In this document: positions 1-52,325 of the stretch, in pieces
How the letters are laid out: every line of letters begins with the position of its first letter
How positions within the stretch are numbered: position 1 is the stretch's first letter
NCBI GenBank assembly: GCA_016188575.1
Contig: JACPHN010000137.1
Coordinates: 1-52,325, forward strand
Direction of reading: 5' to 3'
Origin: Candidatus Schekmanbacteria bacterium
GTDB taxonomy: Bacteria; CSSED10-310; JACPHN01
DNA: 52,325 nucleotides
Notes under the pieces: generated by a model
The model's input: only the letters and a program-made list of their open reading frames with translations
Databases searched by the model: none
Told to the model about the DNA's origin: nothing
Made by a program: the position numbers and the translations under genes

Positions 1-186
1 CACCACGACAGCACCTACCAGGGCGTCGCGACCGCGCTCGAAGGTCTCTACCGCCTCGCTGGCCGCGCCGACCTTGCCGACCTGGTGCGCCCCACCGCGC
101 GCCGCCGGCAAGGTCTGCCCGAACCGGCCGATACCGCCCCGGCACCGGCGCCCGCGCCTCCGGAGGTTCCGGCGCCCCCCGCGTAA
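1..186 (+). CDS. C-terminal end of an unidentified protein, cut by the window edge
   Basis: Frame 1 is open from the first base to a TAA at 184-186 and codes 61 residues. It starts mid-protein with a helical stretch (ALEGLYRLAGRADLADLV) and ends in a Pro/Ala-rich tail. A strong hairpin follows 6 bases after the stop, which supports this being a real gene end. Too little is visible to assign a family or function. Confidence 0.55.
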   Translation, partial: HHDSTYQGVATALEGLYRLAGRADLADLVRPTARRRQGLPEPADTAPAPAPAPPEVPAPPA

Positions 187-192
187 ATCCCG

Positions 193-232
193 CCGGCCAC
201 CCCGCCATCTCGCGAGGTGGCCGGGTGGCCGG
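193..232 (+). terminator. Strong GC hairpin after the first gene
   Basis: The arms 193-210 and 215-232 pair over 18 positions with one mismatch and one G-T wobble around a CGCG loop. No T-run follows, so an intrinsic terminator is likely but not proven. It could also be a REP-like palindrome. Confidence 0.5.
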
Positions 233-679
233 CTCCTCCCTCCGCAAGCGGGCGTCGGCCGAATGTCCGGTTTCGTCCTTTACACTTCTTCCCGCCGCAG
301 GCTTCGGTGAGCAGGGGTGCGATTCACTGCGCCCCACTGCCGGGCCGGGGATCAGCGGGTCGAGAATGATCCGCCCCGACTACCGGCCGCGGTGGCTGCG
401 CGCGATCAATCGCGCGCCTACGCTCTTCGCGTGACCGTAGCGGCGCGCTTCATCGCGCCGCCATGCGCGTGCGGGTGCGACTCAGAGAGCGGGCACCTGC
501 TCGTTGTTGCGCCATTCCTACTTTCACCCGCTCGCCCGCGGGCGGAGGTGAACAGTTACGCTTCCGTCGCCAAAGGTCAACGCCCCGGCCGCGTTCGGGA
601 GCCGCGGAATGCGGCGCCATCGGACACTGGCGCTGAGCCGCGCCGGCGAGATCATTGACGACATGCTTTTCCAGGTTGC
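233..679. other. Non-coding stretch with three small palindromes
   Basis: No convincing gene is seen here; open frames are Arg/Pro-rich and look like GC noise. The 10-bp palindrome CCGCAAGCGG (242-251) is shared with the dispersed repeat family. Two further perfect hairpins lie at 398-417 (9-bp arms, 2-nt loop) and 440-461 (8-bp arms GCGGCGCG/CGCGCCGC). Function unknown. Confidence 0.5.
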
Positions 680-708
680 TTGCGAGCACCGCGCAGACAA
701 CGTACGAT
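680..708 (+). promoter_or_regulatory. Candidate sigma-70 promoter for the 780 gene
   Basis: TTGCGA (680-685), 17 bp, TACGAT (703-708); four of six matches in each box. It lies about 70 bp upstream of the ATG at 780 and argues against a start at 609. Pattern match only. Confidence 0.3.
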
Positions 709-779
709 CGTCACCAGAATGGATCGATCGGCTGTCTGGTGGCATTTCGAAAGCTGCGAGCCATGCTCTCCAAAAGGTC

Positions 780-1997
780 ATGTCGATGGTCAGGAAGATC
801 GCTGTCGCACTGTTGTTGACGGCGCTTTTGGCGCCAATCGTCTCGTATCTTGCGGGTTTCGGTGCAACGCTCACCAACCTCGGCGAAGCAATCGGCGACG
901 CATTCAAAGACACGTGGGCACGGCGCGAGGTTTGGGGGGTCGAGGAGCGGCGAATCGAGGTCGGTGCGGTAAGCGGCTACGACCTTCATGGTTATCCCAT
1001 CGTCTCGATCGATTACGCGCGAATCTGGTCGCTGTTCGAGCGGCGCGAGCTCGAGGCGCTCAACGAGCTGTTCGCGGAGGCGCAGCGCGAGCTCGCGACG
1101 GATTCTCGCAAAGAGACCGCGCTGATGGATATGGTCGGCGCCTTCCAGGTCGAGGACGAGCGCCTGGAAGCAGCGTTCAGCCAGTGGGTCGAGAAGACGC
1201 CGGAATCGTTCGTGCCCTGGCTGGCTCGGGGGGTGTATCATGCGACGCTGGCGTGGGAGGTCGCTGGCTGCCTCGCGCCTCTGGAGTCATCCGAGGCCAC
1301 CCCCCAGCGCAAGTTCCACTACCACACGCTGGCGATCTCGGATCTGCAGGCAGCGCTCGCGCGGCAATCCGGCCTTCTCCCGGCGTACGCCGTCTTGCTC
1401 CTGATCGCGAGGAGCTACGAAGGCGGTCGGATTCCCTGGGAGGATCCGGTGGGCAACCCGGTCGCAATCTCGGACCTGACGTTGCTCGAGCAGGCGCTGG
1501 TGAGCCATCCGCGGTCATATGTCCTTCGGAACGCGGCTGTGCAGGGAAGTGTCCGGCGGTGGAACGGTTCCTACCAGCCGACGAAGAGCCTGGTCAAGGC
1601 AGCAGAAAGGCTGGCAGCGGAGAATCCCAAGCTCGTGGTCTTGGCGGGGCTGGAGTGGCTGGACAAAGGAGAGCTTGCATGGGGGAACGCGGAGCACGAT
1701 CTGGCGCTCGCGTACTTCAACAAGGCGCTCGGTGTCGCCATCCACTGGTCATTCCTCGAGGCTCGGGCCCGGAAGTATCGCAGCCAGAACCAAGAGCTGA
1801 AAGCACTTGCCGATCTCAACGCCGCGCTCGTGCTGAGACCGCAGGTTCTCAGACTGCACCGGCAAAGACTGGAAGTGCTACAGGCGTTGGATCGATCCGC
1901 GGATGCCCGCGCTGCGCTCGCCGAGATGCGGCGAGTTTTCCCGTCGGTCATGTTGGGTCAAGATCATCTGCGCATCGTGCTGGCCGCGCTCGGGTGA
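780..1997 (+). CDS. Membrane-anchored helical-repeat (TPR-like) protein
   Basis: About 405 residues. The frame is open from 609, but the ATG at 780 is preferred: it follows an AAAGG at 772-776, lies after a candidate promoter, and begins a typical signal or anchor (basic MSMVRK, then a Leu/Ala segment to about residue 25). The rest is alpha-helical with paired-helix segments (for example DLALAYFNKALGVA, ADLNAALVLRPQVLRLHRQR) that read as TPR-like repeats. The middle part loosely resembles DUF4034 proteins, but I would not assign it firmly. It probably acts at the periplasmic face as a protein-interaction scaffold; this is inference. No catalytic motif is seen. Confidence 0.6.
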   Translation: MSMVRKIAVALLLTALLAPIVSYLAGFGATLTNLGEAIGDAFKDTWARREVWGVEERRIEVGAVSGYDLHGYPIVSIDYARIWSLFERRELEALNELFAEAQRELATDSRKETALMDMVGAFQVEDERLEAAFSQWVEKTPESFVPWLARGVYHATLAWEVAGCLAPLESSEATPQRKFHYHTLAISDLQAALARQSGLLPAYAVLLLIARSYEGGRIPWEDPVGNPVAISDLTLLEQALVSHPRSYVLRNAAVQGSVRRWNGSYQPTKSLVKAAERLAAENPKLVVLAGLEWLDKGELAWGNAEHDLALAYFNKALGVAIHWSFLEARARKYRSQNQELKALADLNAALVLRPQVLRLHRQRLEVLQALDRSADARAALAEMRRVFPSVMLGQDHLRIVLAALG

Positions 1998-2208
1998 CCG
2001 GCGGAGACGATGCTCGAAACGCGCAAGCGGGCGGAGCGACAGCGGGGGGCGCAGTCGCCGCGACGCCGATGGACGTGGACTGAGGATTCCATTGACCGAT
2101 GTCCCCATCCGCGGTACACCGGTACGCAACGAACCCGCATGGGTGCCGCAACGATCCTGGCGGCGAAGACAGGATGATCGCTGCCGGTTGCAACCGTAGG
2201 TAGGCAAG

Positions 2209-3144
2209 ATGGACTTCGGAGCCGCGCTTCTCGGCCTGCTGACCGCCGGAGTCGTCAAGGTTCTCGTCATGCTCCTCGGAGGGCACTTGCTGCTCGCGCA
2301 CACGGGTGGTCATGCGCTGCCCACCGCGCGTCGCTATCTCCGCCAGCTCCCGCTGCCGGAGGGCACGGAGTTTCGCCTCCTTTGGTGGTCCCTGGTGCTG
2401 TTCTGCGTGTCGGAGGTCGTGTGTGGTGTCGAGCTCTACATTCTGGCGCAGGCCCACGTCGCGTTGACGACGACTCATGCCGTCACTTCGTCGCTCGGGA
2501 TGGGACTCTTTGCGCTGGCGATGCTGCTCTACTTCGACCGGCGCATCTTTCGCTTTCAACGCGATCGCTGTATCGGGCGCCGCGTTTGCGGAGGCTGCAC
2601 GCTGCGAGCTGCCGCGGAGGGCTGCAAGGCACACCAGCTTCTCCTGCTCGGCGCGGTTTTCATGATACTTGCCGGCGCCTTTCCGTTCTTCGTCTCGACG
2701 GCGAGCATCCCCGCCTTGCCTGAACGGTACGCCCTGCCCATACCGGCGCTGAACCAGTGGTACGACCACACCGTCGTGCCCTGGCTGACGGCGAATTTCG
2801 ACAGCTACCGGCGCACCGGCGTCGCGTTCGTTCTGCCGGAGTGGGTGTGGCTGCTCGAATTTCGCGCCCTGCCGGCACTTGCCTTGTGCCTGTCCGCCGG
2901 CGCCGCGGTGCTCGTCGTCCGCCGCAGGGACGAGCTTGCCGTGCAGCTCATGGTCTTCGGGACCGGCGTGCTGGCCTATGTGTATCTCGAGATCCTGATC
3001 TATCGGGGCACGGGTGAGGCGCTGCTCGGCTCCCTCATGCACGAGGTGGCGGAGCTCTGGTTTCTGCTTGCCCTCGGCGAGCTCCTGCAGCGGATCGTGG
3101 CACAAGCTCCCGCATCGGCACGTGTGGAGGCAGGAGCTCGATGA
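2209..3144 (+). CDS. Polytopic membrane protein, possibly frameshifted at its C-terminus
   Basis: 311 residues with about six to seven hydrophobic segments (for example GLLTAGVVKVLVMLLGGHLL near the N-terminus and ALPALALCLSAGAAVLVV later) and a loop with four cysteines (CIGRRVCGGC...C). Family not recognised. As read, it ends VEAGAR with TGA at 3142-3144. The next frame continues from about 3129 as an acidic amphipathic tail (ELDDILPWLEQRDAHPDW...) to a TGA at 3242-3244, which then overlaps the ATG of the next gene at 3237. The original protein was probably about 345 residues with a soluble tail, and the frame has slipped near 3120-3140. Confidence 0.65.
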   Translation: MDFGAALLGLLTAGVVKVLVMLLGGHLLLAHTGGHALPTARRYLRQLPLPEGTEFRLLWWSLVLFCVSEVVCGVELYILAQAHVALTTTHAVTSSLGMGLFALAMLLYFDRRIFRFQRDRCIGRRVCGGCTLRAAAEGCKAHQLLLLGAVFMILAGAFPFFVSTASIPALPERYALPIPALNQWYDHTVVPWLTANFDSYRRTGVAFVLPEWVWLLEFRALPALALCLSAGAAVLVVRRRDELAVQLMVFGTGVLAYVYLEILIYRGTGEALLGSLMHEVAELWFLLALGELLQRIVAQAPASARVEAGAR

Positions 3145-3236
3145 TATCTTGCCCTGGTTGGAGCAGCGCGATGCCCATCCCGACTGGCCCGAGCACGTTC
3201 GCGAAACCGTTGATGACCTGCGCCGGCGGCTCGGCC

Positions 3237-4005
3237 ATGGCTGATGACCATGCCGCAGCTCGTGCCCTCCTGACCGGAGATGAGCTCACGACCGCAATGG
3301 TCGGCATCGGCATGGGCTTTGCCGCCGACCCAGAGGCTGAGCCCAACATCGAGGATACGCTCATCGCTGCTTCGATCGAGGGCATGGAGCGCGACGATAT
3401 GCGGGTCCTGGCGATCCTCGTCACGTGGCTGGAAGCACACCACGCGTACATCAACGCCCACTGCCTGCTGCGGGCGATACGAACGCTGAACGCACCGCGG
3501 GTGCGTGCCTTTTGGGCCGCCGTCGGGCAATGGTTACACAAGGACCGCCGCTTCGCGCGTTTCACGGGACTTTGCGAAAGCGAACGGATTGACTTGTTGC
3601 GGACCGGAACCGACTTTCACGTCCGCCGGTGCGGAGAGGATTCTCGCTTTTCCGGTAGCTGCTTACGCGTACCCGCCGGTGTGCTGCGCGACCGCAAGCG
3701 AGACGTGCTCTCGTCAGGCGCGCTTGCCGGGATTCACCGGGCCTATCGTTTCCGCATCCTCATGGGACCCACTTCCCGGGCTGACATGTGGGCCGCGCTG
3801 GAGCAGGATCCGACCCGTACGCCAGCGGATATTGCACGCCGAGCTCATGGTTGCCACCGCGTGGCGGGTCAAACGGGACTGGGAAGTTGTCAATGGTGAG
3901 CCGCAGCGCGGGAATGGCGACCTCCGTGACCCAAAGTGGTTTCGCATGAGCAACGCGACAGAGGAGCCTGCACGGGAGGTTGCTCGCAATCGTCTGAAGA
4001 GCTAG
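3237..4005 (+). CDS. Conserved hypothetical protein, apparently frameshifted near 3850
   Basis: From the ATG at 3237 the frame runs to TGA 3897-3899. The last 14 or so residues after RRAHG (about 3852) are out of character, while the neighbouring frame continues with VATAWRVKRDWEVVNG and runs to TAG at 4003-4005. A C-terminus of the type ARR-x-YGS-x-ATAWxVKRDW is one I recall from related hypothetical proteins, so I read this as one gene with a net +1 slip. Other landmarks are an acidic helical N-terminus and a central RTGTDFHVRRCGEDSRFSGS segment. The C-terminal helices may form a DNA-binding or interaction module. No function is assigned. It lies downstream of the membrane protein and may be co-expressed with it. 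Confidence 0.55.
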
Positions 4006-4039
4006 AAGGAACCTGGCCCCAGTTGGCAAGATAGGAAAC

Positions 4040-5422
4040 ATGCCGGAACGTAATCTCATCGTTGCGCAGCTCTCCCCCGGCGCCATCATCGCGGGGCGCT
4101 ACGCGATCGTTCGCCTGCTGGGATCCGGCGGCATGGGCGCAACATACGAAGCTCGGGATCAGCGCGATGGTCGTGCGGTCGCGATCAAGGAGCTGAGCCT
4201 GGCCCGCATTACGGACTGGAAAGTCCTCGAGCTCTTCGAACGAGAGGCGCGAGCTCTCCGCGGCCTCGATCATCCGAAGATCCCCTCGTACGTCGCCTAC
4301 GTGGCGCCCGATGATGCTTCAGGTGGCGCGCCCCGCAGCTTCTTCCTGGTGCGCGAGCTGGCTAAAGGCCGATCGCTGGCCGAGCTCGCCGAGCAAGGCT
4401 GGCGTCCAGACGAAGACGCCGTTCGGGACGTGGCTCGTCAGATCCTGGAGGTCCTGGTGTATCTCCAGTCGCGCGTTCCGCCCGTCATTCACCGCGACAT
4501 CAAGCCCGAGAATCTGATTCGCGACGACGATGGCATGGTGCGACTCGTGGATTTCGGATCCGTTCGGGACTCGCTTGCGGGGCAAACCTTTGCCAGCACC
4601 GTGGTCGGTACCTACGGCTACATGGCGCCGGAGCAGCTCGCGTGCCGCGCCGTCCCCGCGACGGATCTGTACGGGCTTGGCGCCACGCTCATCCATTTGC
4701 TGACGGGACAGCGGCCGACGGCGCTGCCGATGCGGCGGATGCGCATCGATTTTCGCGGTGCCACCAATGCCTCGGGAGCTTTTGCCGAGTGGGTGGCCAA
4801 GCTCGTGGAGCCTGCGGTCGAGGATCGGTTTCAGTCGGCGCGTGAGGCCGCGGAAATGCTTTCCACGCTCGATCGCCGCGACGCGCCGCCGCCCGCCATC
4901 GGTGGTCAGAGCCGGCCCGCGCGAGCAGGATTAGGGCAAGTCGTCCTGGATCCACCACTTGGTCGACTGCAAGCTGCGCGGAATGCGCATCACGAAGACC
5001 CCCCACCTCACCTCCCGCATGACGGGGGAGGGACGGAGGGGGGCGGTCAGGTGCGGCCCGCGCGAGTAGTAGGGCGGTTCGTGCAGCTGGCGCTAGGTTG
5101 TACTCTAGCAGTAGTCGCCGCCGAGCATCCGCAATATAAAGAGATGTGCCTCTGGTGCGGGTTTTTCGCTTTAGCCCTGATTGAGGCTTTTTGTCAGGCA
5201 CAGGCGCCGTCGGCAGTGATGCCGCAAAGCGAGCGTTCACCGGCGAGCTCAGCTAGAAATCAATGCCTCGAGTCCTGTGAGGACACTACCCCGTCGGCCA
5301 CGCGTCTCCTAGCGTGCATCGAATGTGGTGGAACCGTGAGCAAAGACGCTACCAAGTGCCCTAACTGCAAGTGTGATCCAATGGGTGGGGTCTGCGTCAT
5401 CTGCAGGAAGCGGATAGAATAG
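4040..5422 (+). CDS. Ser/Thr protein kinase with transmembrane segment and C-terminal zinc ribbon
   Basis: 460 residues. A Hanks-type kinase domain spans about 19-285: Gly-rich loop LGSGGMG (27-33), ATP lysine K50 in VAIK, catalytic loop HRDIKPEN (151-158), DFG at 171 and MAPEQ, all intact, so it should be active. After the kinase the frame passes straight through a dispersed palindromic repeat (coding HHEDPPPHLPHDGGG, about residues 314-328). It then has one or two hydrophobic segments (LALGCTLAVVAA, CGFFALALIEAF) and a four-cysteine ribbon (CIECGG...CPNC, about 425-440) with two further cysteines. The tail is visibly AT-richer than the kinase, so the gene looks composite. AGGA precedes the ATG. 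The next gene also encodes a cysteine-rich zinc-binding protein. Confidence 0.85.
   Translation: MPERNLIVAQLSPGAIIAGRYAIVRLLGSGGMGATYEARDQRDGRAVAIKELSLARITDWKVLELFEREARALRGLDHPKIPSYVAYVAPDDASGGAPRSFFLVRELAKGRSLAELAEQGWRPDEDAVRDVARQILEVLVYLQSRVPPVIHRDIKPENLIRDDDGMVRLVDFGSVRDSLAGQTFASTVVGTYGYMAPEQLACRAVPATDLYGLGATLIHLLTGQRPTALPMRRMRIDFRGATNASGAFAEWVAKLVEPAVEDRFQSAREAAEMLSTLDRRDAPPPAIGGQSRPARAGLGQVVLDPPLGRLQAARNAHHEDPPPHLPHDGGGTEGGGQVRPARVVGRFVQLALGCTLAVVAAEHPQYKEMCLWCGFFALALIEAFCQAQAPSAVMPQSERSPASSARNQCLESCEDTTPSATRLLACIECGGTVSKDATKCPNCKCDPMGGVCVICRKRIE
4951..5040 (+). repeat. Dispersed palindromic repeat, copy 1, inside the kinase gene
   Basis: Contains GCGCGGAATGCGCATCACGA followed by a C-rich hairpin (CCTCCCGC...GCGGG-type arms). 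The reverse complement of 31851-31889 matches closely (GCGCGGAATGCGCAT, ACGAAGACCC, CCTCACCTCCC), as does that of 18083-18146. It is flanked by diverged direct repeats of about 45 bp (4904-4950 and 5045-5091, sharing GGTCAG and CGGCCCGCGCGAG). Confidence 0.7.
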
Positions 5423-5430
5423 CAGATGGA

Positions 5431-5895
5431 GTGAGAATTAAAGGCTGGGGTACTGAAATTTACAGGAATGGGATACGATTGGACAAGTTCGCTCACCAAC
5501 ATTGCATACTCAGGCTTCTCCCTGATGTTGAAGCCCCCTGTAATGATTGCGGGGCGATGATCAATGTCAGAGCAAATGGACTGGCAAACTCGCCGTTATC
5601 CTTTCCAAAATCGCCGTTATATTTTGACGCATCACTAAAATGGTCTAGTTGGTCGGAAATCATGGATTTCGGTTGGGTTCGCTCTTCCGAGCTCGGCAAA
5701 TCGAATCCCTTTTTCTATGACCGCAACCACGCTTCCTGTCCACAGTGCGGCAACCCGGATCCGCTAAGACCCTCCCGGTTTACCAACCGCGATCCACGTT
5801 GCGAGAATTGCGGGCTACCGTTGCTCAAGACGGATCCAGGGCGCGGCAAGTTGCACGAGAAATGCATCGCGGCCTGGGAGGCGAGGAGCGACTGA
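5431..5895 (+). CDS. Cysteine-rich zinc-ribbon protein of unknown function
   Basis: 154 residues from a GTG start at 5431; no in-frame ATG precedes the first cysteines and the ribosome site is weak. It carries three CxxC motifs (PCNDCG, CPQCG, CENCG) that fit two zinc ribbons or treble clefs, plus a late cysteine (HEKC). The codons and base composition are clearly AT-richer than the surroundings (about 5100-5720), which together with the kinase tail suggests a horizontally acquired patch. It starts 8 bp after the kinase stop, so the two are probably co-transcribed. No family is recognised. Confidence 0.6.
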   Translation: MRIKGWGTEIYRNGIRLDKFAHQHCILRLLPDVEAPCNDCGAMINVRANGLANSPLSFPKSPLYFDASLKWSSWSEIMDFGWVRSSELGKSNPFFYDRNHASCPQCGNPDPLRPSRFTNRDPRCENCGLPLLKTDPGRGKLHEKCIAAWEARSD

Positions 5896-5937
5896 GGTGC
5901 CACCGTCCAGCGTTCTTTCCAGGTAGGAGCTCACCCG

Positions 5938-7209
5938 ATGTTCGACGCGCGAGAGGACCTGCTGGCGCAAATCCGGCTCGGTGAGGACAGCCGCCTGGAG
6001 CTGAAGGCCGTGACGTTTCGCGGCGACAGAGTCAGCGGGCCGCACGCGGACGGGTTGGCCGACGAGATTGCGGCCTTCGCGAACAGCTCCGGCGGTGTGC
6101 TCGTGCTGGGCATCGACGAGCGCACGCGAAGACCGCACGGGATGACCATCCAGCAACTGACGGCCCTGGAGCACTGGGTGCTGGGGATATGCAACGACCG
6201 GATCAAGCCGCCTCCGTGGTATCGCATGGAGAAATGGGAGGTCGAAGACGCCGATGGCAATCCGGCACCCATCTTGAAAGTGGACGTGCCGCGCAGCCTG
6301 TATGTGCACGAAAGCCCCAACGGCCACTTTTATCGCGCCGGCAGCAGCAAGCGGAAGATGAGCATGGGCTACATCGTGCGCCTGGTCCAGCAACGCAGTC
6401 AGACCCGCGTCATCCGCTTCGACGAGCAACCCGTCGTGCGGGCGCCGCTGGAAGCGCTCGATGCCGCGCTCTCTGAGCGATTCCGCACCGCGCGCACACG
6501 GGACGAGGAGGTGGACTTCCTGCGCAAGCTGGGCGTGGTCGCTCTTGATGACCAGGGCATTGCGCATCCCTCTGTAGCTGGGATGCTGGTCGCCGGCCGC
6601 GAGCCACGGGACTGGATGCCGAATGCCTATGTCCAGGCCGTCGCCTATCGCGGCACGTCGCCTGCCGCCGTGGACGGCAGTCGCCTGCCCTATCAGCTCG
6701 ACGCGCGGGACATTTCCGGGCCACTGGACCAGCAGATCCGCGAAAGCTGCCGGTTTGTCGCCCGGAACATGAAGATCGCGGCGGTGAAAGATCTCGGCCG
6801 GCGGGACATTCCTCAGTACGACCTGACGGCGGTGTTCGAGGCCATGGTCAACGCCGTGGCGCATCGCGACTACGCGATCTACGAGTCCAAGATCAGGCTC
6901 AAGATGTTCGCCGATCGCCTGGAGCTCTACGTGCCGGGATCCATCCCCAATACCATGACAGTCGACAGCTTGTTGTATCGACAGGCCGCCCGCAACGAGA
7001 CCCTGACCAGCCTGCTCGCCCGTTGCCCGGTGCCGACCGACATCGAGGGGATCGACACCGAGCGCCGCACCCTGATGGACAGGCGCGGTGAGGGGGTGCG
7101 CATCATCATGGAGAACAGCGAGCGCCTGTCGGGAAAGCGACCGCTCTACCGGTTGATTGACGAGGCCGAGCTGCTGCTCACGGTGTATGGCGCGCCCGGG
7201 TGCGATTGA
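5938..7209 (+). CDS. AlbA_2 domain protein with C-terminal GHKL-type ATPase
   Basis: 423 residues. N-terminal Schlafen/AlbA_2 nucleic-acid-binding domain (about 10-140) with the typical SRLELKAV, FANSSGGVLVLGI and RAGSSKRKM signatures, then a C-terminal HATPase_c_4 region with EAMVNAVAHRDY (about 300-312) and DRLELYVPGSIP. The family is usually annotated as putative transcriptional regulator or ATP-binding protein and sometimes sits in phage-defence loci, but no partner is present here. Start supported by TAGGAG at about 5922-5927. Its 3' end overlaps the convergent secreted gene by 32 bp, so the two transcripts are antisense at their ends. Confidence 0.85.
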   Translation: MFDAREDLLAQIRLGEDSRLELKAVTFRGDRVSGPHADGLADEIAAFANSSGGVLVLGIDERTRRPHGMTIQQLTALEHWVLGICNDRIKPPPWYRMEKWEVEDADGNPAPILKVDVPRSLYVHESPNGHFYRAGSSKRKMSMGYIVRLVQQRSQTRVIRFDEQPVVRAPLEALDAALSERFRTARTRDEEVDFLRKLGVVALDDQGIAHPSVAGMLVAGREPRDWMPNAYVQAVAYRGTSPAAVDGSRLPYQLDARDISGPLDQQIRESCRFVARNMKIAAVKDLGRRDIPQYDLTAVFEAMVNAVAHRDYAIYESKIRLKMFADRLELYVPGSIPNTMTVDSLLYRQAARNETLTSLLARCPVPTDIEGIDTERRTLMDRRGEGVRIIMENSERLSGKRPLYRLIDEAELLLTVYGAPGCD

Positions 7210-10033
7210 CGGCGCCGGCGAGGCCGGCCACGCCGGCCATCAGCAGGGCGGCGGGCACGACGCCGACCGCCGGCGCCGCGACGTCCGGGTAGAGCGGCGC
7301 CACGGTGTAGTCTGCCGCGACGCTGATCGCGAGCACTCCAAAGCTGTCGGCGCGCGGTCCGCCGCCCGGAGCCAGGGTCAGCAGCGTGCCGCCGCCGCCG
7401 TCGCCGCTCGGGGCGGCGGTCACCGCGTAGGTTCCGAGCGGCGCCAGCGCCGTGATCCACACCCGCAGCGGCGGCGCCGCGTCGATGGTGACGCTGACCT
7501 CCGCACCCGCACCCGCGTCCCCGCTGCCGTCTTCCTCCCAGCCCGCCTCGGGAAGCACCACCGCGTCCGACCCGCTCACGACCACGCGCCAGTCAGCCCC
7601 CGCCGCGGTGCGCGGCACCGCCGGCGCCGGCGCGCCGATGTCCTGCGCGCTCAGCACCGTCACGAAGCGCAGCTTCGGCGCCGCCGCCGTGCTCGCGTTG
7701 GCAGCGGCGACCAGGCGGTGTGTATAGAGGGGTCCCGGGTAGGTGTCCGGCTCGCCCTCCGGGACCTGGGCCGACAGCGTCGCATCCGCGGGCGCCAGCA
7801 CTGAAACCTCGACCCGCTGCGGCGTCTCCCCAGGCAGCAGCACCGTCGCGTGCGGCGCGTCGATGACCGGAGCCGCGTCGAAATGGAGCTGGATGCGCCG
7901 CTCCAGAGTCGCGGGCGCCTGCGCTCCGGCATCGATGACGTCGTACACGACGACCACGTCCGGCGCCCCCGCCTCGTCCGTCTTCAACCAGAAGAGCGCC
8001 CGCTGCACGCGGTCGTAATTCTCGCTGTGCTGCCGGAACGATCCGTACGCGCCGGTCATATCCGCCACCGAGAAGGCGTGGTAAGCGCCGCTGCTCGCGC
8101 CGAGCAGGCGGATGATGTTGCCGATCGGGTCGTAGAGATACTGCCCGACGTGATCACCGCCGCCACCGCTCTCGTCGGCGATCTGCAAGAGCGGAATGTT
8201 GTGGCCGCGGTCCTGCGCTGCCGGGCCGTCATAGCCGATCGCCTCGTGGGTGATCCAGCGGCCGGCGCGATAGAGCTGAAAATGGCCGCTGTCCGCGTGC
8301 CGGTGATCGACGTAGCGCCAGCCCGACTGAAAGAACAGCGACGACGCCTGCGCGCTCCAGGAGCTGCGGTCGAAGAAGACGCCGAACCCGGAGTCGAGGA
8401 AGGCCGTCGCGAGCGTGTCGCGATGGTCGCGCTCGGGGATCTGGTCCGTATCGAACAAGAGCATCGCGATCGCCTCCGGGGACGCCGCGGGCGGGTAGAG
8501 CGCGCGCTGCATGCGCCGCGCCCAGCCCGCCTCGGTTGTGAGCCCCGCGCGCCCGAGCAGGCCCTGGTGGAAGGCGAGCACCGTGGCGTCCACGGCTTCG
8601 AGCTGGAAACTGCTCGGCTCGACCCCGTAGTTGTAGGAGAAATCCTCGACGTCGCCCATGGTCACGAAGCCGCGCTGGCGCGGCGATAGCGAGTAGAAGA
8701 AGTAGACGAGCAGGTTATGCAAGAAAAACCCGCTGTTTTCGGCGGGGGAGATGCCGGCGTTGGCGAGCGCCCAGGCGGTGTGCAGCCAGTAGCTCGTCGT
8801 CCCCTGGCCGTAGTCGCTGCCGTCGGGGAGGTAGCCTCCGCTTTCCGCGAAAAACCCGCGATCGCGCCGCGCCTTGACCAGTTGAACCCCGTACCAGCCC
8901 CGCAGACCGGCGTCGAGAATGGTGCACGCGCGCTCCTCCAGTGCGGCCGGCAGGCCGCTGGCGCCGCACAGTACGAGGCCATCGACGATCCACGTGCGCA
9001 CGGAGCTCGTGTACTCGTCGGTATCGGCCATCCGCAACGGCGCGATGTAGAGGCGCCACTCGTCCGCGGCGACGAGCGTCGTGGCGGCGCGCTCGCGCGT
9101 GGCGGCGTCCACCGCATCCCAGCTCAGGTCCAGGCAGATCGCGAGCTGCGCGTCCGCCCAGCGGTAGCTGTTGCCGCCCCACTCGACAGTCTCCCAGTAG
9201 GTGATGAGGCGACCCATGAAAAACGCGGCGGCGTCGCGATACGCGGCTTCGCCCGTCACCAGGTAGAGCAGCGCCGCGGTGGCGCAGTAGTCGTCGGCGC
9301 GGTAGACGCTGTCGGGGTCTTCGACGGCCTGCTCCACCCGGGAAGCCAGCAGCGGCTCCCACGTCGCCCAGGTGGAGTCGCCGGCACCGCGCCGCTGTTT
9401 CAGGGTGTCGATGACCTCGCTCGTCGCCCAGACGCGCGGTCGGGTGGCGGCAGGCTGCGGTTGCGGATCCGGCAAGGTCGTGAACGCGATGATGTTGCCG
9501 ATGTCCGACTGCAGCCCCTCCCAGGTGATGCGGCCGATGGCGGCGTAGTAGGTGGTGCTCGGGGTCAGCGCCGTGACGATCATGGGTTCGCGGATCTCAC
9601 GGCCGAAGGGGGCGTCGACCTGGGCTTCGACCGAGCTGCCGCGGTCGATGAGCTGCTGAAAACTGGCGGCGCCGGCGAGCTCGTTGGCATCGGTGCTCCA
9701 GGCCAGTACCGCCTGCCACCCGTACTCCTCCGAGCGCGGCGAGGAGAACGCAAACCAGCCGCCGTAGGGCGTGACGTTCTGTGCTCTGAGGTCGGTAACC
9801 GGGCCATCGAGCACGGGCGGCGCGAAATCCGGGTCGCAGAGGTCGCCGCGGCCATCGCCGTCGCTATCTGCCTGGCCGGGATCGTAGACGTAGGGGCAGC
9901 GGTCCGCGGCTGTTGCGACGCCGTCGCCGTCGGCGTCCACGTGCCAGTCCGACCCGAGCACCCCGGCGCCGGCGGCCGATGCGGCCAGTAGAACCACCCA
10001 TGTTGCCGAGACCGAGCGACCCAGACCACGCAT
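7178..10033 (-). CDS. Secreted heparinase II/III-like protein with C-terminal membrane anchor
   Basis: 951 residues from an ATG at 10033 preceded by a strong AAAGGAG. Signal peptide (about 1-25); calcium-binding thrombospondin-type-3-like segment with DADGDG and DSDGDGRGD (about 30-72); a fibronectin-III-like part; then a long alpha-helical region and a beta-rich C-terminal half with HRHADSGHFQLYRAGR (about 575-590), typical of the heparinase II/III family that cleaves acidic polysaccharides. The last 30 residues are a hydrophobic segment followed by RTRAR, a surface-anchor-like tail. Substrate unknown. It is 3'-convergent with the AlbA_2 gene and separated from the upstream lipoprotein gene by a palindromic repeat. 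Confidence 0.75.
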   Translation of the reverse strand: MRGLGRSVSATWVVLLAASAAGAGVLGSDWHVDADGDGVATAADRCPYVYDPGQADSDGDGRGDLCDPDFAPPVLDGPVTDLRAQNVTPYGGWFAFSSPRSEEYGWQAVLAWSTDANELAGAASFQQLIDRGSSVEAQVDAPFGREIREPMIVTALTPSTTYYAAIGRITWEGLQSDIGNIIAFTTLPDPQPQPAATRPRVWATSEVIDTLKQRRGAGDSTWATWEPLLASRVEQAVEDPDSVYRADDYCATAALLYLVTGEAAYRDAAAFFMGRLITYWETVEWGGNSYRWADAQLAICLDLSWDAVDAATRERAATTLVAADEWRLYIAPLRMADTDEYTSSVRTWIVDGLVLCGASGLPAALEERACTILDAGLRGWYGVQLVKARRDRGFFAESGGYLPDGSDYGQGTTSYWLHTAWALANAGISPAENSGFFLHNLLVYFFYSLSPRQRGFVTMGDVEDFSYNYGVEPSSFQLEAVDATVLAFHQGLLGRAGLTTEAGWARRMQRALYPPAASPEAIAMLLFDTDQIPERDHRDTLATAFLDSGFGVFFDRSSWSAQASSLFFQSGWRYVDHRHADSGHFQLYRAGRWITHEAIGYDGPAAQDRGHNIPLLQIADESGGGGDHVGQYLYDPIGNIIRLLGASSGAYHAFSVADMTGAYGSFRQHSENYDRVQRALFWLKTDEAGAPDVVVVYDVIDAGAQAPATLERRIQLHFDAAPVIDAPHATVLLPGETPQRVEVSVLAPADATLSAQVPEGEPDTYPGPLYTHRLVAAANASTAAAPKLRFVTVLSAQDIGAPAPAVPRTAAGADWRVVVSGSDAVVLPEAGWEEDGSGDAGAGAEVSVTIDAAPPLRVWITALAPLGTYAVTAAPSGDGGGGTLLTLAPGGGPRADSFGVLAISVAADYTVAPLYPDVAAPAVGVVPAALLMAGVAGLAGAVNRTRARHTP

Positions 10034-10133
10034 GGTTTTTCTCCTTTCGCGAGGCCCGTCCACGTCCTCGCCATCATTGTTCTGTACTCTACTCGGTTCT
10101 CCCCTGGCCGCGCGAGCGATGTATCTGCTCACG

Positions 10134-10172
10134 TCCCCCCTCTGTCCCCCCCGCAAGCGGGGGGGAGGGGAA
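10134..10172. repeat. Dispersed palindromic repeat, short copy
   Basis: Perfect hairpin TCCCCCCCGC-AA-GCGGGGGGGA (10145-10166) containing the shared core CCGCAAGCGG. It sits between two minus-strand genes just after the lipoprotein stop and might terminate that transcript, although no T-run follows. Confidence 0.6.
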
Positions 10173-10186
10173 CAGCCACCGAGCGA

Positions 10187-12391
10187 TCACTCCTGCGGCA
10201 TGTAGCGCGCGACGGCCCTGGTGGCAACCATGCCTCCCGCTGCCTCGGCAAACCACAGGGTGATGTCGTAGTCGTCTGTGCGCACGCCTACGACGGTCTG
10301 CCCGTTTTCAGTCCAGCGACGCGGATAGCCCATGCCCAGCGAAACGCTTCCGGGCGCCTGGTGCTTTGCAAAAAAAGCCTTGAGCTCCGCGGCAACCTCC
10401 GCCGAGGCCAGCGTCGCGGTTTCTCCACCGCGGTGCACGGCGGCGAGCAGGCGATCGGCCAGGCGAAACTCCGGCTCGTGCGGCACCACGCCACAGTCTT
10501 GTGGCCCGGTCGGCGCAATGCGCAACGTCCAGCTCGCCGTGGGCCCAGGGGCGCAGGAGCCACAATTGAAGAACGTTTCGTATTGCTCGGCAACCTCGAT
10601 CACGAGGTCGGCGCCGCGGAGCGCCACCGCGTGCGCGCAGTAGTGCGTCCGGTAGTCGGCGACAAAAAGGGATCGGGCAGTCGTTCCGGTCCACTCCCAG
10701 ACGCTGATCTGGCCAGGACGTTCGAGGCCCATGCCCGGCAAGCTGAGCGCGTCGATATGAAACCGCGGGTGGCCAGCAGGGGACGCCGGGAGCACGTGAA
10801 CGGTCCCGTCCATCGGGCCATCGTGGTACCCGGGCGGCCCCGGAATCCAGTGATCGAGCTCCGGCGGGTGACTTCCACTGGCATCGACGCCCTGCTCGAT
10901 ACGCCAGGTGACGGACCACTGCCCATCCGCCTGTGAAATGGCGAAGGCCGCGCCGCTCCAATCCCAGGCGGGGGTCACCACGAAAGCGGGAGACTTTCCG
11001 GGAAGCCGGACGGCAACGGCAAAAACGCCCAACAATCCAAGGTGGTCCTCCAGGTGCCTGGCGGCGACGTCACCGCGGCTGCCAAGCAGGGCGATGCACC
11101 TGTCCGCTACTGCTCCGTAGAGCTGCTCGACCAGCTCTCGGTACTCCGTGGATGCCATGAGATCCACGGGGCCGTCCGCAAGCGAAGTGACGCGTGCGGC
11201 AAGCCGGGAGAGCTGGGCGATCCCTTCGTGATCACTGCCGGCGCCAGCCAGGGCCGAGCAAGCGGCATCGAGCGCGCTCGCGTCCTGAGGCGAGGCGTCG
11301 TCGCGCGGGCGACCGCACATCGAGAGCAGGAGTCGGCTGGCGCGAAAGGCCGCGGGGCCGATCCCTTCTTCGCCTGCGGCCGGAAGTCCCAAGTCGTGGC
11401 ACGCGTTGCGGTCGATCGTGGGGCAGGATGCGCTCGTACGCGCGCGGTCATAGAACCCGACCGCTGCCGCCAGCGATGGTGGCACGTGTTGCCCCGCTTC
11501 GAGCAGCTCCCCGAGGTCCACGCACGCCGTGGCGCTCCCGCCTTCGCAGGCCTCGGCGAAGACGTCCGCGGCAGTTGGAGGAGCGCCGATGCCCGGGTTC
11601 CAAATCAGCATTTTTCCTGCGGCCTGGCAGTCCATCACGTTGCCCGCGCGGCAGGAGGCCAGCAGCAGCTCCGTGGCCCGCCCGGCGTCCGCGGTGTCGC
11701 GCGAGTCGTACCAGCGGCGGTACGCGACGCTCGCACAGGCAGAAGCATCCCCGAGAGCGCACGCCCGGGCAAGGAGCGTTGCTGCGGCTGCTGCCTGGTT
11801 GGGCTCCTGGTCGCGAAGAGCCGCGAGCTCGGCGCAGGCGGCGCCAAATCCGCCGCGGCAGGTGCTTGTGAGCAAGGCCGCGACGTGCTCCGGATCGACC
11901 GGCCCGCCGGTGCCGTGGCGCCAGAGCCAGGCGCGGCGATAGCAAGCCGAGAGCTGCCCCCGAGTGCAACTGGCCTCCAACAGTGGCCCTGCCTCCTCGG
12001 GGACAAGAATGACGGTTCGCCTGGCGGCACCTCGTACCACGGCGACCTCGATCGGTGTCGCGCAGCTCATCTCCAAAAAGAACCCCCCGGATAAAGCGAA
12101 CGGCCGCCGGCCGCCTACCGTCTCGATGAGATCTCCGACAGCAAGGCCAGCCGCCTCCGCCGGCGATCCCGCCAGGATCTCGACGGCGAGAGTCCCCCCG
12201 ACCTCGCCGCGGGGAAGGAGGTGCGCCTGCCGGAGCGACGGTGTGGCCGCCACGGTCTCGACACCCAGTGCCGCCACGGAGCAGCTTTGCGGGGATATCC
12301 GCGCGCTCGCCCGCGGCAACGCGGACGGCCGGTGCAAGCAGCCCGCCAGCAAGGAGCAGCAAGCGATAATCACCAACTCTGTATGTCGCAC
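10187..12391 (-). CDS. Lipoprotein with PDZ domain and Sel1-like repeats
   Basis: 734 residues from a GTG start at 12391 (AGGTGGGG just upstream). A short signal ends in the lipobox LLAGC (Cys18), so the protein is lipid-anchored. A PDZ-like domain (about 50-130, GSPAEAAGLAVGDLIETV) is followed by cysteine-containing Sel1-type helical repeats (for example ACEGGSATACVDLGELLEAG), then a beta-rich C-terminal region of unknown fold. PDZ plus Sel1 suggests a periplasmic adaptor or chaperone-type role; no protease triad is visible. Transcribed toward the heparinase-like gene. Confidence 0.75.
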   Translation of the reverse strand: MRHTELVIIACCSLLAGCLHRPSALPRASARISPQSCSVAALGVETVAATPSLRQAHLLPRGEVGGTLAVEILAGSPAEAAGLAVGDLIETVGGRRPFALSGGFFLEMSCATPIEVAVVRGAARRTVILVPEEAGPLLEASCTRGQLSACYRRAWLWRHGTGGPVDPEHVAALLTSTCRGGFGAACAELAALRDQEPNQAAAAATLLARACALGDASACASVAYRRWYDSRDTADAGRATELLLASCRAGNVMDCQAAGKMLIWNPGIGAPPTAADVFAEACEGGSATACVDLGELLEAGQHVPPSLAAAVGFYDRARTSASCPTIDRNACHDLGLPAAGEEGIGPAAFRASRLLLSMCGRPRDDASPQDASALDAACSALAGAGSDHEGIAQLSRLAARVTSLADGPVDLMASTEYRELVEQLYGAVADRCIALLGSRGDVAARHLEDHLGLLGVFAVAVRLPGKSPAFVVTPAWDWSGAAFAISQADGQWSVTWRIEQGVDASGSHPPELDHWIPGPPGYHDGPMDGTVHVLPASPAGHPRFHIDALSLPGMGLERPGQISVWEWTGTTARSLFVADYRTHYCAHAVALRGADLVIEVAEQYETFFNCGSCAPGPTASWTLRIAPTGPQDCGVVPHEPEFRLADRLLAAVHRGGETATLASAEVAAELKAFFAKHQAPGSVSLGMGYPRRWTENGQTVVGVRTDDYDITLWFAEAAGGMVATRAVARYMPQE

Positions 12392-12719
12392 TCCCCACCT
12401 GCCACTCTTGCGTACCCGTTTGTGTGCTTTCTGGATCGCTCGTCACCATGTTGTTGATGGTCGCGCCCGGCAACGGTACAAAGCGGTGATGCCGGCAACA
12501 TCAAGGGGCGATCGTCCTGGCGCCTCCGCCTGTCCGCCCGGAAGCCGCGCGAAAATGGCATCACGACCCCCCTCCACCCCGACCGTCTTTCACGGGTGGG
12601 CATATCAGGCGGCGTCTGGCTCCGTCGTTGCGCCATCGCCTGCGGCCGTGGTAGTACGCGGGGGGGTAGGTCGCGGATCTCGCGATCTCGCGATGAACCA
12701 AAGCACAGGAGCACGGAAG
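12392..12719. other. Divergent intergenic region with a degenerate repeat copy
   Basis: No gene seen in 328 bp between the divergent lipoprotein and barrel genes. The stretch 12555-12600 (GCATCACGACCCCCCTCCAC, then CACGGGTGG) looks like a decayed member of the dispersed repeat family. No clear promoter was identified for either gene. Confidence 0.4.
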
Positions 12720-13487
12720 ATGGGATGTCGGCAGCTCGTTTCGATTCTGCTCTTGGTGTCGGCGCCGCTGGCGCTCCTGGCGGGCCATGCTGTAGCCCTG
12801 GAATCCGGGCCGATTCCCGCGGACAACCCGGGCGAAGCGCGCCGCGTCACCTGGGGCGCCGGCGGTATCGCTTTCTTTCAGGCCCAGGACTTCGAGGTGC
12901 GCGAGCTGTCCGTCGCCGGGTTCGATCTGAGCGACGTGCGCGGGGCAGACGTCGACAATGCCGTCCTGGGCAGTGCCTTTGCGGTCGATTTCGAGCTGTT
13001 TCCGTGGCTGACGCTGATCGGGGTGCTCGGCGTTGTGGACGGCGAGACGGAGCTTTCGCTGCGGAGCTACTTGCCGCGGATCACGGCGGAGTACAGCGGC
13101 GTTCTGTATGGAGGAGGGGCGGTGCTGCGGCACACCGCGAAGTCCCTGTTTGGGGAAGTCGCTATCCAGTACACCGGTGCGGATCTCGGCGTGCATCACG
13201 ACCTGAGCAGCCTCACCGTGCGGCCGCGACTCGGGTATCGCCATGGCGACGGCGACGTGGAGCTGTGGGCGGGGCCGGCGTACTGGCGGGCACGGGAACG
13301 GCACTCGGGGACGGTTGACGCGCGCTTTGTCGGGGACGTGAGATACGATCTGTTGCTGCGCGAGAGCAGCGCGTTTTCGGTGTTGCTGGGCTGCCGGGCG
13401 CGGGTCGCGGCGCGCTGGCGGCTTCAGGTGGAGCTGGCGGCGTACGAGGCGCTGGCGGTGGATGCGGGGTTGGCGTACCGGTTTTGA
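12720..13487 (+). CDS. Outer-membrane beta-barrel protein
   Basis: 255 residues from the ATG at 12720; the frame is open far upstream but only this start (AGGA nearby) gives a signal peptide (LVSILLLVSAPLALLAGHAVA). The mature protein is built of alternating beta strands (for example SGVLYGGGAVLRHT, DVELWAGPAYWRARE) and ends in Tyr-Arg-Phe, the aromatic C-terminal signature for barrel insertion by the BAM machinery. It most resembles the size of 10-12-stranded barrels. Function unknown. Convergent with the deacetylase gene (77 bp gap). Confidence 0.75.
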   Translation: MGCRQLVSILLLVSAPLALLAGHAVALESGPIPADNPGEARRVTWGAGGIAFFQAQDFEVRELSVAGFDLSDVRGADVDNAVLGSAFAVDFELFPWLTLIGVLGVVDGETELSLRSYLPRITAEYSGVLYGGGAVLRHTAKSLFGEVAIQYTGADLGVHHDLSSLTVRPRLGYRHGDGDVELWAGPAYWRARERHSGTVDARFVGDVRYDLLLRESSAFSVLLGCRARVAARWRLQVELAAYEALAVDAGLAYRF

Positions 13488-13564
13488 GGGAGTGCGGTGG
13501 GGGAGAGGCGGCGAGTCTGGCCGCTGGCCGCCCACCTGTGCTACCTCATATATGCGCGCATGGC

Positions 13565-14992
13565 CTACCAGGCAATTCCCGGACCTTCGGACAGCTCCAC
13601 CAATGACCCGTCCGGGATGACGTCGAATCGCGCCACTGCTCGTTCGATCGGCACCTGCTCCACGAGCTCCCCGCGCCGCACGGCGGCCATGCGCCAGGTG
13701 GACGGCACGCCGAGCTCCACCGTGAGCGGCACCGTGTAAACCGCCGCCAACGGGTGTCCGGGCAGCGTGCGCAAGCGCAACGTCACGGCGATGACACCCC
13801 CGCCGGAAAGATCGCCGCGGTCGACGGCGAGAGTGGCGTCGAGCCGCTCGCGCAGGTATCGCGACACGTTGCCGACGGTGTCGATCCACAGCTCGCCCGC
13901 GTCGCGCCGCGCGGCCGCGTACGCAACGAACGCCACAAAGGTGTCCGGGTTCAGATAGCAGCAGAAAATCCGCCCGAGTCCGTGCCCCCATTGGTGGAGC
14001 CAGCTTCCCGAAGCGATGGCGGCATCTACTTCCGAGATCATCTTGGGGAGATTGTCGGCCTCCCAGGCGACAGCGGGCATGCGGCGCCAGTCGGGCGGTC
14101 CGACAGCGCCGTCAACCGGGCCGCCGGCGGCGAGCCGTGCCGACACGTAGTGAGCACCGGTTTCGCGGTAGGCCGCGCTGTCGCCCATGGGATAAGCGAA
14201 AGACAGCACCGTATAGTCTTTCAAGGCGGGGTAGCGCGCGGCGCGGGCGCGAAGCTGTTGCTCGATGCGCCACTTGCTGACGGCGAGCTCGTCGGTCGGG
14301 GCGCGAAACGACCGATTGACGCCGTCTTCCCGCGCCTCGAGGTACTCCTGCCACCAGCTCGGAAACGCCGGCAGCCAGCCGTGAAACGGCGGATCGTATC
14401 CCGCACCGCTCCACAGCGGCGCGTCTGCGTGCTCGGAGTCGATCCCGCCGGTGGGATGATTGACCGAGTGGCTGCCGATTTCGTGGCCAAGGCTCGCGAC
14501 GTTCGCCCAATCGTCCCAGGTTCCGGCGTTGCCGGGTCCCTGCGATTCCCCGGGCCAGAAGCCGTAATTGTGCTCGAATGGCGGATTGGGCGGAGCGGAG
14601 AAGGGCGCCGGCGAGGCCGGCGCGTGATCGGGCGGCTCGTCGATCTGGCGGGTGTCGAGGTAATGGGTCATCTGGATTCGGTACTGCGCCGAAATCGCCA
14701 GATAGGTGGTGGGAATGGACTCGACGCGGAGCTGCTCGCCCCAACCGTTAGGGTCATCGGGGTCCTCGAGGCGCCGCGGATCGCCGTAGTAGCGCGCCTC
14801 CGTGGACACGACCGAGCCCAGGGCACCGTCATCCGTGCTGATCGAAAGCGCCGCCGTGGCGCAGTGCCGGAAACGGCAGACGCGGTCCTCGGCGCGCGCC
14901 ACCTGGGCGAGGAGGACGAGAATGCCGAGCACGGCAAGGAGCGGCGCGCGACGCCCGGCGCCGGGATGTGTGTGTTGCTCTTTGTTTTGCAT
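13565..14992 (-). CDS. Secreted polysaccharide deacetylase (NodB-homology domain)
   Basis: 475 residues from ATG 14992, with GGGG about 8 bp upstream. Signal peptide (about 1-34), then a NodB-type domain: metal and base motif STDDG (D54, D55) and the second metal motif HSVNH (about 171-177, in GHEIGSHSVNHP). Later RAPTDE and FAYPMGD match the family's downstream motifs. A beta-rich C-terminal module follows. It is expected to de-N-acetylate an extracellular or cell-wall polysaccharide. Divergent from the double-kinase gene, with an inverted TGTCAA/TTGACA pair between them. Confidence 0.8.
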   Translation of the reverse strand: MQNKEQHTHPGAGRRAPLLAVLGILVLLAQVARAEDRVCRFRHCATAALSISTDDGALGSVVSTEARYYGDPRRLEDPDDPNGWGEQLRVESIPTTYLAISAQYRIQMTHYLDTRQIDEPPDHAPASPAPFSAPPNPPFEHNYGFWPGESQGPGNAGTWDDWANVASLGHEIGSHSVNHPTGGIDSEHADAPLWSGAGYDPPFHGWLPAFPSWWQEYLEAREDGVNRSFRAPTDELAVSKWRIEQQLRARAARYPALKDYTVLSFAYPMGDSAAYRETGAHYVSARLAAGGPVDGAVGPPDWRRMPAVAWEADNLPKMISEVDAAIASGSWLHQWGHGLGRIFCCYLNPDTFVAFVAYAAARRDAGELWIDTVGNVSRYLRERLDATLAVDRGDLSGGGVIAVTLRLRTLPGHPLAAVYTVPLTVELGVPSTWRMAAVRRGELVEQVPIERAVARFDVIPDGSLVELSEGPGIAW

Positions 14993-15028
14993 GGGGCGGT
15001 CCCCTTTCTCTTTCCAGTCACCCGCAAA

Positions 15029-15071
15029 TGTCAAGGCGGTTGTTGACACGGCCCGTCGCGGACAATAGACT
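15029..15071 (+). promoter_or_regulatory. Sigma-70 promoter for the double-kinase gene, with an inverted -35 partner
   Basis: Perfect TTGACA (15043-15048), 17-bp spacer, TAGACT (15066-15071), about 42 bp before the kinase ATG. Eight bases upstream lies TGTCAA (15029-15034), the inverted copy, which would place a minus-strand -35 box facing the deacetylase gene. A matching minus-strand -10 is not clear. Confidence 0.55.
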
Positions 15072-15112
15072 TCGCAAGCAAACATCGTGCCACGGGCGCC
15101 GGCGTGCCGGGC

Positions 15113-18049
<2,937 letters not shown>

Positions 18050-18082
18050 GGCGGCGCTCCAAGCGCGGTTGGTTGGCTTTCA

Positions 18083-18146
18083 CCTATTCCTCCCCCGGTT
18101 GCGGGAGGAGGCGAGGTGGGGGGTGGGCGCGATGCGCTTCCCGCAC
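18083..18146 (-). repeat. Dispersed palindromic repeat, copy 2
   Basis: Hairpin CCTCCCCCGGTTGCGGGAGG (18089-18108), then on the minus strand the shared GCGGGAAGCGCATCGCG...CCACCTCGCCTCC block. Aligned by eye with copy 1 (4951-5040) and copy 3 (31781-31890). Lies between the kinase gene and the beta-helix gene. Confidence 0.65.
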
Positions 18147-18257
18147 AGCTCATGTCAAATGGGCGGGGAATTCAGGTCGCAGCAGGCACTTGTGGTGTAC
18201 GTAGTGTCCGCATAACCTGAAAGGTGCGGTAGATACCGGCAGGGGATGGGGAAACTG

Positions 18258-20216
18258 ATGCGACGTTGTGGTGTGGTTGCGGTGGCCGCTGTCGGGGTGG
18301 TCATCTGTGCGCTCAGCGCGGGGGCGTGCACGCGGAGCAGCTCTGGGGGCGGTTCCTCTCGGATGCGGTTGAAACCGTGCCCGGAGACGGCTACTGCATC
18401 GCGGCCGACATCGGCTGCACGCTGCGCGCCGCCGTGCAAGAGGCCAACGCCTTCCCCGGGGCTGACACGATCAATATTCTCCCCGGTACCTACCGGCTGC
18501 AGATCCAGGGAGGGGACGAAGGCGCGGCGGCGGGCGACCTCGACATCACCGACCACGTGACGATCCGGTGCGACGGCGCCGAGCCTGCATCGTCGAGGCC
18601 GGGGCGTCGGCGAACCTCGGGATCGACCGGGTCTTCGACATCCAGTCCGGCGCGGTCGTGCATCTGGAAAATCTCACAGTGCGCCATGGGAACGCCCCGG
18701 TCGGCGCCGGGATTCAAGCAGTCGGCGCGGAGCTGGTGCTGGCAGGCGTGCGGGTGACAAGCAACTGGGCAAGCGGCATGAGTAACGTTGCCGGCGGCGG
18801 CATCAGTATCTCAGGGAGCCCTCCCGGACGATTGACGCTCACTGATTCGCAGGTAACGGACAATGACCTGGTCGTCCGCGACGGCCGAGATGGGTACGGC
18901 GCCGGGATTCGGGTGCTCAACGAGCTCCCGATCGACATCGTCAGATCGGAGATTCGCGACAACGGCGTGGTGCTGATCGGAACGACGGGGATCGTCCAGG
19001 GCGGCGGGTTGTACGGGCGGTTGAAGGGCAGCATGACGGATTCCGTCGTCAGCGGCAACCGCATCACCTGCAGCGTCTCCTCGACCGGCGCCTGCAACAC
19101 CCAGGGCGCCGGGCTGTGGATATATTCCTACACGGGGTTCGACATTCGCTCCAGCTCGATCGAGGGCAACACCGCGGGCTGCCAGCGGACCTCCTCGACG
19201 ACCTGCCAGGTGTCGGGCGGCGGGCTGTACGTCGCGGGCGGCACGGTCGCGATCACCGACAGTGCAATCGTGGAAAACGAGGCGTCGTCGGCGCAGTCCC
19301 TGGAATCTCGGGGCGGCGGAATTTTCGTGGCCGGCACCACCGTGACGGTCGACAACTCGACGCTCAGCGGCAACGTCGCCGCCGCCGAGGGAAATCGCGG
19401 GTATGGGGGAGCGATCTGCGTGGAGCCCATCGGCAAGGTTCCCGGCATCGCGGACCTCGTTTACACGACGATCGCCGCCAACACGGCGGATTGGGGGGCG
19501 GCGTTTGCGCTTAGCGATGAAACAAGCAAGATCAAATTGACACGATCCATCGTCGTCGCCGGCGGCGCCGAGAGCTGCTGGGGAATGGCGGAGTCGAGTG
19601 GCTCCGGGGGCTTCAACGTCTTCACCGATACAAGCTGCGGGTCCCCAGCGGCCAGAGATCAGCTCGGTGTCGACCCGGGGCTCGGCGATCTGGCCGACAA
19701 TGGCGGCCCGACGCGCACGCACGGGCTGCTCGGGGGCAGCCCGGCAGCCGACGCGGCGGGGGAAAGCTCGTGCGCCGGGCATACCGCTCTCCTCGCCGAC
19801 CAGCGCGGCTTTCCCCGGCCCGCCGACGGCGACGGGGACGGCACCGCGGTCTGCGACATCGGCGTGTACGAGGCGGAGGCGCCGCCGGCACCGACCCCCA
19901 CCGAAACTGCCAGTCCGACGCTCACGGCCACCCCGAGCCTCAGTGCGACCCCGAGCGCCACGGCGAGCGCCACGCCGAGCTGGACCGCTACCCCGACGCG
20001 GACGGCTTCGCCATTCCCGAGCGTCACTCCCAGCGCGACCCACACCCCTACCCGCACCCCGGCCGTGGTTTCGACCCCGACCGCCACCCCGTTTCCGGCC
20101 GTGGGCTTGCGGGTAGCCGTGGCTCCTGGCCGCCGCTGCTGGTGCTCGCCGCCGCGCTCTCCTGGGCGCTGGCGGTGGCCAGCGGCGGCGTGACGAAAAA
20201 GGAGCCCCGCCTATGA
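18258..20216 (+). pseudogene. Secreted beta-helix protein (CSLREA/choice-of-anchor Q type), broken by three frameshifts
   Basis: The parts of one protein lie in three frames. The signal peptide (MRRCGVVAVAAVGVVICAL, ATG 18258 after GGGGA) is in one frame. From about 18330 a second frame gives VPGDGYCIAADIGCTLRAAV, a CSLREA-like start. From about 18580 a third frame carries the right-handed beta-helix, the NGGPTRTHGLLGGSPAAD and GDGTAVCDIGVYE signature of choice-of-anchor Q proteins, and a Thr/Pro-rich stalk (about 19890-20100). From about 20105 the first frame resumes with a hydrophobic anchor ending KKEPRL at TGA 20214-20216, which overlaps the next ATG. Each slip equals one missing base. 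Either a decaying adhesin-like gene or assembly indels. Confidence 0.75.
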
Positions 20217-21586
20217 AGTCGCTGCACGTTCGCCCGGTCGCGTCGCTTTTCGCCCTGTTGCTGACGGCCTGGGGGACCGGCGCGCTTCCCGCGTCCGGCG
20301 CCCCAAGCCTGCTCGCGGGCCTGCCGCTGTGCTTCGAGCCGCGCACCTTGGGCAGCGGGGAAAAAGCCTTCATCGCCCGCGCCCGCGGCTACCGCGTCAC
20401 CATCACGCCGGCGGAGGCGATCGTCACTCCGCGCGGTGGCGAAGCGATTCACCTTCGGTTCACCGGGGCCCGCCCCGACGCGGACCTCGCCGGGGCAAAC
20501 CTGCTGCCCGGACGCAGCCACTACCTGGTCGGCCGCGACCCCTCGCGCTGGCGCCGGGATGTGCCCCATTTCGCCCGCGTCGAAGCGCGCGAGGTGTACC
20601 CGGGCGTCGACCTCAGCTACTATGGACGACAGGGCACCGTGGAGCTCCACGTCACCGTCCGGCCGGGAGCCGACCCGGGGGCCGCGGCTCTCGACGTGGA
20701 AGGCGCCGCGACTCTGCAGGGAGATTTGGACGGTTTTCTCGTGGTGCTCGCGCCCGGCGCGGACGTCTCCGCGGCTATCTTGGAAGACGCCGACCCGGTG
20801 CTCGCCGGCGGCCCGCTGCGCTACACCCTCACCGCCCGCAACCTCGGTGAGCTCGCGGCCACCGGCGTCGCGCTTACCGCCACCCTCCCGGAAGGCGCCG
20901 ATCTCGTCATCGCGACGCCGAGCCAGGGCGAATGTAGCGGCACGGCGCCGCTGGCGTGCGCGCTCGGCGGCATCGCCGCGGGCGGCACCGCCACTGTGGC
21001 GCTGGAGCTGACCGCGCCCGCCGCCCCCGGTTCCGTCACGCTCACCGCGGCGGCCGCCGCTGACCAGGCCGACCCGCGAGACGACAACGATTCCGCGTCG
21101 GCAACGACGGCGATCGCCGCGGCGATGGTCGGCCCGACGAAAGCCGACCGCACCGTCTGGGAGAGCATGAGCGGCTTCGACATTCCGGTGCGGCTGCGCA
21201 CCTGGGATGGGGCGCCCTCCTCTGCGGAGATCCGCGTCGACTACGCCACCGCGGACGGCACCGCCACCGCCGGGCAGGACTTCACCGCGACGAGCGGCTC
21301 TCTTGTGTTCGCCTCCGGCAGCCCCGACGGCGCCACGCAGACCATCTCGGTCAGCCTCCTGAGCGACGCGGAAGCCGAGGCCGCCGAGACCTTTACCGTA
21401 ACGTTTACTGATCCGCAAAGCGCCTCACAGGTAACGCCGGCCGCGGTCACAGTGACGATTCAGGACGGCGCGCCTGCGGTCCCGCTCGGATCCGCCCTGA
21501 TCCTGGCCGGTGTCGCCATGGCGTTGGGTGCGCACCGACAAGGCTTCGCCCGGCGGCTGGTCGGCGACGGAAAGGCGGTGCGCTGA
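20213..21586 (+). CDS. Surface protein: DUF7948-like, DUF11 and Calx-beta domains with C-terminal anchor
   Basis: 457 residues. Signal peptide (about 1-29); a DUF7948-type N-terminal domain with LPLCFEPRTLG, LLPGRSHYLVGRDPSRW and VYPGVDLSYYG; a DUF11-like conserved repeat (about 190-290, YTLTARNLGELAATGVAL); a Calx-beta domain (about 330-425, VDYATADGTATAGQDFTATS, AETFTVTF); then a hydrophobic C-terminal segment and basic tail. Its ATG overlaps the stop of the beta-helix gene by ATGA, so the two form an operon of surface proteins. Probably exported and retained at the envelope; binding partner unknown. Confidence 0.8.
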   Translation: MKSLHVRPVASLFALLLTAWGTGALPASGAPSLLAGLPLCFEPRTLGSGEKAFIARARGYRVTITPAEAIVTPRGGEAIHLRFTGARPDADLAGANLLPGRSHYLVGRDPSRWRRDVPHFARVEAREVYPGVDLSYYGRQGTVELHVTVRPGADPGAAALDVEGAATLQGDLDGFLVVLAPGADVSAAILEDADPVLAGGPLRYTLTARNLGELAATGVALTATLPEGADLVIATPSQGECSGTAPLACALGGIAAGGTATVALELTAPAAPGSVTLTAAAAADQADPRDDNDSASATTAIAAAMVGPTKADRTVWESMSGFDIPVRLRTWDGAPSSAEIRVDYATADGTATAGQDFTATSGSLVFASGSPDGATQTISVSLLSDAEAEAAETFTVTFTDPQSASQVTPAAVTVTIQDGAPAVPLGSALILAGVAMALGAHRQGFARRLVGDGKAVR

Positions 21587-21767
21587 GCTTATTGCTGAAC
21601 GGGGTCTGATACTCGTCGCAACTTCGCCCAGAAAAGTCGTTCAGCGCCGGTCATCTCGGTTCTCAGCGAGCTGGGGGGGAGGAGAGGAGCTCGCTTCGCT
21701 GGACCTCGACCCGCCTTGACGGGCCCTGAGCGTGCACGCATAATTGACCTCAAAGCGTAAGGCGTCT

Positions 21768-21866
21768 GGCCCAGAATCCACCGCGGGTTCGACGTCGGCG
21801 CGACAGCGCCTCTCCGGCCCTCCCCCGCAAGCGGGGGACGTGTCGAAGAGGCGGTGGGCCCAGGTG
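21768..21866. repeat. Dispersed palindromic repeat, copy 4 (long imperfect palindrome)
   Basis: AATCCACCGC...TTCGACGTCGG on the left and TCGAAGAGGCGGTGG on the right pair around the central hairpin CCCCCGCAAGCGGGGG (21822-21837). The left arm matches 31783-31805 of copy 3. Lies just upstream of the lipoprotein start at 21897. Confidence 0.65.
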
Positions 21867-21896
21867 GCGATTCCCCCTTGCAGAGCGCAACCCCAG

Positions 21897-22376
21897 ATGC
21901 GGCGGCAGAAATCGGACCTTGTTCTCATCCTGCTCGCGCTTGCCGTGATGGGTGTCGGCTGGAGTTGCGCCCCGCGCCGCGGTGTGCCCAACAGGGGCGC
22001 GGAGATCGTCGTGCCGATGCGGCTCGTGGAGCTCACGACGGGACGCGGCGTCGAGCCGGGCGCGCCGGCGCGACCGCTGCAAACCGGCGACCGCTTTCAC
22101 GTCAGCGAGCCGCTGGTCACCTGCCTCGCGAGGTTTCAGCACGGCATCGGCGCTCACCGCGTGCAGTTCAAGTGGTATGGCCCCGGCGGTGAGCTCTATG
22201 CGAGCAGCGACGAACGCCCCATCGAGCCCCCGGGCCGGTACCACGAGTTTGTCGTCATCTGGCACAGTATCAGCATCGGGGGAGAGATGGCCTCGCGTCT
22301 GCCGGGCCTGTGGCGGGTAACCGCCTGGCTCGACGGGGCGATGGTCGGCAGTTCCGGTTTCGAGGTTTATCTATGA
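21897..22376 (+). CDS. Small putative lipoprotein
   Basis: 159 residues from ATG 21897, chosen because it starts a basic (MRRQK) hydrophobic signal ending in a cysteine (VGWSC), a non-ideal but possible lipobox. The mature part is beta-rich (MRLVELTTGRGVEPG, HRVQFKWYGPGGELYASS, GLWRVTAWLDG) and resembles a single Ig-like or beta-sandwich domain. Its stop overlaps the ATG of the next gene (ATGA at 22373), so they are translationally coupled. Function unknown; the context suggests part of a surface-protein set. Confidence 0.65.
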   Translation: MRRQKSDLVLILLALAVMGVGWSCAPRRGVPNRGAEIVVPMRLVELTTGRGVEPGAPARPLQTGDRFHVSEPLVTCLARFQHGIGAHRVQFKWYGPGGELYASSDERPIEPPGRYHEFVVIWHSISIGGEMASRLPGLWRVTAWLDGAMVGSSGFEVYL

Positions 22377-23629
22377 GTGACCGCCTTCTCTACGGCATTC
22401 GGCCCGCGGGCCGCCGGTTGGGTCGCCCGCCGCGCGCGCTTCTTGCGCTCGTGCTCGCCGCGCTGGCAATAGTAGGTATGCCGTTCGCTCCCGTGCGTGC
22501 CGCCGAGCCGGCCGCGACCGACCCGCTCGATGGCGCCATGGACCTCATCAACGAGGGGCGATTCACTGAGGCGCTCGGGCTCCTCGATGCCGTCGCGGAA
22601 ACCAACCCTTCCGGCGATCGGCGAGTCGAGACGCACTTGCGGCGCGCTCTCTGCCTGATGCGCCTGGACAAGTTCGAGAACGCGGAGCGGGAGCTTTCCG
22701 CCGCGGCCAAGGTCGCGCCCACCTATGCCGCCAGCCCACTGTTGTATCCGCGCGAAATTGCCGAGGGGTTCGCGGACGCGCTCCGGCGCCTGCTGCCACC
22801 GGTCACGGCCGCGGTGATCACCAAGCATCCGGTGGGCACGTCCTTCTCGCCTGCCACCCGGCCCCCGGAGCCGTTTGCGCGGCCGTGGTACAAGAAATGG
22901 TGGGTGTGGGCCGTTGCCGGCGCCGTCGTCGCCGGCGCGGCCTATGCCGCCGCGGATGAATCCAGCGCGGCGTCCCCAGGTCCTTCCGCGGCGCGGCTGC
23001 TCGTTAATCCCCCGACCTACGACTTCGGGCCGCTTACCGCGACGAGCCAAAAGGAGACACAGCTCTTCACGGCCGTCAATAGCGGCGACTTGCCGCTCGA
23101 TGTCACCGCGGTAACGCTCGTCGAGCCGCGCCAGCCGTTCTTCTTGGAGGCAGAGCGCTGCTCGGGAGTGACCCTGCTCAAGGAAGAGACGTGTACGTTC
23201 CGCGTCAGCGTCACGAGCACGGTGACTGGGGACTTTTCCTCGACGGTTGCGATCGAATCGACAGACGCGGCCGCAGCGCAGGTTCTGGTGCCCGTCCACG
23301 TGGCGTACAAGATTCCGATCGTCAAGATCGACCCGACCAGCCTGAGCCTCGCCCTGCGCTCCCGACCGACGGACACCGTGAAGGTCACTAACAGTGGCGA
23401 CGTCAAGCTGATCTGGACGGGGCCGTCGATTACCTCCGGCTCCAGCTACTTCAAGCTCGACCGCAACCACTGCGGCGATGAGGCGCTATTCCCGAACGAG
23501 TCCTGCGAGTTCACCGTCGAGTGCTATTACGTCCCGCCCAGCGTGCAATCCATCTCCGGAACGCTGATGGTTTTTACCCAGGCAGGCGTGCCGTCCCTGG
23601 AGGTCTCGCTCACCTGCCGCAACGATTGA
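22373..23629 (+). CDS. Membrane-anchored protein with TPR-like region and choice-of-anchor D (ASH-like) domains
   Basis: 418 residues from ATG 22373. N-terminal signal or TM (about 20-44), helical TPR-like part (INEGRFTEALGLLDAVAE, about 55-120), a second TM helix (KWWVWAVAGAVVAGAAYAA, about 180-200), then two Ig-like ASPM/HYDIN-type modules (about 210-418; VNPPTYDFGPLTATSQKETQ, NSGDLPLDVTAV, ESTDAAAAQVLVPVHV), the pattern annotated as choice-of-anchor D. Four cysteines in these modules may form disulfides. It is the last gene of the coupled run 18258-23629 and is convergent with the AAA+ regulator gene 22 bp downstream. Confidence 0.75.
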   Translation: MSDRLLYGIRPAGRRLGRPPRALLALVLAALAIVGMPFAPVRAAEPAATDPLDGAMDLINEGRFTEALGLLDAVAETNPSGDRRVETHLRRALCLMRLDKFENAERELSAAAKVAPTYAASPLLYPREIAEGFADALRRLLPPVTAAVITKHPVGTSFSPATRPPEPFARPWYKKWWVWAVAGAVVAGAAYAAADESSAASPGPSAARLLVNPPTYDFGPLTATSQKETQLFTAVNSGDLPLDVTAVTLVEPRQPFFLEAERCSGVTLLKEETCTFRVSVTSTVTGDFSSTVAIESTDAAAAQVLVPVHVAYKIPIVKIDPTSLSLALRSRPTDTVKVTNSGDVKLIWTGPSITSGSSYFKLDRNHCGDEALFPNESCEFTVECYYVPPSVQSISGTLMVFTQAGVPSLEVSLTCRND

Positions 23630-23651
23630 GCGAGGCCGCAGCTCGGGGCGG

Positions 23652-25340
23652 CTACGTGCGCGGAGCGAGCACGTCGCGGACCGAGAGCCCGGCACTGCGC
23701 AGGCGCGAGATCAGCATGGTATAGCTCATGCCGAGAGCCTCCGCCGCGTCCGAGGCGTATCCGTGCTCCTGGACCGCGGCAATGATGCTTTGCAGCTCGT
23801 CCTGCTTCTGCTTGCCCCGGACGCGTTTGAGCGGCGCCACCGCGGGCAAGCCGGCGGGAGCCGCCGCGCCGCCGGGCCTGGCTGGCTCGGCCGCTCCTCC
23901 CGCCGGCCGCCCCGCCGGAGCGCCGAGCTGCTCGAATCGCAAGTGCTCCACCTCGAGCTGCCGCGTGCCCGGAGGCGCGAGCAATACCGAGCGGCGCACC
24001 GTGTTCTCGAGCCCGCGAATGTTGCCGGCACGTGACCAGTCATGGTTCATCAGCAGATTGAGAGCCTCGCGCGAGATCCCCTCCATTCCCGCGATCTTGA
24101 AGCGCTCCCGCGCCCCGCGCAGGAACTGCTCGGCAAGAACGGGGATGTCCGCGGCGCGGCTGGTCAGCGGCACGAGGTGGATGCTGACCTCGCTCAGGCG
24201 CCAGAACAAATCCTCCCGGAACCGACCTTGCGCGACGAGCTGGCGCAGATCCTCGTTGGTCGCCGCGATGATCTGAATGTCGACTTGACGCCGCTCGCTC
24301 GTTCCGAGCGCCGTGAAAGTCCCGGTCTGGATGAGGCCGAGTAGCCGCGGCTGCAAATCGGCCGGCAGCAAGGACACCTCGTCGATCAGCAGCGTGCCGC
24401 CATCGGCGCGCTGCGCAGCACCCTGGCTGCCTTCCTTGGGGGCGTTGGCGAAGCCCGAGCGCGATGCGTATCCGAATAGCTCGGCCGCCAGCGTCTCCGA
24501 GGACGTCACCTGGCTGCAATCGAGCGTCACGAAAGGCCCTTGTCGCCGCGGGCATTCGTAATGATAGGCCTGTGCCAGGTGCGACTTGCCGGAACCGGTG
24601 GGCCCCTGCAACAGAATAGTGACCCGATCGGCATGCGACAGCCGGCGCAAGGTGCCGATGACCTGCTCGCCGAACCAGCGATCGAGGGTTACGTACTTGC
24701 CAAGGCGATATTCCTCCGCCACGACCTGCCGCAGCTCGGCAAGCTCCTGCTTGGAGCGGTTGAGCTCGGCCTCGACGCCGCGCACGTAGCGCAAGAGATT
24801 GAGGTGGCGTTCGGCGACCGCGGAGATATCGAGGACGAGCTCGACGTCGTCTCCGGTGAAGGCCAGATCAGCGGACGAGCGGTAGGTGCACAAGCAGCCG
24901 CCGAACGTCTTCTTCGGCGGCGAGTGCCGGACGTCCCACCAGAAGAGCGGGACGGCCAGGACGCTGCGCACCTGATGGCTCATGACGCTGGCCGTGCGCA
25001 GCTCTTCGGGGAGGTCCGCGGTGATGAGCACGGGTTCCGCGTCCTTGCGGGTGCGCTCCAGGATGGACAGGGAGCCGCGCTTGAGGATGTCGTCACCGGT
25101 GAGGCGCTCCCCCTGGCTGGAATACGCGACCCAGGACTCGCTGGAGCTCTCGAAGAGCGCGACCATGGTCTCGCGCGCCGCGAGCGCTTCGTGGGCCATC
25201 TTGGCGACGTCGGAGACCGCGTAGTCCCAGTTTGCTCCGGTCAGATAGTCGCGCCGAATCAGGCGGCGAATCGTCTGCTGATAGGAGTGTGATCCCGCGT
25301 TTGCGGCTCCTGCGATGAGCTCGCCCCAGCTTGCACCCAT
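23652..25340 (-). CDS. GAF - AAA+ (sigma-54 activator type) - Fis-HTH regulator with altered GAFTGA loop
   Basis: 562 residues, ATG 25340 with AGGAG 7 bp upstream. N-terminal GAF-like sensor (about 40-200), coiled-coil link, AAA+ domain (about 215-450) with Walker A GPTGSGKS (about 243-250), Walker B TLLIDE, and NEDLRQLVAQGRFREDLFWRL sensor/arginine-finger region split here as in the family. C-terminal HTH of Fis type (about 510-550, SDAAEALGMSYTMLISRLRS). The loop that contacts sigma-54, normally GAFTGA, reads SGFANA, losing the key Thr. It may still work as a DNA-binding ATPase, but sigma-54 engagement is doubtful. The upstream minus-strand gene has a candidate sigma-54 promoter. Confidence 0.85.
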   Translation of the reverse strand: MGASWGELIAGAANAGSHSYQQTIRRLIRRDYLTGANWDYAVSDVAKMAHEALAARETMVALFESSSESWVAYSSQGERLTGDDILKRGSLSILERTRKDAEPVLITADLPEELRTASVMSHQVRSVLAVPLFWWDVRHSPPKKTFGGCLCTYRSSADLAFTGDDVELVLDISAVAERHLNLLRYVRGVEAELNRSKQELAELRQVVAEEYRLGKYVTLDRWFGEQVIGTLRRLSHADRVTILLQGPTGSGKSHLAQAYHYECPRRQGPFVTLDCSQVTSSETLAAELFGYASRSGFANAPKEGSQGAAQRADGGTLLIDEVSLLPADLQPRLLGLIQTGTFTALGTSERRQVDIQIIAATNEDLRQLVAQGRFREDLFWRLSEVSIHLVPLTSRAADIPVLAEQFLRGARERFKIAGMEGISREALNLLMNHDWSRAGNIRGLENTVRRSVLLAPPGTRQLEVEHLRFEQLGAPAGRPAGGAAEPARPGGAAAPAGLPAVAPLKRVRGKQKQDELQSIIAAVQEHGYASDAAEALGMSYTMLISRLRSAGLSVRDVLAPRT

Positions 25341-25369
25341 GCCCCGTCTCCTGGCCCGAAAAGTCGGCT

Positions 25370-25413
25370 TTGCGACAACGATTTGACATCAATTTGCCAC
25401 GAAAAAGTCGCAA
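25370..25413. promoter_or_regulatory. Inverted repeat upstream of the regulator gene
   Basis: TTGCGAC (25370-25376) and GTCGCAA (25407-25413) are perfect inverted copies around an AT-rich 30-bp centre, 30 bp before the regulator ATG. Plausible autoregulatory operator; not proven. Confidence 0.35.
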
Positions 25414-25437
25414 CCGCAAGGTCTCGGTGGGCCGGGG

Positions 25438-25470
25438 AAAAAACGGCCGGCCGCGGAGGTAGCGGCCGGC
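25438..25470 (-). terminator. Intrinsic terminator of the caspase-like gene
   Basis: On the minus strand a perfect 9-bp stem (GCCGGCCGC / GCGGCCGGC, 25462-25470 and 25446-25454) with a 7-nt loop is followed after CG by six T. It lies 42 bp after the stop at 25513 and separates that gene from the regulator gene. Confidence 0.8.
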
Positions 25471-25512
25471 TTATCAGGACAGGCAGAGCTGATGGCGATC
25501 CCAGTCAGGCGG

Positions 25513-27966
25513 TCAACGGCGAATCGAACGTCGGACGACGGCTACTGCGAGGCTCATCAGGGTAACCGCCGCCAGCAATGCCAGAGGTCCGGCGGCGGGG
25601 ACGATGAGAAGAGGTTGGTTGACGACAGCGACGTCGGCAGGCGCACTGCGTGCGCCGGTGGCGCTCGTCGCCAGGGCATAGACGCGGTAGGTGGCACCGC
25701 TGAGCGGCAGGCTGCCGGTGAAGGTGCAGTTGCCGTCGGTGTCGCTCAGCAGCGCCGTCGACGGCGAATCTCCGGCGACGAACACCTGCACCGTAGCCCC
25801 GGCGCAGGGCGCTCGCAGGCTGATGTCAATGGGCAAGAACGCGGCGCGCGCGGTTCTTTCGGGGGATGCCGTGGAGTAGCCGTGGACGCCGGTGAGCGCA
25901 TCGAACATACCGGTGAGGACGTCGCCGAGCTCCAGGATCGCCGGCGCCGGGCTCCATTCGGTGCTCGGGTAGCCGACGAAGATTTGCGAGACGATGAGGG
26001 TGTCGGCGGCCGGGCTTTCGCCGAGCACGCTGATCACGGGAGTCTGCGCGTCCTGCGTGGCGCTCTTGATTGCCTCGGCCCCGAGCAACGCCGCGATGCC
26101 GAGCGACTGATTGGCGGCGATACCACTCCAGAAAGAATCGCTGAAGGATATCGGCACCCCTGTGCCACCATCCTCACCGGGGAGCTCCAGGATAGACTCC
26201 TGATCAGCGGCGGCACTGGCGATCGTGAAGGTCGTGAGGTTCAGCGGGTCGCTGCTCGCGAGGCCGGGGGCGAGCGCGCCGGAGCGATCGGCCTCGAGGA
26301 TCACGATGCTGGGCATGTCGGCGAGCTCGGCAGCGAGCCACTCCGAGGTGAGGAGCTCGCCGTCCGCGATGACGACCCCGGGCTGCTCCGGGCTGCCGGC
26401 AGGTCCGACGAGATAGAGCACAAACGGCCATTCGCGCGATACCGCGGAGTCGCCGCGGGCGCCGTCGATGACGGCGGCGATGGCGTCGAGCGAGGTCGCG
26501 GCGCCGGTCGTTTCGGGCAAGCGAGTTACCGTCGCGGCGGTGAAGCCACGCGACATGAGGATGTCGGTTGCGCGCGCGGCGAGATCGTCGCGGAGAGCCT
26601 GGTCGTGGGCGTTCGCGGCATCCTGTCCAACCACGATGAGGGCGCGCCCGGTGCCCGGTTCACCGACGGGAAACACGGCGCGCCCTGCGGACGGGCCGAA
26701 CTGGGTGCTGCCCTCCCAGGCCGCAGTGACTTGCCACTGGCCGTTTCCGGAGGCGAGGTAGTCGGAGCGATCGAAGTCGAAGGCAAACGATCCGTCGGCG
26801 GCGAGATTGGGCCAGGTATGCGCGGTTCTTCCCGTGGGGCTGCGGAGCTCGACGCTCACTTCGGTGGCTTCGCCGTCGAGGGGTGTGGGCACGATTTTTC
26901 CGGAGATCTTCCCGGTCGTGCTTGCCGACGACCCGCCGGTAGGCTGGTAGTACAGCACGAGATCCGTCTTGGCGGCGAAGACGTCGAGGTCCCACGGCGT
27001 TGAGGAGCGGCCGTCGGCGGTGGCGGTCACCGACCAGGAACCGATCTGGTCCGGAGTGAACGCGGCCTGGAACCAGCCTTCATCGTTGGAGAGCACGGCA
27101 GTGACGTCCAGGGCCGAAGCGTCCGGCCGGCGAACATCGAAAGTGACCTGCACCGGGACGGTTGGACGCGGGAGGATGCGGCCGGTGATCGTCACGGGTT
27201 GGCCGATTTCGGCGACGGGGGCGGTGAAGGTGGTAATGAAAGACTGGCTTGGCGCCATGACGTAGGCGAAGAGCTGGGTTTCGTGGACGAAGTCCGGCTG
27301 CGCGGAATCGGGCGCGTTGAAGGAAAGGGGTAGCCGGACCCATTCATTGACCGGAACATCGGGCCCGATTTGCACCCAAACGACGGAGAGGGTAAGGGAT
27401 GCCGCGGGCTGGAGGTCGACGACAGGGGGGCGAGCAATGAGATCGAAACCGGCCGGCCAGTCGGCGCCCTTGGAGATGACGACCTGACCCTCGAAGTCAT
27501 TGGTGCCGTCGAACACGAGAAGGTAGGGCATGGCGGTTCGCGAGAACGCGGGCCAGGCGTAGGGGAAGGGACGGACGCGGAAGCCGGCGCTGCCGACGAG
27601 GACGGAGACGACCTGCGAGGGGTCGCTTTCCTTGCCTTCGGAATCCACCGACGTGAGGTAGTAGCTGTAGGTCATGCCATCGACGACGTCGACGTCGCGG
27701 AAGTGGTGGACGGGTTGAGGCAGGAGGGCGGCGTTGACGCGCTCGAAGTCGTCGCTGGTTGCGGGATCCTGGTCACTCATGGCGCGATAGACGTTGTAGC
27801 CTGCCACTTCCTCGACGGGCAGCCAGCGGAGGGCGGCGGCACTGCGCAGGGGCATGGCCTGGACGGAATCCGGCGGGAGCGCCGCGGAAGCGAGGGGCGC
27901 GGCGATGCAGGGAAGGGCGATGGCGAGGAGAGAGAGGGCGGAAGCGATGGCGTAACGTAGTGTCAT
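25513..27966 (-). CDS. Secreted multidomain protein with a degenerate caspase-like (C13-type) domain and C-terminal anchor
   Basis: 817 residues from ATG 27966 (GGAGG 5 bp upstream). Signal peptide (about 1-28); fibronectin-III-like domain (about 30-110, LPVEEVAGYNVYRAMSDQD); further beta-sandwich modules to about 460; then a caspase/legumain-like fold (about 470-650) recognisable from WPFVLYLVGPAG, MPSIVILEADRSG and SAAADQESI...SFSDSFWSGI. In active relatives these positions read GHG and DACYSG-like. Here both the His and the Cys are absent, so it should be a pseudo-protease. It ends with a CARDB/Ig-like part and a hydrophobic anchor followed by RRSIRR. Candidate sigma-54 promoter upstream; strong terminator downstream. 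Confidence 0.7.
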   Translation of the reverse strand: MTLRYAIASALSLLAIALPCIAAPLASAALPPDSVQAMPLRSAAALRWLPVEEVAGYNVYRAMSDQDPATSDDFERVNAALLPQPVHHFRDVDVVDGMTYSYYLTSVDSEGKESDPSQVVSVLVGSAGFRVRPFPYAWPAFSRTAMPYLLVFDGTNDFEGQVVISKGADWPAGFDLIARPPVVDLQPAASLTLSVVWVQIGPDVPVNEWVRLPLSFNAPDSAQPDFVHETQLFAYVMAPSQSFITTFTAPVAEIGQPVTITGRILPRPTVPVQVTFDVRRPDASALDVTAVLSNDEGWFQAAFTPDQIGSWSVTATADGRSSTPWDLDVFAAKTDLVLYYQPTGGSSASTTGKISGKIVPTPLDGEATEVSVELRSPTGRTAHTWPNLAADGSFAFDFDRSDYLASGNGQWQVTAAWEGSTQFGPSAGRAVFPVGEPGTGRALIVVGQDAANAHDQALRDDLAARATDILMSRGFTAATVTRLPETTGAATSLDAIAAVIDGARGDSAVSREWPFVLYLVGPAGSPEQPGVVIADGELLTSEWLAAELADMPSIVILEADRSGALAPGLASSDPLNLTTFTIASAAADQESILELPGEDGGTGVPISFSDSFWSGIAANQSLGIAALLGAEAIKSATQDAQTPVISVLGESPAADTLIVSQIFVGYPSTEWSPAPAILELGDVLTGMFDALTGVHGYSTASPERTARAAFLPIDISLRAPCAGATVQVFVAGDSPSTALLSDTDGNCTFTGSLPLSGATYRVYALATSATGARSAPADVAVVNQPLLIVPAAGPLALLAAVTLMSLAVAVVRRSIRR

Positions 27967-28022
27967 AGGAACCTCCGACGGGGAATCCGAACATCTGAGA
28001 CCTCTGGCGGCGCGAGCTAGAA

Positions 28023-28038
28023 TGCGGGAATCGTGCCA
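28023..28038 (-). promoter_or_regulatory. Candidate sigma-54 (-24/-12) promoter
   Basis: Minus strand reads TGGCACG-ATTC-CCGCA: the -24 box is perfect and the invariant GG-N10-GC spacing is kept; the -12 TT is CC. It lies about 57 bp upstream of the ATG at 27966, a normal geometry, and a sigma-54-activator-type gene follows downstream on the same strand. Confidence 0.45.
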
Positions 28039-28262
28039 GCTTGGAGATGGGGGGGCGATGGCGGTGTGGTGGGATTTTCGAGCGAGCGGGGCGGGGGCGG
28101 GGGGGCGATTCGTTGGCAAATACGAGACGAATACTTGCGTTCAGGAGGCGGGGCGCGGTGGGTGGGGATGGGGTCGGCGCGACCCGAGCAATCGACGGGA
28201 GCGGCATGTGGGTTGCAAAGAAGCGAGTTGCAGCATGCGTGGAACAACATGGAGGAAACGCG

Positions 28263-28622
28263 ATGAGAACGTTGGAGGACAGCGGCAGCGCGCGCACGGC
28301 GGCGGCGCCGCGGCGGCGGAAAGCGGACTGGGAGGAGATATTCACGGTTTCGGAGGTGGAGTTGGTGGTGCGGTCGGAGGGTGCCTGGTCGGGGCGCTGG
28401 GAGGCGGAGGCGCTCTTGCGCGCGGTGCAGTCGCGTTTGCGACGCGCCGATCGCGTCGCGGTGGACTGCGAAGGGGAGGGGTATGCGTGCCGGGTATTGT
28501 TGTCGGGGGCGGCGGGAGCAGGCGCGCAGGTCGTCGAGGAGCGGCTGATTGCGGCCCTGTCGGCGAGTCGGTGGATTGTGTTGACGCAGCGGTCGCGTCG
28601 GCTCGGGTTTCGCCTGCACTAG
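28263..28622 (+). CDS. Small hypothetical protein
   Basis: 119 residues from ATG 28263 with an excellent GGAGG 7 bp upstream, which fixes the start well inside a longer open frame. Arg/Ala-rich N-terminus, then an alternating alpha/beta core (FTVSEVELVVRSEGAWSGRW, RVAVDCEGEGYACRVLL, RLIAALSASRWIVLTQ). No family recognised. It is divergent from the caspase-like gene and shares their 296-bp intergenic region. Confidence 0.6.
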   Translation: MRTLEDSGSARTAAAPRRRKADWEEIFTVSEVELVVRSEGAWSGRWEAEALLRAVQSRLRRADRVAVDCEGEGYACRVLLSGAAGAGAQVVEERLIAALSASRWIVLTQRSRRLGFRLH

Positions 28623-28644
28623 CGGCGAGCTGTCCGGCGGGCGA

Positions 28645-28673
28645 TTGGCACGGGCGTGGTGAGCTGTTATAGT
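28645..28673 (+). promoter_or_regulatory. Sigma-70 promoter for the 28725 gene
   Basis: TTGGCA (28645-28650), 17 bp, TATAGT (28668-28673): five of six matches in each box. The same -35 also starts a perfect sigma-54 -24 motif (TGGCACG), but the -12 GC is not kept (GT). Confidence 0.5.
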
Positions 28674-28724
28674 GGGTAGGGGATCGGGCTTGGCGCGCAG
28701 CGCGGGCGGTCGGGGCGAGAGGAC

Positions 28725-29363
28725 ATGAAGAGAAGGTCATGGAGCGATTTGTGGCGTCGTGATGACGCGAGGCGTCACGCGGGACCCGTGGCTGCGCTCC
28801 GCTCCGGCGATGCGCTTGCCCCGTCCGGTGCCCACCTGGCCGGTGCGGTGGGGCTCGAGCAGCTTCTCGGCGACTCCGCGTCCGCGCTGTGGCAGACCAG
28901 CCAGTCGCTGCACGTCGTGCTCTCCGCCTTCGTGCTCTTTGGCCTGTTCATCGCCTGGTATGCGTGGCAGGAGCTGGCGGCGAGCCGCCATGACGGCGAC
29001 GCGAGCGCTCGGCGCCCGCGCTGGCGCGCGGATGACGCCGAGCGGCGGTCGCGCACGGTCGATGCCGTCACCTGCCTGACGCTGACCATTCCCCTCACGG
29101 CCGCGGCCAAGTGGTCGTGGGTATCTGCCGAAGAGCCCACCGATGGTGTGCGCGAAAGACTCGCGCGCCTGCTGCGCGGCAGCGACCGCGTCTGCTACCC
29201 GCTCGTGGCGCCCGATCGCGTCGTGTACGCGATCGAGCTCGCCGCCGGCGCCGAAGATGCGCGCGCCGTCATGCGACGCCTCGAAGCGGCGTTCGATGCC
29301 GTAACGGACCGCCCTGAAACCATCGAATGGGTTTTTTGCGGCCTTACTGCAACCCGGCACTGA
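28725..29363 (+). CDS. Hypothetical single-pass membrane protein
   Basis: 212 residues. A clear TM helix (SLHVVLSAFVLFGLFIAWYA, about 65-85) follows a variable N-terminus; a weaker hydrophobic patch lies near 125. The C-terminal part is alpha/beta (RVVYAIELAAGAEDARAVMR). The start at 28725 has a close GAGAGG. No family recognised. Its 3' end overlaps the convergent YhhN gene by 20 bp. Confidence 0.55.
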   Translation: MKRRSWSDLWRRDDARRHAGPVAALRSGDALAPSGAHLAGAVGLEQLLGDSASALWQTSQSLHVVLSAFVLFGLFIAWYAWQELAASRHDGDASARRPRWRADDAERRSRTVDAVTCLTLTIPLTAAAKWSWVSAEEPTDGVRERLARLLRGSDRVCYPLVAPDRVVYAIELAAGAEDARAVMRRLEAAFDAVTDRPETIEWVFCGLTATRH

Positions 29364-29985
29364 GCGCAAACAGGACTTGGGCGAGATAGTATGTCGGCGC
29401 GCCCCACGCCTTGTTAGCGAATCCTCGCCGCACGAAGCGGTGCCGCGCCACGGCCAGATCGGAAACGAAAAACAACAGCGCTGCAAGTAGCAGGCGCGAC
29501 CTCCCCGCACCGCCACCGTACGCCCCTGCCGCGGTCGCTGCCATCGCGGTCACGATCAGAATGTAGCCGGCGACGGGCGACTGCAGCCGCGCCCCGACGT
29601 ACGGCAGCAGCCAACGCATGACCACGAGCGCCACGATCGCCAGCGGGACGGCCGCGACAAAGAGATGAGGCAGCGAGACCCCGAGCGCGATGAAGGCCGC
29701 AACAAACGCCAGGTGGGCAGCGGCAAAACTGGCCAGGCCGCAGGCGAACACCGCCTCGCGCCCGGAGAGCAAGAACACGTCCCCAAACCACGACAGCGCG
29801 AGCGCCACCAGCAGCGCGCACACGTACGGCGTGGCGTTCGGCGCCATTCCCACTGCGCACACCAAGAACGCGCTCGATGCCACGATTTTTGCGGCGCACA
29901 CGCCACCGAATCGCTGCCGATACTCCGCCCACAGCATGGCGGTGACGCCGACGAAGACGATGCCAATCCAGATTCCGGGCGACAC
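29344..29985 (-). CDS. YhhN/TMEM86-family membrane protein (lysoplasmalogenase-like)
   Basis: 213 residues, about eight TM helices. Family landmarks are present: an early KIVASSAFL helix, ALSWFGDVFLL (polar GD in membrane), AAHLAFVAAF and the C-terminal FFVSDLAVARHRF...PTYYLAQVLFAL. Eukaryotic TMEM86 enzymes hydrolyse the vinyl-ether bond of lysoplasmalogens; bacterial homologues are often inferred to do the same, but I cannot show the substrate. Divergent from the regulator gene at 30209, with a palindrome-rich AT tract between. Confidence 0.8.
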   Translation of the reverse strand: MSPGIWIGIVFVGVTAMLWAEYRQRFGGVCAAKIVASSAFLVCAVGMAPNATPYVCALLVALALSWFGDVFLLSGREAVFACGLASFAAAHLAFVAAFIALGVSLPHLFVAAVPLAIVALVVMRWLLPYVGARLQSPVAGYILIVTAMAATAAGAYGGGAGRSRLLLAALLFFVSDLAVARHRFVRRGFANKAWGAPTYYLAQVLFALSAGLQ

Positions 29986-30047
29986 GATCCTCCCTTTGCT
30001 CGGGTCGCTATCAGTAAGAACTGCACCGTAGCGCCATTGCCGCCCGC

Positions 30048-30057
30048 CCGCAAGCGG
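30048..30057. repeat. Isolated CCGCAAGCGG palindrome
   Basis: Exact copy of the 10-bp core shared with 242-251, 10151-10160 and 21825-21834, here followed by a C-run, in the YhhN/regulator intergenic region. Possibly a decayed repeat copy. Confidence 0.35.
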
Positions 30058-30081
30058 TGACTTCCCCCCAGGCTTGCGCCA

Positions 30082-30137
30082 ATCGTACGATCGTGGAGAG
30101 CAAGCAAATTTGCTTGCGGTGCAAGGTTTGCTTGCAC
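30082..30137. promoter_or_regulatory. Cluster of three perfect palindromes (operator candidates)
   Basis: ATCGTACGAT (30082-30091), GCAAGCAAATTTGCTTGC (30100-30117) and GTGCAAG-N5-CTTGCAC (30119-30137) stand side by side in the divergent intergenic region. The second and third share a CAAG/CTTG half-site theme. They are likely binding sites for a dimeric regulator controlling the gene at 30209, the YhhN gene, or both. Confidence 0.5.
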
Positions 30138-30138
30138 G

Positions 30139-30172
30139 TTGCGAAAATAACCCATCATGAACATTATGTTCA
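30139..30172 (+). promoter_or_regulatory. Candidate promoter with overlapping operator
   Basis: TTGCGA (30139-30144), 17 bp, CATTAT (30162-30167). The palindrome TGAACATTATGTTCA (30158-30172) covers the -10, the expected position for a repressor site. It lies about 40 bp before the start at 30209. Confidence 0.45.
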
Positions 30173-30208
30173 CAATAACCTTTATCGCGCGATTTCGGAG
30201 ATGTCGAC

Positions 30209-31777
30209 TTGACCGGTCACTCCATTCGGCTGGCCACGAACGCCGAGGACGCCCTCAAAGCCCTCAGCGAGATGACTCGCGTGCTCTCCAACACCGAAGT
30301 CGGCTTCTACCAGGCCGCCGATATCGCCATGCGCGAGCTCCAATCCGCCGTACACGCCTCGGCCGCGCTGCTTGCCGTGCCCGGCAAGGAAGGCGCCGAC
30401 CCCGTTATCCTGGCCCAGAAAAACGTCCGCGGACTGCGCGCCTTCAGCGCCACGCTCTTGCGCAACACGCTTGCTAGCGAAAACCAAAACGCGGTCATCA
30501 CTACGCCTCCCGATTCCAGCAGCGTCGCGCGCCTGGTGATCACTTCGGTGCTCTGTGTCCCCGTCTGGCATGACAATCGCTCCGTCGGCGCGATCTATCT
30601 CGACCGCCGCGGACCCGGTGCTCCCCCCTTCGATGAGACCGCCTGTCGGCTCGCCGTGTGCTTCGCCCGCTCGCTGGCGCCTGCGATCGTCCTGCTCGGC
30701 GGCGTCGAACAGGACCGCGCGCGACTGCAGCGCATGCAGGCCGACTGCGAGGAAGCCCGCTCCGCCTCCGCTCACTTGCTCGGAATGTATTCCTTCGGCA
30801 CCATGGCGACCCAGAGCCATGCCTTCTCGGAGACTCTCCGCAACGCCGAGCGCGCCGCCCATTTCGATGTCGACGTCTTGTTGATGGGCGAGCAGGGCAC
30901 CGGTAAGGAACATCTCGCCCGCGCCATTCACACCGCCTCCGCGCGCGCCGCCGGGCGTTTTATCCCGGTGAGCTGCATTGGCATCCACGAGACGATCATC
31001 GAAACCGACTTGTTCGGCGCGCCCTCACCGCGCGATCAGCTCGCCGCCGCGCGCCGCCCCGGAGCCTTCGAACAGGCCAGCGGAGGCACGATCTTCCTCG
31101 ACGATTTCGATGGCCTGCCCCAATCGGTGCAGCCCAAGGTCCTGCGCGCCATCGAAACCCGGCGAATCTATCCCACCGGTGGCAGCGAGGAGGTCCCCGT
31201 CAACGTCAGGGTGATCGCCGCCACCACCGCGGATCTCTTCGAAGAAATCGAACGCGGCAGCCTGCGCGAGGATTTGCTCTTTCACCTCAACAAGATGACC
31301 ATCGACCTGCCGTCGCTTCGCGATCGCGCCGAAGACGTGCCGCTGCTTGCCGAGCATTTTCTCAGGCTCGAGGCCGCGCAAATCGGTCGGACGGATCTCA
31401 AGGGGTTCGACGCCGCCGCGCTGCGCCGCCTGTCCGCGTACGATTGGCCCGGAAACCTGCGCGAGCTCAAGAGCGTCATAGGTCGCGGCGCGATTCTGAG
31501 CAAGGGCCCCATGATCCGTCTCGGCGACGTGGCTCCCTCCCTGGCGCCGTTTGGCCGCCGGCGCCGCGAGCGCATCCGCGGCGGCATGACCCTGCGCCAG
31601 CGCGTCATCAAGTACGAAGTCGATCTCATCCGCTCGGCGCTCACTCAGACCGGCACCATTGCCAGCGCCGCACGGCTGCTCGGCGTGCGCCGGCAGGCCC
31701 TGCAGCAACGGTGCCGCCGGCTGGGAATCGACGCGCCCAGGACGAAGGGGGGCGAGGGGGATGACGAGGAGGAGTGA
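30209..31777 (+). CDS. GAF - AAA+ - Fis-HTH regulator of the sigma-54-activator type, GAFTGA absent
   Basis: 522 residues from a TTG start at 30209 supported by CGGAG 8 bp upstream; an ATG at 30201 stops at once. GAF sensor (about 10-165), AAA+ core (about 195-430) with Walker A GEQGTGKE (about 227-234), C-terminal Fis-type HTH (IASAARLLGVRRQALQQRCR). Three departures from active relatives: the sigma-54 loop GAFTGA is replaced by GAPSPRDQLAAARRPG; Walker B is LDDF rather than LDE; and the arginine-finger motif reads DLLFHLN rather than DLYYRLN. It probably acts as a DNA-binding regulator without sigma-54 remodelling. It carries a rich palindrome cluster upstream. Confidence 0.85.
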   Translation: MTGHSIRLATNAEDALKALSEMTRVLSNTEVGFYQAADIAMRELQSAVHASAALLAVPGKEGADPVILAQKNVRGLRAFSATLLRNTLASENQNAVITTPPDSSSVARLVITSVLCVPVWHDNRSVGAIYLDRRGPGAPPFDETACRLAVCFARSLAPAIVLLGGVEQDRARLQRMQADCEEARSASAHLLGMYSFGTMATQSHAFSETLRNAERAAHFDVDVLLMGEQGTGKEHLARAIHTASARAAGRFIPVSCIGIHETIIETDLFGAPSPRDQLAAARRPGAFEQASGGTIFLDDFDGLPQSVQPKVLRAIETRRIYPTGGSEEVPVNVRVIAATTADLFEEIERGSLREDLLFHLNKMTIDLPSLRDRAEDVPLLAEHFLRLEAAQIGRTDLKGFDAAALRRLSAYDWPGNLRELKSVIGRGAILSKGPMIRLGDVAPSLAPFGRRRRERIRGGMTLRQRVIKYEVDLIRSALTQTGTIASAARLLGVRRQALQQRCRRLGIDAPRTKGGEGDDEEE

Positions 31778-31780
31778 GCC

Positions 31781-31890
31781 CTGAATCCACCGCCTCTTCG
31801 ACGTCGGCATGACAATGCCCCCTCCCGTAACTCCCCCCGCTTGCGCGGGGAGGTGAGGCAAGGGTCTTCGTAATGCGCATTCCGCGCGGG
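31781..31890 (-). repeat. Dispersed palindromic repeat, copy 3
   Basis: GAATCCACCGCCTCTTCGAC (31783-31802) matches copy 4; the hairpin CTCCCCCCGCTTGCGCGGGG (31831-31850) is the central palindrome; and 31851-31889 is the reverse complement of the GCGCGGAATGCGCAT / ACGAAGACCC block of copy 1. This copy links the two halves of the family. Confidence 0.7.
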
Positions 31891-31932
31891 TTGCGAGCGA
31901 ACCGGCGAGGGATTCGGATGAGCTCGCTCCCT

Positions 31933-31961
31933 TTGCGCGACCGGAGACGTTCCGCTAAACT
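31933..31961 (+). promoter_or_regulatory. Candidate sigma-70 promoter for the response-regulator gene
   Basis: TTGCGC (31933-31938), 17 bp, TAAACT (31956-31961), about 48 bp before the ATG at 32009. Confidence 0.35.
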
Positions 31962-32008
31962 GGCATCACCACCGGAGGTGCCGGCTTCGCTGCTAACCTG
32001 AGGCGCTC

Positions 32009-34093
32009 ATGGCAACATCCGCACTCATTCTCGATGACGACGAGTCCTTCCAGAAGCTGCTCTCGATCAGCATGGGAGCGCATGGTTGGGTCACCTATGG
32101 TGCGCGCCGCATCAGTGAAGCGCGCCGGATCCTCGCTCGGCACGTCGTTGACGTCGCGCTGATCGACGGGCTGTTACCGGATGGCAGCGGACTCGACTTC
32201 GTCGCCGAGCTCGGCCGCGAGCCCGGCGGACCGGTAATCGTCTTTCTCTCTGCATTCAGCGCGTTTCACGACACCGCGACCTACGCGTGGCTCAAGGAAA
32301 ACCACGGTATCCACTTGATCCGCCGCAAGCCCGTGGTTGTCGACGAGCTGATTCGGCAGGTTGAAGAGGCGCTCAGGGTGCACGGCGGCGGTGCCGCCGC
32401 CGGCGTCCGTGACCGCCCCAAAACCGGCCCGACCAGGCTTGGGGAGGCGGTGGCGAGGTTGCGGCGCGAGTGCCTCTCTCGCTCCGGGGAAACTGCACAG
32501 GTGCTGGCGCGCGAGATTACGCGCCTGCGCTCTCCCAGGCAACGGGAAGCTGCCGCCAAGAATGCGAGGTTTGTCGCGCACAAGATGAAAGGAAGCGCCG
32601 GCACGTTCGGTTTTGCGGATCTGGCGCAAAACATCGAGCAGCTCGAGGAGCTGCTTGGGCGCGTGGCCGACCAGCCGGCAGCGCTGGAGCCGGAGCTGTC
32701 GGTCGCGCTTGACTCCGCCATGGAGGCGATCTTGCGCGCGGTCACCCGATTGCTTGCTGCCGAGGCGGAGTCCGAACCGACGCCGTCCGCCGCGCCGGCG
32801 GTTCTCCCGCCGCAGACCCTCTCCAAGCCGGACCGGCCCGCGGCGAAAATCTTGCTGGTCGGCGCCGACCCCAGCCTGGCTGCTCGTGTGACCGAGGTTG
32901 CGCGGCATAGCTTTGTGCACACCGCGCTGGCGGCCAGCGTCGAAGAGGCCATGGATCCGGCGTTGCACGCCAACGTCGACGCCGCCCTGATCGTGATCGA
33001 CGAAGGCACGCTTGCCGCCGCCTTGGGGCTTGCCCGCTTTCTGCGGATGCTCCCGGGCCGCCGGCACCTGGGGCTCGCGTTTATGCTGCGGTCGGCCACG
33101 CCGAGCCTATGGCTCGCCGCGCTTGATGGCAATGCAACGCTTATCCTGGCCGAACCGTTTGCGGCAGACGAGCTAGGCGATGGGGTTCGCAGGCTGATTG
33201 CCCTGCCCTCCCGGCCGGAAGCGCGACTGCTCTTGGTGGCGCGTATGGAGCCCTCCGGATCGCTGCGACAGCTTCTGGAGGACGAGGGCCTGCGCGTGTT
33301 CGCCTGTGCGGATCCGGCTGACTCGGTCGCCGAGCTGGAGCGAGTCCGGCCCGACATTGTGCTGAGCGATCTCTTCCTGCCGCAACGCGCGGGCCTGGAC
33401 GTCTGCCGCCTGGTGCGCTCCCACCCGGAGTTTCGTGAGCTGCCGGTGTTGCTCCTGGTGCCGCGCGGGGCTGACGAGGTATTGGGGCCGGCTTTTCGCG
33501 CGGGGGCTTCCGACTACCTCAGTATGCCGCTCGTCGCCGAGGAGGTTGTGGCACGTGTCTGGTTGCATCTGGAGCGCGGCGCCATGGATCGGGAGGCGAA
33601 CCTGCTCGATGCGCTCACCGGCTTGTTGACCCGCTCGGCTTTTACGCGGGCGGGCCGCGGCACGCTCGCCGATTCGCGGCGCCGCGGTGGTGACTGCGCG
33701 GTGGCCATGATCGAAATCGACGGCATCGAGGGGATCATGCTCCAACACGGTCCACAGGTGGCCGACCACATCCTGGCGGTCGCGGGTAGGCTGCTGGCGA
33801 TGAAGACCCGTCTTGGCGACCTTTGCTGTCGCTGGGGGCAAGCGTCGTTCACGATCGCCTTCGCCGACGCCTCCGCGGCCAGGGCTACCGAGGTGCTCGA
33901 GCGGATACGGGCCGAGCTAGAAGGCCTGGTCTTTCGCGGCGCCGGCGGTGAGCCGGTCTCGGCTTCTTTCCGGGGTGTCGTGGTCGTAGCTGGTGCGGAC
34001 ACGCAGACCGTGGAAGAGCTGACGGCCGTGGCGCGTGAGCGCCTGGACTTGGCGATGCGCAGCACGGGCGCTGGCGTGACCGCTGCGCGCTGA
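32009..34093 (+). CDS. Multi-domain response regulator: REC - HPt - degenerate RECs - degenerate GGDEF
   Basis: 694 residues, ATG 32009 after GAGG. The first receiver (about 1-125) has the acid pocket DDD, the phospho-Asp in LIDGLLPDGSG and the conserved Lys (RRKPV), so it looks functional. An HPt domain follows (about 155-250) with the phospho-His in AHKMKGSAGTFG. A second receiver-like domain (about 285-400) is degenerate. The third (about 405-525) keeps an Asp (LSDLFLPQ) but loses the acidic pocket and the Lys. The C-terminal GGDEF-like domain starts DALTGLLTRSAF but has WGQAS where GGEEF should be, so no diguanylate cyclase activity is expected. A phosphorelay and scaffolding role is likely. 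The hybrid kinase encoded next is a candidate partner. Confidence 0.85.
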   Translation: MATSALILDDDESFQKLLSISMGAHGWVTYGARRISEARRILARHVVDVALIDGLLPDGSGLDFVAELGREPGGPVIVFLSAFSAFHDTATYAWLKENHGIHLIRRKPVVVDELIRQVEEALRVHGGGAAAGVRDRPKTGPTRLGEAVARLRRECLSRSGETAQVLAREITRLRSPRQREAAAKNARFVAHKMKGSAGTFGFADLAQNIEQLEELLGRVADQPAALEPELSVALDSAMEAILRAVTRLLAAEAESEPTPSAAPAVLPPQTLSKPDRPAAKILLVGADPSLAARVTEVARHSFVHTALAASVEEAMDPALHANVDAALIVIDEGTLAAALGLARFLRMLPGRRHLGLAFMLRSATPSLWLAALDGNATLILAEPFAADELGDGVRRLIALPSRPEARLLLVARMEPSGSLRQLLEDEGLRVFACADPADSVAELERVRPDIVLSDLFLPQRAGLDVCRLVRSHPEFRELPVLLLVPRGADEVLGPAFRAGASDYLSMPLVAEEVVARVWLHLERGAMDREANLLDALTGLLTRSAFTRAGRGTLADSRRRGGDCAVAMIEIDGIEGIMLQHGPQVADHILAVAGRLLAMKTRLGDLCCRWGQASFTIAFADASAARATEVLERIRAELEGLVFRGAGGEPVSASFRGVVVVAGADTQTVEELTAVARERLDLAMRSTGAGVTAAR

Positions 34094-34128
34094 CATCCCC
34101 GCGTGCTCGTGCGGCGGCGGTACAGCTC

Positions 34129-34157
34129 TTGAACCCCGCTGCGCGTCGCGCTAGATT
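34129..34157 (+). promoter_or_regulatory. Candidate sigma-70 promoter for the hybrid kinase gene
   Basis: TTGAAC (34129-34134), 17 bp, TAGATT (34152-34157). The open frame of the kinase extends back to this TTG, but if the promoter is real, translation must begin downstream, which favours GTG 34378. Confidence 0.4.
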
Positions 34158-34377
34158 ATGGTTAGCTGCGCCCGGCAGACTTCTTCTTGTAATCGGTAGC
34201 GGTGCCGGCGCGAGGGTGCTCTCAGGAGCGTGGACGAGGCCGCCACCGTGTGCGAGGCATGGTGCGGGGAGGTGCCGAAAGCGAGCGGCCCCGGCGGCTG
34301 TCGCGAGTCCGCGCGGAGCTGAAGAGACTGTGCGTCGTCAGCAGCCCATTCAGCGGTTCTTCTCAGGTAGGGCGACG

Positions 34378-36993
34378 GTGGACGATGCTCAGGTGACTTC
34401 GCGTGGTGTCTCGGCTGCACAGGCGGACAATGACGGAAGGGGGCGCGCATCCCCGCAGGTTGAATCGGCGGAGCTGATCTGCCACCTGCTGACCGAGCTG
34501 TCAGCGCGCGGCATTCGCCCGGGTTTGTGCGCGGTCGTCACTGCGATCTGTGAGGCGTTTGGTTTCTCAGGGGGGTGGGTCGTATACCGCTTGCCGACGG
34601 GCGAAAGCGAGACCGTGCGCGCGGTGTATCGCTTGCCGACGCCTTTGGATGAGCATGGCGAGGAGTTTTTCGCGGCCTATGGCCCGTGCACGGGCTGTTT
34701 GGGCGGACGTGAACAGACTGGAAAAGCAGTTGCGGTGGTGCAGTGTCACCGCGTGGCGAGGTATTCGCCTGACAACCGCGTGGTGTCCACGCTGCTGCGC
34801 GCCGGTGACAAGACGATTGGGGTGATGGACTTCCTGCTGCCGGCCACCTGCGATCTTTCCGCCGAAACGCTCCGCTTTCTCGGGCGGCTGGGCGGTCTGG
34901 CGGCCGCGAGCGTGGCGCACGCGCAAGCCGCCGAAGCGCTCGAGGTCCTCAATGTCACGCTCGAGCGCCGCGTCTATGAGCGCACCATCGAGCTGAAAAC
35001 GATTGCCGAGCTCACCGAGGAAGTTGCCCGAGTTGGCGACTTCGAGGCGCTGGCCGAGCTCATCGCGCGGAAGGTACGGCGCGCCGTGTCGCCCTCGGTC
35101 GCGGCCTGCCTGCTTGCCGTCGAGCGGCACGAGGTGTTCTGTATCGATCCGGCTGGCGGTGTGCCCGCGGGCACCGCGGACCAGGCACGCGCGGCCCTCG
35201 CTACCGGCCTTGCGCGCCTGCACCGCGACGCCGGTGCCGGCGCCCGGAAGGAGCCTCCGGCGCTCTTGCAGCTCGATCTCGGGACTGGAGAAATCGGCAG
35301 CCTGGCGCCTCGACCGGCGCTGGTCGCTGCTCCGCTCCTGGCCGAGGGTCTCCCCGTCGGCGTGCTCGCCATGAGCCGCTGCGATGGGACCGAGTTTTCC
35401 GAAGACCAGCTCAGCGTCTTTCACGCCATGTCGAACGTTGCGGAACATGCGGTGGAGCGTATTCAGCGACTGCGTTTGGCCGAGCAGCGCCGGTTCGAAC
35501 GCATCTTCCGCTATATGCCTGAAGGAATGGTGCTGCTCAGCGCGGCCGGGAGGCTGGAGGTCGCCAACCCGCTCGGACGGTCCTATCTGGACGTCCTCGC
35601 TGGCGCGCCCGCGATCGGCAATATCGTCGCGAAACTGGGTGACACCGACCTCGCCACGCTGCTCGCGGACGGCAAGGAACGAACGACCCATGAGGTGCGG
35701 ACAGTGACCGCCCCGCTACGGCGCTTTGAGATTGAAGTCGGCGCCATGGGGGACACTGGCGACGCCGAGCACTGGATTGTGCTGCTGCGGGACGTCACCG
35801 AAGAGCGGGAGCTGCTCTCCAAGGTCCAGGAGCGAGATCGCCTGGCCGCGGTCGGACAACTCGCCGCGGGGATTGCGCACGATTTCAACAACCTCCTGTC
35901 TGTGATCATCGGGAATGCGAGCTTGCTCGCCGCAACCGCCGACGCTTCACCGGATCTGCGGAGCGGTCTGGAGCGCATCGTCAAGACGGGGGGAGTTGGC
36001 GCCGACCTCGTCCGCCAGATCCTCGATTTCAGCCGTAAGTCCTTTCGCCGGCCCGTGCCACTCGACCTTGGCGGGGTTATTGATAGCTCTGCACAGCGTC
36101 TGGCGCAACTGCTTCCGGACCGCATCGAGCTCACTACGCGCATTGCTGGCGGCGGGCCCCATCGGATTTCCGGAGACGAGGCGCAAATCCGCCAGGCCCT
36201 GGCGAATTTGGCGCGCAACGCTCAGGAAGCCATGCCGGATGGTGGCGTGCTCGCCATCTCGCTCGACAGGTTCGAGCTCGCGGAGGATGAGGCTCCCCCG
36301 TGCGTGGACATGGCACCCGGAACCTGGATTCGCCTCGTCTTCGCGGACACGGGACGGGGAATCCCCCCGCAGCACATCGACCACATCTTCGAGCCCTTCT
36401 TTACGACCAAGCCAGCGCGACCGGCGTCGGGGCTGGGGCTTGCGCAGGTCTACGGCATCGTGAAGCAGCACGGCGGAGCGATCCAGGTCGATAGTCGCGT
36501 CACCATCGGCACCCGGCTCACCATTTTTTTCCCGGCGCTTCATGCCGACGAATCGGCGCCCGCGCCCAGCACGGCGCGGGCTGCTACCGCGCCCAACGAC
36601 ACTGTCCAGAAGCGGATTCTCCTGGTCGAGGACGATGACGATGTCCGCGAGACGCTGCAAATGATGCTCCGGGTGTTGGGGTACGAGGTCGCTACGGCGG
36701 GCAATGGGGGAGAGGCCCTGGCGTCATTCGGCGCGGGACCTCGCGTGCATGCCGTCGTGACGGATCTGGTAATGCCTGTCATGGATGGCATCACCCTGGC
36801 CGAATCGCTGCGGATACGCGCTCCGGATCTGCCGATTATCGTCATGACCGGGTATCAGCACAGCCGGGAAATCGATCGGCTGTTGCGGAACCTGGGTGTG
36901 CGCAGCATCTTCAAGCCAATCGCCGCCGGGGACCTGGCGGGTGAGCTTGCCGCCGTGCTCGGCCAGGCGTCTTCGCTACGTGGCGCGCAATGA
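34378..36993 (+). CDS. Cytoplasmic hybrid histidine kinase: GAF - GAF - PAS - HisKA - HATPase - REC
   Basis: 871 residues from GTG 34378; upstream codons read as Arg/Pro noise and contain the promoter. GAF 1 (about 30-180), coiled coil, GAF 2 (about 220-375), PAS (about 380-490, RIFRYMPEGMVLLSAAGRLE), HisKA with phospho-His in AAGIAHDFNNLLSVI (about 500), HATPase_c with QALANLARNAQEA, DTGRGIPP and GLGLAQVYGIVKQHGG, and a C-terminal receiver with DDDD pocket, phospho-Asp in VVTDLVMPVMDG and Lys in IFKPI. All catalytic residues are present. No TM segment, so it senses a soluble signal. It lies 0.3 kb downstream of the multi-domain response regulator. Confidence 0.85.
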   Translation: MDDAQVTSRGVSAAQADNDGRGRASPQVESAELICHLLTELSARGIRPGLCAVVTAICEAFGFSGGWVVYRLPTGESETVRAVYRLPTPLDEHGEEFFAAYGPCTGCLGGREQTGKAVAVVQCHRVARYSPDNRVVSTLLRAGDKTIGVMDFLLPATCDLSAETLRFLGRLGGLAAASVAHAQAAEALEVLNVTLERRVYERTIELKTIAELTEEVARVGDFEALAELIARKVRRAVSPSVAACLLAVERHEVFCIDPAGGVPAGTADQARAALATGLARLHRDAGAGARKEPPALLQLDLGTGEIGSLAPRPALVAAPLLAEGLPVGVLAMSRCDGTEFSEDQLSVFHAMSNVAEHAVERIQRLRLAEQRRFERIFRYMPEGMVLLSAAGRLEVANPLGRSYLDVLAGAPAIGNIVAKLGDTDLATLLADGKERTTHEVRTVTAPLRRFEIEVGAMGDTGDAEHWIVLLRDVTEERELLSKVQERDRLAAVGQLAAGIAHDFNNLLSVIIGNASLLAATADASPDLRSGLERIVKTGGVGADLVRQILDFSRKSFRRPVPLDLGGVIDSSAQRLAQLLPDRIELTTRIAGGGPHRISGDEAQIRQALANLARNAQEAMPDGGVLAISLDRFELAEDEAPPCVDMAPGTWIRLVFADTGRGIPPQHIDHIFEPFFTTKPARPASGLGLAQVYGIVKQHGGAIQVDSRVTIGTRLTIFFPALHADESAPAPSTARAATAPNDTVQKRILLVEDDDDVRETLQMMLRVLGYEVATAGNGGEALASFGAGPRVHAVVTDLVMPVMDGITLAESLRIRAPDLPIIVMTGYQHSREIDRLLRNLGVRSIFKPIAAGDLAGELAAVLGQASSLRGAQ

Positions 36994-37122
36994 CATTGGC
37001 AAGGTAGGGCCGTACGGGGCGTGGTTGGCGACGTGGCTGTTGGCGGCCCTGATAATCGTGCCGCGAAAGAGGTGAGGAGGCGGGTCCTCAGGCGCCTGGC
37101 CGAATCGATGTTTGATCCCGTC

Positions 37123-37150
37123 TTGACACTCGGGCACACTTCAGTGTCAA
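37123..37150. repeat. Inverted repeat between convergent genes
   Basis: TTGACACT (37123-37130) and AGTGTCAA (37143-37150), perfect 8-bp arms with a 12-nt spacer, lie between the 3' ends of the hybrid kinase gene and the DUF4214 gene. Possibly a bidirectional terminator; no T-run. Confidence 0.4.
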
Positions 37151-37194
37151 TGGGCACCGACCTCCCGGCAGTGGCCCGAGCAGCTCGCCGGCGG

Positions 37195-39135
37195 TCAGTT
37201 GACAACGCTCCTTTCGCGGCGGCGGTGGTACTCGAGTGAATCCCGCATGGCGCGCGCAACATCCTCCATCGTCATGGCGCCGGAGACAACATGACGAAAG
37301 TATCTGCCGAGCCCGCCCTCGTCGGGTGATCGAAACAAGGTGTCGCGATACAGGCTGCTGATGGCCGCGACGATGTCGGCTTCGCGGCGGATACGGGGGC
37401 TCTTGATGCGACCTTGCTCGATCATGGTTCGCAGCTCTGCCGACGAGAGCAGTGATACCCGCACGCCGGTCAGGTCGGTCTCGCCGTGTGCCGCACGGTG
37501 GACGAAGTAGGTGTAGCCCGACAGATCCGGCTCGCGGCCGAGAATCTCCCTGTACTGATTCGCAATGCGCTCGCCAATGGAGTACCCTTCGTAAAAACGG
37601 CGCACTCTCACCTGCGGTTGACTGGCCAGTCGCAACCGATTCTGCAGGTACTCCGCGTAAAATACGTTTACGGTCCAGGCCGGATCGGGCTCCAAGTCGG
37701 CGGCGGAAAGCATACCCATGCGCGCGGGTTCGGGAACCACGATCGGCGGTGCGATTAGCGGCGCGTCAGGCGCTTCGCCCTTGGTGTTCCCGATGACGCG
37801 CCGGCGCTCCACTTCCCGTCGCACCCCGTCAAAGCGCTCCGCCAACTGCTGCCGAACGCTTCCCGAGTAGACAACGCCCTCAATGGCCCAGGCAAGTCCC
37901 AGCCCAATCTGCAGGACAGCCGCCGCGTGAAGCACCGTCCCACCGGCGTAGGTGCGGAGAAGACGGTCGGGCCAATCCGTCTTCCAGCGAGCCAGCACAT
38001 CCGCGGCCCCGACACAGAGGAGGACCACTGCCGGCAGTGTCAGCGAGTAGTACAGGAACTCGACCCGTCCCGGACCGACAGTAAAGGCGTTCACCTTCGC
38101 CACGAGCTGAATCGTCAGGAAGAACAGAATCGAGGCGCTCGCACCTGCAAGGAGAAGAGCTCCGGTAAGCAATGCTCGTCCCCTTCTCGCATCGCCTTTC
38201 CGCCGCGCGAGCAAGCATGCCGCGGCGACCAGGCCGAAAGGAAGCGCCATGGCGACGTAATGGAGACTGGCGGCGAGCCAATACTCCAGCATCTGAAGCG
38301 TTGACCGCAGGTACTCCCCGGCTCCCCAGTCCACCCGTACCGTTCCCGTAGCGAGACGGGCTCTTCCGCCTGGCGCAGTGAGATAGACTGCGAGAGTCAG
38401 AACATTCGAGCTGACGAGGAGGGCAGTGAGGCCTGCCGCGGGTAATCGCTCATGGCGATACCACAGCCACAGCGCAGCAATCAGCAGCGGCCCCAGAACG
38501 AAGGGGAAAAATTCGTTCAGCCCCAAGGCCAGAAGGAAGAGCACCGTGCCACCTGCTACGCGCAGCCGGCGGCCGCCCGGCGTCCCGCCTGTGCCCGGTT
38601 TCAGCAGATACAGCGAGCCGGCAAAGGCCATCAGGGCGAACAAGTAAGGGTACGTTGCAGATTGCCAGAAGACGGTCTCGCCGACCAGGCCGCTCGCCAA
38701 GAACCCCGCCAATAACAAGCTCCCGACCCAAAAGGCGGAGGCAGGGCCGGCGGCAAAAGCTGCTGCTAACCAGGCTGCCAGTGCCAGAACGCCTGCGACG
38801 AAGACGCCTGCCACGACCATGCCGTAGGCGTCGTGCCCGAGAGTCGCGGGATCGGGCGATACGAAGGAGGTGAGCCAGATGAGCAAAGACTCGGCCCAGC
38901 GGGGGCTCCACGTCCGGTAGCGAAAGGCGATCAGGTCGAGCAGATTCGGGTGCGCGCGAGCTTCGAGCAGATGGTGATAGTCGTCGGCGATGTAGTACGA
39001 GCTCGCGCCCCACTTCACAACGAGCAGGGCGAGGATGGCAAATAGCAAGGCTGGCGCGGGCCAGCTCCGTAACGGCGGCTCTGGCGCCCCGCTCGCGGCG
39101 CTCGCTCGATGTTTCGGCGCAGCTAGATCATTCAT
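37195..39135 (-). CDS. Polytopic membrane protein (DUF6056-like) with C-terminal DUF4214 domain
   Basis: 646 residues. N-terminal cytoplasmic tail, then about 11-12 TM helices with an early ADDYHHLLEAR loop and RTWSPRWAESLL, the arrangement of lipid-linked glycosyltransferase (PMT/GT-C-like) proteins, where an acidic residue in the first loop is catalytic. The C-terminal 130 residues are a soluble DUF4214 module (IANQYREILGREPDLSGYTY, ISSLYRDTLFRSPDEGG), seen in surface and allergen-like proteins and here fused to the membrane part. It probably handles a cell-envelope sugar or lipid-linked substrate; the exact reaction is unknown. 20 bp downstream of the amylase gene's 3' side? No: the amylase gene lies upstream on the same strand with a 20-bp gap, so the two may be co-transcribed. 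Confidence 0.7.
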   Translation of the reverse strand: MNDLAAPKHRASAASGAPEPPLRSWPAPALLFAILALLVVKWGASSYYIADDYHHLLEARAHPNLLDLIAFRYRTWSPRWAESLLIWLTSFVSPDPATLGHDAYGMVVAGVFVAGVLALAAWLAAAFAAGPASAFWVGSLLLAGFLASGLVGETVFWQSATYPYLFALMAFAGSLYLLKPGTGGTPGGRRLRVAGGTVLFLLALGLNEFFPFVLGPLLIAALWLWYRHERLPAAGLTALLVSSNVLTLAVYLTAPGGRARLATGTVRVDWGAGEYLRSTLQMLEYWLAASLHYVAMALPFGLVAAACLLARRKGDARRGRALLTGALLLAGASASILFFLTIQLVAKVNAFTVGPGRVEFLYYSLTLPAVVLLCVGAADVLARWKTDWPDRLLRTYAGGTVLHAAAVLQIGLGLAWAIEGVVYSGSVRQQLAERFDGVRREVERRRVIGNTKGEAPDAPLIAPPIVVPEPARMGMLSAADLEPDPAWTVNVFYAEYLQNRLRLASQPQVRVRRFYEGYSIGERIANQYREILGREPDLSGYTYFVHRAAHGETDLTGVRVSLLSSAELRTMIEQGRIKSPRIRREADIVAAISSLYRDTLFRSPDEGGLGRYFRHVVSGAMTMEDVARAMRDSLEYHRRRERSVVN

Positions 39136-39155
39136 GGCTATCCGGTCCGCCGCCG

Positions 39156-40895
39156 TCAGGGGCGCTCACTCCGATTGAGCGCTGCCGCTCCTTCGAGCAG
39201 ACGCCAGCCGAAGGCGGGGACCTCGCCGAGCGGGTACGCCGCCATATTCGCGGCGCTCAGCGGCGTGGCGGCCGCGGCAATCCACAGGTCGGTCACCGCG
39301 CCCTCGGCTGCTCCCGCGGCGCTCAGATCGAGGGTAACACCTGTTAGCGGAGCTCCCGTGGTATTCGCGACTACCATGGCGAGCTTTCCGGCAGCGCGCC
39401 GCGCGTAGCTGACCACCGCCGGCTCCGCCGCGCCCAACGCGTGCACCGGCACGAAATCCCCGACCGCCAGTGGTTCTGACTGCTTCCGGATCGCCAGCAA
39501 GCGCCGATAGCGGTGCCACAGCGAATCCGGGTCAGCTTGCTGCGCCGCGGCGTTGGTTTCCGCGTAGTCCTCGCCGAGGGGGAACCACGGTGTGCCGCTC
39601 GTGAAGCCGCCATTGCCTGTGGCATCCCATTGCATCGGTGTCCGGTAGGCGAGGTCCGCGGGATAGTCGGCGGGAATCTTCGCGTTGCGCATGCCGATTT
39701 CCTCTCCATAATAGAGAAACGGCGTCCCGGGCAGCGTCGTCTGCAGAACAGCCGCCAGCGTCAACCTGGCGGGGTCGCTTTCGAGCCGCGTGGCCAATCG
39801 CGCCATGTCGTGGTTGCCCAGAAAAACGGCGTCGAGCGCTCCGGCGGGGTACCCGTCGGCGAGCGCGCAGAATACATCCGCGAGAAACTGCGCCGAGCGA
39901 TATTGCAGGGTCTTGACTATCGCGTCCTGAAGAGCGAAATCGAAGGTCGCGTCCATTTCGTCGAGCGCCCCATAGTAGCGGCCTACGGTGCGCGTATCCG
40001 CCCACGCCTCACCAACCAGAAAGGCGTTCCCATTGCCATCCTTGGCGCGGCGAGCGAAATCGCGCCACCATGCATGGGTCTCTGGCGTGTCTTGCTGCCC
40101 GGATCCCGGTCCAGTCTCAATCGCGTACCGCACGGCGTCGAGCCGAAAACCGTCGACGCCACGCGCGAGCCAGCCTCTCGCGATCCGCACGATCTCGTCC
40201 CGGACTGCGGTCGACGTCAGGTTGAGGTCTGGCATGCCCGACCAGAATACGCCATAGTAGAACGCGCCTCCCAGAGGGTGCCAGACCGAACCCCCTCCCC
40301 AGGGCTGCGACCAGCCGGGATTGTCGCCGCGCCACACGTACTTGCTCCGGTCCGGGCTCGCTGGATTGCTCGCGGAGATGAACCACGGGTGCTGATCTGA
40401 GGTGTGGTTGACGACGAGGTCAACGATGACGCGGATTCCTCGCCGATGCGCCTCCGCGATCAGGCGATCGAAATCCACGCCGCTGCCGTAGGCGGCGTCG
40501 ACCGCCTCGTAGTCCACCGTGTCGTAGCCGTGGTAGCTCGCAGCCGCAAAGATCGGCATGAGCCAAAGCGCGTCGACACCGAGGTCCGCGCCGCCCACGC
40601 GCCCATCATTCAGGTAGTCCAGGCGCGAGATCAGACCGTTCAAGTCGCCGACACCATCGCCGTCCGAATCCTGGAAGCTGCGCACGAATACCTCGTAGAA
40701 TGCCGCCCGCCGCGCCCACTCGGTGGCCGCGGACGCGGCCGCACGCTCGCCGCAGTCATCCCCGGCGCCCCCGCCACTGCCGCCGCAGCCGAGCCAGACT
40801 ACCAGTCCTACCCAACAGATCCCTCGCGATGCCGCTGTTCTCACCGTGTCGCTCCGCAACCGAACGCGCCAGGACGCTACCTTACCGCTGCTCAC
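39156..40895 (-). CDS. GH13 alpha-amylase-family lipoprotein
   Basis: 579 residues. N-terminal signal ending in WLGC followed by Gly/Ser (lipoprotein-like), then a GH13 barrel with all four conserved regions: I DLVVNH, II GFRLDAVRY (nucleophile Asp, about 252), III LVGEAW (acid/base Glu, about 297) and IV FLGNHD (about 360). A beta-sandwich C domain completes it. A short DSDGDGVGDLNG segment near the start of the barrel is the usual GH13 GDLxG region and may bind calcium. It is expected to hydrolyse or transfer alpha-glucans at the cell surface. The start at ATG 40895 precedes the basic n-region; GTG codons just inside are alternatives. Confidence 0.9.
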   Translation of the reverse strand: MSSGKVASWRVRLRSDTVRTAASRGICWVGLVVWLGCGGSGGGAGDDCGERAAASAATEWARRAAFYEVFVRSFQDSDGDGVGDLNGLISRLDYLNDGRVGGADLGVDALWLMPIFAAASYHGYDTVDYEAVDAAYGSGVDFDRLIAEAHRRGIRVIVDLVVNHTSDQHPWFISASNPASPDRSKYVWRGDNPGWSQPWGGGSVWHPLGGAFYYGVFWSGMPDLNLTSTAVRDEIVRIARGWLARGVDGFRLDAVRYAIETGPGSGQQDTPETHAWWRDFARRAKDGNGNAFLVGEAWADTRTVGRYYGALDEMDATFDFALQDAIVKTLQYRSAQFLADVFCALADGYPAGALDAVFLGNHDMARLATRLESDPARLTLAAVLQTTLPGTPFLYYGEEIGMRNAKIPADYPADLAYRTPMQWDATGNGGFTSGTPWFPLGEDYAETNAAAQQADPDSLWHRYRRLLAIRKQSEPLAVGDFVPVHALGAAEPAVVSYARRAAGKLAMVVANTTGAPLTGVTLDLSAAGAAEGAVTDLWIAAAATPLSAANMAAYPLGEVPAFGWRLLEGAAALNRSERP

Positions 40896-40942
40896 CGCGC
40901 GCTTCGCATCATCGGTTCATGCGTTCGTGCGCCGCCGCGAGG

Positions 40943-41587
40943 TCAGTCGCCGCCACAGCCGTGGAACCTGTCGTCGTCATCGGCAAACAGCACGTTGAAG
41001 CTCGTCAGACTTCCATAGCACGCCGTAATGTAGCTCTGAAGCTTGACCTTCTGATCGTCGGGAATTTCCGTCGCGTTGACCTGCTGTTCGAGCACCCGCA
41101 GGCGGTTGCGGAGCATGACGACCTTGTGAAAGAACGTCTCGATCGGCCACACCTTCTCTTGAAGCCCGGCGGTTCCCGGGCGCAGCACCAAGTCGCCGCC
41201 CCGCCAGCGGTCGGCCGGCGTCACCGCGGTCAACCCGGATTCCTCGCGCAACACGGTGCGAATCAGCATTTCGAGATCGACGGGCTCGCCATTCTCAGCA
41301 GCGACATGGGTCACCGGAAACTTCCTTTCTCGTTCGGACACGGCAGGCAGCGCATCGCGGCCGCGAGCGGCGCTGTGTGAAGAGGCCGAGGCGCGGGGCG
41401 TCGGTGCCACGGCGCCGCCCCCCCGGTAGTTGTGCTGACTGCCGCAAGTCACGCAAATAACGCGGATGATCCCGCCTCGCCCATCCGTCGCGATTACGGT
41501 ATGGGAGCGCCGGTCTTTGCAGACCTGGCAGCGGTCATCCACGGTGTCTCCCGCCCGAAACCGGGCGACGCCTGGGTTGGTGGACAC
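40943..41587 (-). CDS. Conserved zinc-ribbon protein with C-terminal helical domain
   Basis: 214 residues from GTG 41587 (GAGGT 7 bp upstream); the frame is open further but this start gives a compact N-terminal ribbon: CQVC ... VICVTCGSQHNY (residues about 20-55). A disordered Ser/Ala linker follows, then a conserved helical domain (FFHKVVMLRNRLRVLEQQVN, then QSYITACYGSLTSFNVLF) that I recall as a recurrent hypothetical family in delta-type and acidobacterial genomes. Function unknown; nucleic-acid binding is possible. It lies between the amylase gene and the defence island. Confidence 0.65.
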   Translation of the reverse strand: MSTNPGVARFRAGDTVDDRCQVCKDRRSHTVIATDGRGGIIRVICVTCGSQHNYRGGGAVAPTPRASASSHSAARGRDALPAVSERERKFPVTHVAAENGEPVDLEMLIRTVLREESGLTAVTPADRWRGGDLVLRPGTAGLQEKVWPIETFFHKVVMLRNRLRVLEQQVNATEIPDDQKVKLQSYITACYGSLTSFNVLFADDDDRFHGCGGD

Positions 41588-41670
41588 AGGTGCTACCTCA
41601 TCTCCTGGATTGCCTTGACGCGCTGGCCGGGCGCGCATGAAGTCAGGGAGCGCGCGCCGATCGCAGTCTC

Positions 41671-42264
41671 TTATGGCGGCCACCCGGCCAAGCGCAAGAG
41701 GCGTCGCGGCAGACCCTGATTCTGCCTCCCCTCCCCCCGTACTCGAGACGTGTGAGTGACATTGCTCGTGCCTGGCAGGCCTTCGGTTGGGTCGCCGATG
41801 GCGCCAAGCCAGGAGCAAGGTGGAGTGCCGTGTCCGGCTGCGGCCCCTTGCGGCGCCGATGGGGCAGAGACTTTGGGCATGAGTCTTTGCAAGATGTGCC
41901 GATACTGGATCTCCCGCGGCTTTTCGGCACCAACGTCGGCTCTACGTCCTATCATCCTGTGCACCCGAACACCAGCCGCCCTCTGATCGTCGCGCGCTAT
42001 CATGCTGCGGCAGACAGAACGCAAAAGCTCACCCGCCGGGGCCGCCTCGGAAGGCGTTGAACCCTCAGAGGCCGCGCTGGCGGCCCCGGTCGGCTGCAGG
42101 GCCTGGTCCGGCTCTACCTTGCGCGGAGGGAAGGAAACGAACTTGCGCCCGCTCTTCTTCTCTTGTTCTTTGATGTCGCGAAAGATCGCGTCCAGATCGT
42201 AATTGAAGCGGGCAGCATGGGCGTCGCGCACTCGCCGAGCTTCATCGACAATGGGGTCGTTCAT
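41671..42264 (-). CDS. Putative antitoxin with read-through C-terminal tail
   Basis: 197 residues as read. Only the first 50 or so look like a real small protein (MNDPIVDEARRVRDAHAARF, then FRDIKEQEKKSGRKFVSFPP), a type repeatedly found just after PIN toxins. From about residue 53 the frame runs into a palindromic attC-like element (coding LQPTGAASAASEG...) and then into sequence with no protein character. The native stop was probably lost when the element joined. Its ATG overlaps the PIN gene stop (ATGA), so toxin and antitoxin are coupled, with the toxin first. Confidence 0.55.
   Translation of the reverse strand: MNDPIVDEARRVRDAHAARFNYDLDAIFRDIKEQEKKSGRKFVSFPPRKVEPDQALQPTGAASAASEGSTPSEAAPAGELLRSVCRSMIARDDQRAAGVRVHRMIGRRADVGAEKPREIQYRHILQRLMPKVSAPSAPQGAAAGHGTPPCSWLGAIGDPTEGLPGTSNVTHTSRVRGEGRQNQGLPRRLLRLAGWPP
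42014..42112 (-). repeat. Degenerate attC-like palindromic element (site B)
   Basis: Perfect 11-bp arms CCGGGGCCGCC (42036-42046) and GGCGGCCCCGG (42079-42089) with a long loop; outer boxes GCCGGAC and GTTCTGT (minus strand) are poor matches to RYYYAAC and GTTRRRY. The coded tail LQPTGAASAASEG resembles attC read-through tails I recall from environmental cassette proteins. Confidence 0.4.
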
Positions 42265-42740
42265 GGCGTTGCCTCCAAGAGCTCATCCGGCGTACAGATG
42301 ATCGGGGCCTTGAGGCCCTTGGCTGCGCAGACCGACTCGATCATGGGCCGCATCGCGGCATTCGCCAAATGGCGGCAGTTCCACGTCAATAGGAAGGGTA
42401 CTCCGTTCGTGGCGGCGATGGCAATATGCAGCGCATCGTCTGCGGCCTTTGCCGGCAGCGCATCTGCCGCGATCAGTTCTTTCGCCAAGGCCAAGGCCTC
42501 AGGCGTCGTTTCCCGAAGGGTCATGGCGTTCAAGACCGCAATCCGCTCAAGAGCAGCTTGCGAATCACCGGCGCCGGCCTCCCCCAAGACCAACTGGGAG
42601 ACGCAAAGCTCGTAGCTCTGCCGGCGCGTGGCCCACCATTCGTGGGTGGTCTGCTGATGACCAGCAATCACCACATCCCGGCTGGGCCTCGCCGGCAAGT
42701 AGCTGACGAACGTGGTCTCGATGTAGACTCGCTCCGCCAT
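42261..42740 (-). CDS. PIN-domain toxin (VapC-like)
   Basis: 159 residues from ATG 42740; an upstream in-frame ATG at 42785 would only add a short unrelated leader. PIN landmarks: YIETTFVSYLPARPSRD (first acidic residue as Glu, as in this subfamily), SQLVLGEA, ADDALHIAIAATNGV and TWNCRHLANA. PIN toxins are metal-dependent RNases, usually cutting tRNA or rRNA. The partner antitoxin overlaps its 3' end. The pair stands just downstream of hsdR and between two attC-like elements, so it may have arrived as a cassette. Confidence 0.85.
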   Translation of the reverse strand: MAERVYIETTFVSYLPARPSRDVVIAGHQQTTHEWWATRRQSYELCVSQLVLGEAGAGDSQAALERIAVLNAMTLRETTPEALALAKELIAADALPAKAADDALHIAIAATNGVPFLLTWNCRHLANAAMRPMIESVCAAKGLKAPIICTPDELLEATP

Positions 42741-42851
42741 GAGCGTTGTGAACTCCCCCGCTAATCCCTCGGTCAGCTTGAGCATGACCTGCTCGGCACC
42801 ATGGTGGGCGACCAGCCCGACGAACCGCTCGTGGGAAATGGACGCTTTGAA

Positions 42852-42911
42852 GCCGAACGCTCAGCATCAGCGGCGGCACGAAGCGCCGTCCGCTGCATGC
42901 TGTTGTTGGGC
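42852..42911 (-). repeat. 60-bp attC-like site (site A)
   Basis: Minus strand begins GCCCAAC (perfect RYYYAAC) and ends GTTCGGC (one departure from GTTRRRY). Between them the arms pair as 6 + 6 + 4 bp (CAGCAT/ATGCTG, CAGCGG/CCGCTG, CGGC/GCCG) with two single-base bulges, both on the same arm, and a 7-nt loop. The length, box sequences and one-sided extrahelical bases are all attC hallmarks. It begins 5 bp after the hsdR stop. Confidence 0.6.
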
Positions 42912-42915
42912 CGTG

Positions 42916-45900
42916 TCATCGCAGCACCTCCACCAGTTCGGCGATCACCGACACTTCACCCTCGTCGACGTCTGCCAGCACGATGGTCTCGAATTCGCGG
43001 TTCTCCGGCCGAAGTCGAATGACCTTGTGGCGCCAGCCGTCTCCATCGTCGCCGCCCGGCTCCTTCTCGCTCTCGTAGCGCTTGACGGTGTAGCTGCCGC
43101 CGCCCTCGGGATCCTGGATGGACTGGTGCTGCACGAGCACGATGCGGCCCTGGCGCGATCCCGTGACCGGCGAGTGGAAGAGACACCACGCGCCGTCGGG
43201 AATGCGGGGCTGCATCGATCGCCCCACGACCTGGGCCACGAACATACCCTCCGACAGCGGGCGCGAGGTTCGCGGCACGACCCAGCCGTCGGGGTCAACG
43301 TGCTGGTCCGCTCCGAACGCGCCGGCGGCGGCCTTGAGCGTGTAGAGCGGCACGCAGGTGCGGAACCGGTCCGCCGCCTTCGGATCGACGCGCTCGAAGG
43401 GCTCGCCGTCGGAAGTCGCGGCCCGCGCCTGCTCGCTGCGTGCCTGCTCGTAGACCTTCTTGAGTAGGTGCTTGCAGACGACCTCCTGGAACTCCTGGTC
43501 GTTCATGAAGCGCGCGGTGATGTCCTCGTTTTGCTCCATGCGGTCGATGAAGAGGCCCTCGAGCGCCTTCAGGAACACGTAGCCGAAGTTCTCCATCGTG
43601 TTCGCGAGCGCCGCCTGGCGGATCTCGGGATCGGCAAGGGCGTCCTCGCGGATCGACTCCAGGAAGAGCTGGTCGCCCGGCTTGAAGTCGGTCCCGAAGC
43701 GCTCGTTGAGGATGTCGATGAGCTGGGAGAGCTCGATCATCGCGCCCTGGGCGGCGCGGCTCCCGACCGCGACGGGACCCGCGACCTCGCCACCCTTCCC
43801 CGCCTCGAGGGCGATCGAGCCGTCGCTGATCTTCTGGAGGCGGTAGTACTTCAGCGCCACCTCGTCGTCGAAGTCGTAGACAGGGCCCCGGTCGCCCTTC
43901 GGCAGCTTGGTGAGGAGGAAGCGGATGTAGGAGTAAAGCTTCTCGAGGTCCGAGTCCTGGAACGGGATGACTTGCGCGAGGAAGGCGTAGAGGTTCCGGT
44001 AGACCACGAGCGTCTTGCGGAGCTCCTCGCGCTCCTCTTCGGCGAGTTGCGTGTAGCGGTGCACCGCGGGATCGATGCACGCGTTCATGCGCGCGTGGTC
44101 CGCGCCCGTCTGGTTCTGCCGGGGCTTGTAGAAGACCTTGCAGAGCTCCTCGACCTCGCTCTTGTGATAGACCTGATGGCCGTCGAGCTTGGCTTGGATC
44201 TCGTAAAGCTGGCTCGGCTCGGCGCGCTCGCCGACGAGCGTCTGCTCGTAGTAGGGCTGGAAGGCGGCGAGGATCTCCTCCGGCTCGTTCACGAAGTCGA
44301 GGACGAAGGTGTCCTCCTTGCCCGGGCACGTCCGGTTGAGGCGCGAGAGCGTCTGCACGGCCTGGATGCCGGCCAGCCGCTTGTCGACGTACATCGTGTG
44401 CAAGAGCGGCTGATCGAAGCCAGTCTGGTACTTCTCCGCCACAAGGAGCACCTGGTACTCCTCGGAGCCGAAGCGCTCCGGAAGCTCCTTCTCGCGGATG
44501 CCGTGGTTCATCCCGACCTCGGTGTACTCGACGCCCGGGGCGTCGGGGTCGATCACCGTGCCGGAGAAGGCGACCAGCGTCTTGATGCCCTGGTAGCCCT
44601 TCTCGGAGATGTACCGGTCGAAGGCCTGCTTGTAGCGCACGGCGTGGAGCCGGCTGGAGGTGACGACCATCGCCTTCGCCTTGCCGCCGATCTTGTGCAT
44701 CGTGAAGTGGCGGAAGTGCTCGACCATCACTTCCGCCTTCTGCGCGATGTTGTGCGGGTGCAGGCTCATGAAGCGCGCGAGCGCGCGAGCAGCCTTGCGC
44801 TTGTCGACCTCGGGGTCATCCTCGATCGACTTGATCAGCCGGTAGTAGCTCTTGTATGTCGTGTAGCTTGCCAGCACGTCGAGGATGAAGCCCTCCTCGA
44901 TCGCCTGTCGCATGCTGTAGAGGTGGAACGGCCGCGGCTTGCCATCGGCAGCGGGCTCGCCGAACACCTCGAGGGTCTTGTACTTCGGCGTGGCCGTGAA
45001 GGCGAAGAAGCTGATGTTCGGCTGCCGGCCGCGCCTGGCCATCGTGCGCAGGATCTCTTCCTCGTGGCCGGGGAGCCCCTGCTCCTCCGCCTGCTGCCGC
45101 GCCTCCTCGCGGACCGCGGCGCCGCCGAGCACGCCCTTGAGCTCGGTCGCGGTCTCGCCGCCCTGCGAGCTGTGGGCCTCGTCGATGACCACCGCGTACT
45201 TCCGCCGCGGCAGGTCCCCGATCTTCTCGGTGACGAACGGGAACTTCTGGAGCGTCGTGACCACGATCGGGACGCCGGTGCCGAGGGCCTGGGCGAGCTG
45301 CGCCGAGTCGCGGTCGATCTTCTGCACGACCCCCTGCCGGTGCTCGAACTGGTAGATCGTGTTCTGGAGCTGCTGGTCGAGTACGACCCGATCCGTGACG
45401 ACGACGACCGAGTCGAAGATCTTCTCGTCGTGGGCATCGTGCAGCGTCGAGAGGCGGTGCACCAGCCAGGCGATGGAGTTGGATTTGCCACTCCCGGCCG
45501 AGTGCTGCACGAGGTAGTTGGCCCCGGCCCCACGCTCGCCGACGTTGTGGACGAGCGCCCGCACGCAATCGAGCTGGTGGTAGCGGGGGAAGATCATGCC
45601 CTCCCGCTTGACCTTCTGTTTCCGAGGCGCTTCTCCTCGACCTGCAGGTGGATGAACCGGGCCAGAATGTCGAGCAGGCTCCGCCGTTCGAGGACCTCTT
45701 CCCACAGGTAGGCGGTCTTCCAGCCGCCGGGGTTCTGCGGGTTGCCGGCCCCGCCCGCGCGACCCTTGTTGAACGGCAGGAAGTGCGTGTTGCGGCCGGA
45801 GAGCCGCGTCGTCATGTAGATCTCATCCGGGTCCACCGCAAAATGGACGAGGGCGCGCTTCTTGAACTGGAACAGCCGGTCGGCCGGGTCCCGGTCGTGC

Positions 45901-46418
45901 TTGTACTGGCGCAGGGCGTCGCGCCAGGTCAGCCCCGTCATCGGGTTCTTCAGCTCGGCGGTGACGATGGGGATGCCGTTGAGGGACAGGATCACGTCGA
46001 GCGTGTTCGCGTGCCGCGGCGAGTAGCGCACCTGCCGCGTGACGGTCAGGCGGTTCGCCGCGTGGCGCCGCTCGGCCTCGGGGTTCATGCCGCTGGCTGG
46101 CGCGAAGTAGGCGGCGCGGAAGAGCTTGCCGAAGCACTTGAAGCCGTGGCGCAGGACCGAGAGGCAGCCCTCGTGCTCGGAGTCGAGGGCGCGGCACAGG
46201 TCGTCGATCAGGGTCTGGGCCGCCTTATCCTTCTGGAGGCTCTCGAGGTAGGCCCACTCGTCGGACTGCGTCTCCTTCACGAAGGCGAGCAAGGTCGGCG
46301 GGTCGATGCAGCGCTCGGCGTCGAACGCGTCGCGGTCGCCAGTCGTGTACCCGCCCGAGGCCGTGAGGTAGGCCTCGATCGCGGCCTCGAAGGCGGCTTC
46401 GGTGTGGCGGCCAGGCAT
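42916..46418 (-). CDS. hsdR: Type I restriction subunit HsdR with C-terminal LexA-like S24 domain; one frameshift
   Basis: Start ATG 46418 overlaps the DUF4411 stop (TGATG). N-terminal nuclease domain with LDVILSLNGIPIVTAELKN (PD-ExK). The first frame ends at 45594; near 45618 the reading must shift by one missing base (from LQVEEKR to RKQKVKREGMIFPRYHQLD). The helicase part follows with AGSGKS, VIDEAH and FTATPKYK. The last 150 residues (about 42919-43370) are an S24 peptidase-like domain: cleavage-site-like LKAAAG, nucleophile Ser in VGRSMQPRI, Lys in YTVKRY, and LRPENREFETIVL, all close to LexA. Restriction motor plus autoprotease in one chain is unusual. Without repair of the frame no full HsdR is made. 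Confidence 0.9.
46370..46418 (-). repeat. hsdR 5'-edge repeat, resident copy
   Basis: First 49 bp of hsdR; 43 of 49 positions match 48293-48341 in direct orientation (hand alignment). See the mini-ORF entry. Confidence 0.8.
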
Positions 46419-46942
46419 CAGCGCACCCCTCCGAACTCGAACCGCACGGCGAGATCCTTGAGCATCCGGAACGAGTCCGTGTAGGACACGTCGAACTGCG
46501 CGCAGACGTCGGGGAGCTTGATCTCTCGCTTGGCCTCCGGACGCCGCTCTTCGTTCGTGACGACGATCGCGCCGTGGACTCTCGCGTAGGCCACGAGCCA
46601 GCCGTCCGCGCCGGTAGCGAACTTCGCCTTCGCGTGGTCGAAGTACTGGGGGCTCCGTTGCACCCACAACATGACGTCGGTGTACGCGGTGGTCACAGGA
46701 TCATCGTCCACGCCGAGGAAGAAGGTGTCGGGCAGGTCCTTCCTCACCCACTGCACCAGATCCTCCGTCTTGTGTCCCGCGAGCAGCTCGTTCCTGACAC
46801 GGTCGATGCTGTAGGTCCGTCCGGCGCGATGATGATGGATGAGGCTCGCCCAGAACCCGGGGCAGATGTCGAACGCGTAGTACCGGTTCTTCGCCGTGAT
46901 GAAGACGTCCGCGTCCAGGATGTACTGACGCTCGGCCGCCAT
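46418..46942 (-). CDS. DUF4411 PIN-like protein (putative toxin nuclease)
   Basis: 174 residues, ATG 46942 overlapping the previous stop (TGATG). DUF4411 family, a PIN-like fold: LDADVFITAKNRYYAFDICP near the start, SIDRVRNELLAG, GADGWLVAYARVHGAIVVTNE and a late SYTDSFRMLKDL, giving the set of acidic residues expected for a metal-dependent nuclease. DUF4411 genes are typically paired with an ImmA/IrrE-type HTH protein as here, which makes a toxin-antitoxin pair likely. It is coupled downstream to hsdR. Confidence 0.85.
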   Translation of the reverse strand: MAAERQYILDADVFITAKNRYYAFDICPGFWASLIHHHRAGRTYSIDRVRNELLAGHKTEDLVQWVRKDLPDTFFLGVDDDPVTTAYTDVMLWVQRSPQYFDHAKAKFATGADGWLVAYARVHGAIVVTNEERRPEAKREIKLPDVCAQFDVSYTDSFRMLKDLAVRFEFGGVR

Positions 46943-48087
46943 CAGAACCCGAACCCCAGGCGCTCCGCGTATTCCTGGAAGGCCCCTCCACGCAGGCCGG
47001 TCAGGTCGTATGCCTCCTTGAAGCCCACACGGCCCTCGATCGCGGCGCGGATGACGTGCGTGGCGAAGAGTGCGCCGACGCGGGTGTTCTGGTTGTTGTA
47101 GAAGTCGCCGCCTCCCGGTCCCTTGCTCCGGCGCCGCTCTTCGGCAACGTATGCGCGGTAGAAGGTGAAGAAGGCCTCCCGGTCGACCAATCGGAGGTCC
47201 ATAGCGCGCCGGCCAGCGACGATTGGGCTCACCTTGAATCTTCGCGCGAGATCCTCGAACGGTCGCTCGGCGCGCTTGGCGTCGCTCCAGCAGGCCCTGA
47301 GCTCGCGCTCCGGGACGAGGAACTCCGCCGCCGCCTTGTCGCAGAAGTCCTCGATCTGCGATCCGCCGGGAAACAGATCCTCAAATCCGGAAACGCCCTC
47401 GTTCCCGAGCCAGACGTGGGCAAGCTCGTGCGCCAGCGTGAACATCTGGGCCGACTTGGCGTCGGCACCGTTCACGAAGATCAGCGGGGCATGAGTGTCG
47501 CAGAGGGCGAAGCCCCGGAACTCCTGCACGTCGAGCTTCCGATGCGTGTTGTTCCCCACGACGCCGTTGATCACGGCCATGACCCCGAGGTCCTCCACCG
47601 CCTGCCGCAGCCTCGACACGGCTTCCTGCCACGTCCGCACCTCGGCGGCCCAGCCATCGCCGAAACCGATGATCCGCCGCATCTCCCGTCCCACCGCCCC
47701 GGGCGCGTCCCTCAGCCGTGCACTGCCGACGAACTCCAGCGGATCCGCTTCGCCGTCGAGAAGCGTCTCCCGCAGCCACGCCTGGCGTTGCTGCATGGCG
47801 TAGATCGAGTCGAGCAGGTCGGGGCTCGGCCCACGCAGCTCGGTACCCGCCATCGTCCGGAAGTCCGGAATCGGGAGTCGCTCTTCCGGAGGCTCTGGCA
47901 GGAAGAGGTACCCGATCGGAACGTGCGTCGCATTGGCGAACGCCTCGAGTTGCCTCATCGTCGGCTGCGCCTCGCCCCGTTCCCAGGCCGGGAGCTTGGG
48001 GAATCGACTCGCCAATGCGTGCACGGGGAGACCCGCACGCTCGCGCGCCCACTGAACGAGGTCAGGCTTGATGGCGACGCGGCTCAT
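46942..48087 (-). CDS. XRE-HTH / ImmA-IrrE (M78) metallopeptidase, putative antitoxin
   Basis: 381 residues, ATG 48087 overlapping the mini-ORF stop (TGATG). N-terminal XRE-type HTH (about 5-65, LASRFPKLPAWERGEAQPT), linker, then an M78 metallopeptidase domain with the zinc motif HELAH (about 217-221 in FTLAHELAHVWLG) and the downstream glutamate in CDKAAAEFLVP. ImmA/IrrE proteins cleave repressors in mobile elements; with DUF4411 partners they are thought to act as antitoxin or regulator. It precedes the DUF4411 gene with a one-base overlap. Confidence 0.85.
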   Translation of the reverse strand: MSRVAIKPDLVQWARERAGLPVHALASRFPKLPAWERGEAQPTMRQLEAFANATHVPIGYLFLPEPPEERLPIPDFRTMAGTELRGPSPDLLDSIYAMQQRQAWLRETLLDGEADPLEFVGSARLRDAPGAVGREMRRIIGFGDGWAAEVRTWQEAVSRLRQAVEDLGVMAVINGVVGNNTHRKLDVQEFRGFALCDTHAPLIFVNGADAKSAQMFTLAHELAHVWLGNEGVSGFEDLFPGGSQIEDFCDKAAAEFLVPERELRACWSDAKRAERPFEDLARRFKVSPIVAGRRAMDLRLVDREAFFTFYRAYVAEERRRSKGPGGGDFYNNQNTRVGALFATHVIRAAIEGRVGFKEAYDLTGLRGGAFQEYAERLGFGF

Positions 48088-48341
48088 CAGTTCTTGTACC
48101 CCCTGATCCGCTTGAACCACGAGTCCACGAGATTCAGTTCCATTTCGAGCGCGTCGACCTCCGGGGCGACGTAGTTGACCAACACGCTCTTGTCGTGGCG
48201 CTTCGCCCATTGCGACACTCGGCTGTAGCTCGCCTGGAACTCCTTCTCGTCGTCGTTCGAGAACCGGGCCAGGATCTTCACCATGTTCGGGCAGACCTCG
48301 ATCACGGTTTCGAAGGCGGCTTCAGTGTGGTGGCCAGGCAT
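48087..48341 (-). CDS. Chimeric mini-ORF: hsdR start fused to a small unknown protein
   Basis: 84 residues. The first 16 (MPGHHTEAAFETVIEV) copy the HsdR N-terminus (MPGRHTEAAFEAAIEA), and the DNA repeat is 49 bp (48293-48341). The rest, from an internal ATG at 48284 (MVKILARFSNDDEKEF...), is a charged helical protein I do not recognise, ending WFKRIRGYKN with TGA overlapping the XRE gene start. It begins 2 bp after darG. It looks like the junction made when a cassette entered the start of hsdR, placing the cassette's first gene under the hsdR start signal. Confidence 0.6.
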   Translation of the reverse strand: MPGHHTEAAFETVIEVCPNMVKILARFSNDDEKEFQASYSRVSQWAKRHDKSVLVNYVAPEVDALEMELNLVDSWFKRIRGYKN

Positions 48342-48343
48342 CG

Positions 48344-49417
48344 TTACTCGACCCCTGGGATCCAGCCTTGCTCCTGAAGGCGATGGTTCGCGGTCTTGAT
48401 GTGCTCTTCCTTGAACATATTCCGCTTTCGGTTGTTCCAACCGTGAACGGCTCCCACGACTTCCCGATCTCCTGAAGGCCTCGGCTTGGAGTGTACGGCC
48501 ACCCAATGCACCGATGACAGGAGCTCCATGCCGTACGGCGTCTCGAAGCCGTCGATGAGATCCGCGACGCGCCGCAACCGCGTTGTCGACTCCTCGTGCG
48601 CCTTGAGGAAGTCGTCGGCTTCCTCCATCGCCCCCGCGAGGAGCTCGATTTCTACATCGGGCTTCTGGCTGTCGCCATAGCCCCGGATAAAGTGCCCCTC
48701 CAGAACCTCGAACACTTTGTTGAGATTGTGAGCATAGGGCCCGTAGTGACCTGCCTCGTAGCTCAAACGCAGGGGCTCCCCGCCTTCTTGCAGGAAGTAG
48801 GCGAGCTTCTGCATCTCGAGTAGGGTCAAGCGGTAGGCCAGGAGCGAGTATTGCGCCATGAGACGGATGAATAGCGCTCGGGCGATGGTGAGGTGAGGTC
48901 GCTCCGTACCCACGGGCATGGCGCTCGCCGAGGGGGCGCCGGCCGGCTCGAACAAGGTCACCTGCACATCGTCGAGCCCAGCGAAAGCGCCCTCAATCAA
49001 GGGCCGCACTTCTGCCCAGTCGAGGCCGCCGAGACCGCAGCCCAGCGGCGGAACCGCGACGGAGGAGATCTCGTGCTGGCGGATCACCTCGACGAGGTCT
49101 TCCAATCCATCGGCGATGTCCTCGATCCGCGACTTGCCGCGCCAGTGGCGCTTCGTGGGGAAGTTGATGATGAACCTCGGGTTGACCATGCGCCCGGTGG
49201 GGAAGACGAACATCCTCCCCGGGCGCACTTCCTCGGCCCGACATGCCCGCTGGTAAGCCTTGAAGTTCTCCGGAAAGCCCTTCTTGAATTGGAGAGCGAT
49301 GCCCTTGCCCATGTGGCCTACGCAGTTCACCGTGTTGACCAAGGCTTCGACGTCGGCTTCGAGAAGGTTGCCTCGCTTGAGCGTGATCACGATTGCAGGC
49401 TCCTTCAGTAGTACCAT
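48344..49417 (-). CDS. darG: DarG antitoxin: macrodomain ADP-ribosyl-glycohydrolase with C-terminal domain
   Basis: 357 residues from ATG 49417, overlapping the darT end by 13 bp; GTG 49390 is an alternative. Macrodomain (about 10-165) with NLLEADVEALVNTVNCVGHM, GKGIALQFKK and VPPLGCGLGGLDW, typical of DarG, which removes ADP-ribose from thymidine in single-stranded DNA. The C-terminal region (about 190-350, LTLLEMQKLAYFLQEGGEP) resembles the DUF4065-type fold that binds and blocks DarT. DarTG modules protect against phage. Here it is embedded between hsdS and hsdR. Confidence 0.92.
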   Translation of the reverse strand: MVLLKEPAIVITLKRGNLLEADVEALVNTVNCVGHMGKGIALQFKKGFPENFKAYQRACRAEEVRPGRMFVFPTGRMVNPRFIINFPTKRHWRGKSRIEDIADGLEDLVEVIRQHEISSVAVPPLGCGLGGLDWAEVRPLIEGAFAGLDDVQVTLFEPAGAPSASAMPVGTERPHLTIARALFIRLMAQYSLLAYRLTLLEMQKLAYFLQEGGEPLRLSYEAGHYGPYAHNLNKVFEVLEGHFIRGYGDSQKPDVEIELLAGAMEEADDFLKAHEESTTRLRRVADLIDGFETPYGMELLSSVHWVAVHSKPRPSGDREVVGAVHGWNNRKRNMFKEEHIKTANHRLQEQGWIPGVE

Positions 49418-50049
49418 TCTGGGTGGACGTTGACGGGGCGACCGAGCGGCGCTGGATAACCCGCGAGAATCCCTTCGACTCGAGCCTTCACCGTGCCGTT
49501 GAGGACGCCGATCTCCTGGATCAGCCTCCAGTCGCACGCACGGTGTACCAGAAACTCGGCCTGCTTGCGGCGTTGCCGATCCATGTCGTCCACAGTGTCG
49601 GCCCAGTACTGTGCTGCCACCGCGCCCCAATCCACCTTGTCCAGGTCGGCCAGGTTATCGAACCACGACGTGAAGGCGGCGATGCCGTGTCCGTCCGAGA
49701 AGACGAAACCCACCCCGTTCGCCTGGACTTGTTGTGCGGTGGACACGAGGTAGATCAGCGGCGCCTGGCCTTCGGTGTATCCCGCAACCCGTCCTGTGTG
49801 GAGTTGGAAAAGCATCGGCGAACGAGGCCCAAAGTAGAACGGAACGTAGTCATGGATGACGCCGCCGGGTCCGCAAGCCACCGTTCGTGTCCGTCGCTGC
49901 TGCTGAATGTCAACGTTGTGGATCGTCTTGTATCCATGACCGTCCTGAGGCACATGGTTCGGTGCGTGGAGCGCGGCCCGCGCGAGACACACTGGCAGAT
50001 TGTCCACGTGGAGAAAGCGGTAGACGGGCGTGGGCAGGGGCACGCTCAC
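49405..50049 (-). CDS. darT: DarT toxin: ssDNA thymidine ADP-ribosyltransferase (DUF4433)
   Basis: 214 residues from GTG 50049, overlapping the hsdS stop by GTGA. DUF4433 signatures: YRFLHVDNLP near the N-terminus, VPFYFGPRSPMLF, then the ARTT-like FTSWFDNLADLDKVDW and the catalytic glutamate in RRKQAEFLVHRACDW, followed by LIQEIGVLN. Full length for the family, so probably active. DarT modifies thymidines in ssDNA and blocks replication; during phage infection it stops phage DNA synthesis. DarG follows at once. Confidence 0.92.
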   Translation of the reverse strand: MSVPLPTPVYRFLHVDNLPVCLARAALHAPNHVPQDGHGYKTIHNVDIQQQRRTRTVACGPGGVIHDYVPFYFGPRSPMLFQLHTGRVAGYTEGQAPLIYLVSTAQQVQANGVGFVFSDGHGIAAFTSWFDNLADLDKVDWGAVAAQYWADTVDDMDRQRRKQAEFLVHRACDWRLIQEIGVLNGTVKARVEGILAGYPAPLGRPVNVHPEWYY

Positions 50050-51389
50050 GGGACCGTCTCCTGGCGCACGTCGAGCTTGCCGGTCACGGCGGCCGAGATG
50101 AGCGCGGTGCGGTACTCGCGGAGGCGGTCGATGCTGAGGTTGATCTTCGCGACCACAGCACTGATACGCGCTGACTGGCGCTCCAGGATTGCCGCAATGG
50201 CCTGTTGCTCTTTGAAGGGTGGGAGCACAATCACTCTGTCTGCTGTTTCCGACAGATTCATTCGTGCTCGTGTCGTACCAGTCGCTAGCGCACCGCCCAA
50301 TGCCGAAGCCGTCATTGAGAGTTGAAGTGCCACGTACTCAGGGCTCGTTTCGCACGCGAGTCGAAACCGGAAGCAGTCAGCTTTGACCATCGTGCGCCCA
50401 AGCCAAGGCGGGGCAACGCACGCGCGGCCAACGGGATTGTTGTCGTCACCGAGTCCAGCAATCAGCAGGTCCCCAGGCAGAACGTCATGATCGCCCAGCG
50501 TCTCGTAATGCTCGGGATCGATGAAAGCCTGATCCGTGTCATCGAACCAAGCGAGGCGTATGTTCTGCAAACGAACAACTCGGATTCCAGCATCGACGTA
50601 GTGCTCAGACTTCAGGCCGCTCCCAAAGGGACCGTCACACCGAGATTGTGTTACCCGGCGCAGCTTGATAACAGCCCAATGCGCTGGAATCGCACCGAGC
50701 CACGCGACGCCCGAGTCCTTCATCGGGGCGTTCGGGTCGAGGCCCTTGGTGACGGCGTGGCTGATGAGGGCGGCGCGCTTCTCGTGGAGCAGCTCGATCT
50801 GGCGGCGCTTCTTCTCGATCAGCGCGTCGATCCGCGCCGTCTCGCGGTCCAGGAACGCGGCGATCGCCCGCTGCTCGTTGAGATTCGGGACAGGTATCCG
50901 TAAATCCGCGAGCTTCTCCCTGGTGAAGTGAGCGATGGTCGCGCGGTTGCATAGAACGTCGAACCACCCGGCTGTGTCCACCGCATGCAACACATGCTGG
51001 AGAAAACGAACGTCGGCTGAATCCATGGCGCGCAAGCGGTGAACCGCGTTCTGGATGATGCAGTCGGGCGGAGGGACATCAACGACACCGGCTCGGCCAG
51101 CCTCCCCACCCTCGCAGACCAGGAGATCGCCGGGCTGGATTCCATACTGGCGAAGGTCCGTAGGGCCTGCCCACATCTCAGGCAGATCGTCGGTGTCGAC
51201 GCGCCCCCATTGAACGTGGATGGCCTTCAGGTAGGGCACGGAACGGTCTTCCGGGCTCGCAGGTTCGTTTTGCAGCATCTTGCCGAGCTGAACGTCAAAG
51301 TAACGTTTCACCGGATGCGCCGGCCAGGTAACCGGAGGATCGCCCATCCACTCAACGCCCCGATGATCGAGGTGTCGGACTGCTGTCAT
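50046..51389 (-). CDS. hsdS: Type I restriction specificity subunit HsdS
   Basis: 447 residues from ATG 51389, overlapping the stop of the duplicated hsdM end (ATGA). Two target-recognition domains separated by the central conserved helix (LDRETARIDALIEKKRRQIE then LLHEKRAALISHAVTKGL) and followed by the C-terminal one (LERQSARISAVVAKINLSID, REYRTALISAAVTGKLDVR). The second TRD opens with SGVAWLGAIPAHW, the usual start of a repeat half. It directs the methylase and HsdR to a bipartite DNA site that cannot be read from the sequence. Confidence 0.93.
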   Translation of the reverse strand: MTAVRHLDHRGVEWMGDPPVTWPAHPVKRYFDVQLGKMLQNEPASPEDRSVPYLKAIHVQWGRVDTDDLPEMWAGPTDLRQYGIQPGDLLVCEGGEAGRAGVVDVPPPDCIIQNAVHRLRAMDSADVRFLQHVLHAVDTAGWFDVLCNRATIAHFTREKLADLRIPVPNLNEQRAIAAFLDRETARIDALIEKKRRQIELLHEKRAALISHAVTKGLDPNAPMKDSGVAWLGAIPAHWAVIKLRRVTQSRCDGPFGSGLKSEHYVDAGIRVVRLQNIRLAWFDDTDQAFIDPEHYETLGDHDVLPGDLLIAGLGDDNNPVGRACVAPPWLGRTMVKADCFRFRLACETSPEYVALQLSMTASALGGALATGTTRARMNLSETADRVIVLPPFKEQQAIAAILERQSARISAVVAKINLSIDRLREYRTALISAAVTGKLDVRQETVP

Positions 51390-51469
51390 TCCGACACCTC
51401 CGCCAGCATGCCAGCAATCTCCCGCTCGATCTGCCTCAGCTCCCCTTCGATCTCCGCGAGCGGGCGTGG
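51386..51469 (-). pseudogene. Duplicated 3' end of hsdM
   Basis: 84 bp coding PLAEIEGELRQIEREIAGML plus AEVSE and a stop that overlaps the hsdS ATG. 73 of 84 positions match 52075-52158, the 3' end of the resident hsdM. It begins 3 bp after the YgiT stop and has no start codon. It keeps the hsdM-hsdS junction while the toxin-antitoxin pair lies between the two copies. Confidence 0.85.
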
Positions 51470-51472
51470 CTT

Positions 51473-51718
51473 TCAAGCTGCCGTCGGTTGCCACTGAACC
51501 ACCTCGACCAGGGCTTGCTTGCGGCGGGCGTCGCCAACGACCGCCTCCAGCCGCGCCGCGACCGGATCCTCGATCCATGCCTCGCCGCACTGCGAGCAAA
51601 GCCGGGCCGGGACGTCCCGGACGACCAGTACGCCGAACTTCAGGTCCACGGCGAAGATCGTCGTCCCGGACTCCTGTGGCCCGCCGCAGAGGGCACACCG
51701 AATGGCGTTCGTCTTCAT
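51473..51718 (-). CDS. YgiT-type (MqsA-like) zinc-finger antitoxin
   Basis: 81 residues. N-terminal zinc finger with CALCGG and CSQCGEAW (about residues 8-47), as in YgiT/MqsA antitoxins, followed by a short helical tail (DPVAARLEAVVGDARRKQAL) but no full MqsA HTH domain. Its ATG overlaps the stop of the DUF4258 gene (ATGA). The pair DUF4258 then YgiT-finger is a recurrent toxin-antitoxin arrangement. Confidence 0.85.
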   Translation of the reverse strand: MKTNAIRCALCGGPQESGTTIFAVDLKFGVLVVRDVPARLCSQCGEAWIEDPVAARLEAVVGDARRKQALVEVVQWQPTAA

Positions 51719-52041
51719 GATTTCTCCCTTCGGGTCTTGTAGTCCGACTCGAAATGCTCCTGATCCGGCCTGTAGGCGGTGATCACGTAAGCCGTCCCCG
51801 TTGCCGCGTCCAGCGAGGCCACGACGTGCAGGGGTTCCTGCCTCTTGTGGAATACGAGACAGCTCGGAAGCGGCCTGTCCGTCAAGTATGTCTCGATGGC
51901 CTCTCCCTTCAGGATAGCGGTAAAGACTTCATCGCGGGAGATGCCCCGCTCCTGCAACCGTTCCAATGCGTGGAGCTGCCACTGCACCTTCGCGTGGGCG
52001 ACGGCATCCCGCAGACCCGCCAGGTCGAAGTCAGTGGCCAT
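51715..52041 (-). CDS. DUF4258 toxin-like protein
   Basis: 108 residues from ATG 52041. Matches DUF4258 (RelE/MqsR-like fold): HALERLQERGISRDEVFTAI, KGEAIETYLTDRPLPSCLVF, PLHVVASLDAATGTAYVITA and YRPDQEHFESDYKTRR. Such proteins are predicted ribonuclease toxins. It starts inside the frameshifted tail of hsdM (whose misread stop is at 52031-52033) and is coupled to the YgiT antitoxin. The pair is flanked by two copies of the hsdM 3' end. Confidence 0.85.
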   Translation of the reverse strand: MATDFDLAGLRDAVAHAKVQWQLHALERLQERGISRDEVFTAILKGEAIETYLTDRPLPSCLVFHKRQEPLHVVASLDAATGTAYVITAYRPDQEHFESDYKTRREKS

Positions 52042-52325
52042 GCCCCGCCTCCGGCGGACGACCGTTTCGCGCCATCACTCCGTCACCTCCGCCAGCATGT
52101 CGGCGATCGCCTGCTCGATCTGCTTCAGCTCCCCCTCGATCTCCGCGAGCGGGCGCGGTGTAGGTGTAGATGTAGCGGTTGAGACCGATCTCGTAGCCGA
52201 CCTTGGTCTTCGACTCGTCCACCCAGGCATCGGGAACGTGCGGGAGGACCTCGCGCGCCATGTAGGCGGCGACGTCTTCCTTCAGCGGCACGCTTTCGTA
52301 GTCGCGCAGCGCCGGGTCCGGCTCG
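52031..52325 (-). CDS. hsdM: Type I methyltransferase HsdM, C-terminal part, frameshifted at the repeat boundary
   Basis: Truncated by the window end. Reads PLKEDVAAYMAREVLPHVPD, then KTKVGYEIGLNRYIYTYT, the usual HsdM C-terminus. At about 52156 the frame slips: as read it continues APARGDRGG... to TGA 52031-52033, whereas the neighbouring frame gives PRPLAEIEGELKQIEQAIAD and a stop at 52075-52077. The slip sits exactly where the 84-bp repeat (52075-52158) begins, so it probably marks the recombination junction or a local indel. The missing coiled-coil tail normally helps HsdM contact HsdS. Confidence 0.85.
   Translation of the reverse strand, partial: EPDPALRDYESVPLKEDVAAYMAREVLPHVPDAWVDESKTKVGYEIGLNRYIYTYTAPARGDRGGAEADRAGDRRHAGGGDGVMARNGRPPEAGHGH
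52075..52158 (-). repeat. hsdM 3'-end repeat, resident copy
   Basis: Direct repeat of 51386-51469 (73 of 84 matching by hand alignment). The two copies bracket the DUF4258/YgiT pair. Confidence 0.85.

Follow-up and report, generated by a model that had tools for sequence, protein, structure and literature searches.

Integrons are viewed as stores of small genes. A locus with at least two attC sites and no nearby integrase is defined as a CALIN (IntegronFinder 2.0; PMC9024848), and attC sites typical of particular taxa have been established, with a planctomycete model among them (PMC8352920). The locus described here is like a CALIN: a small cassette is flanked by two attC sites of the same orientation, the contig carries no integrase, and the genome has complete integrons elsewhere. 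It differs from one in the taxonomic types of the attCs, which are not the same for the two sites, and in the continuity of the upstream attC with an hsd operon. With the toxin-antitoxin (TA) cassettes of sedentary chromosomal integrons (Vibrio phd-doc and ccd; archaeal integrons, PMC9668308) it shares a two-gene TA module in an attC array, whereas here the toxin is of the PIN family, the C-terminal tail of the antitoxin is encoded by the attC in relatives, and the host comes from a sparsely sampled phylum. Antiphage genes between attC sites are also on record (Darracq 2025, Getz 2025 and Kieffer 2025, as cited in PMC12444791); the present genome differs in that its attC-bounded units include whole multi-gene systems of 6–9 kb.

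The window, by which we mean the whole contig C256 (52,325 bp) of a draft genome of 9.2 Mb in 275 contigs, holds toxin and antitoxin ORFs lying between two palindromes, site A and site B, on the one strand common to all of them, as the original prediction had it. We put at roughly 90% the probability that the pair is a mobile PIN cassette from a planctomycete pool that was inserted at site A, that site B has since decayed, and that site A itself most likely ends a giant hsd cassette. An Rfam scan of the window returned no match, which is neutral as to attC, and a repeat search of the window at default settings recovered neither palindrome. The features are listed in Table 1.

Table 1. Features of the window (contig C256) and of related intervals on other contigs of the same genome.
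Feature	Position	Strand	Evidence or remark
Site A attC, host-genome class	42852..42911	-	Covariance models R2 and R3, BLAST relatives, fold
PIN toxin-antitoxin gene cassette, 838 bp	42020..42857	-	Span between the two predicted crossover points; homology limits; typical interval length
PIN-domain toxin gene, 159 aa, ATG at 42740	42261..42740	-	Pfam, family alignment, AlphaFold model
Antitoxin gene core (MNDPIVDEARRVRDAHAARFNYDLDAIF...FPPRKVE)	42113..42264	-	Conserved partner of the PIN gene
Site B, decayed planctomycete-type attC (by model and homology)	42014..42112	-	Covariance model R3; homology
hsdR, carrying an S24 domain, one frameshift near 45.6 kb	42916..46667	-	Pfam/NCBIfam
DUF4411 inside the hsd operon	46418-46942	-	Domain match
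M78/ImmA-like protein inside the hsd operon	46942-48210	-	Domain match
DarG inside the hsd operon	48344 to about 49387	-	NF048014 / NF048013 (DarG and DarT) above cut-off; PADLOC
DarT inside the hsd operon	49405-50049	-	NF048014 / NF048013 (DarG and DarT) above cut-off; PADLOC
hsdS	50046 to about 51390	-	NCBIfam / PADLOC
DUF4258/YgiT-like toxin-antitoxin pair and hsdM C-terminal end	within 50046..52325, contig edge	-	TA pair read by eye
Type III-like CRISPR RAMP operon (Cas10/Cmr2-, Csx10-, Csx7-, TIGR03986-like)	C43:49447-58801 (L025)		9,355 bp attC-to-attC
Avs2-like protein, 1,393 aa, and further genes	C56:80552-86743 (L026)		6,192 bp attC-to-attC
Type I RM operon	C102:149880-159353 (L198)		9,330 bp between two attCs
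Mini-cassette examples	L138 464-619, L141, L145, L147, L154 (C117, C43, C102, C99, others)

Site A reads on the minus strand as the 60 nt GCCCAAC AAC AGCATGCAGCGGACGGC ... GCCGCCGCTGATGCTGAGC GTTCGGC, with the R'' box GCCCAAC at 42911–42905, the R' box GTTCGGC at 42858–42852 and a predicted crossover between G 42858 and T 42857. It follows the RYYYAAC ... GTTRRRY consensus with one departure in R' (C for R), and R'' and R' are complementary at six of seven positions. As single-stranded DNA it folds into a hairpin (z -3.6) that none of 200 shuffles equalled, with two single extrahelical bases, both on one arm, and with the bottom strand foldable; the boxes, the 60-bp length and the one-armed bulges that had been read by the original prediction thus agree in sequence and in fold. 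The covariance model R2, trained on 13 other sites of this genome and not on site A itself, scored it at 79.5 bits (E 6.8e-20), a score that is not fully independent because the training sites had first been retrieved with site A as BLAST query. R3, a model made from planctomycete-locus sites only and hence the more independent check, gave 42.4 bits, while the 82-bit score of a third model, R1, was not counted, since that model included site A. BLAST with site A found 16 further copies in its own genome, several of them clustered, and in an alignment of 14 sites of this class the hairpin is kept by compensatory changes (16 two-sided cells, where shuffles give 9.7), the pairing being lost once the partner arm is slid. 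Site A is a canonical attC of the host genome's own class, and IntI recombination is predicted for it.

Scanning the genome with R2 gave 53 matches with E values of 0.01 or below, 46 of which were at or below 1e-5, that is, about 50 related attC sites, many of them arrayed; applied to seven further genomes from the phylum, the same model detected none, and the class is thus not shared by the phylum as a whole. Two full-length IntI genes (C140 and C88) score above the TIGR02249 cut-off and retain the catalytic R, HxxR, H and Y as well as the IntI-specific insertion, and attC sites of the same orientation lie downstream of each; three foreign IntI loci, translated on the wrong strand, were left out of the residue comparison. 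The checks that the integron reading had set itself, an attC covariance search and a genome search for IntI and same-class attC sites, therefore came out in its favour, with E about 1e-19 for site A and with these two integrases and their sites. On C256, where neither a Phage_integrase nor an IntI match was found, the two attC sites do not form a complete integron, in which IntI and attI stand beside the array. We also observed decayed intI copies at C177:67361-67765, C177:151678-152133 and C7:9898-10649; these fragments, on contigs that bear attC sites, suggest former complete integrons.

Site B had been described as a larger, degenerate palindrome at the end of the antitoxin gene, and its position held to the nucleotide, but as a palindrome it folds no better than shuffled sequence. 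Its R'' box, GCCGGAC, and R' box, GTTCTGT, correspond to GCCGAAC and GTTCGGC in intact relatives: AAC has become GAC, R' is altered, pairs are broken, and with complementarity at four of seven positions the site has neither the intact AAC/GTT core nor paired R boxes. The failure to exceed shuffles is due to this decay of the boxes. R2 gave no score on site B, a result that looked like a refutation, and since relatives of the locus turned out to carry a second attC class, R3 was built from 13 planctomycete-locus sites, excluding the window.

These relatives were retrieved with the PIN protein as query against 84,980 species genomes; they are about 65–88% identical, and every one comes from a metagenome-assembled genome whose label places it in the planctomycetes or among their relatives. 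Behind the antitoxin gene, several carry GCCGAACCAGGCGCTGCAGCCGACCGGGGCCGCC ... GGCGGCCCCGGCGGCTGAGCTTTAGCGTTCGGC; in this intact 99-nt palindrome the R boxes pair perfectly, two bases are extrahelical and the loop measures about 30 nt, and the bottom strand takes a canonical attC fold at z -4.7. R3 found many sites in the planctomycete loci, arrayed, and matched site B at 66.9 bits (E 1.4e-15) over its full length (1–99 of 99), ending exactly at 42112–42014; site B is 79% identical to the site of one of these loci (L061). A DNA search of its own genome found no second copy of the site B class. The identity of site B thus rests on homology and not on the palindrome: judged by its match to R3, it is one 99-nt attC of the planctomycete class, and the state of its boxes indicates that it is probably weak or dead as an attC.

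The limits of DNA homology frame the cassette. Similarity to the planctomycete cassettes begins at 42742, 2 nt ahead of the PIN ATG, and ends at 42018–42017 inside the R' box of site B, where it coincides with the GTT of that site. The predicted unit between the crossover points (42857–42020) has the bounds of a gene cassette, G/TT at both crossovers (the slash marking the cut) and an attC at its 3' end, with the R' of site A upstream and a 5' leader that is not conserved; 838 bp is a typical length for this genome. PIN homologues of 47–55% identity lie between attCs on C43 (48898–49356) and C99 (5246–5707), and another lies before an attC on C10, so that the view of the PIN pair as an integron cassette gains from its own genome as well as from the attC scores of both sites. 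Neither the planctomycete cassettes nor any other locus compared has a counterpart of the 111-bp leader that precedes the PIN gene, and thus the 5' end of the cassette is not planctomycete throughout. An open frame (GFKASISHERFVGLVAHHGAEQVMLKLTEGLAGEFTTL) was seen in the leader between site A and the PIN gene (window 42741–42857). A plasmid DNA search found no relative of the PIN cassette.

From these data we propose that a planctomycete cassette pool would be the source of the PIN cassette, which would have been acquired along with its attC, site B. IntI would then have inserted it into the resident host-class site A, with the crossover at the G/TT of the bottom-strand hairpin, and the essential boxes of site B would have decayed after the insertion. 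In R', site A agrees with the planctomycete sequence (GTTCGGC) rather than with its own R''; the R' half (TTCGGC) may have been contributed by the incoming cassette, which would explain the mismatch between R' and R''. Site A itself would most likely be the 3' attC of a giant cassette with the whole hsd (type I restriction-modification, RM) operon.

The PIN gene gave a weak Pfam PIN match, and in a family alignment of 27 sequences E54, D102 and N121 are invariant and E8 is near-invariant. Its AlphaFold model has a PIN fold (pLDDT 90.9); a fold search of the PDB with this model returned VapC toxins for nearly all of the best matches, VapC20, VapC15 and Salmonella VapC leading, whereas a sequence-profile search of the PDB with the protein found no match. 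Fold, acidic active site (from the model and the conserved residues) and a small adjacent partner gene are as in VapBC; identity of 10–19%, a Glu as the first acidic residue (YIET) and an antitoxin that lies downstream of the toxin and belongs to no matched family are not. The gene is best modelled as a VapC-like toxin, and its product would be predicted to be toxic. In most of the homologous loci that were read, the antitoxin gene accompanies the PIN gene as a conserved partner; it had no match in Pfam or NCBIfam. Its stop often lies inside the attC in relatives; in the window that in-attC codon is TTG, and the frame therefore extends across site B to 41671. In several attC classes (L054–L091) the attC was seen to encode the C-terminal tail and the stop of the antitoxin, with endings such as ...ALQPTGAAISVSQDSKSLEAAPAAEL and ...LHPGR before the stop codon, which may explain such tails in environmental proteins.

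On the other side of site A, the hsdR stop lies 4 bp away, and there is no GTT between the end of hsdR and the site, the nearest one being 332 bp inside hsdR; site A is therefore continuous with the 3' end of hsdR. The genome has further hsdR-attC junctions, with gaps of 7 bp (C102) and 22 bp (C117); by a rough binomial estimate, in which about 8,500 genes were assumed, the junctions would arise by chance at about 5e-4 even with the window left out. No attC lies near the hsdR genes at C112 and C209. The window operon thus has a 3' attC continuous with it, while its 5' end is off the contig, which ends inside hsdM; C170, a candidate hsdM-edge contig reached by hsdM N-terminal fragments, gave no R2 or R3 match. 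Since hsdR runs into the attC and two other hsdR genes end in one, the operon is less likely to be a neutral neighbour than to belong to a cassette, probably a giant defence cassette of which the window holds the 3' part. The original prediction had seen in an attC directly after hsdR a landing place for cassettes; the attC is indeed directly behind hsdR, but it is continuous with the 3' end of that gene, and the operon more likely lies within a cassette itself. Elsewhere, an R3 attC match of 29.8 bits was observed in a truncated-hsdM region (C5:39658-39745; L205 3159-3246, plus strand). Frameshifts were noted in hsdR (window 45594–45705) and apparently in hsdM (about 51.9–52.2 kb), which are either decay or sequencing errors, and up to three TA-like modules (DarTG, M78/DUF4411 and, by eye, the DUF4258/YgiT-like pair) lie in the operon at 46418–51900.

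Long intervals of this kind recur in the genome. Over the 35 intervals shorter than 15 kb, the median distance between neighbouring attCs of the same strand is 651 bp, and the three longest of the 35 (9,355, 9,330 and 6,192 bp) all hold defence systems. The 9,330-bp unit on C102 has the anatomy of one cassette: an attC (159353–159270), an hsdM start 44 bp further on, hsdS, a gene of no assigned function, a helicase, hsdR and a second attC (149939–149880), with hsdM truncated to its N-terminal domain and an internal S24 domain in hsdR. A mini-cassette without coding sequence, about 150 bp long (G/TTCTTCCGACGC...84-nt attC...CCCCG/TT), is present in about 17 near-complete copies (93–98% identity) and in partial ones on many contigs, some inside other attCs and others not; its R'' is near-constant and its R' varies with the next cassette, which indicates exchange at G/TT and lends indirect support to the predicted recombination of site A by IntI. 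On balance we favour, by a modest degree, the broader view that this integron carries multi-gene antiphage cassettes of 6–9 kb (type I RM, type III RAMP, Avs2-like), that the window hsd operon with DarTG and embedded TA genes is another, ending at site A, and that the mini-cassette is shuffled among them. The case for the giant cassettes is one of anatomy, in a draft genome that may hold assembly errors and undetected attC classes.

Among the other explanations of the locus, the one that we take most seriously, while holding it to be rather unlikely, is that the hsd operon is ordinary chromosomal DNA and that attC and PIN pair form a small CALIN remnant, left by the decay of a longer array or dropped at a non-classical site (attG). 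That the contig has two attC and no integrase, and that the hsdR genes at C112 and C209 stand without attC, would fit such a remnant, and IntI is known to use attG sites (PMC12901181, citing Loot 2024). Against this, no GTT occurs from the hsdR stop to site A or within the final 330 bp of the gene, which leaves an inserted cassette no point at which to begin, and hsdR-attC gaps of 4, 7 and 22 bp are far above chance. The planctomycete affinity of the best PIN relatives, together with an estimated assembly contamination of 3.7%, could also mean that the contig is a planctomycete contaminant and that no cassette has crossed between phyla, but the class of site A fills the other contigs of the genome and the planctomycete type appears only as site B, which leaves this improbable.

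That the PIN genes form an ordinary chromosomal operon of VapBC type, flanked by terminators or unrelated repeats, is very improbable indeed. The fold of site B, not above shuffled sequence, and its uniqueness in the genome by DNA search would be expected of such an operon, yet each site is matched over its whole length by an attC covariance model, and relatives have intact attCs, in arrays, at the same place. The terminator or unrelated-repeat reading of the palindromes is ruled out by the R2 match of site A and the R3 match of site B.

The reading that we prefer remains a PIN cassette of planctomycete origin inserted at site A, behind what is most likely a giant hsd cassette. On its own the PIN unit is a TA cassette of the ordinary sort, marked by a clear cross-taxon signature, a host-class attC upstream and a planctomycete-class attC downstream. 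Its surroundings point further, since whole defence operons seem to be cassette units here. If IntI can excise or insert cassettes of 9 kb, complete restriction or CRISPR-like systems would be able to move by way of integrons, and defence islands would overlap with integrons.

Follow-up and report, generated by a model that had tools for sequence, protein, structure and literature searches.

Architecture of the HsdR locus

The window (the whole stretch of 52,325 nucleotides analysed, contig JACPHN010000137.1 of Candidatus Schekmanbacteria) carries a type I restriction locus on the reverse strand, in which the restriction subunit HsdR ends in a domain of the Peptidase_S24 family. The features concerned are listed below.

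42919..43401, minus strand: LexA/CI-like Peptidase_S24 tail of HsdR, 161 aa (PF00717, AlphaFold2 model and PDB matches)
43081..43083, minus strand: predicted general-base Lys (YTVKRY), from DNA and conservation
43216..43218, minus strand: predicted nucleophile Ser (GRSM), from DNA and conservation
43321..43326, minus strand: predicted scissile Ala-Gly (KAAA↓GAF), from DNA and conservation, with Ala at 43324-43326 and Gly at 43321-43323
43402..45705, minus strand: HsdR motor and C-terminal region (SWI2_SNF2, T1R_D3-like), in the same frame as the S24 tail
45597..46421, minus strand: HsdR N-terminal nuclease part (HSDR_N, Pfam)
45611..45619, minus strand: frameshift, one base fewer than in L020 and L021, from comparison with relatives
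50049..51698, minus strand: HsdS specificity subunit of the same type I locus (PF01420)
52031..52291, minus strand: end of a probable HsdM running off the contig, from translation by eye and similar to the ORF upstream of hsdS in L020

The tail and motor are encoded by a single frame of 929 aa (42916-45705, minus strand), whose C-terminal 161 residues align with positions 2-115 of the 116-position Peptidase_S24 profile, with an E-value of 2.6e-9 for the segment alone and 1.5e-7 within the whole ORF, and a score of 37.2 bits against a curated cut-off of 23.3. Upstream of the tail, this frame matches SWI2_SNF2, ResIII and T1R_D3-like profiles (Pfam) as well as REase_I (PADLOC), and profile searches thus recover the HsdR domain set in the window: HSDR_N in a second frame, the SWI2/SNF2 motor and the T1R_D3-like region. 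The sequence-only reading had placed an S24 domain at the HsdR C-terminus by eye; both the PF00717 match and the predicted structure (see below) bear this out, and the Ala-Gly, Ser and Lys that it had named lie in the window DNA where it put them. A start codon that would make the tail a gene of its own was also looked for: the stretch from the HsdR end to the Ala-Gly site has no in-frame ATG, the sole candidate start being a GTG at Val17 of the segment, so that the tail is fused to HsdR and not a separate gene.

The hsdR gene of the window is split into two frames, the HSDR_N part being separated from the motor frame, a point overlooked in the earlier reading. The frame is intact in the close relatives L020 and L021, and since the window copy is one base shorter it may be broken or mis-assembled, i.e., the frameshift may be genuine or may have arisen in assembly. 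Both hsdS (by Pfam) and the probable hsdM end (by eye) lie in the same locus as hsdR.

Predicted fold and kinship to LexA, CI and UmuD

Neither the segment nor its alignment matched any PDB sequence (E limits 1 and 0.01), and only comparison of folds succeeded. An AlphaFold2 model of the tail segment built from 66 related domains (pLDDT 88.9, pTM 0.84) yielded 17 Foldseek matches in the PDB at E ≤0.001, all of them LexA or lambda CI (best E 4e-5). With VIA-align, the best match was LexA 73-197 (Z 12.3, rmsd 2.9 over 121 residues), followed by CI, UmuD and the phage 186 repressor, with signal peptidases ranking lower; these four are the only neighbours at Z >8, and RecA-filament complexes have been solved for three of them. 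This resemblance to LexA, lambda CI and UmuD, obtained by the structure prediction that the sequence-only reading had proposed as a check, indicates that both the fold and the cleavage-site region are present in the tail. Between the family profile and the genome's single LexA, hhalign gave no significant similarity (E 0.31), although its alignment matched the Ser and the Lys of the one to those of the other. The full-length HsdR-S24 model (of L020) was set aside at a pLDDT of 49.8, and a guessed equivalent of the RecA-contacting Arg was dropped, having no counterpart in the literature searched.

The tail has in common with LexA, lambda CI and UmuD (MEROPS S24) the fold including the cleavage-site region, the Ser/Lys dyad and a hydrophobic-Ala-Ala↓Gly site on the N-side of the domain. 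In contrast with these proteins, in which the partner is a DNA-binding repressor or a polymerase subunit, the module here is joined to a restriction enzyme or to a helicase of a defence system and can be internal to its host protein, and a DP-E/D-x-G-G/R-x-YT insertion precedes the Lys strand. HTH+S24 regulators of the same subtype also exist (L129, L130 and L131). Another HTH+S24 cousin, L142 from Myxococcota, has lost both the Ser (GQGLAP) and the Ala-Gly site, and degenerate members therefore exist among the regulators.

Conservation of the cleavage site and catalytic dyad

In an alignment of 90 domains, Ser62 and Lys107 are each present in 90 of 90, while at the predicted cleavage site Ala25, Ala26 and Phe29 are each found in 86 of 86 and Gly27 in 82 of 86 (Ser in the other 4). 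The scan patterns took in GxSM and IPDGxxCLF, and the cleavage site and Lys lie outside them, so that conservation at these positions is no effect of selection by the scan. The ratio dN/dS of the tail between relatives is 0.08-0.20, indicating purifying selection. That the cleavage site is among the few invariant positions is hardly what a merely structural domain would be expected to show.

These data bear on two alternatives. One is that the module is an inert or decaying passenger with no regulatory use, as the frameshifted hsdR of the window and the fragments at L024 and L094, which are among the loci with fragments, might suggest; this we regard as very improbable given the dN/dS values and catalytic residues that are invariant across about 16 phyla. 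The other is that the module serves mainly in dimerisation or partner docking, with little or no cleavage. Dimerisation is known for the S24 domains at the C-termini of LexA, CI and UmuD, and a common docking partner would account for the variety of hosts described below; however, docking would leave the invariant Ala-Ala-(Gly/Ser)-x-Phe region and the Ser/Lys dyad unexplained, and we consider it unlikely. Profile, structure and conservation all agree, which rules out a chance likeness picked up by eye, and together with selection and the relatives they make a predicted self-cleaving S24 domain fused to HsdR well supported.

Distribution and host enzymes

Scanning bacterial and archaeal genomes gave at least 545 confirmed relatives. 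Among the best 80 of these, which come from at least 16 phyla, 69 are continuous in frame with over 240 aa of a further protein, a large enzyme, the remainder being cut by a contig edge (5) or in short or rearranged frames (6); with no usable start ahead of the Ala-Gly in the window, an independent overlapping gene is ruled out. This is the survey of homologues that the sequence-only reading had called for, and it found fusion in these 69 of 80 as well as the conserved residues given above. Isolates are represented, for instance Corallococcus (L070), and the source genome has three further copies of the module, 47-60% identical. In a set of 98 unselected genomes the module was found in 5, the window's own genome counted, and in Myxococcota 33 of 195 genomes have a match at E 1e-5, part of these being distant only. 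A prophage origin was ruled out, as a single relative occurred in viral contigs, none in phage records and one on a plasmid.

The module is carried by at least eight kinds of defence enzyme, almost all of which attack DNA: at least three HsdR subfamilies of type I systems (HindI-like and EcoEI-like included), DruE-like Druantia helicases with an MZB domain, type ISP/IIG restriction-modification enzymes, DrmMI/IIG-like (DISARM-like) methyltransferases, type III Res subunits, BPTD_3080 enzymes, SNF2/DrmD-like proteins and Schlafen-type helicases, with UvrD-like proteins as more distant hosts. Curated NCBIfam models that match the hosts end ahead of the tail. The S24 module is thus a portable cassette on many defence enzymes and no peculiarity of HsdR.

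A few loci deviate from this pattern. On a Halomonas PA16-9 plasmid (L160, 5959-8447), a frame like the Schlafen-type helicase of L019 is followed by an S24 tail in an overlapping frame, the overlap being a frameshift or sequencing error. In L094 (7686-8435) the module is fused to a PIN domain of which the N-terminal part is present (a PF01850 match below cut-off, E 2.8e-4) and adjoins an hsdS-like frame, probably in a rearranged locus. The ISP-type proteins L085 and L087 have another C-terminal extension of 198 aa after the S24 module.

Most hosts are DNA translocases, which could sense stalled translocation, and this raises the alternative of a cleavage switch that responds not to RecA but to another trigger, for instance a metabolite, a protein of the phage or the binding of DNA ends by the host motor. 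The translocation-dependent degradation of EcoKI by ClpXP (PMC3874165, PMC12707154) fits such a scheme. Conversely, all neighbours at Z >8 are proteins of the LexA, CI, UmuD and phage 186 repressor type, with the RecA-filament complexes mentioned above, and LexA is present in the genome; we think a different trigger rather improbable.

Movement between hosts and insertion sites

A tree of 101 tails shows that the module has changed hosts repeatedly, as judged from these sequences: host classes are interleaved, with 41 label changes against a minimum possible of 11 and 56.8 after shuffling, in what is a quick tree with many weak forks. Well supported branches alone require at least five changes involving HsdR_a, at least four involving HsdR_b and at least three involving DruE.

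The boundary of the cassette can be read from HsdR proteins that lack the tail, L153 and L154, which are 82% and 57% identical over about 690 aa. L153 (82% over 693 aa) stops six residues past the conserved part, and its end point coincides with the start of the tail in the window, L020, L021 and L049. Two paralogues in the source genome have the module inside the enzyme. In L005 it occupies a loop immediately before Walker A, and in the relatives L014, L016 and L076 the corresponding loop is empty and the module is at the C-terminus instead. In L006 it is internal to the nuclease, between ...TEVS and RGRADYVL, and a cyanobacterial homologue (CP150887.1) is uninterrupted across this insertion point.

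These arrangements matter for the sign of the putative switch. The tail might keep the enzyme inactive until a RecA-stimulated cut during phage attack frees an active nuclease. UmuD provides a precedent for activation through S24 cleavage, and the tail is separable and missing from a close HsdR relative; however, the tail-less relatives presumably function without it, a cut in the internal modules of L005 and L006 would break the motor or nuclease, and the main known source of RecA filaments is something other than phage infection. Activation therefore seems unlikely to us, as docking does.

A candidate RecA-stimulated switch turning restriction off

The reading we favour, with a probability of roughly 0.55, is that the module is a portable RecA-stimulated self-cleavage cassette of LexA/lambda-CI type that would turn restriction off after DNA damage. 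In an undamaged cell HsdR would carry the folded cassette at its end and would restrict incoming DNA. RecA filaments would appear after DNA damage or recombination, the time when unmodified sites arise on the cell's own chromosome, and would stimulate self-cleavage of the domain at Ala-Ala↓Gly. In a motor or nuclease with an inserted cassette the cut would split the enzyme, while cutting of a C-terminal tail would leave a ...KAAA or ...VAA-COOH end, as in the N-terminal fragment of LexA; such an exposed ...AA-COOH end would be a likely ClpXP degron, leading to degradation of the tailed enzyme. In both arrangements the enzyme would shut down its own restriction activity in cis, and any DNA-attacking defence enzyme that received the cassette could thereby gain restriction alleviation as a built-in property.

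The computed results comprise the fusion and its fold, conservation of the dyad and cleavage site, selection on the tail, the exchange of hosts and the places of insertion; we infer cleavage itself, RecA stimulation, removal by ClpXP and the sign (off, not on). The possible link to RecA and SOS, suggested by the sequence-only reading, fits the kinship to LexA, CI and UmuD, and the source genome encodes its own LexA (Ala-Ala-Gly, Ser and Lys present) and ClpX. Off rather than on is suggested by three points: a cut in L005 or L006 would split the motor or nuclease, a cut tail would end in ...AAA or ...VAA-COOH and cleaved LexA exposes ClpX signals (PMC10584840), and type I systems of E. coli need such control, HsdR being removed by ClpXP after DNA damage (PMC3874165, PMC12707154). 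HsdR is the predicted target after DNA damage here, as it is the target in the alleviation of EcoKI and EcoAI, with ClpXP the probable end in our case; however, E. coli HsdR has no protease domain and the signal there is translocation on unmodified DNA, SOS not being required (PMC11109961).

Several observations count against the proposal. Alleviation of EcoKI restriction functions in a lexA1 (SOS-defective) strain (PMC11109961), so control of HsdR need not use SOS. Ala-Ala at P2-P1 also occurs in the HTH-S24 cousins L129-L131 and may therefore be inherited rather than selected as a degron. Type IIG hosts would lose their methyltransferase as well if degradation follows the cut, and the window's own copy is frameshifted.

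More tentatively, at slightly short of even odds, one mobile cassette derived from a CI-like repressor would serve many unrelated restriction and defence enzymes throughout bacteria as a common RecA-triggered self-destruct switch, by which SOS would act directly on the proteins to disarm DNA-attacking immunity. S24 domains are familiar, as is HsdR, and how freshly repaired, unmodified DNA of the cell is protected from restriction is an old question that has been explained for a few E. coli enzymes, via ClpXP or assembly. No earlier description of S24 tails or of a shared self-cleavage cassette on restriction enzymes was found in a search mostly confined to the open literature. If true, a cis-acting self-cleavage switch common to many defence enzymes would be a general solution to self-restriction and would tie phage defence to SOS; loss of restriction would then be predicted in damaged cells and in those carrying inducing prophages, and the cassette would offer a handle for the control of S24-bearing defence enzymes.

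Neighbouring genes

Between hsdS and hsdR (48344-50049, minus strand) lie a DarT thymidine ADP-ribosyltransferase (PF14487 E 8e-62) and its macro-domain (DarG-like) partner (PF01661 E 1e-25). Directly upstream of hsdR (46418-48210, minus strand), Pfam identifies an HTH/IrrE-like metallopeptidase (Peptidase_M78) paired with DUF4411, and an IrrE-like gene is also found upstream of the S24-tail fragment in the Planctomycetota locus L024. An MqsA-like small protein (weak, below cut-off) and a second small ORF occupy the interval between the hsdM end and hsdS (51473-52041, minus strand). On the other side of the fusion, 39156-40895 (minus strand) encodes a probable secreted alpha-amylase-family protein, from translation by eye.
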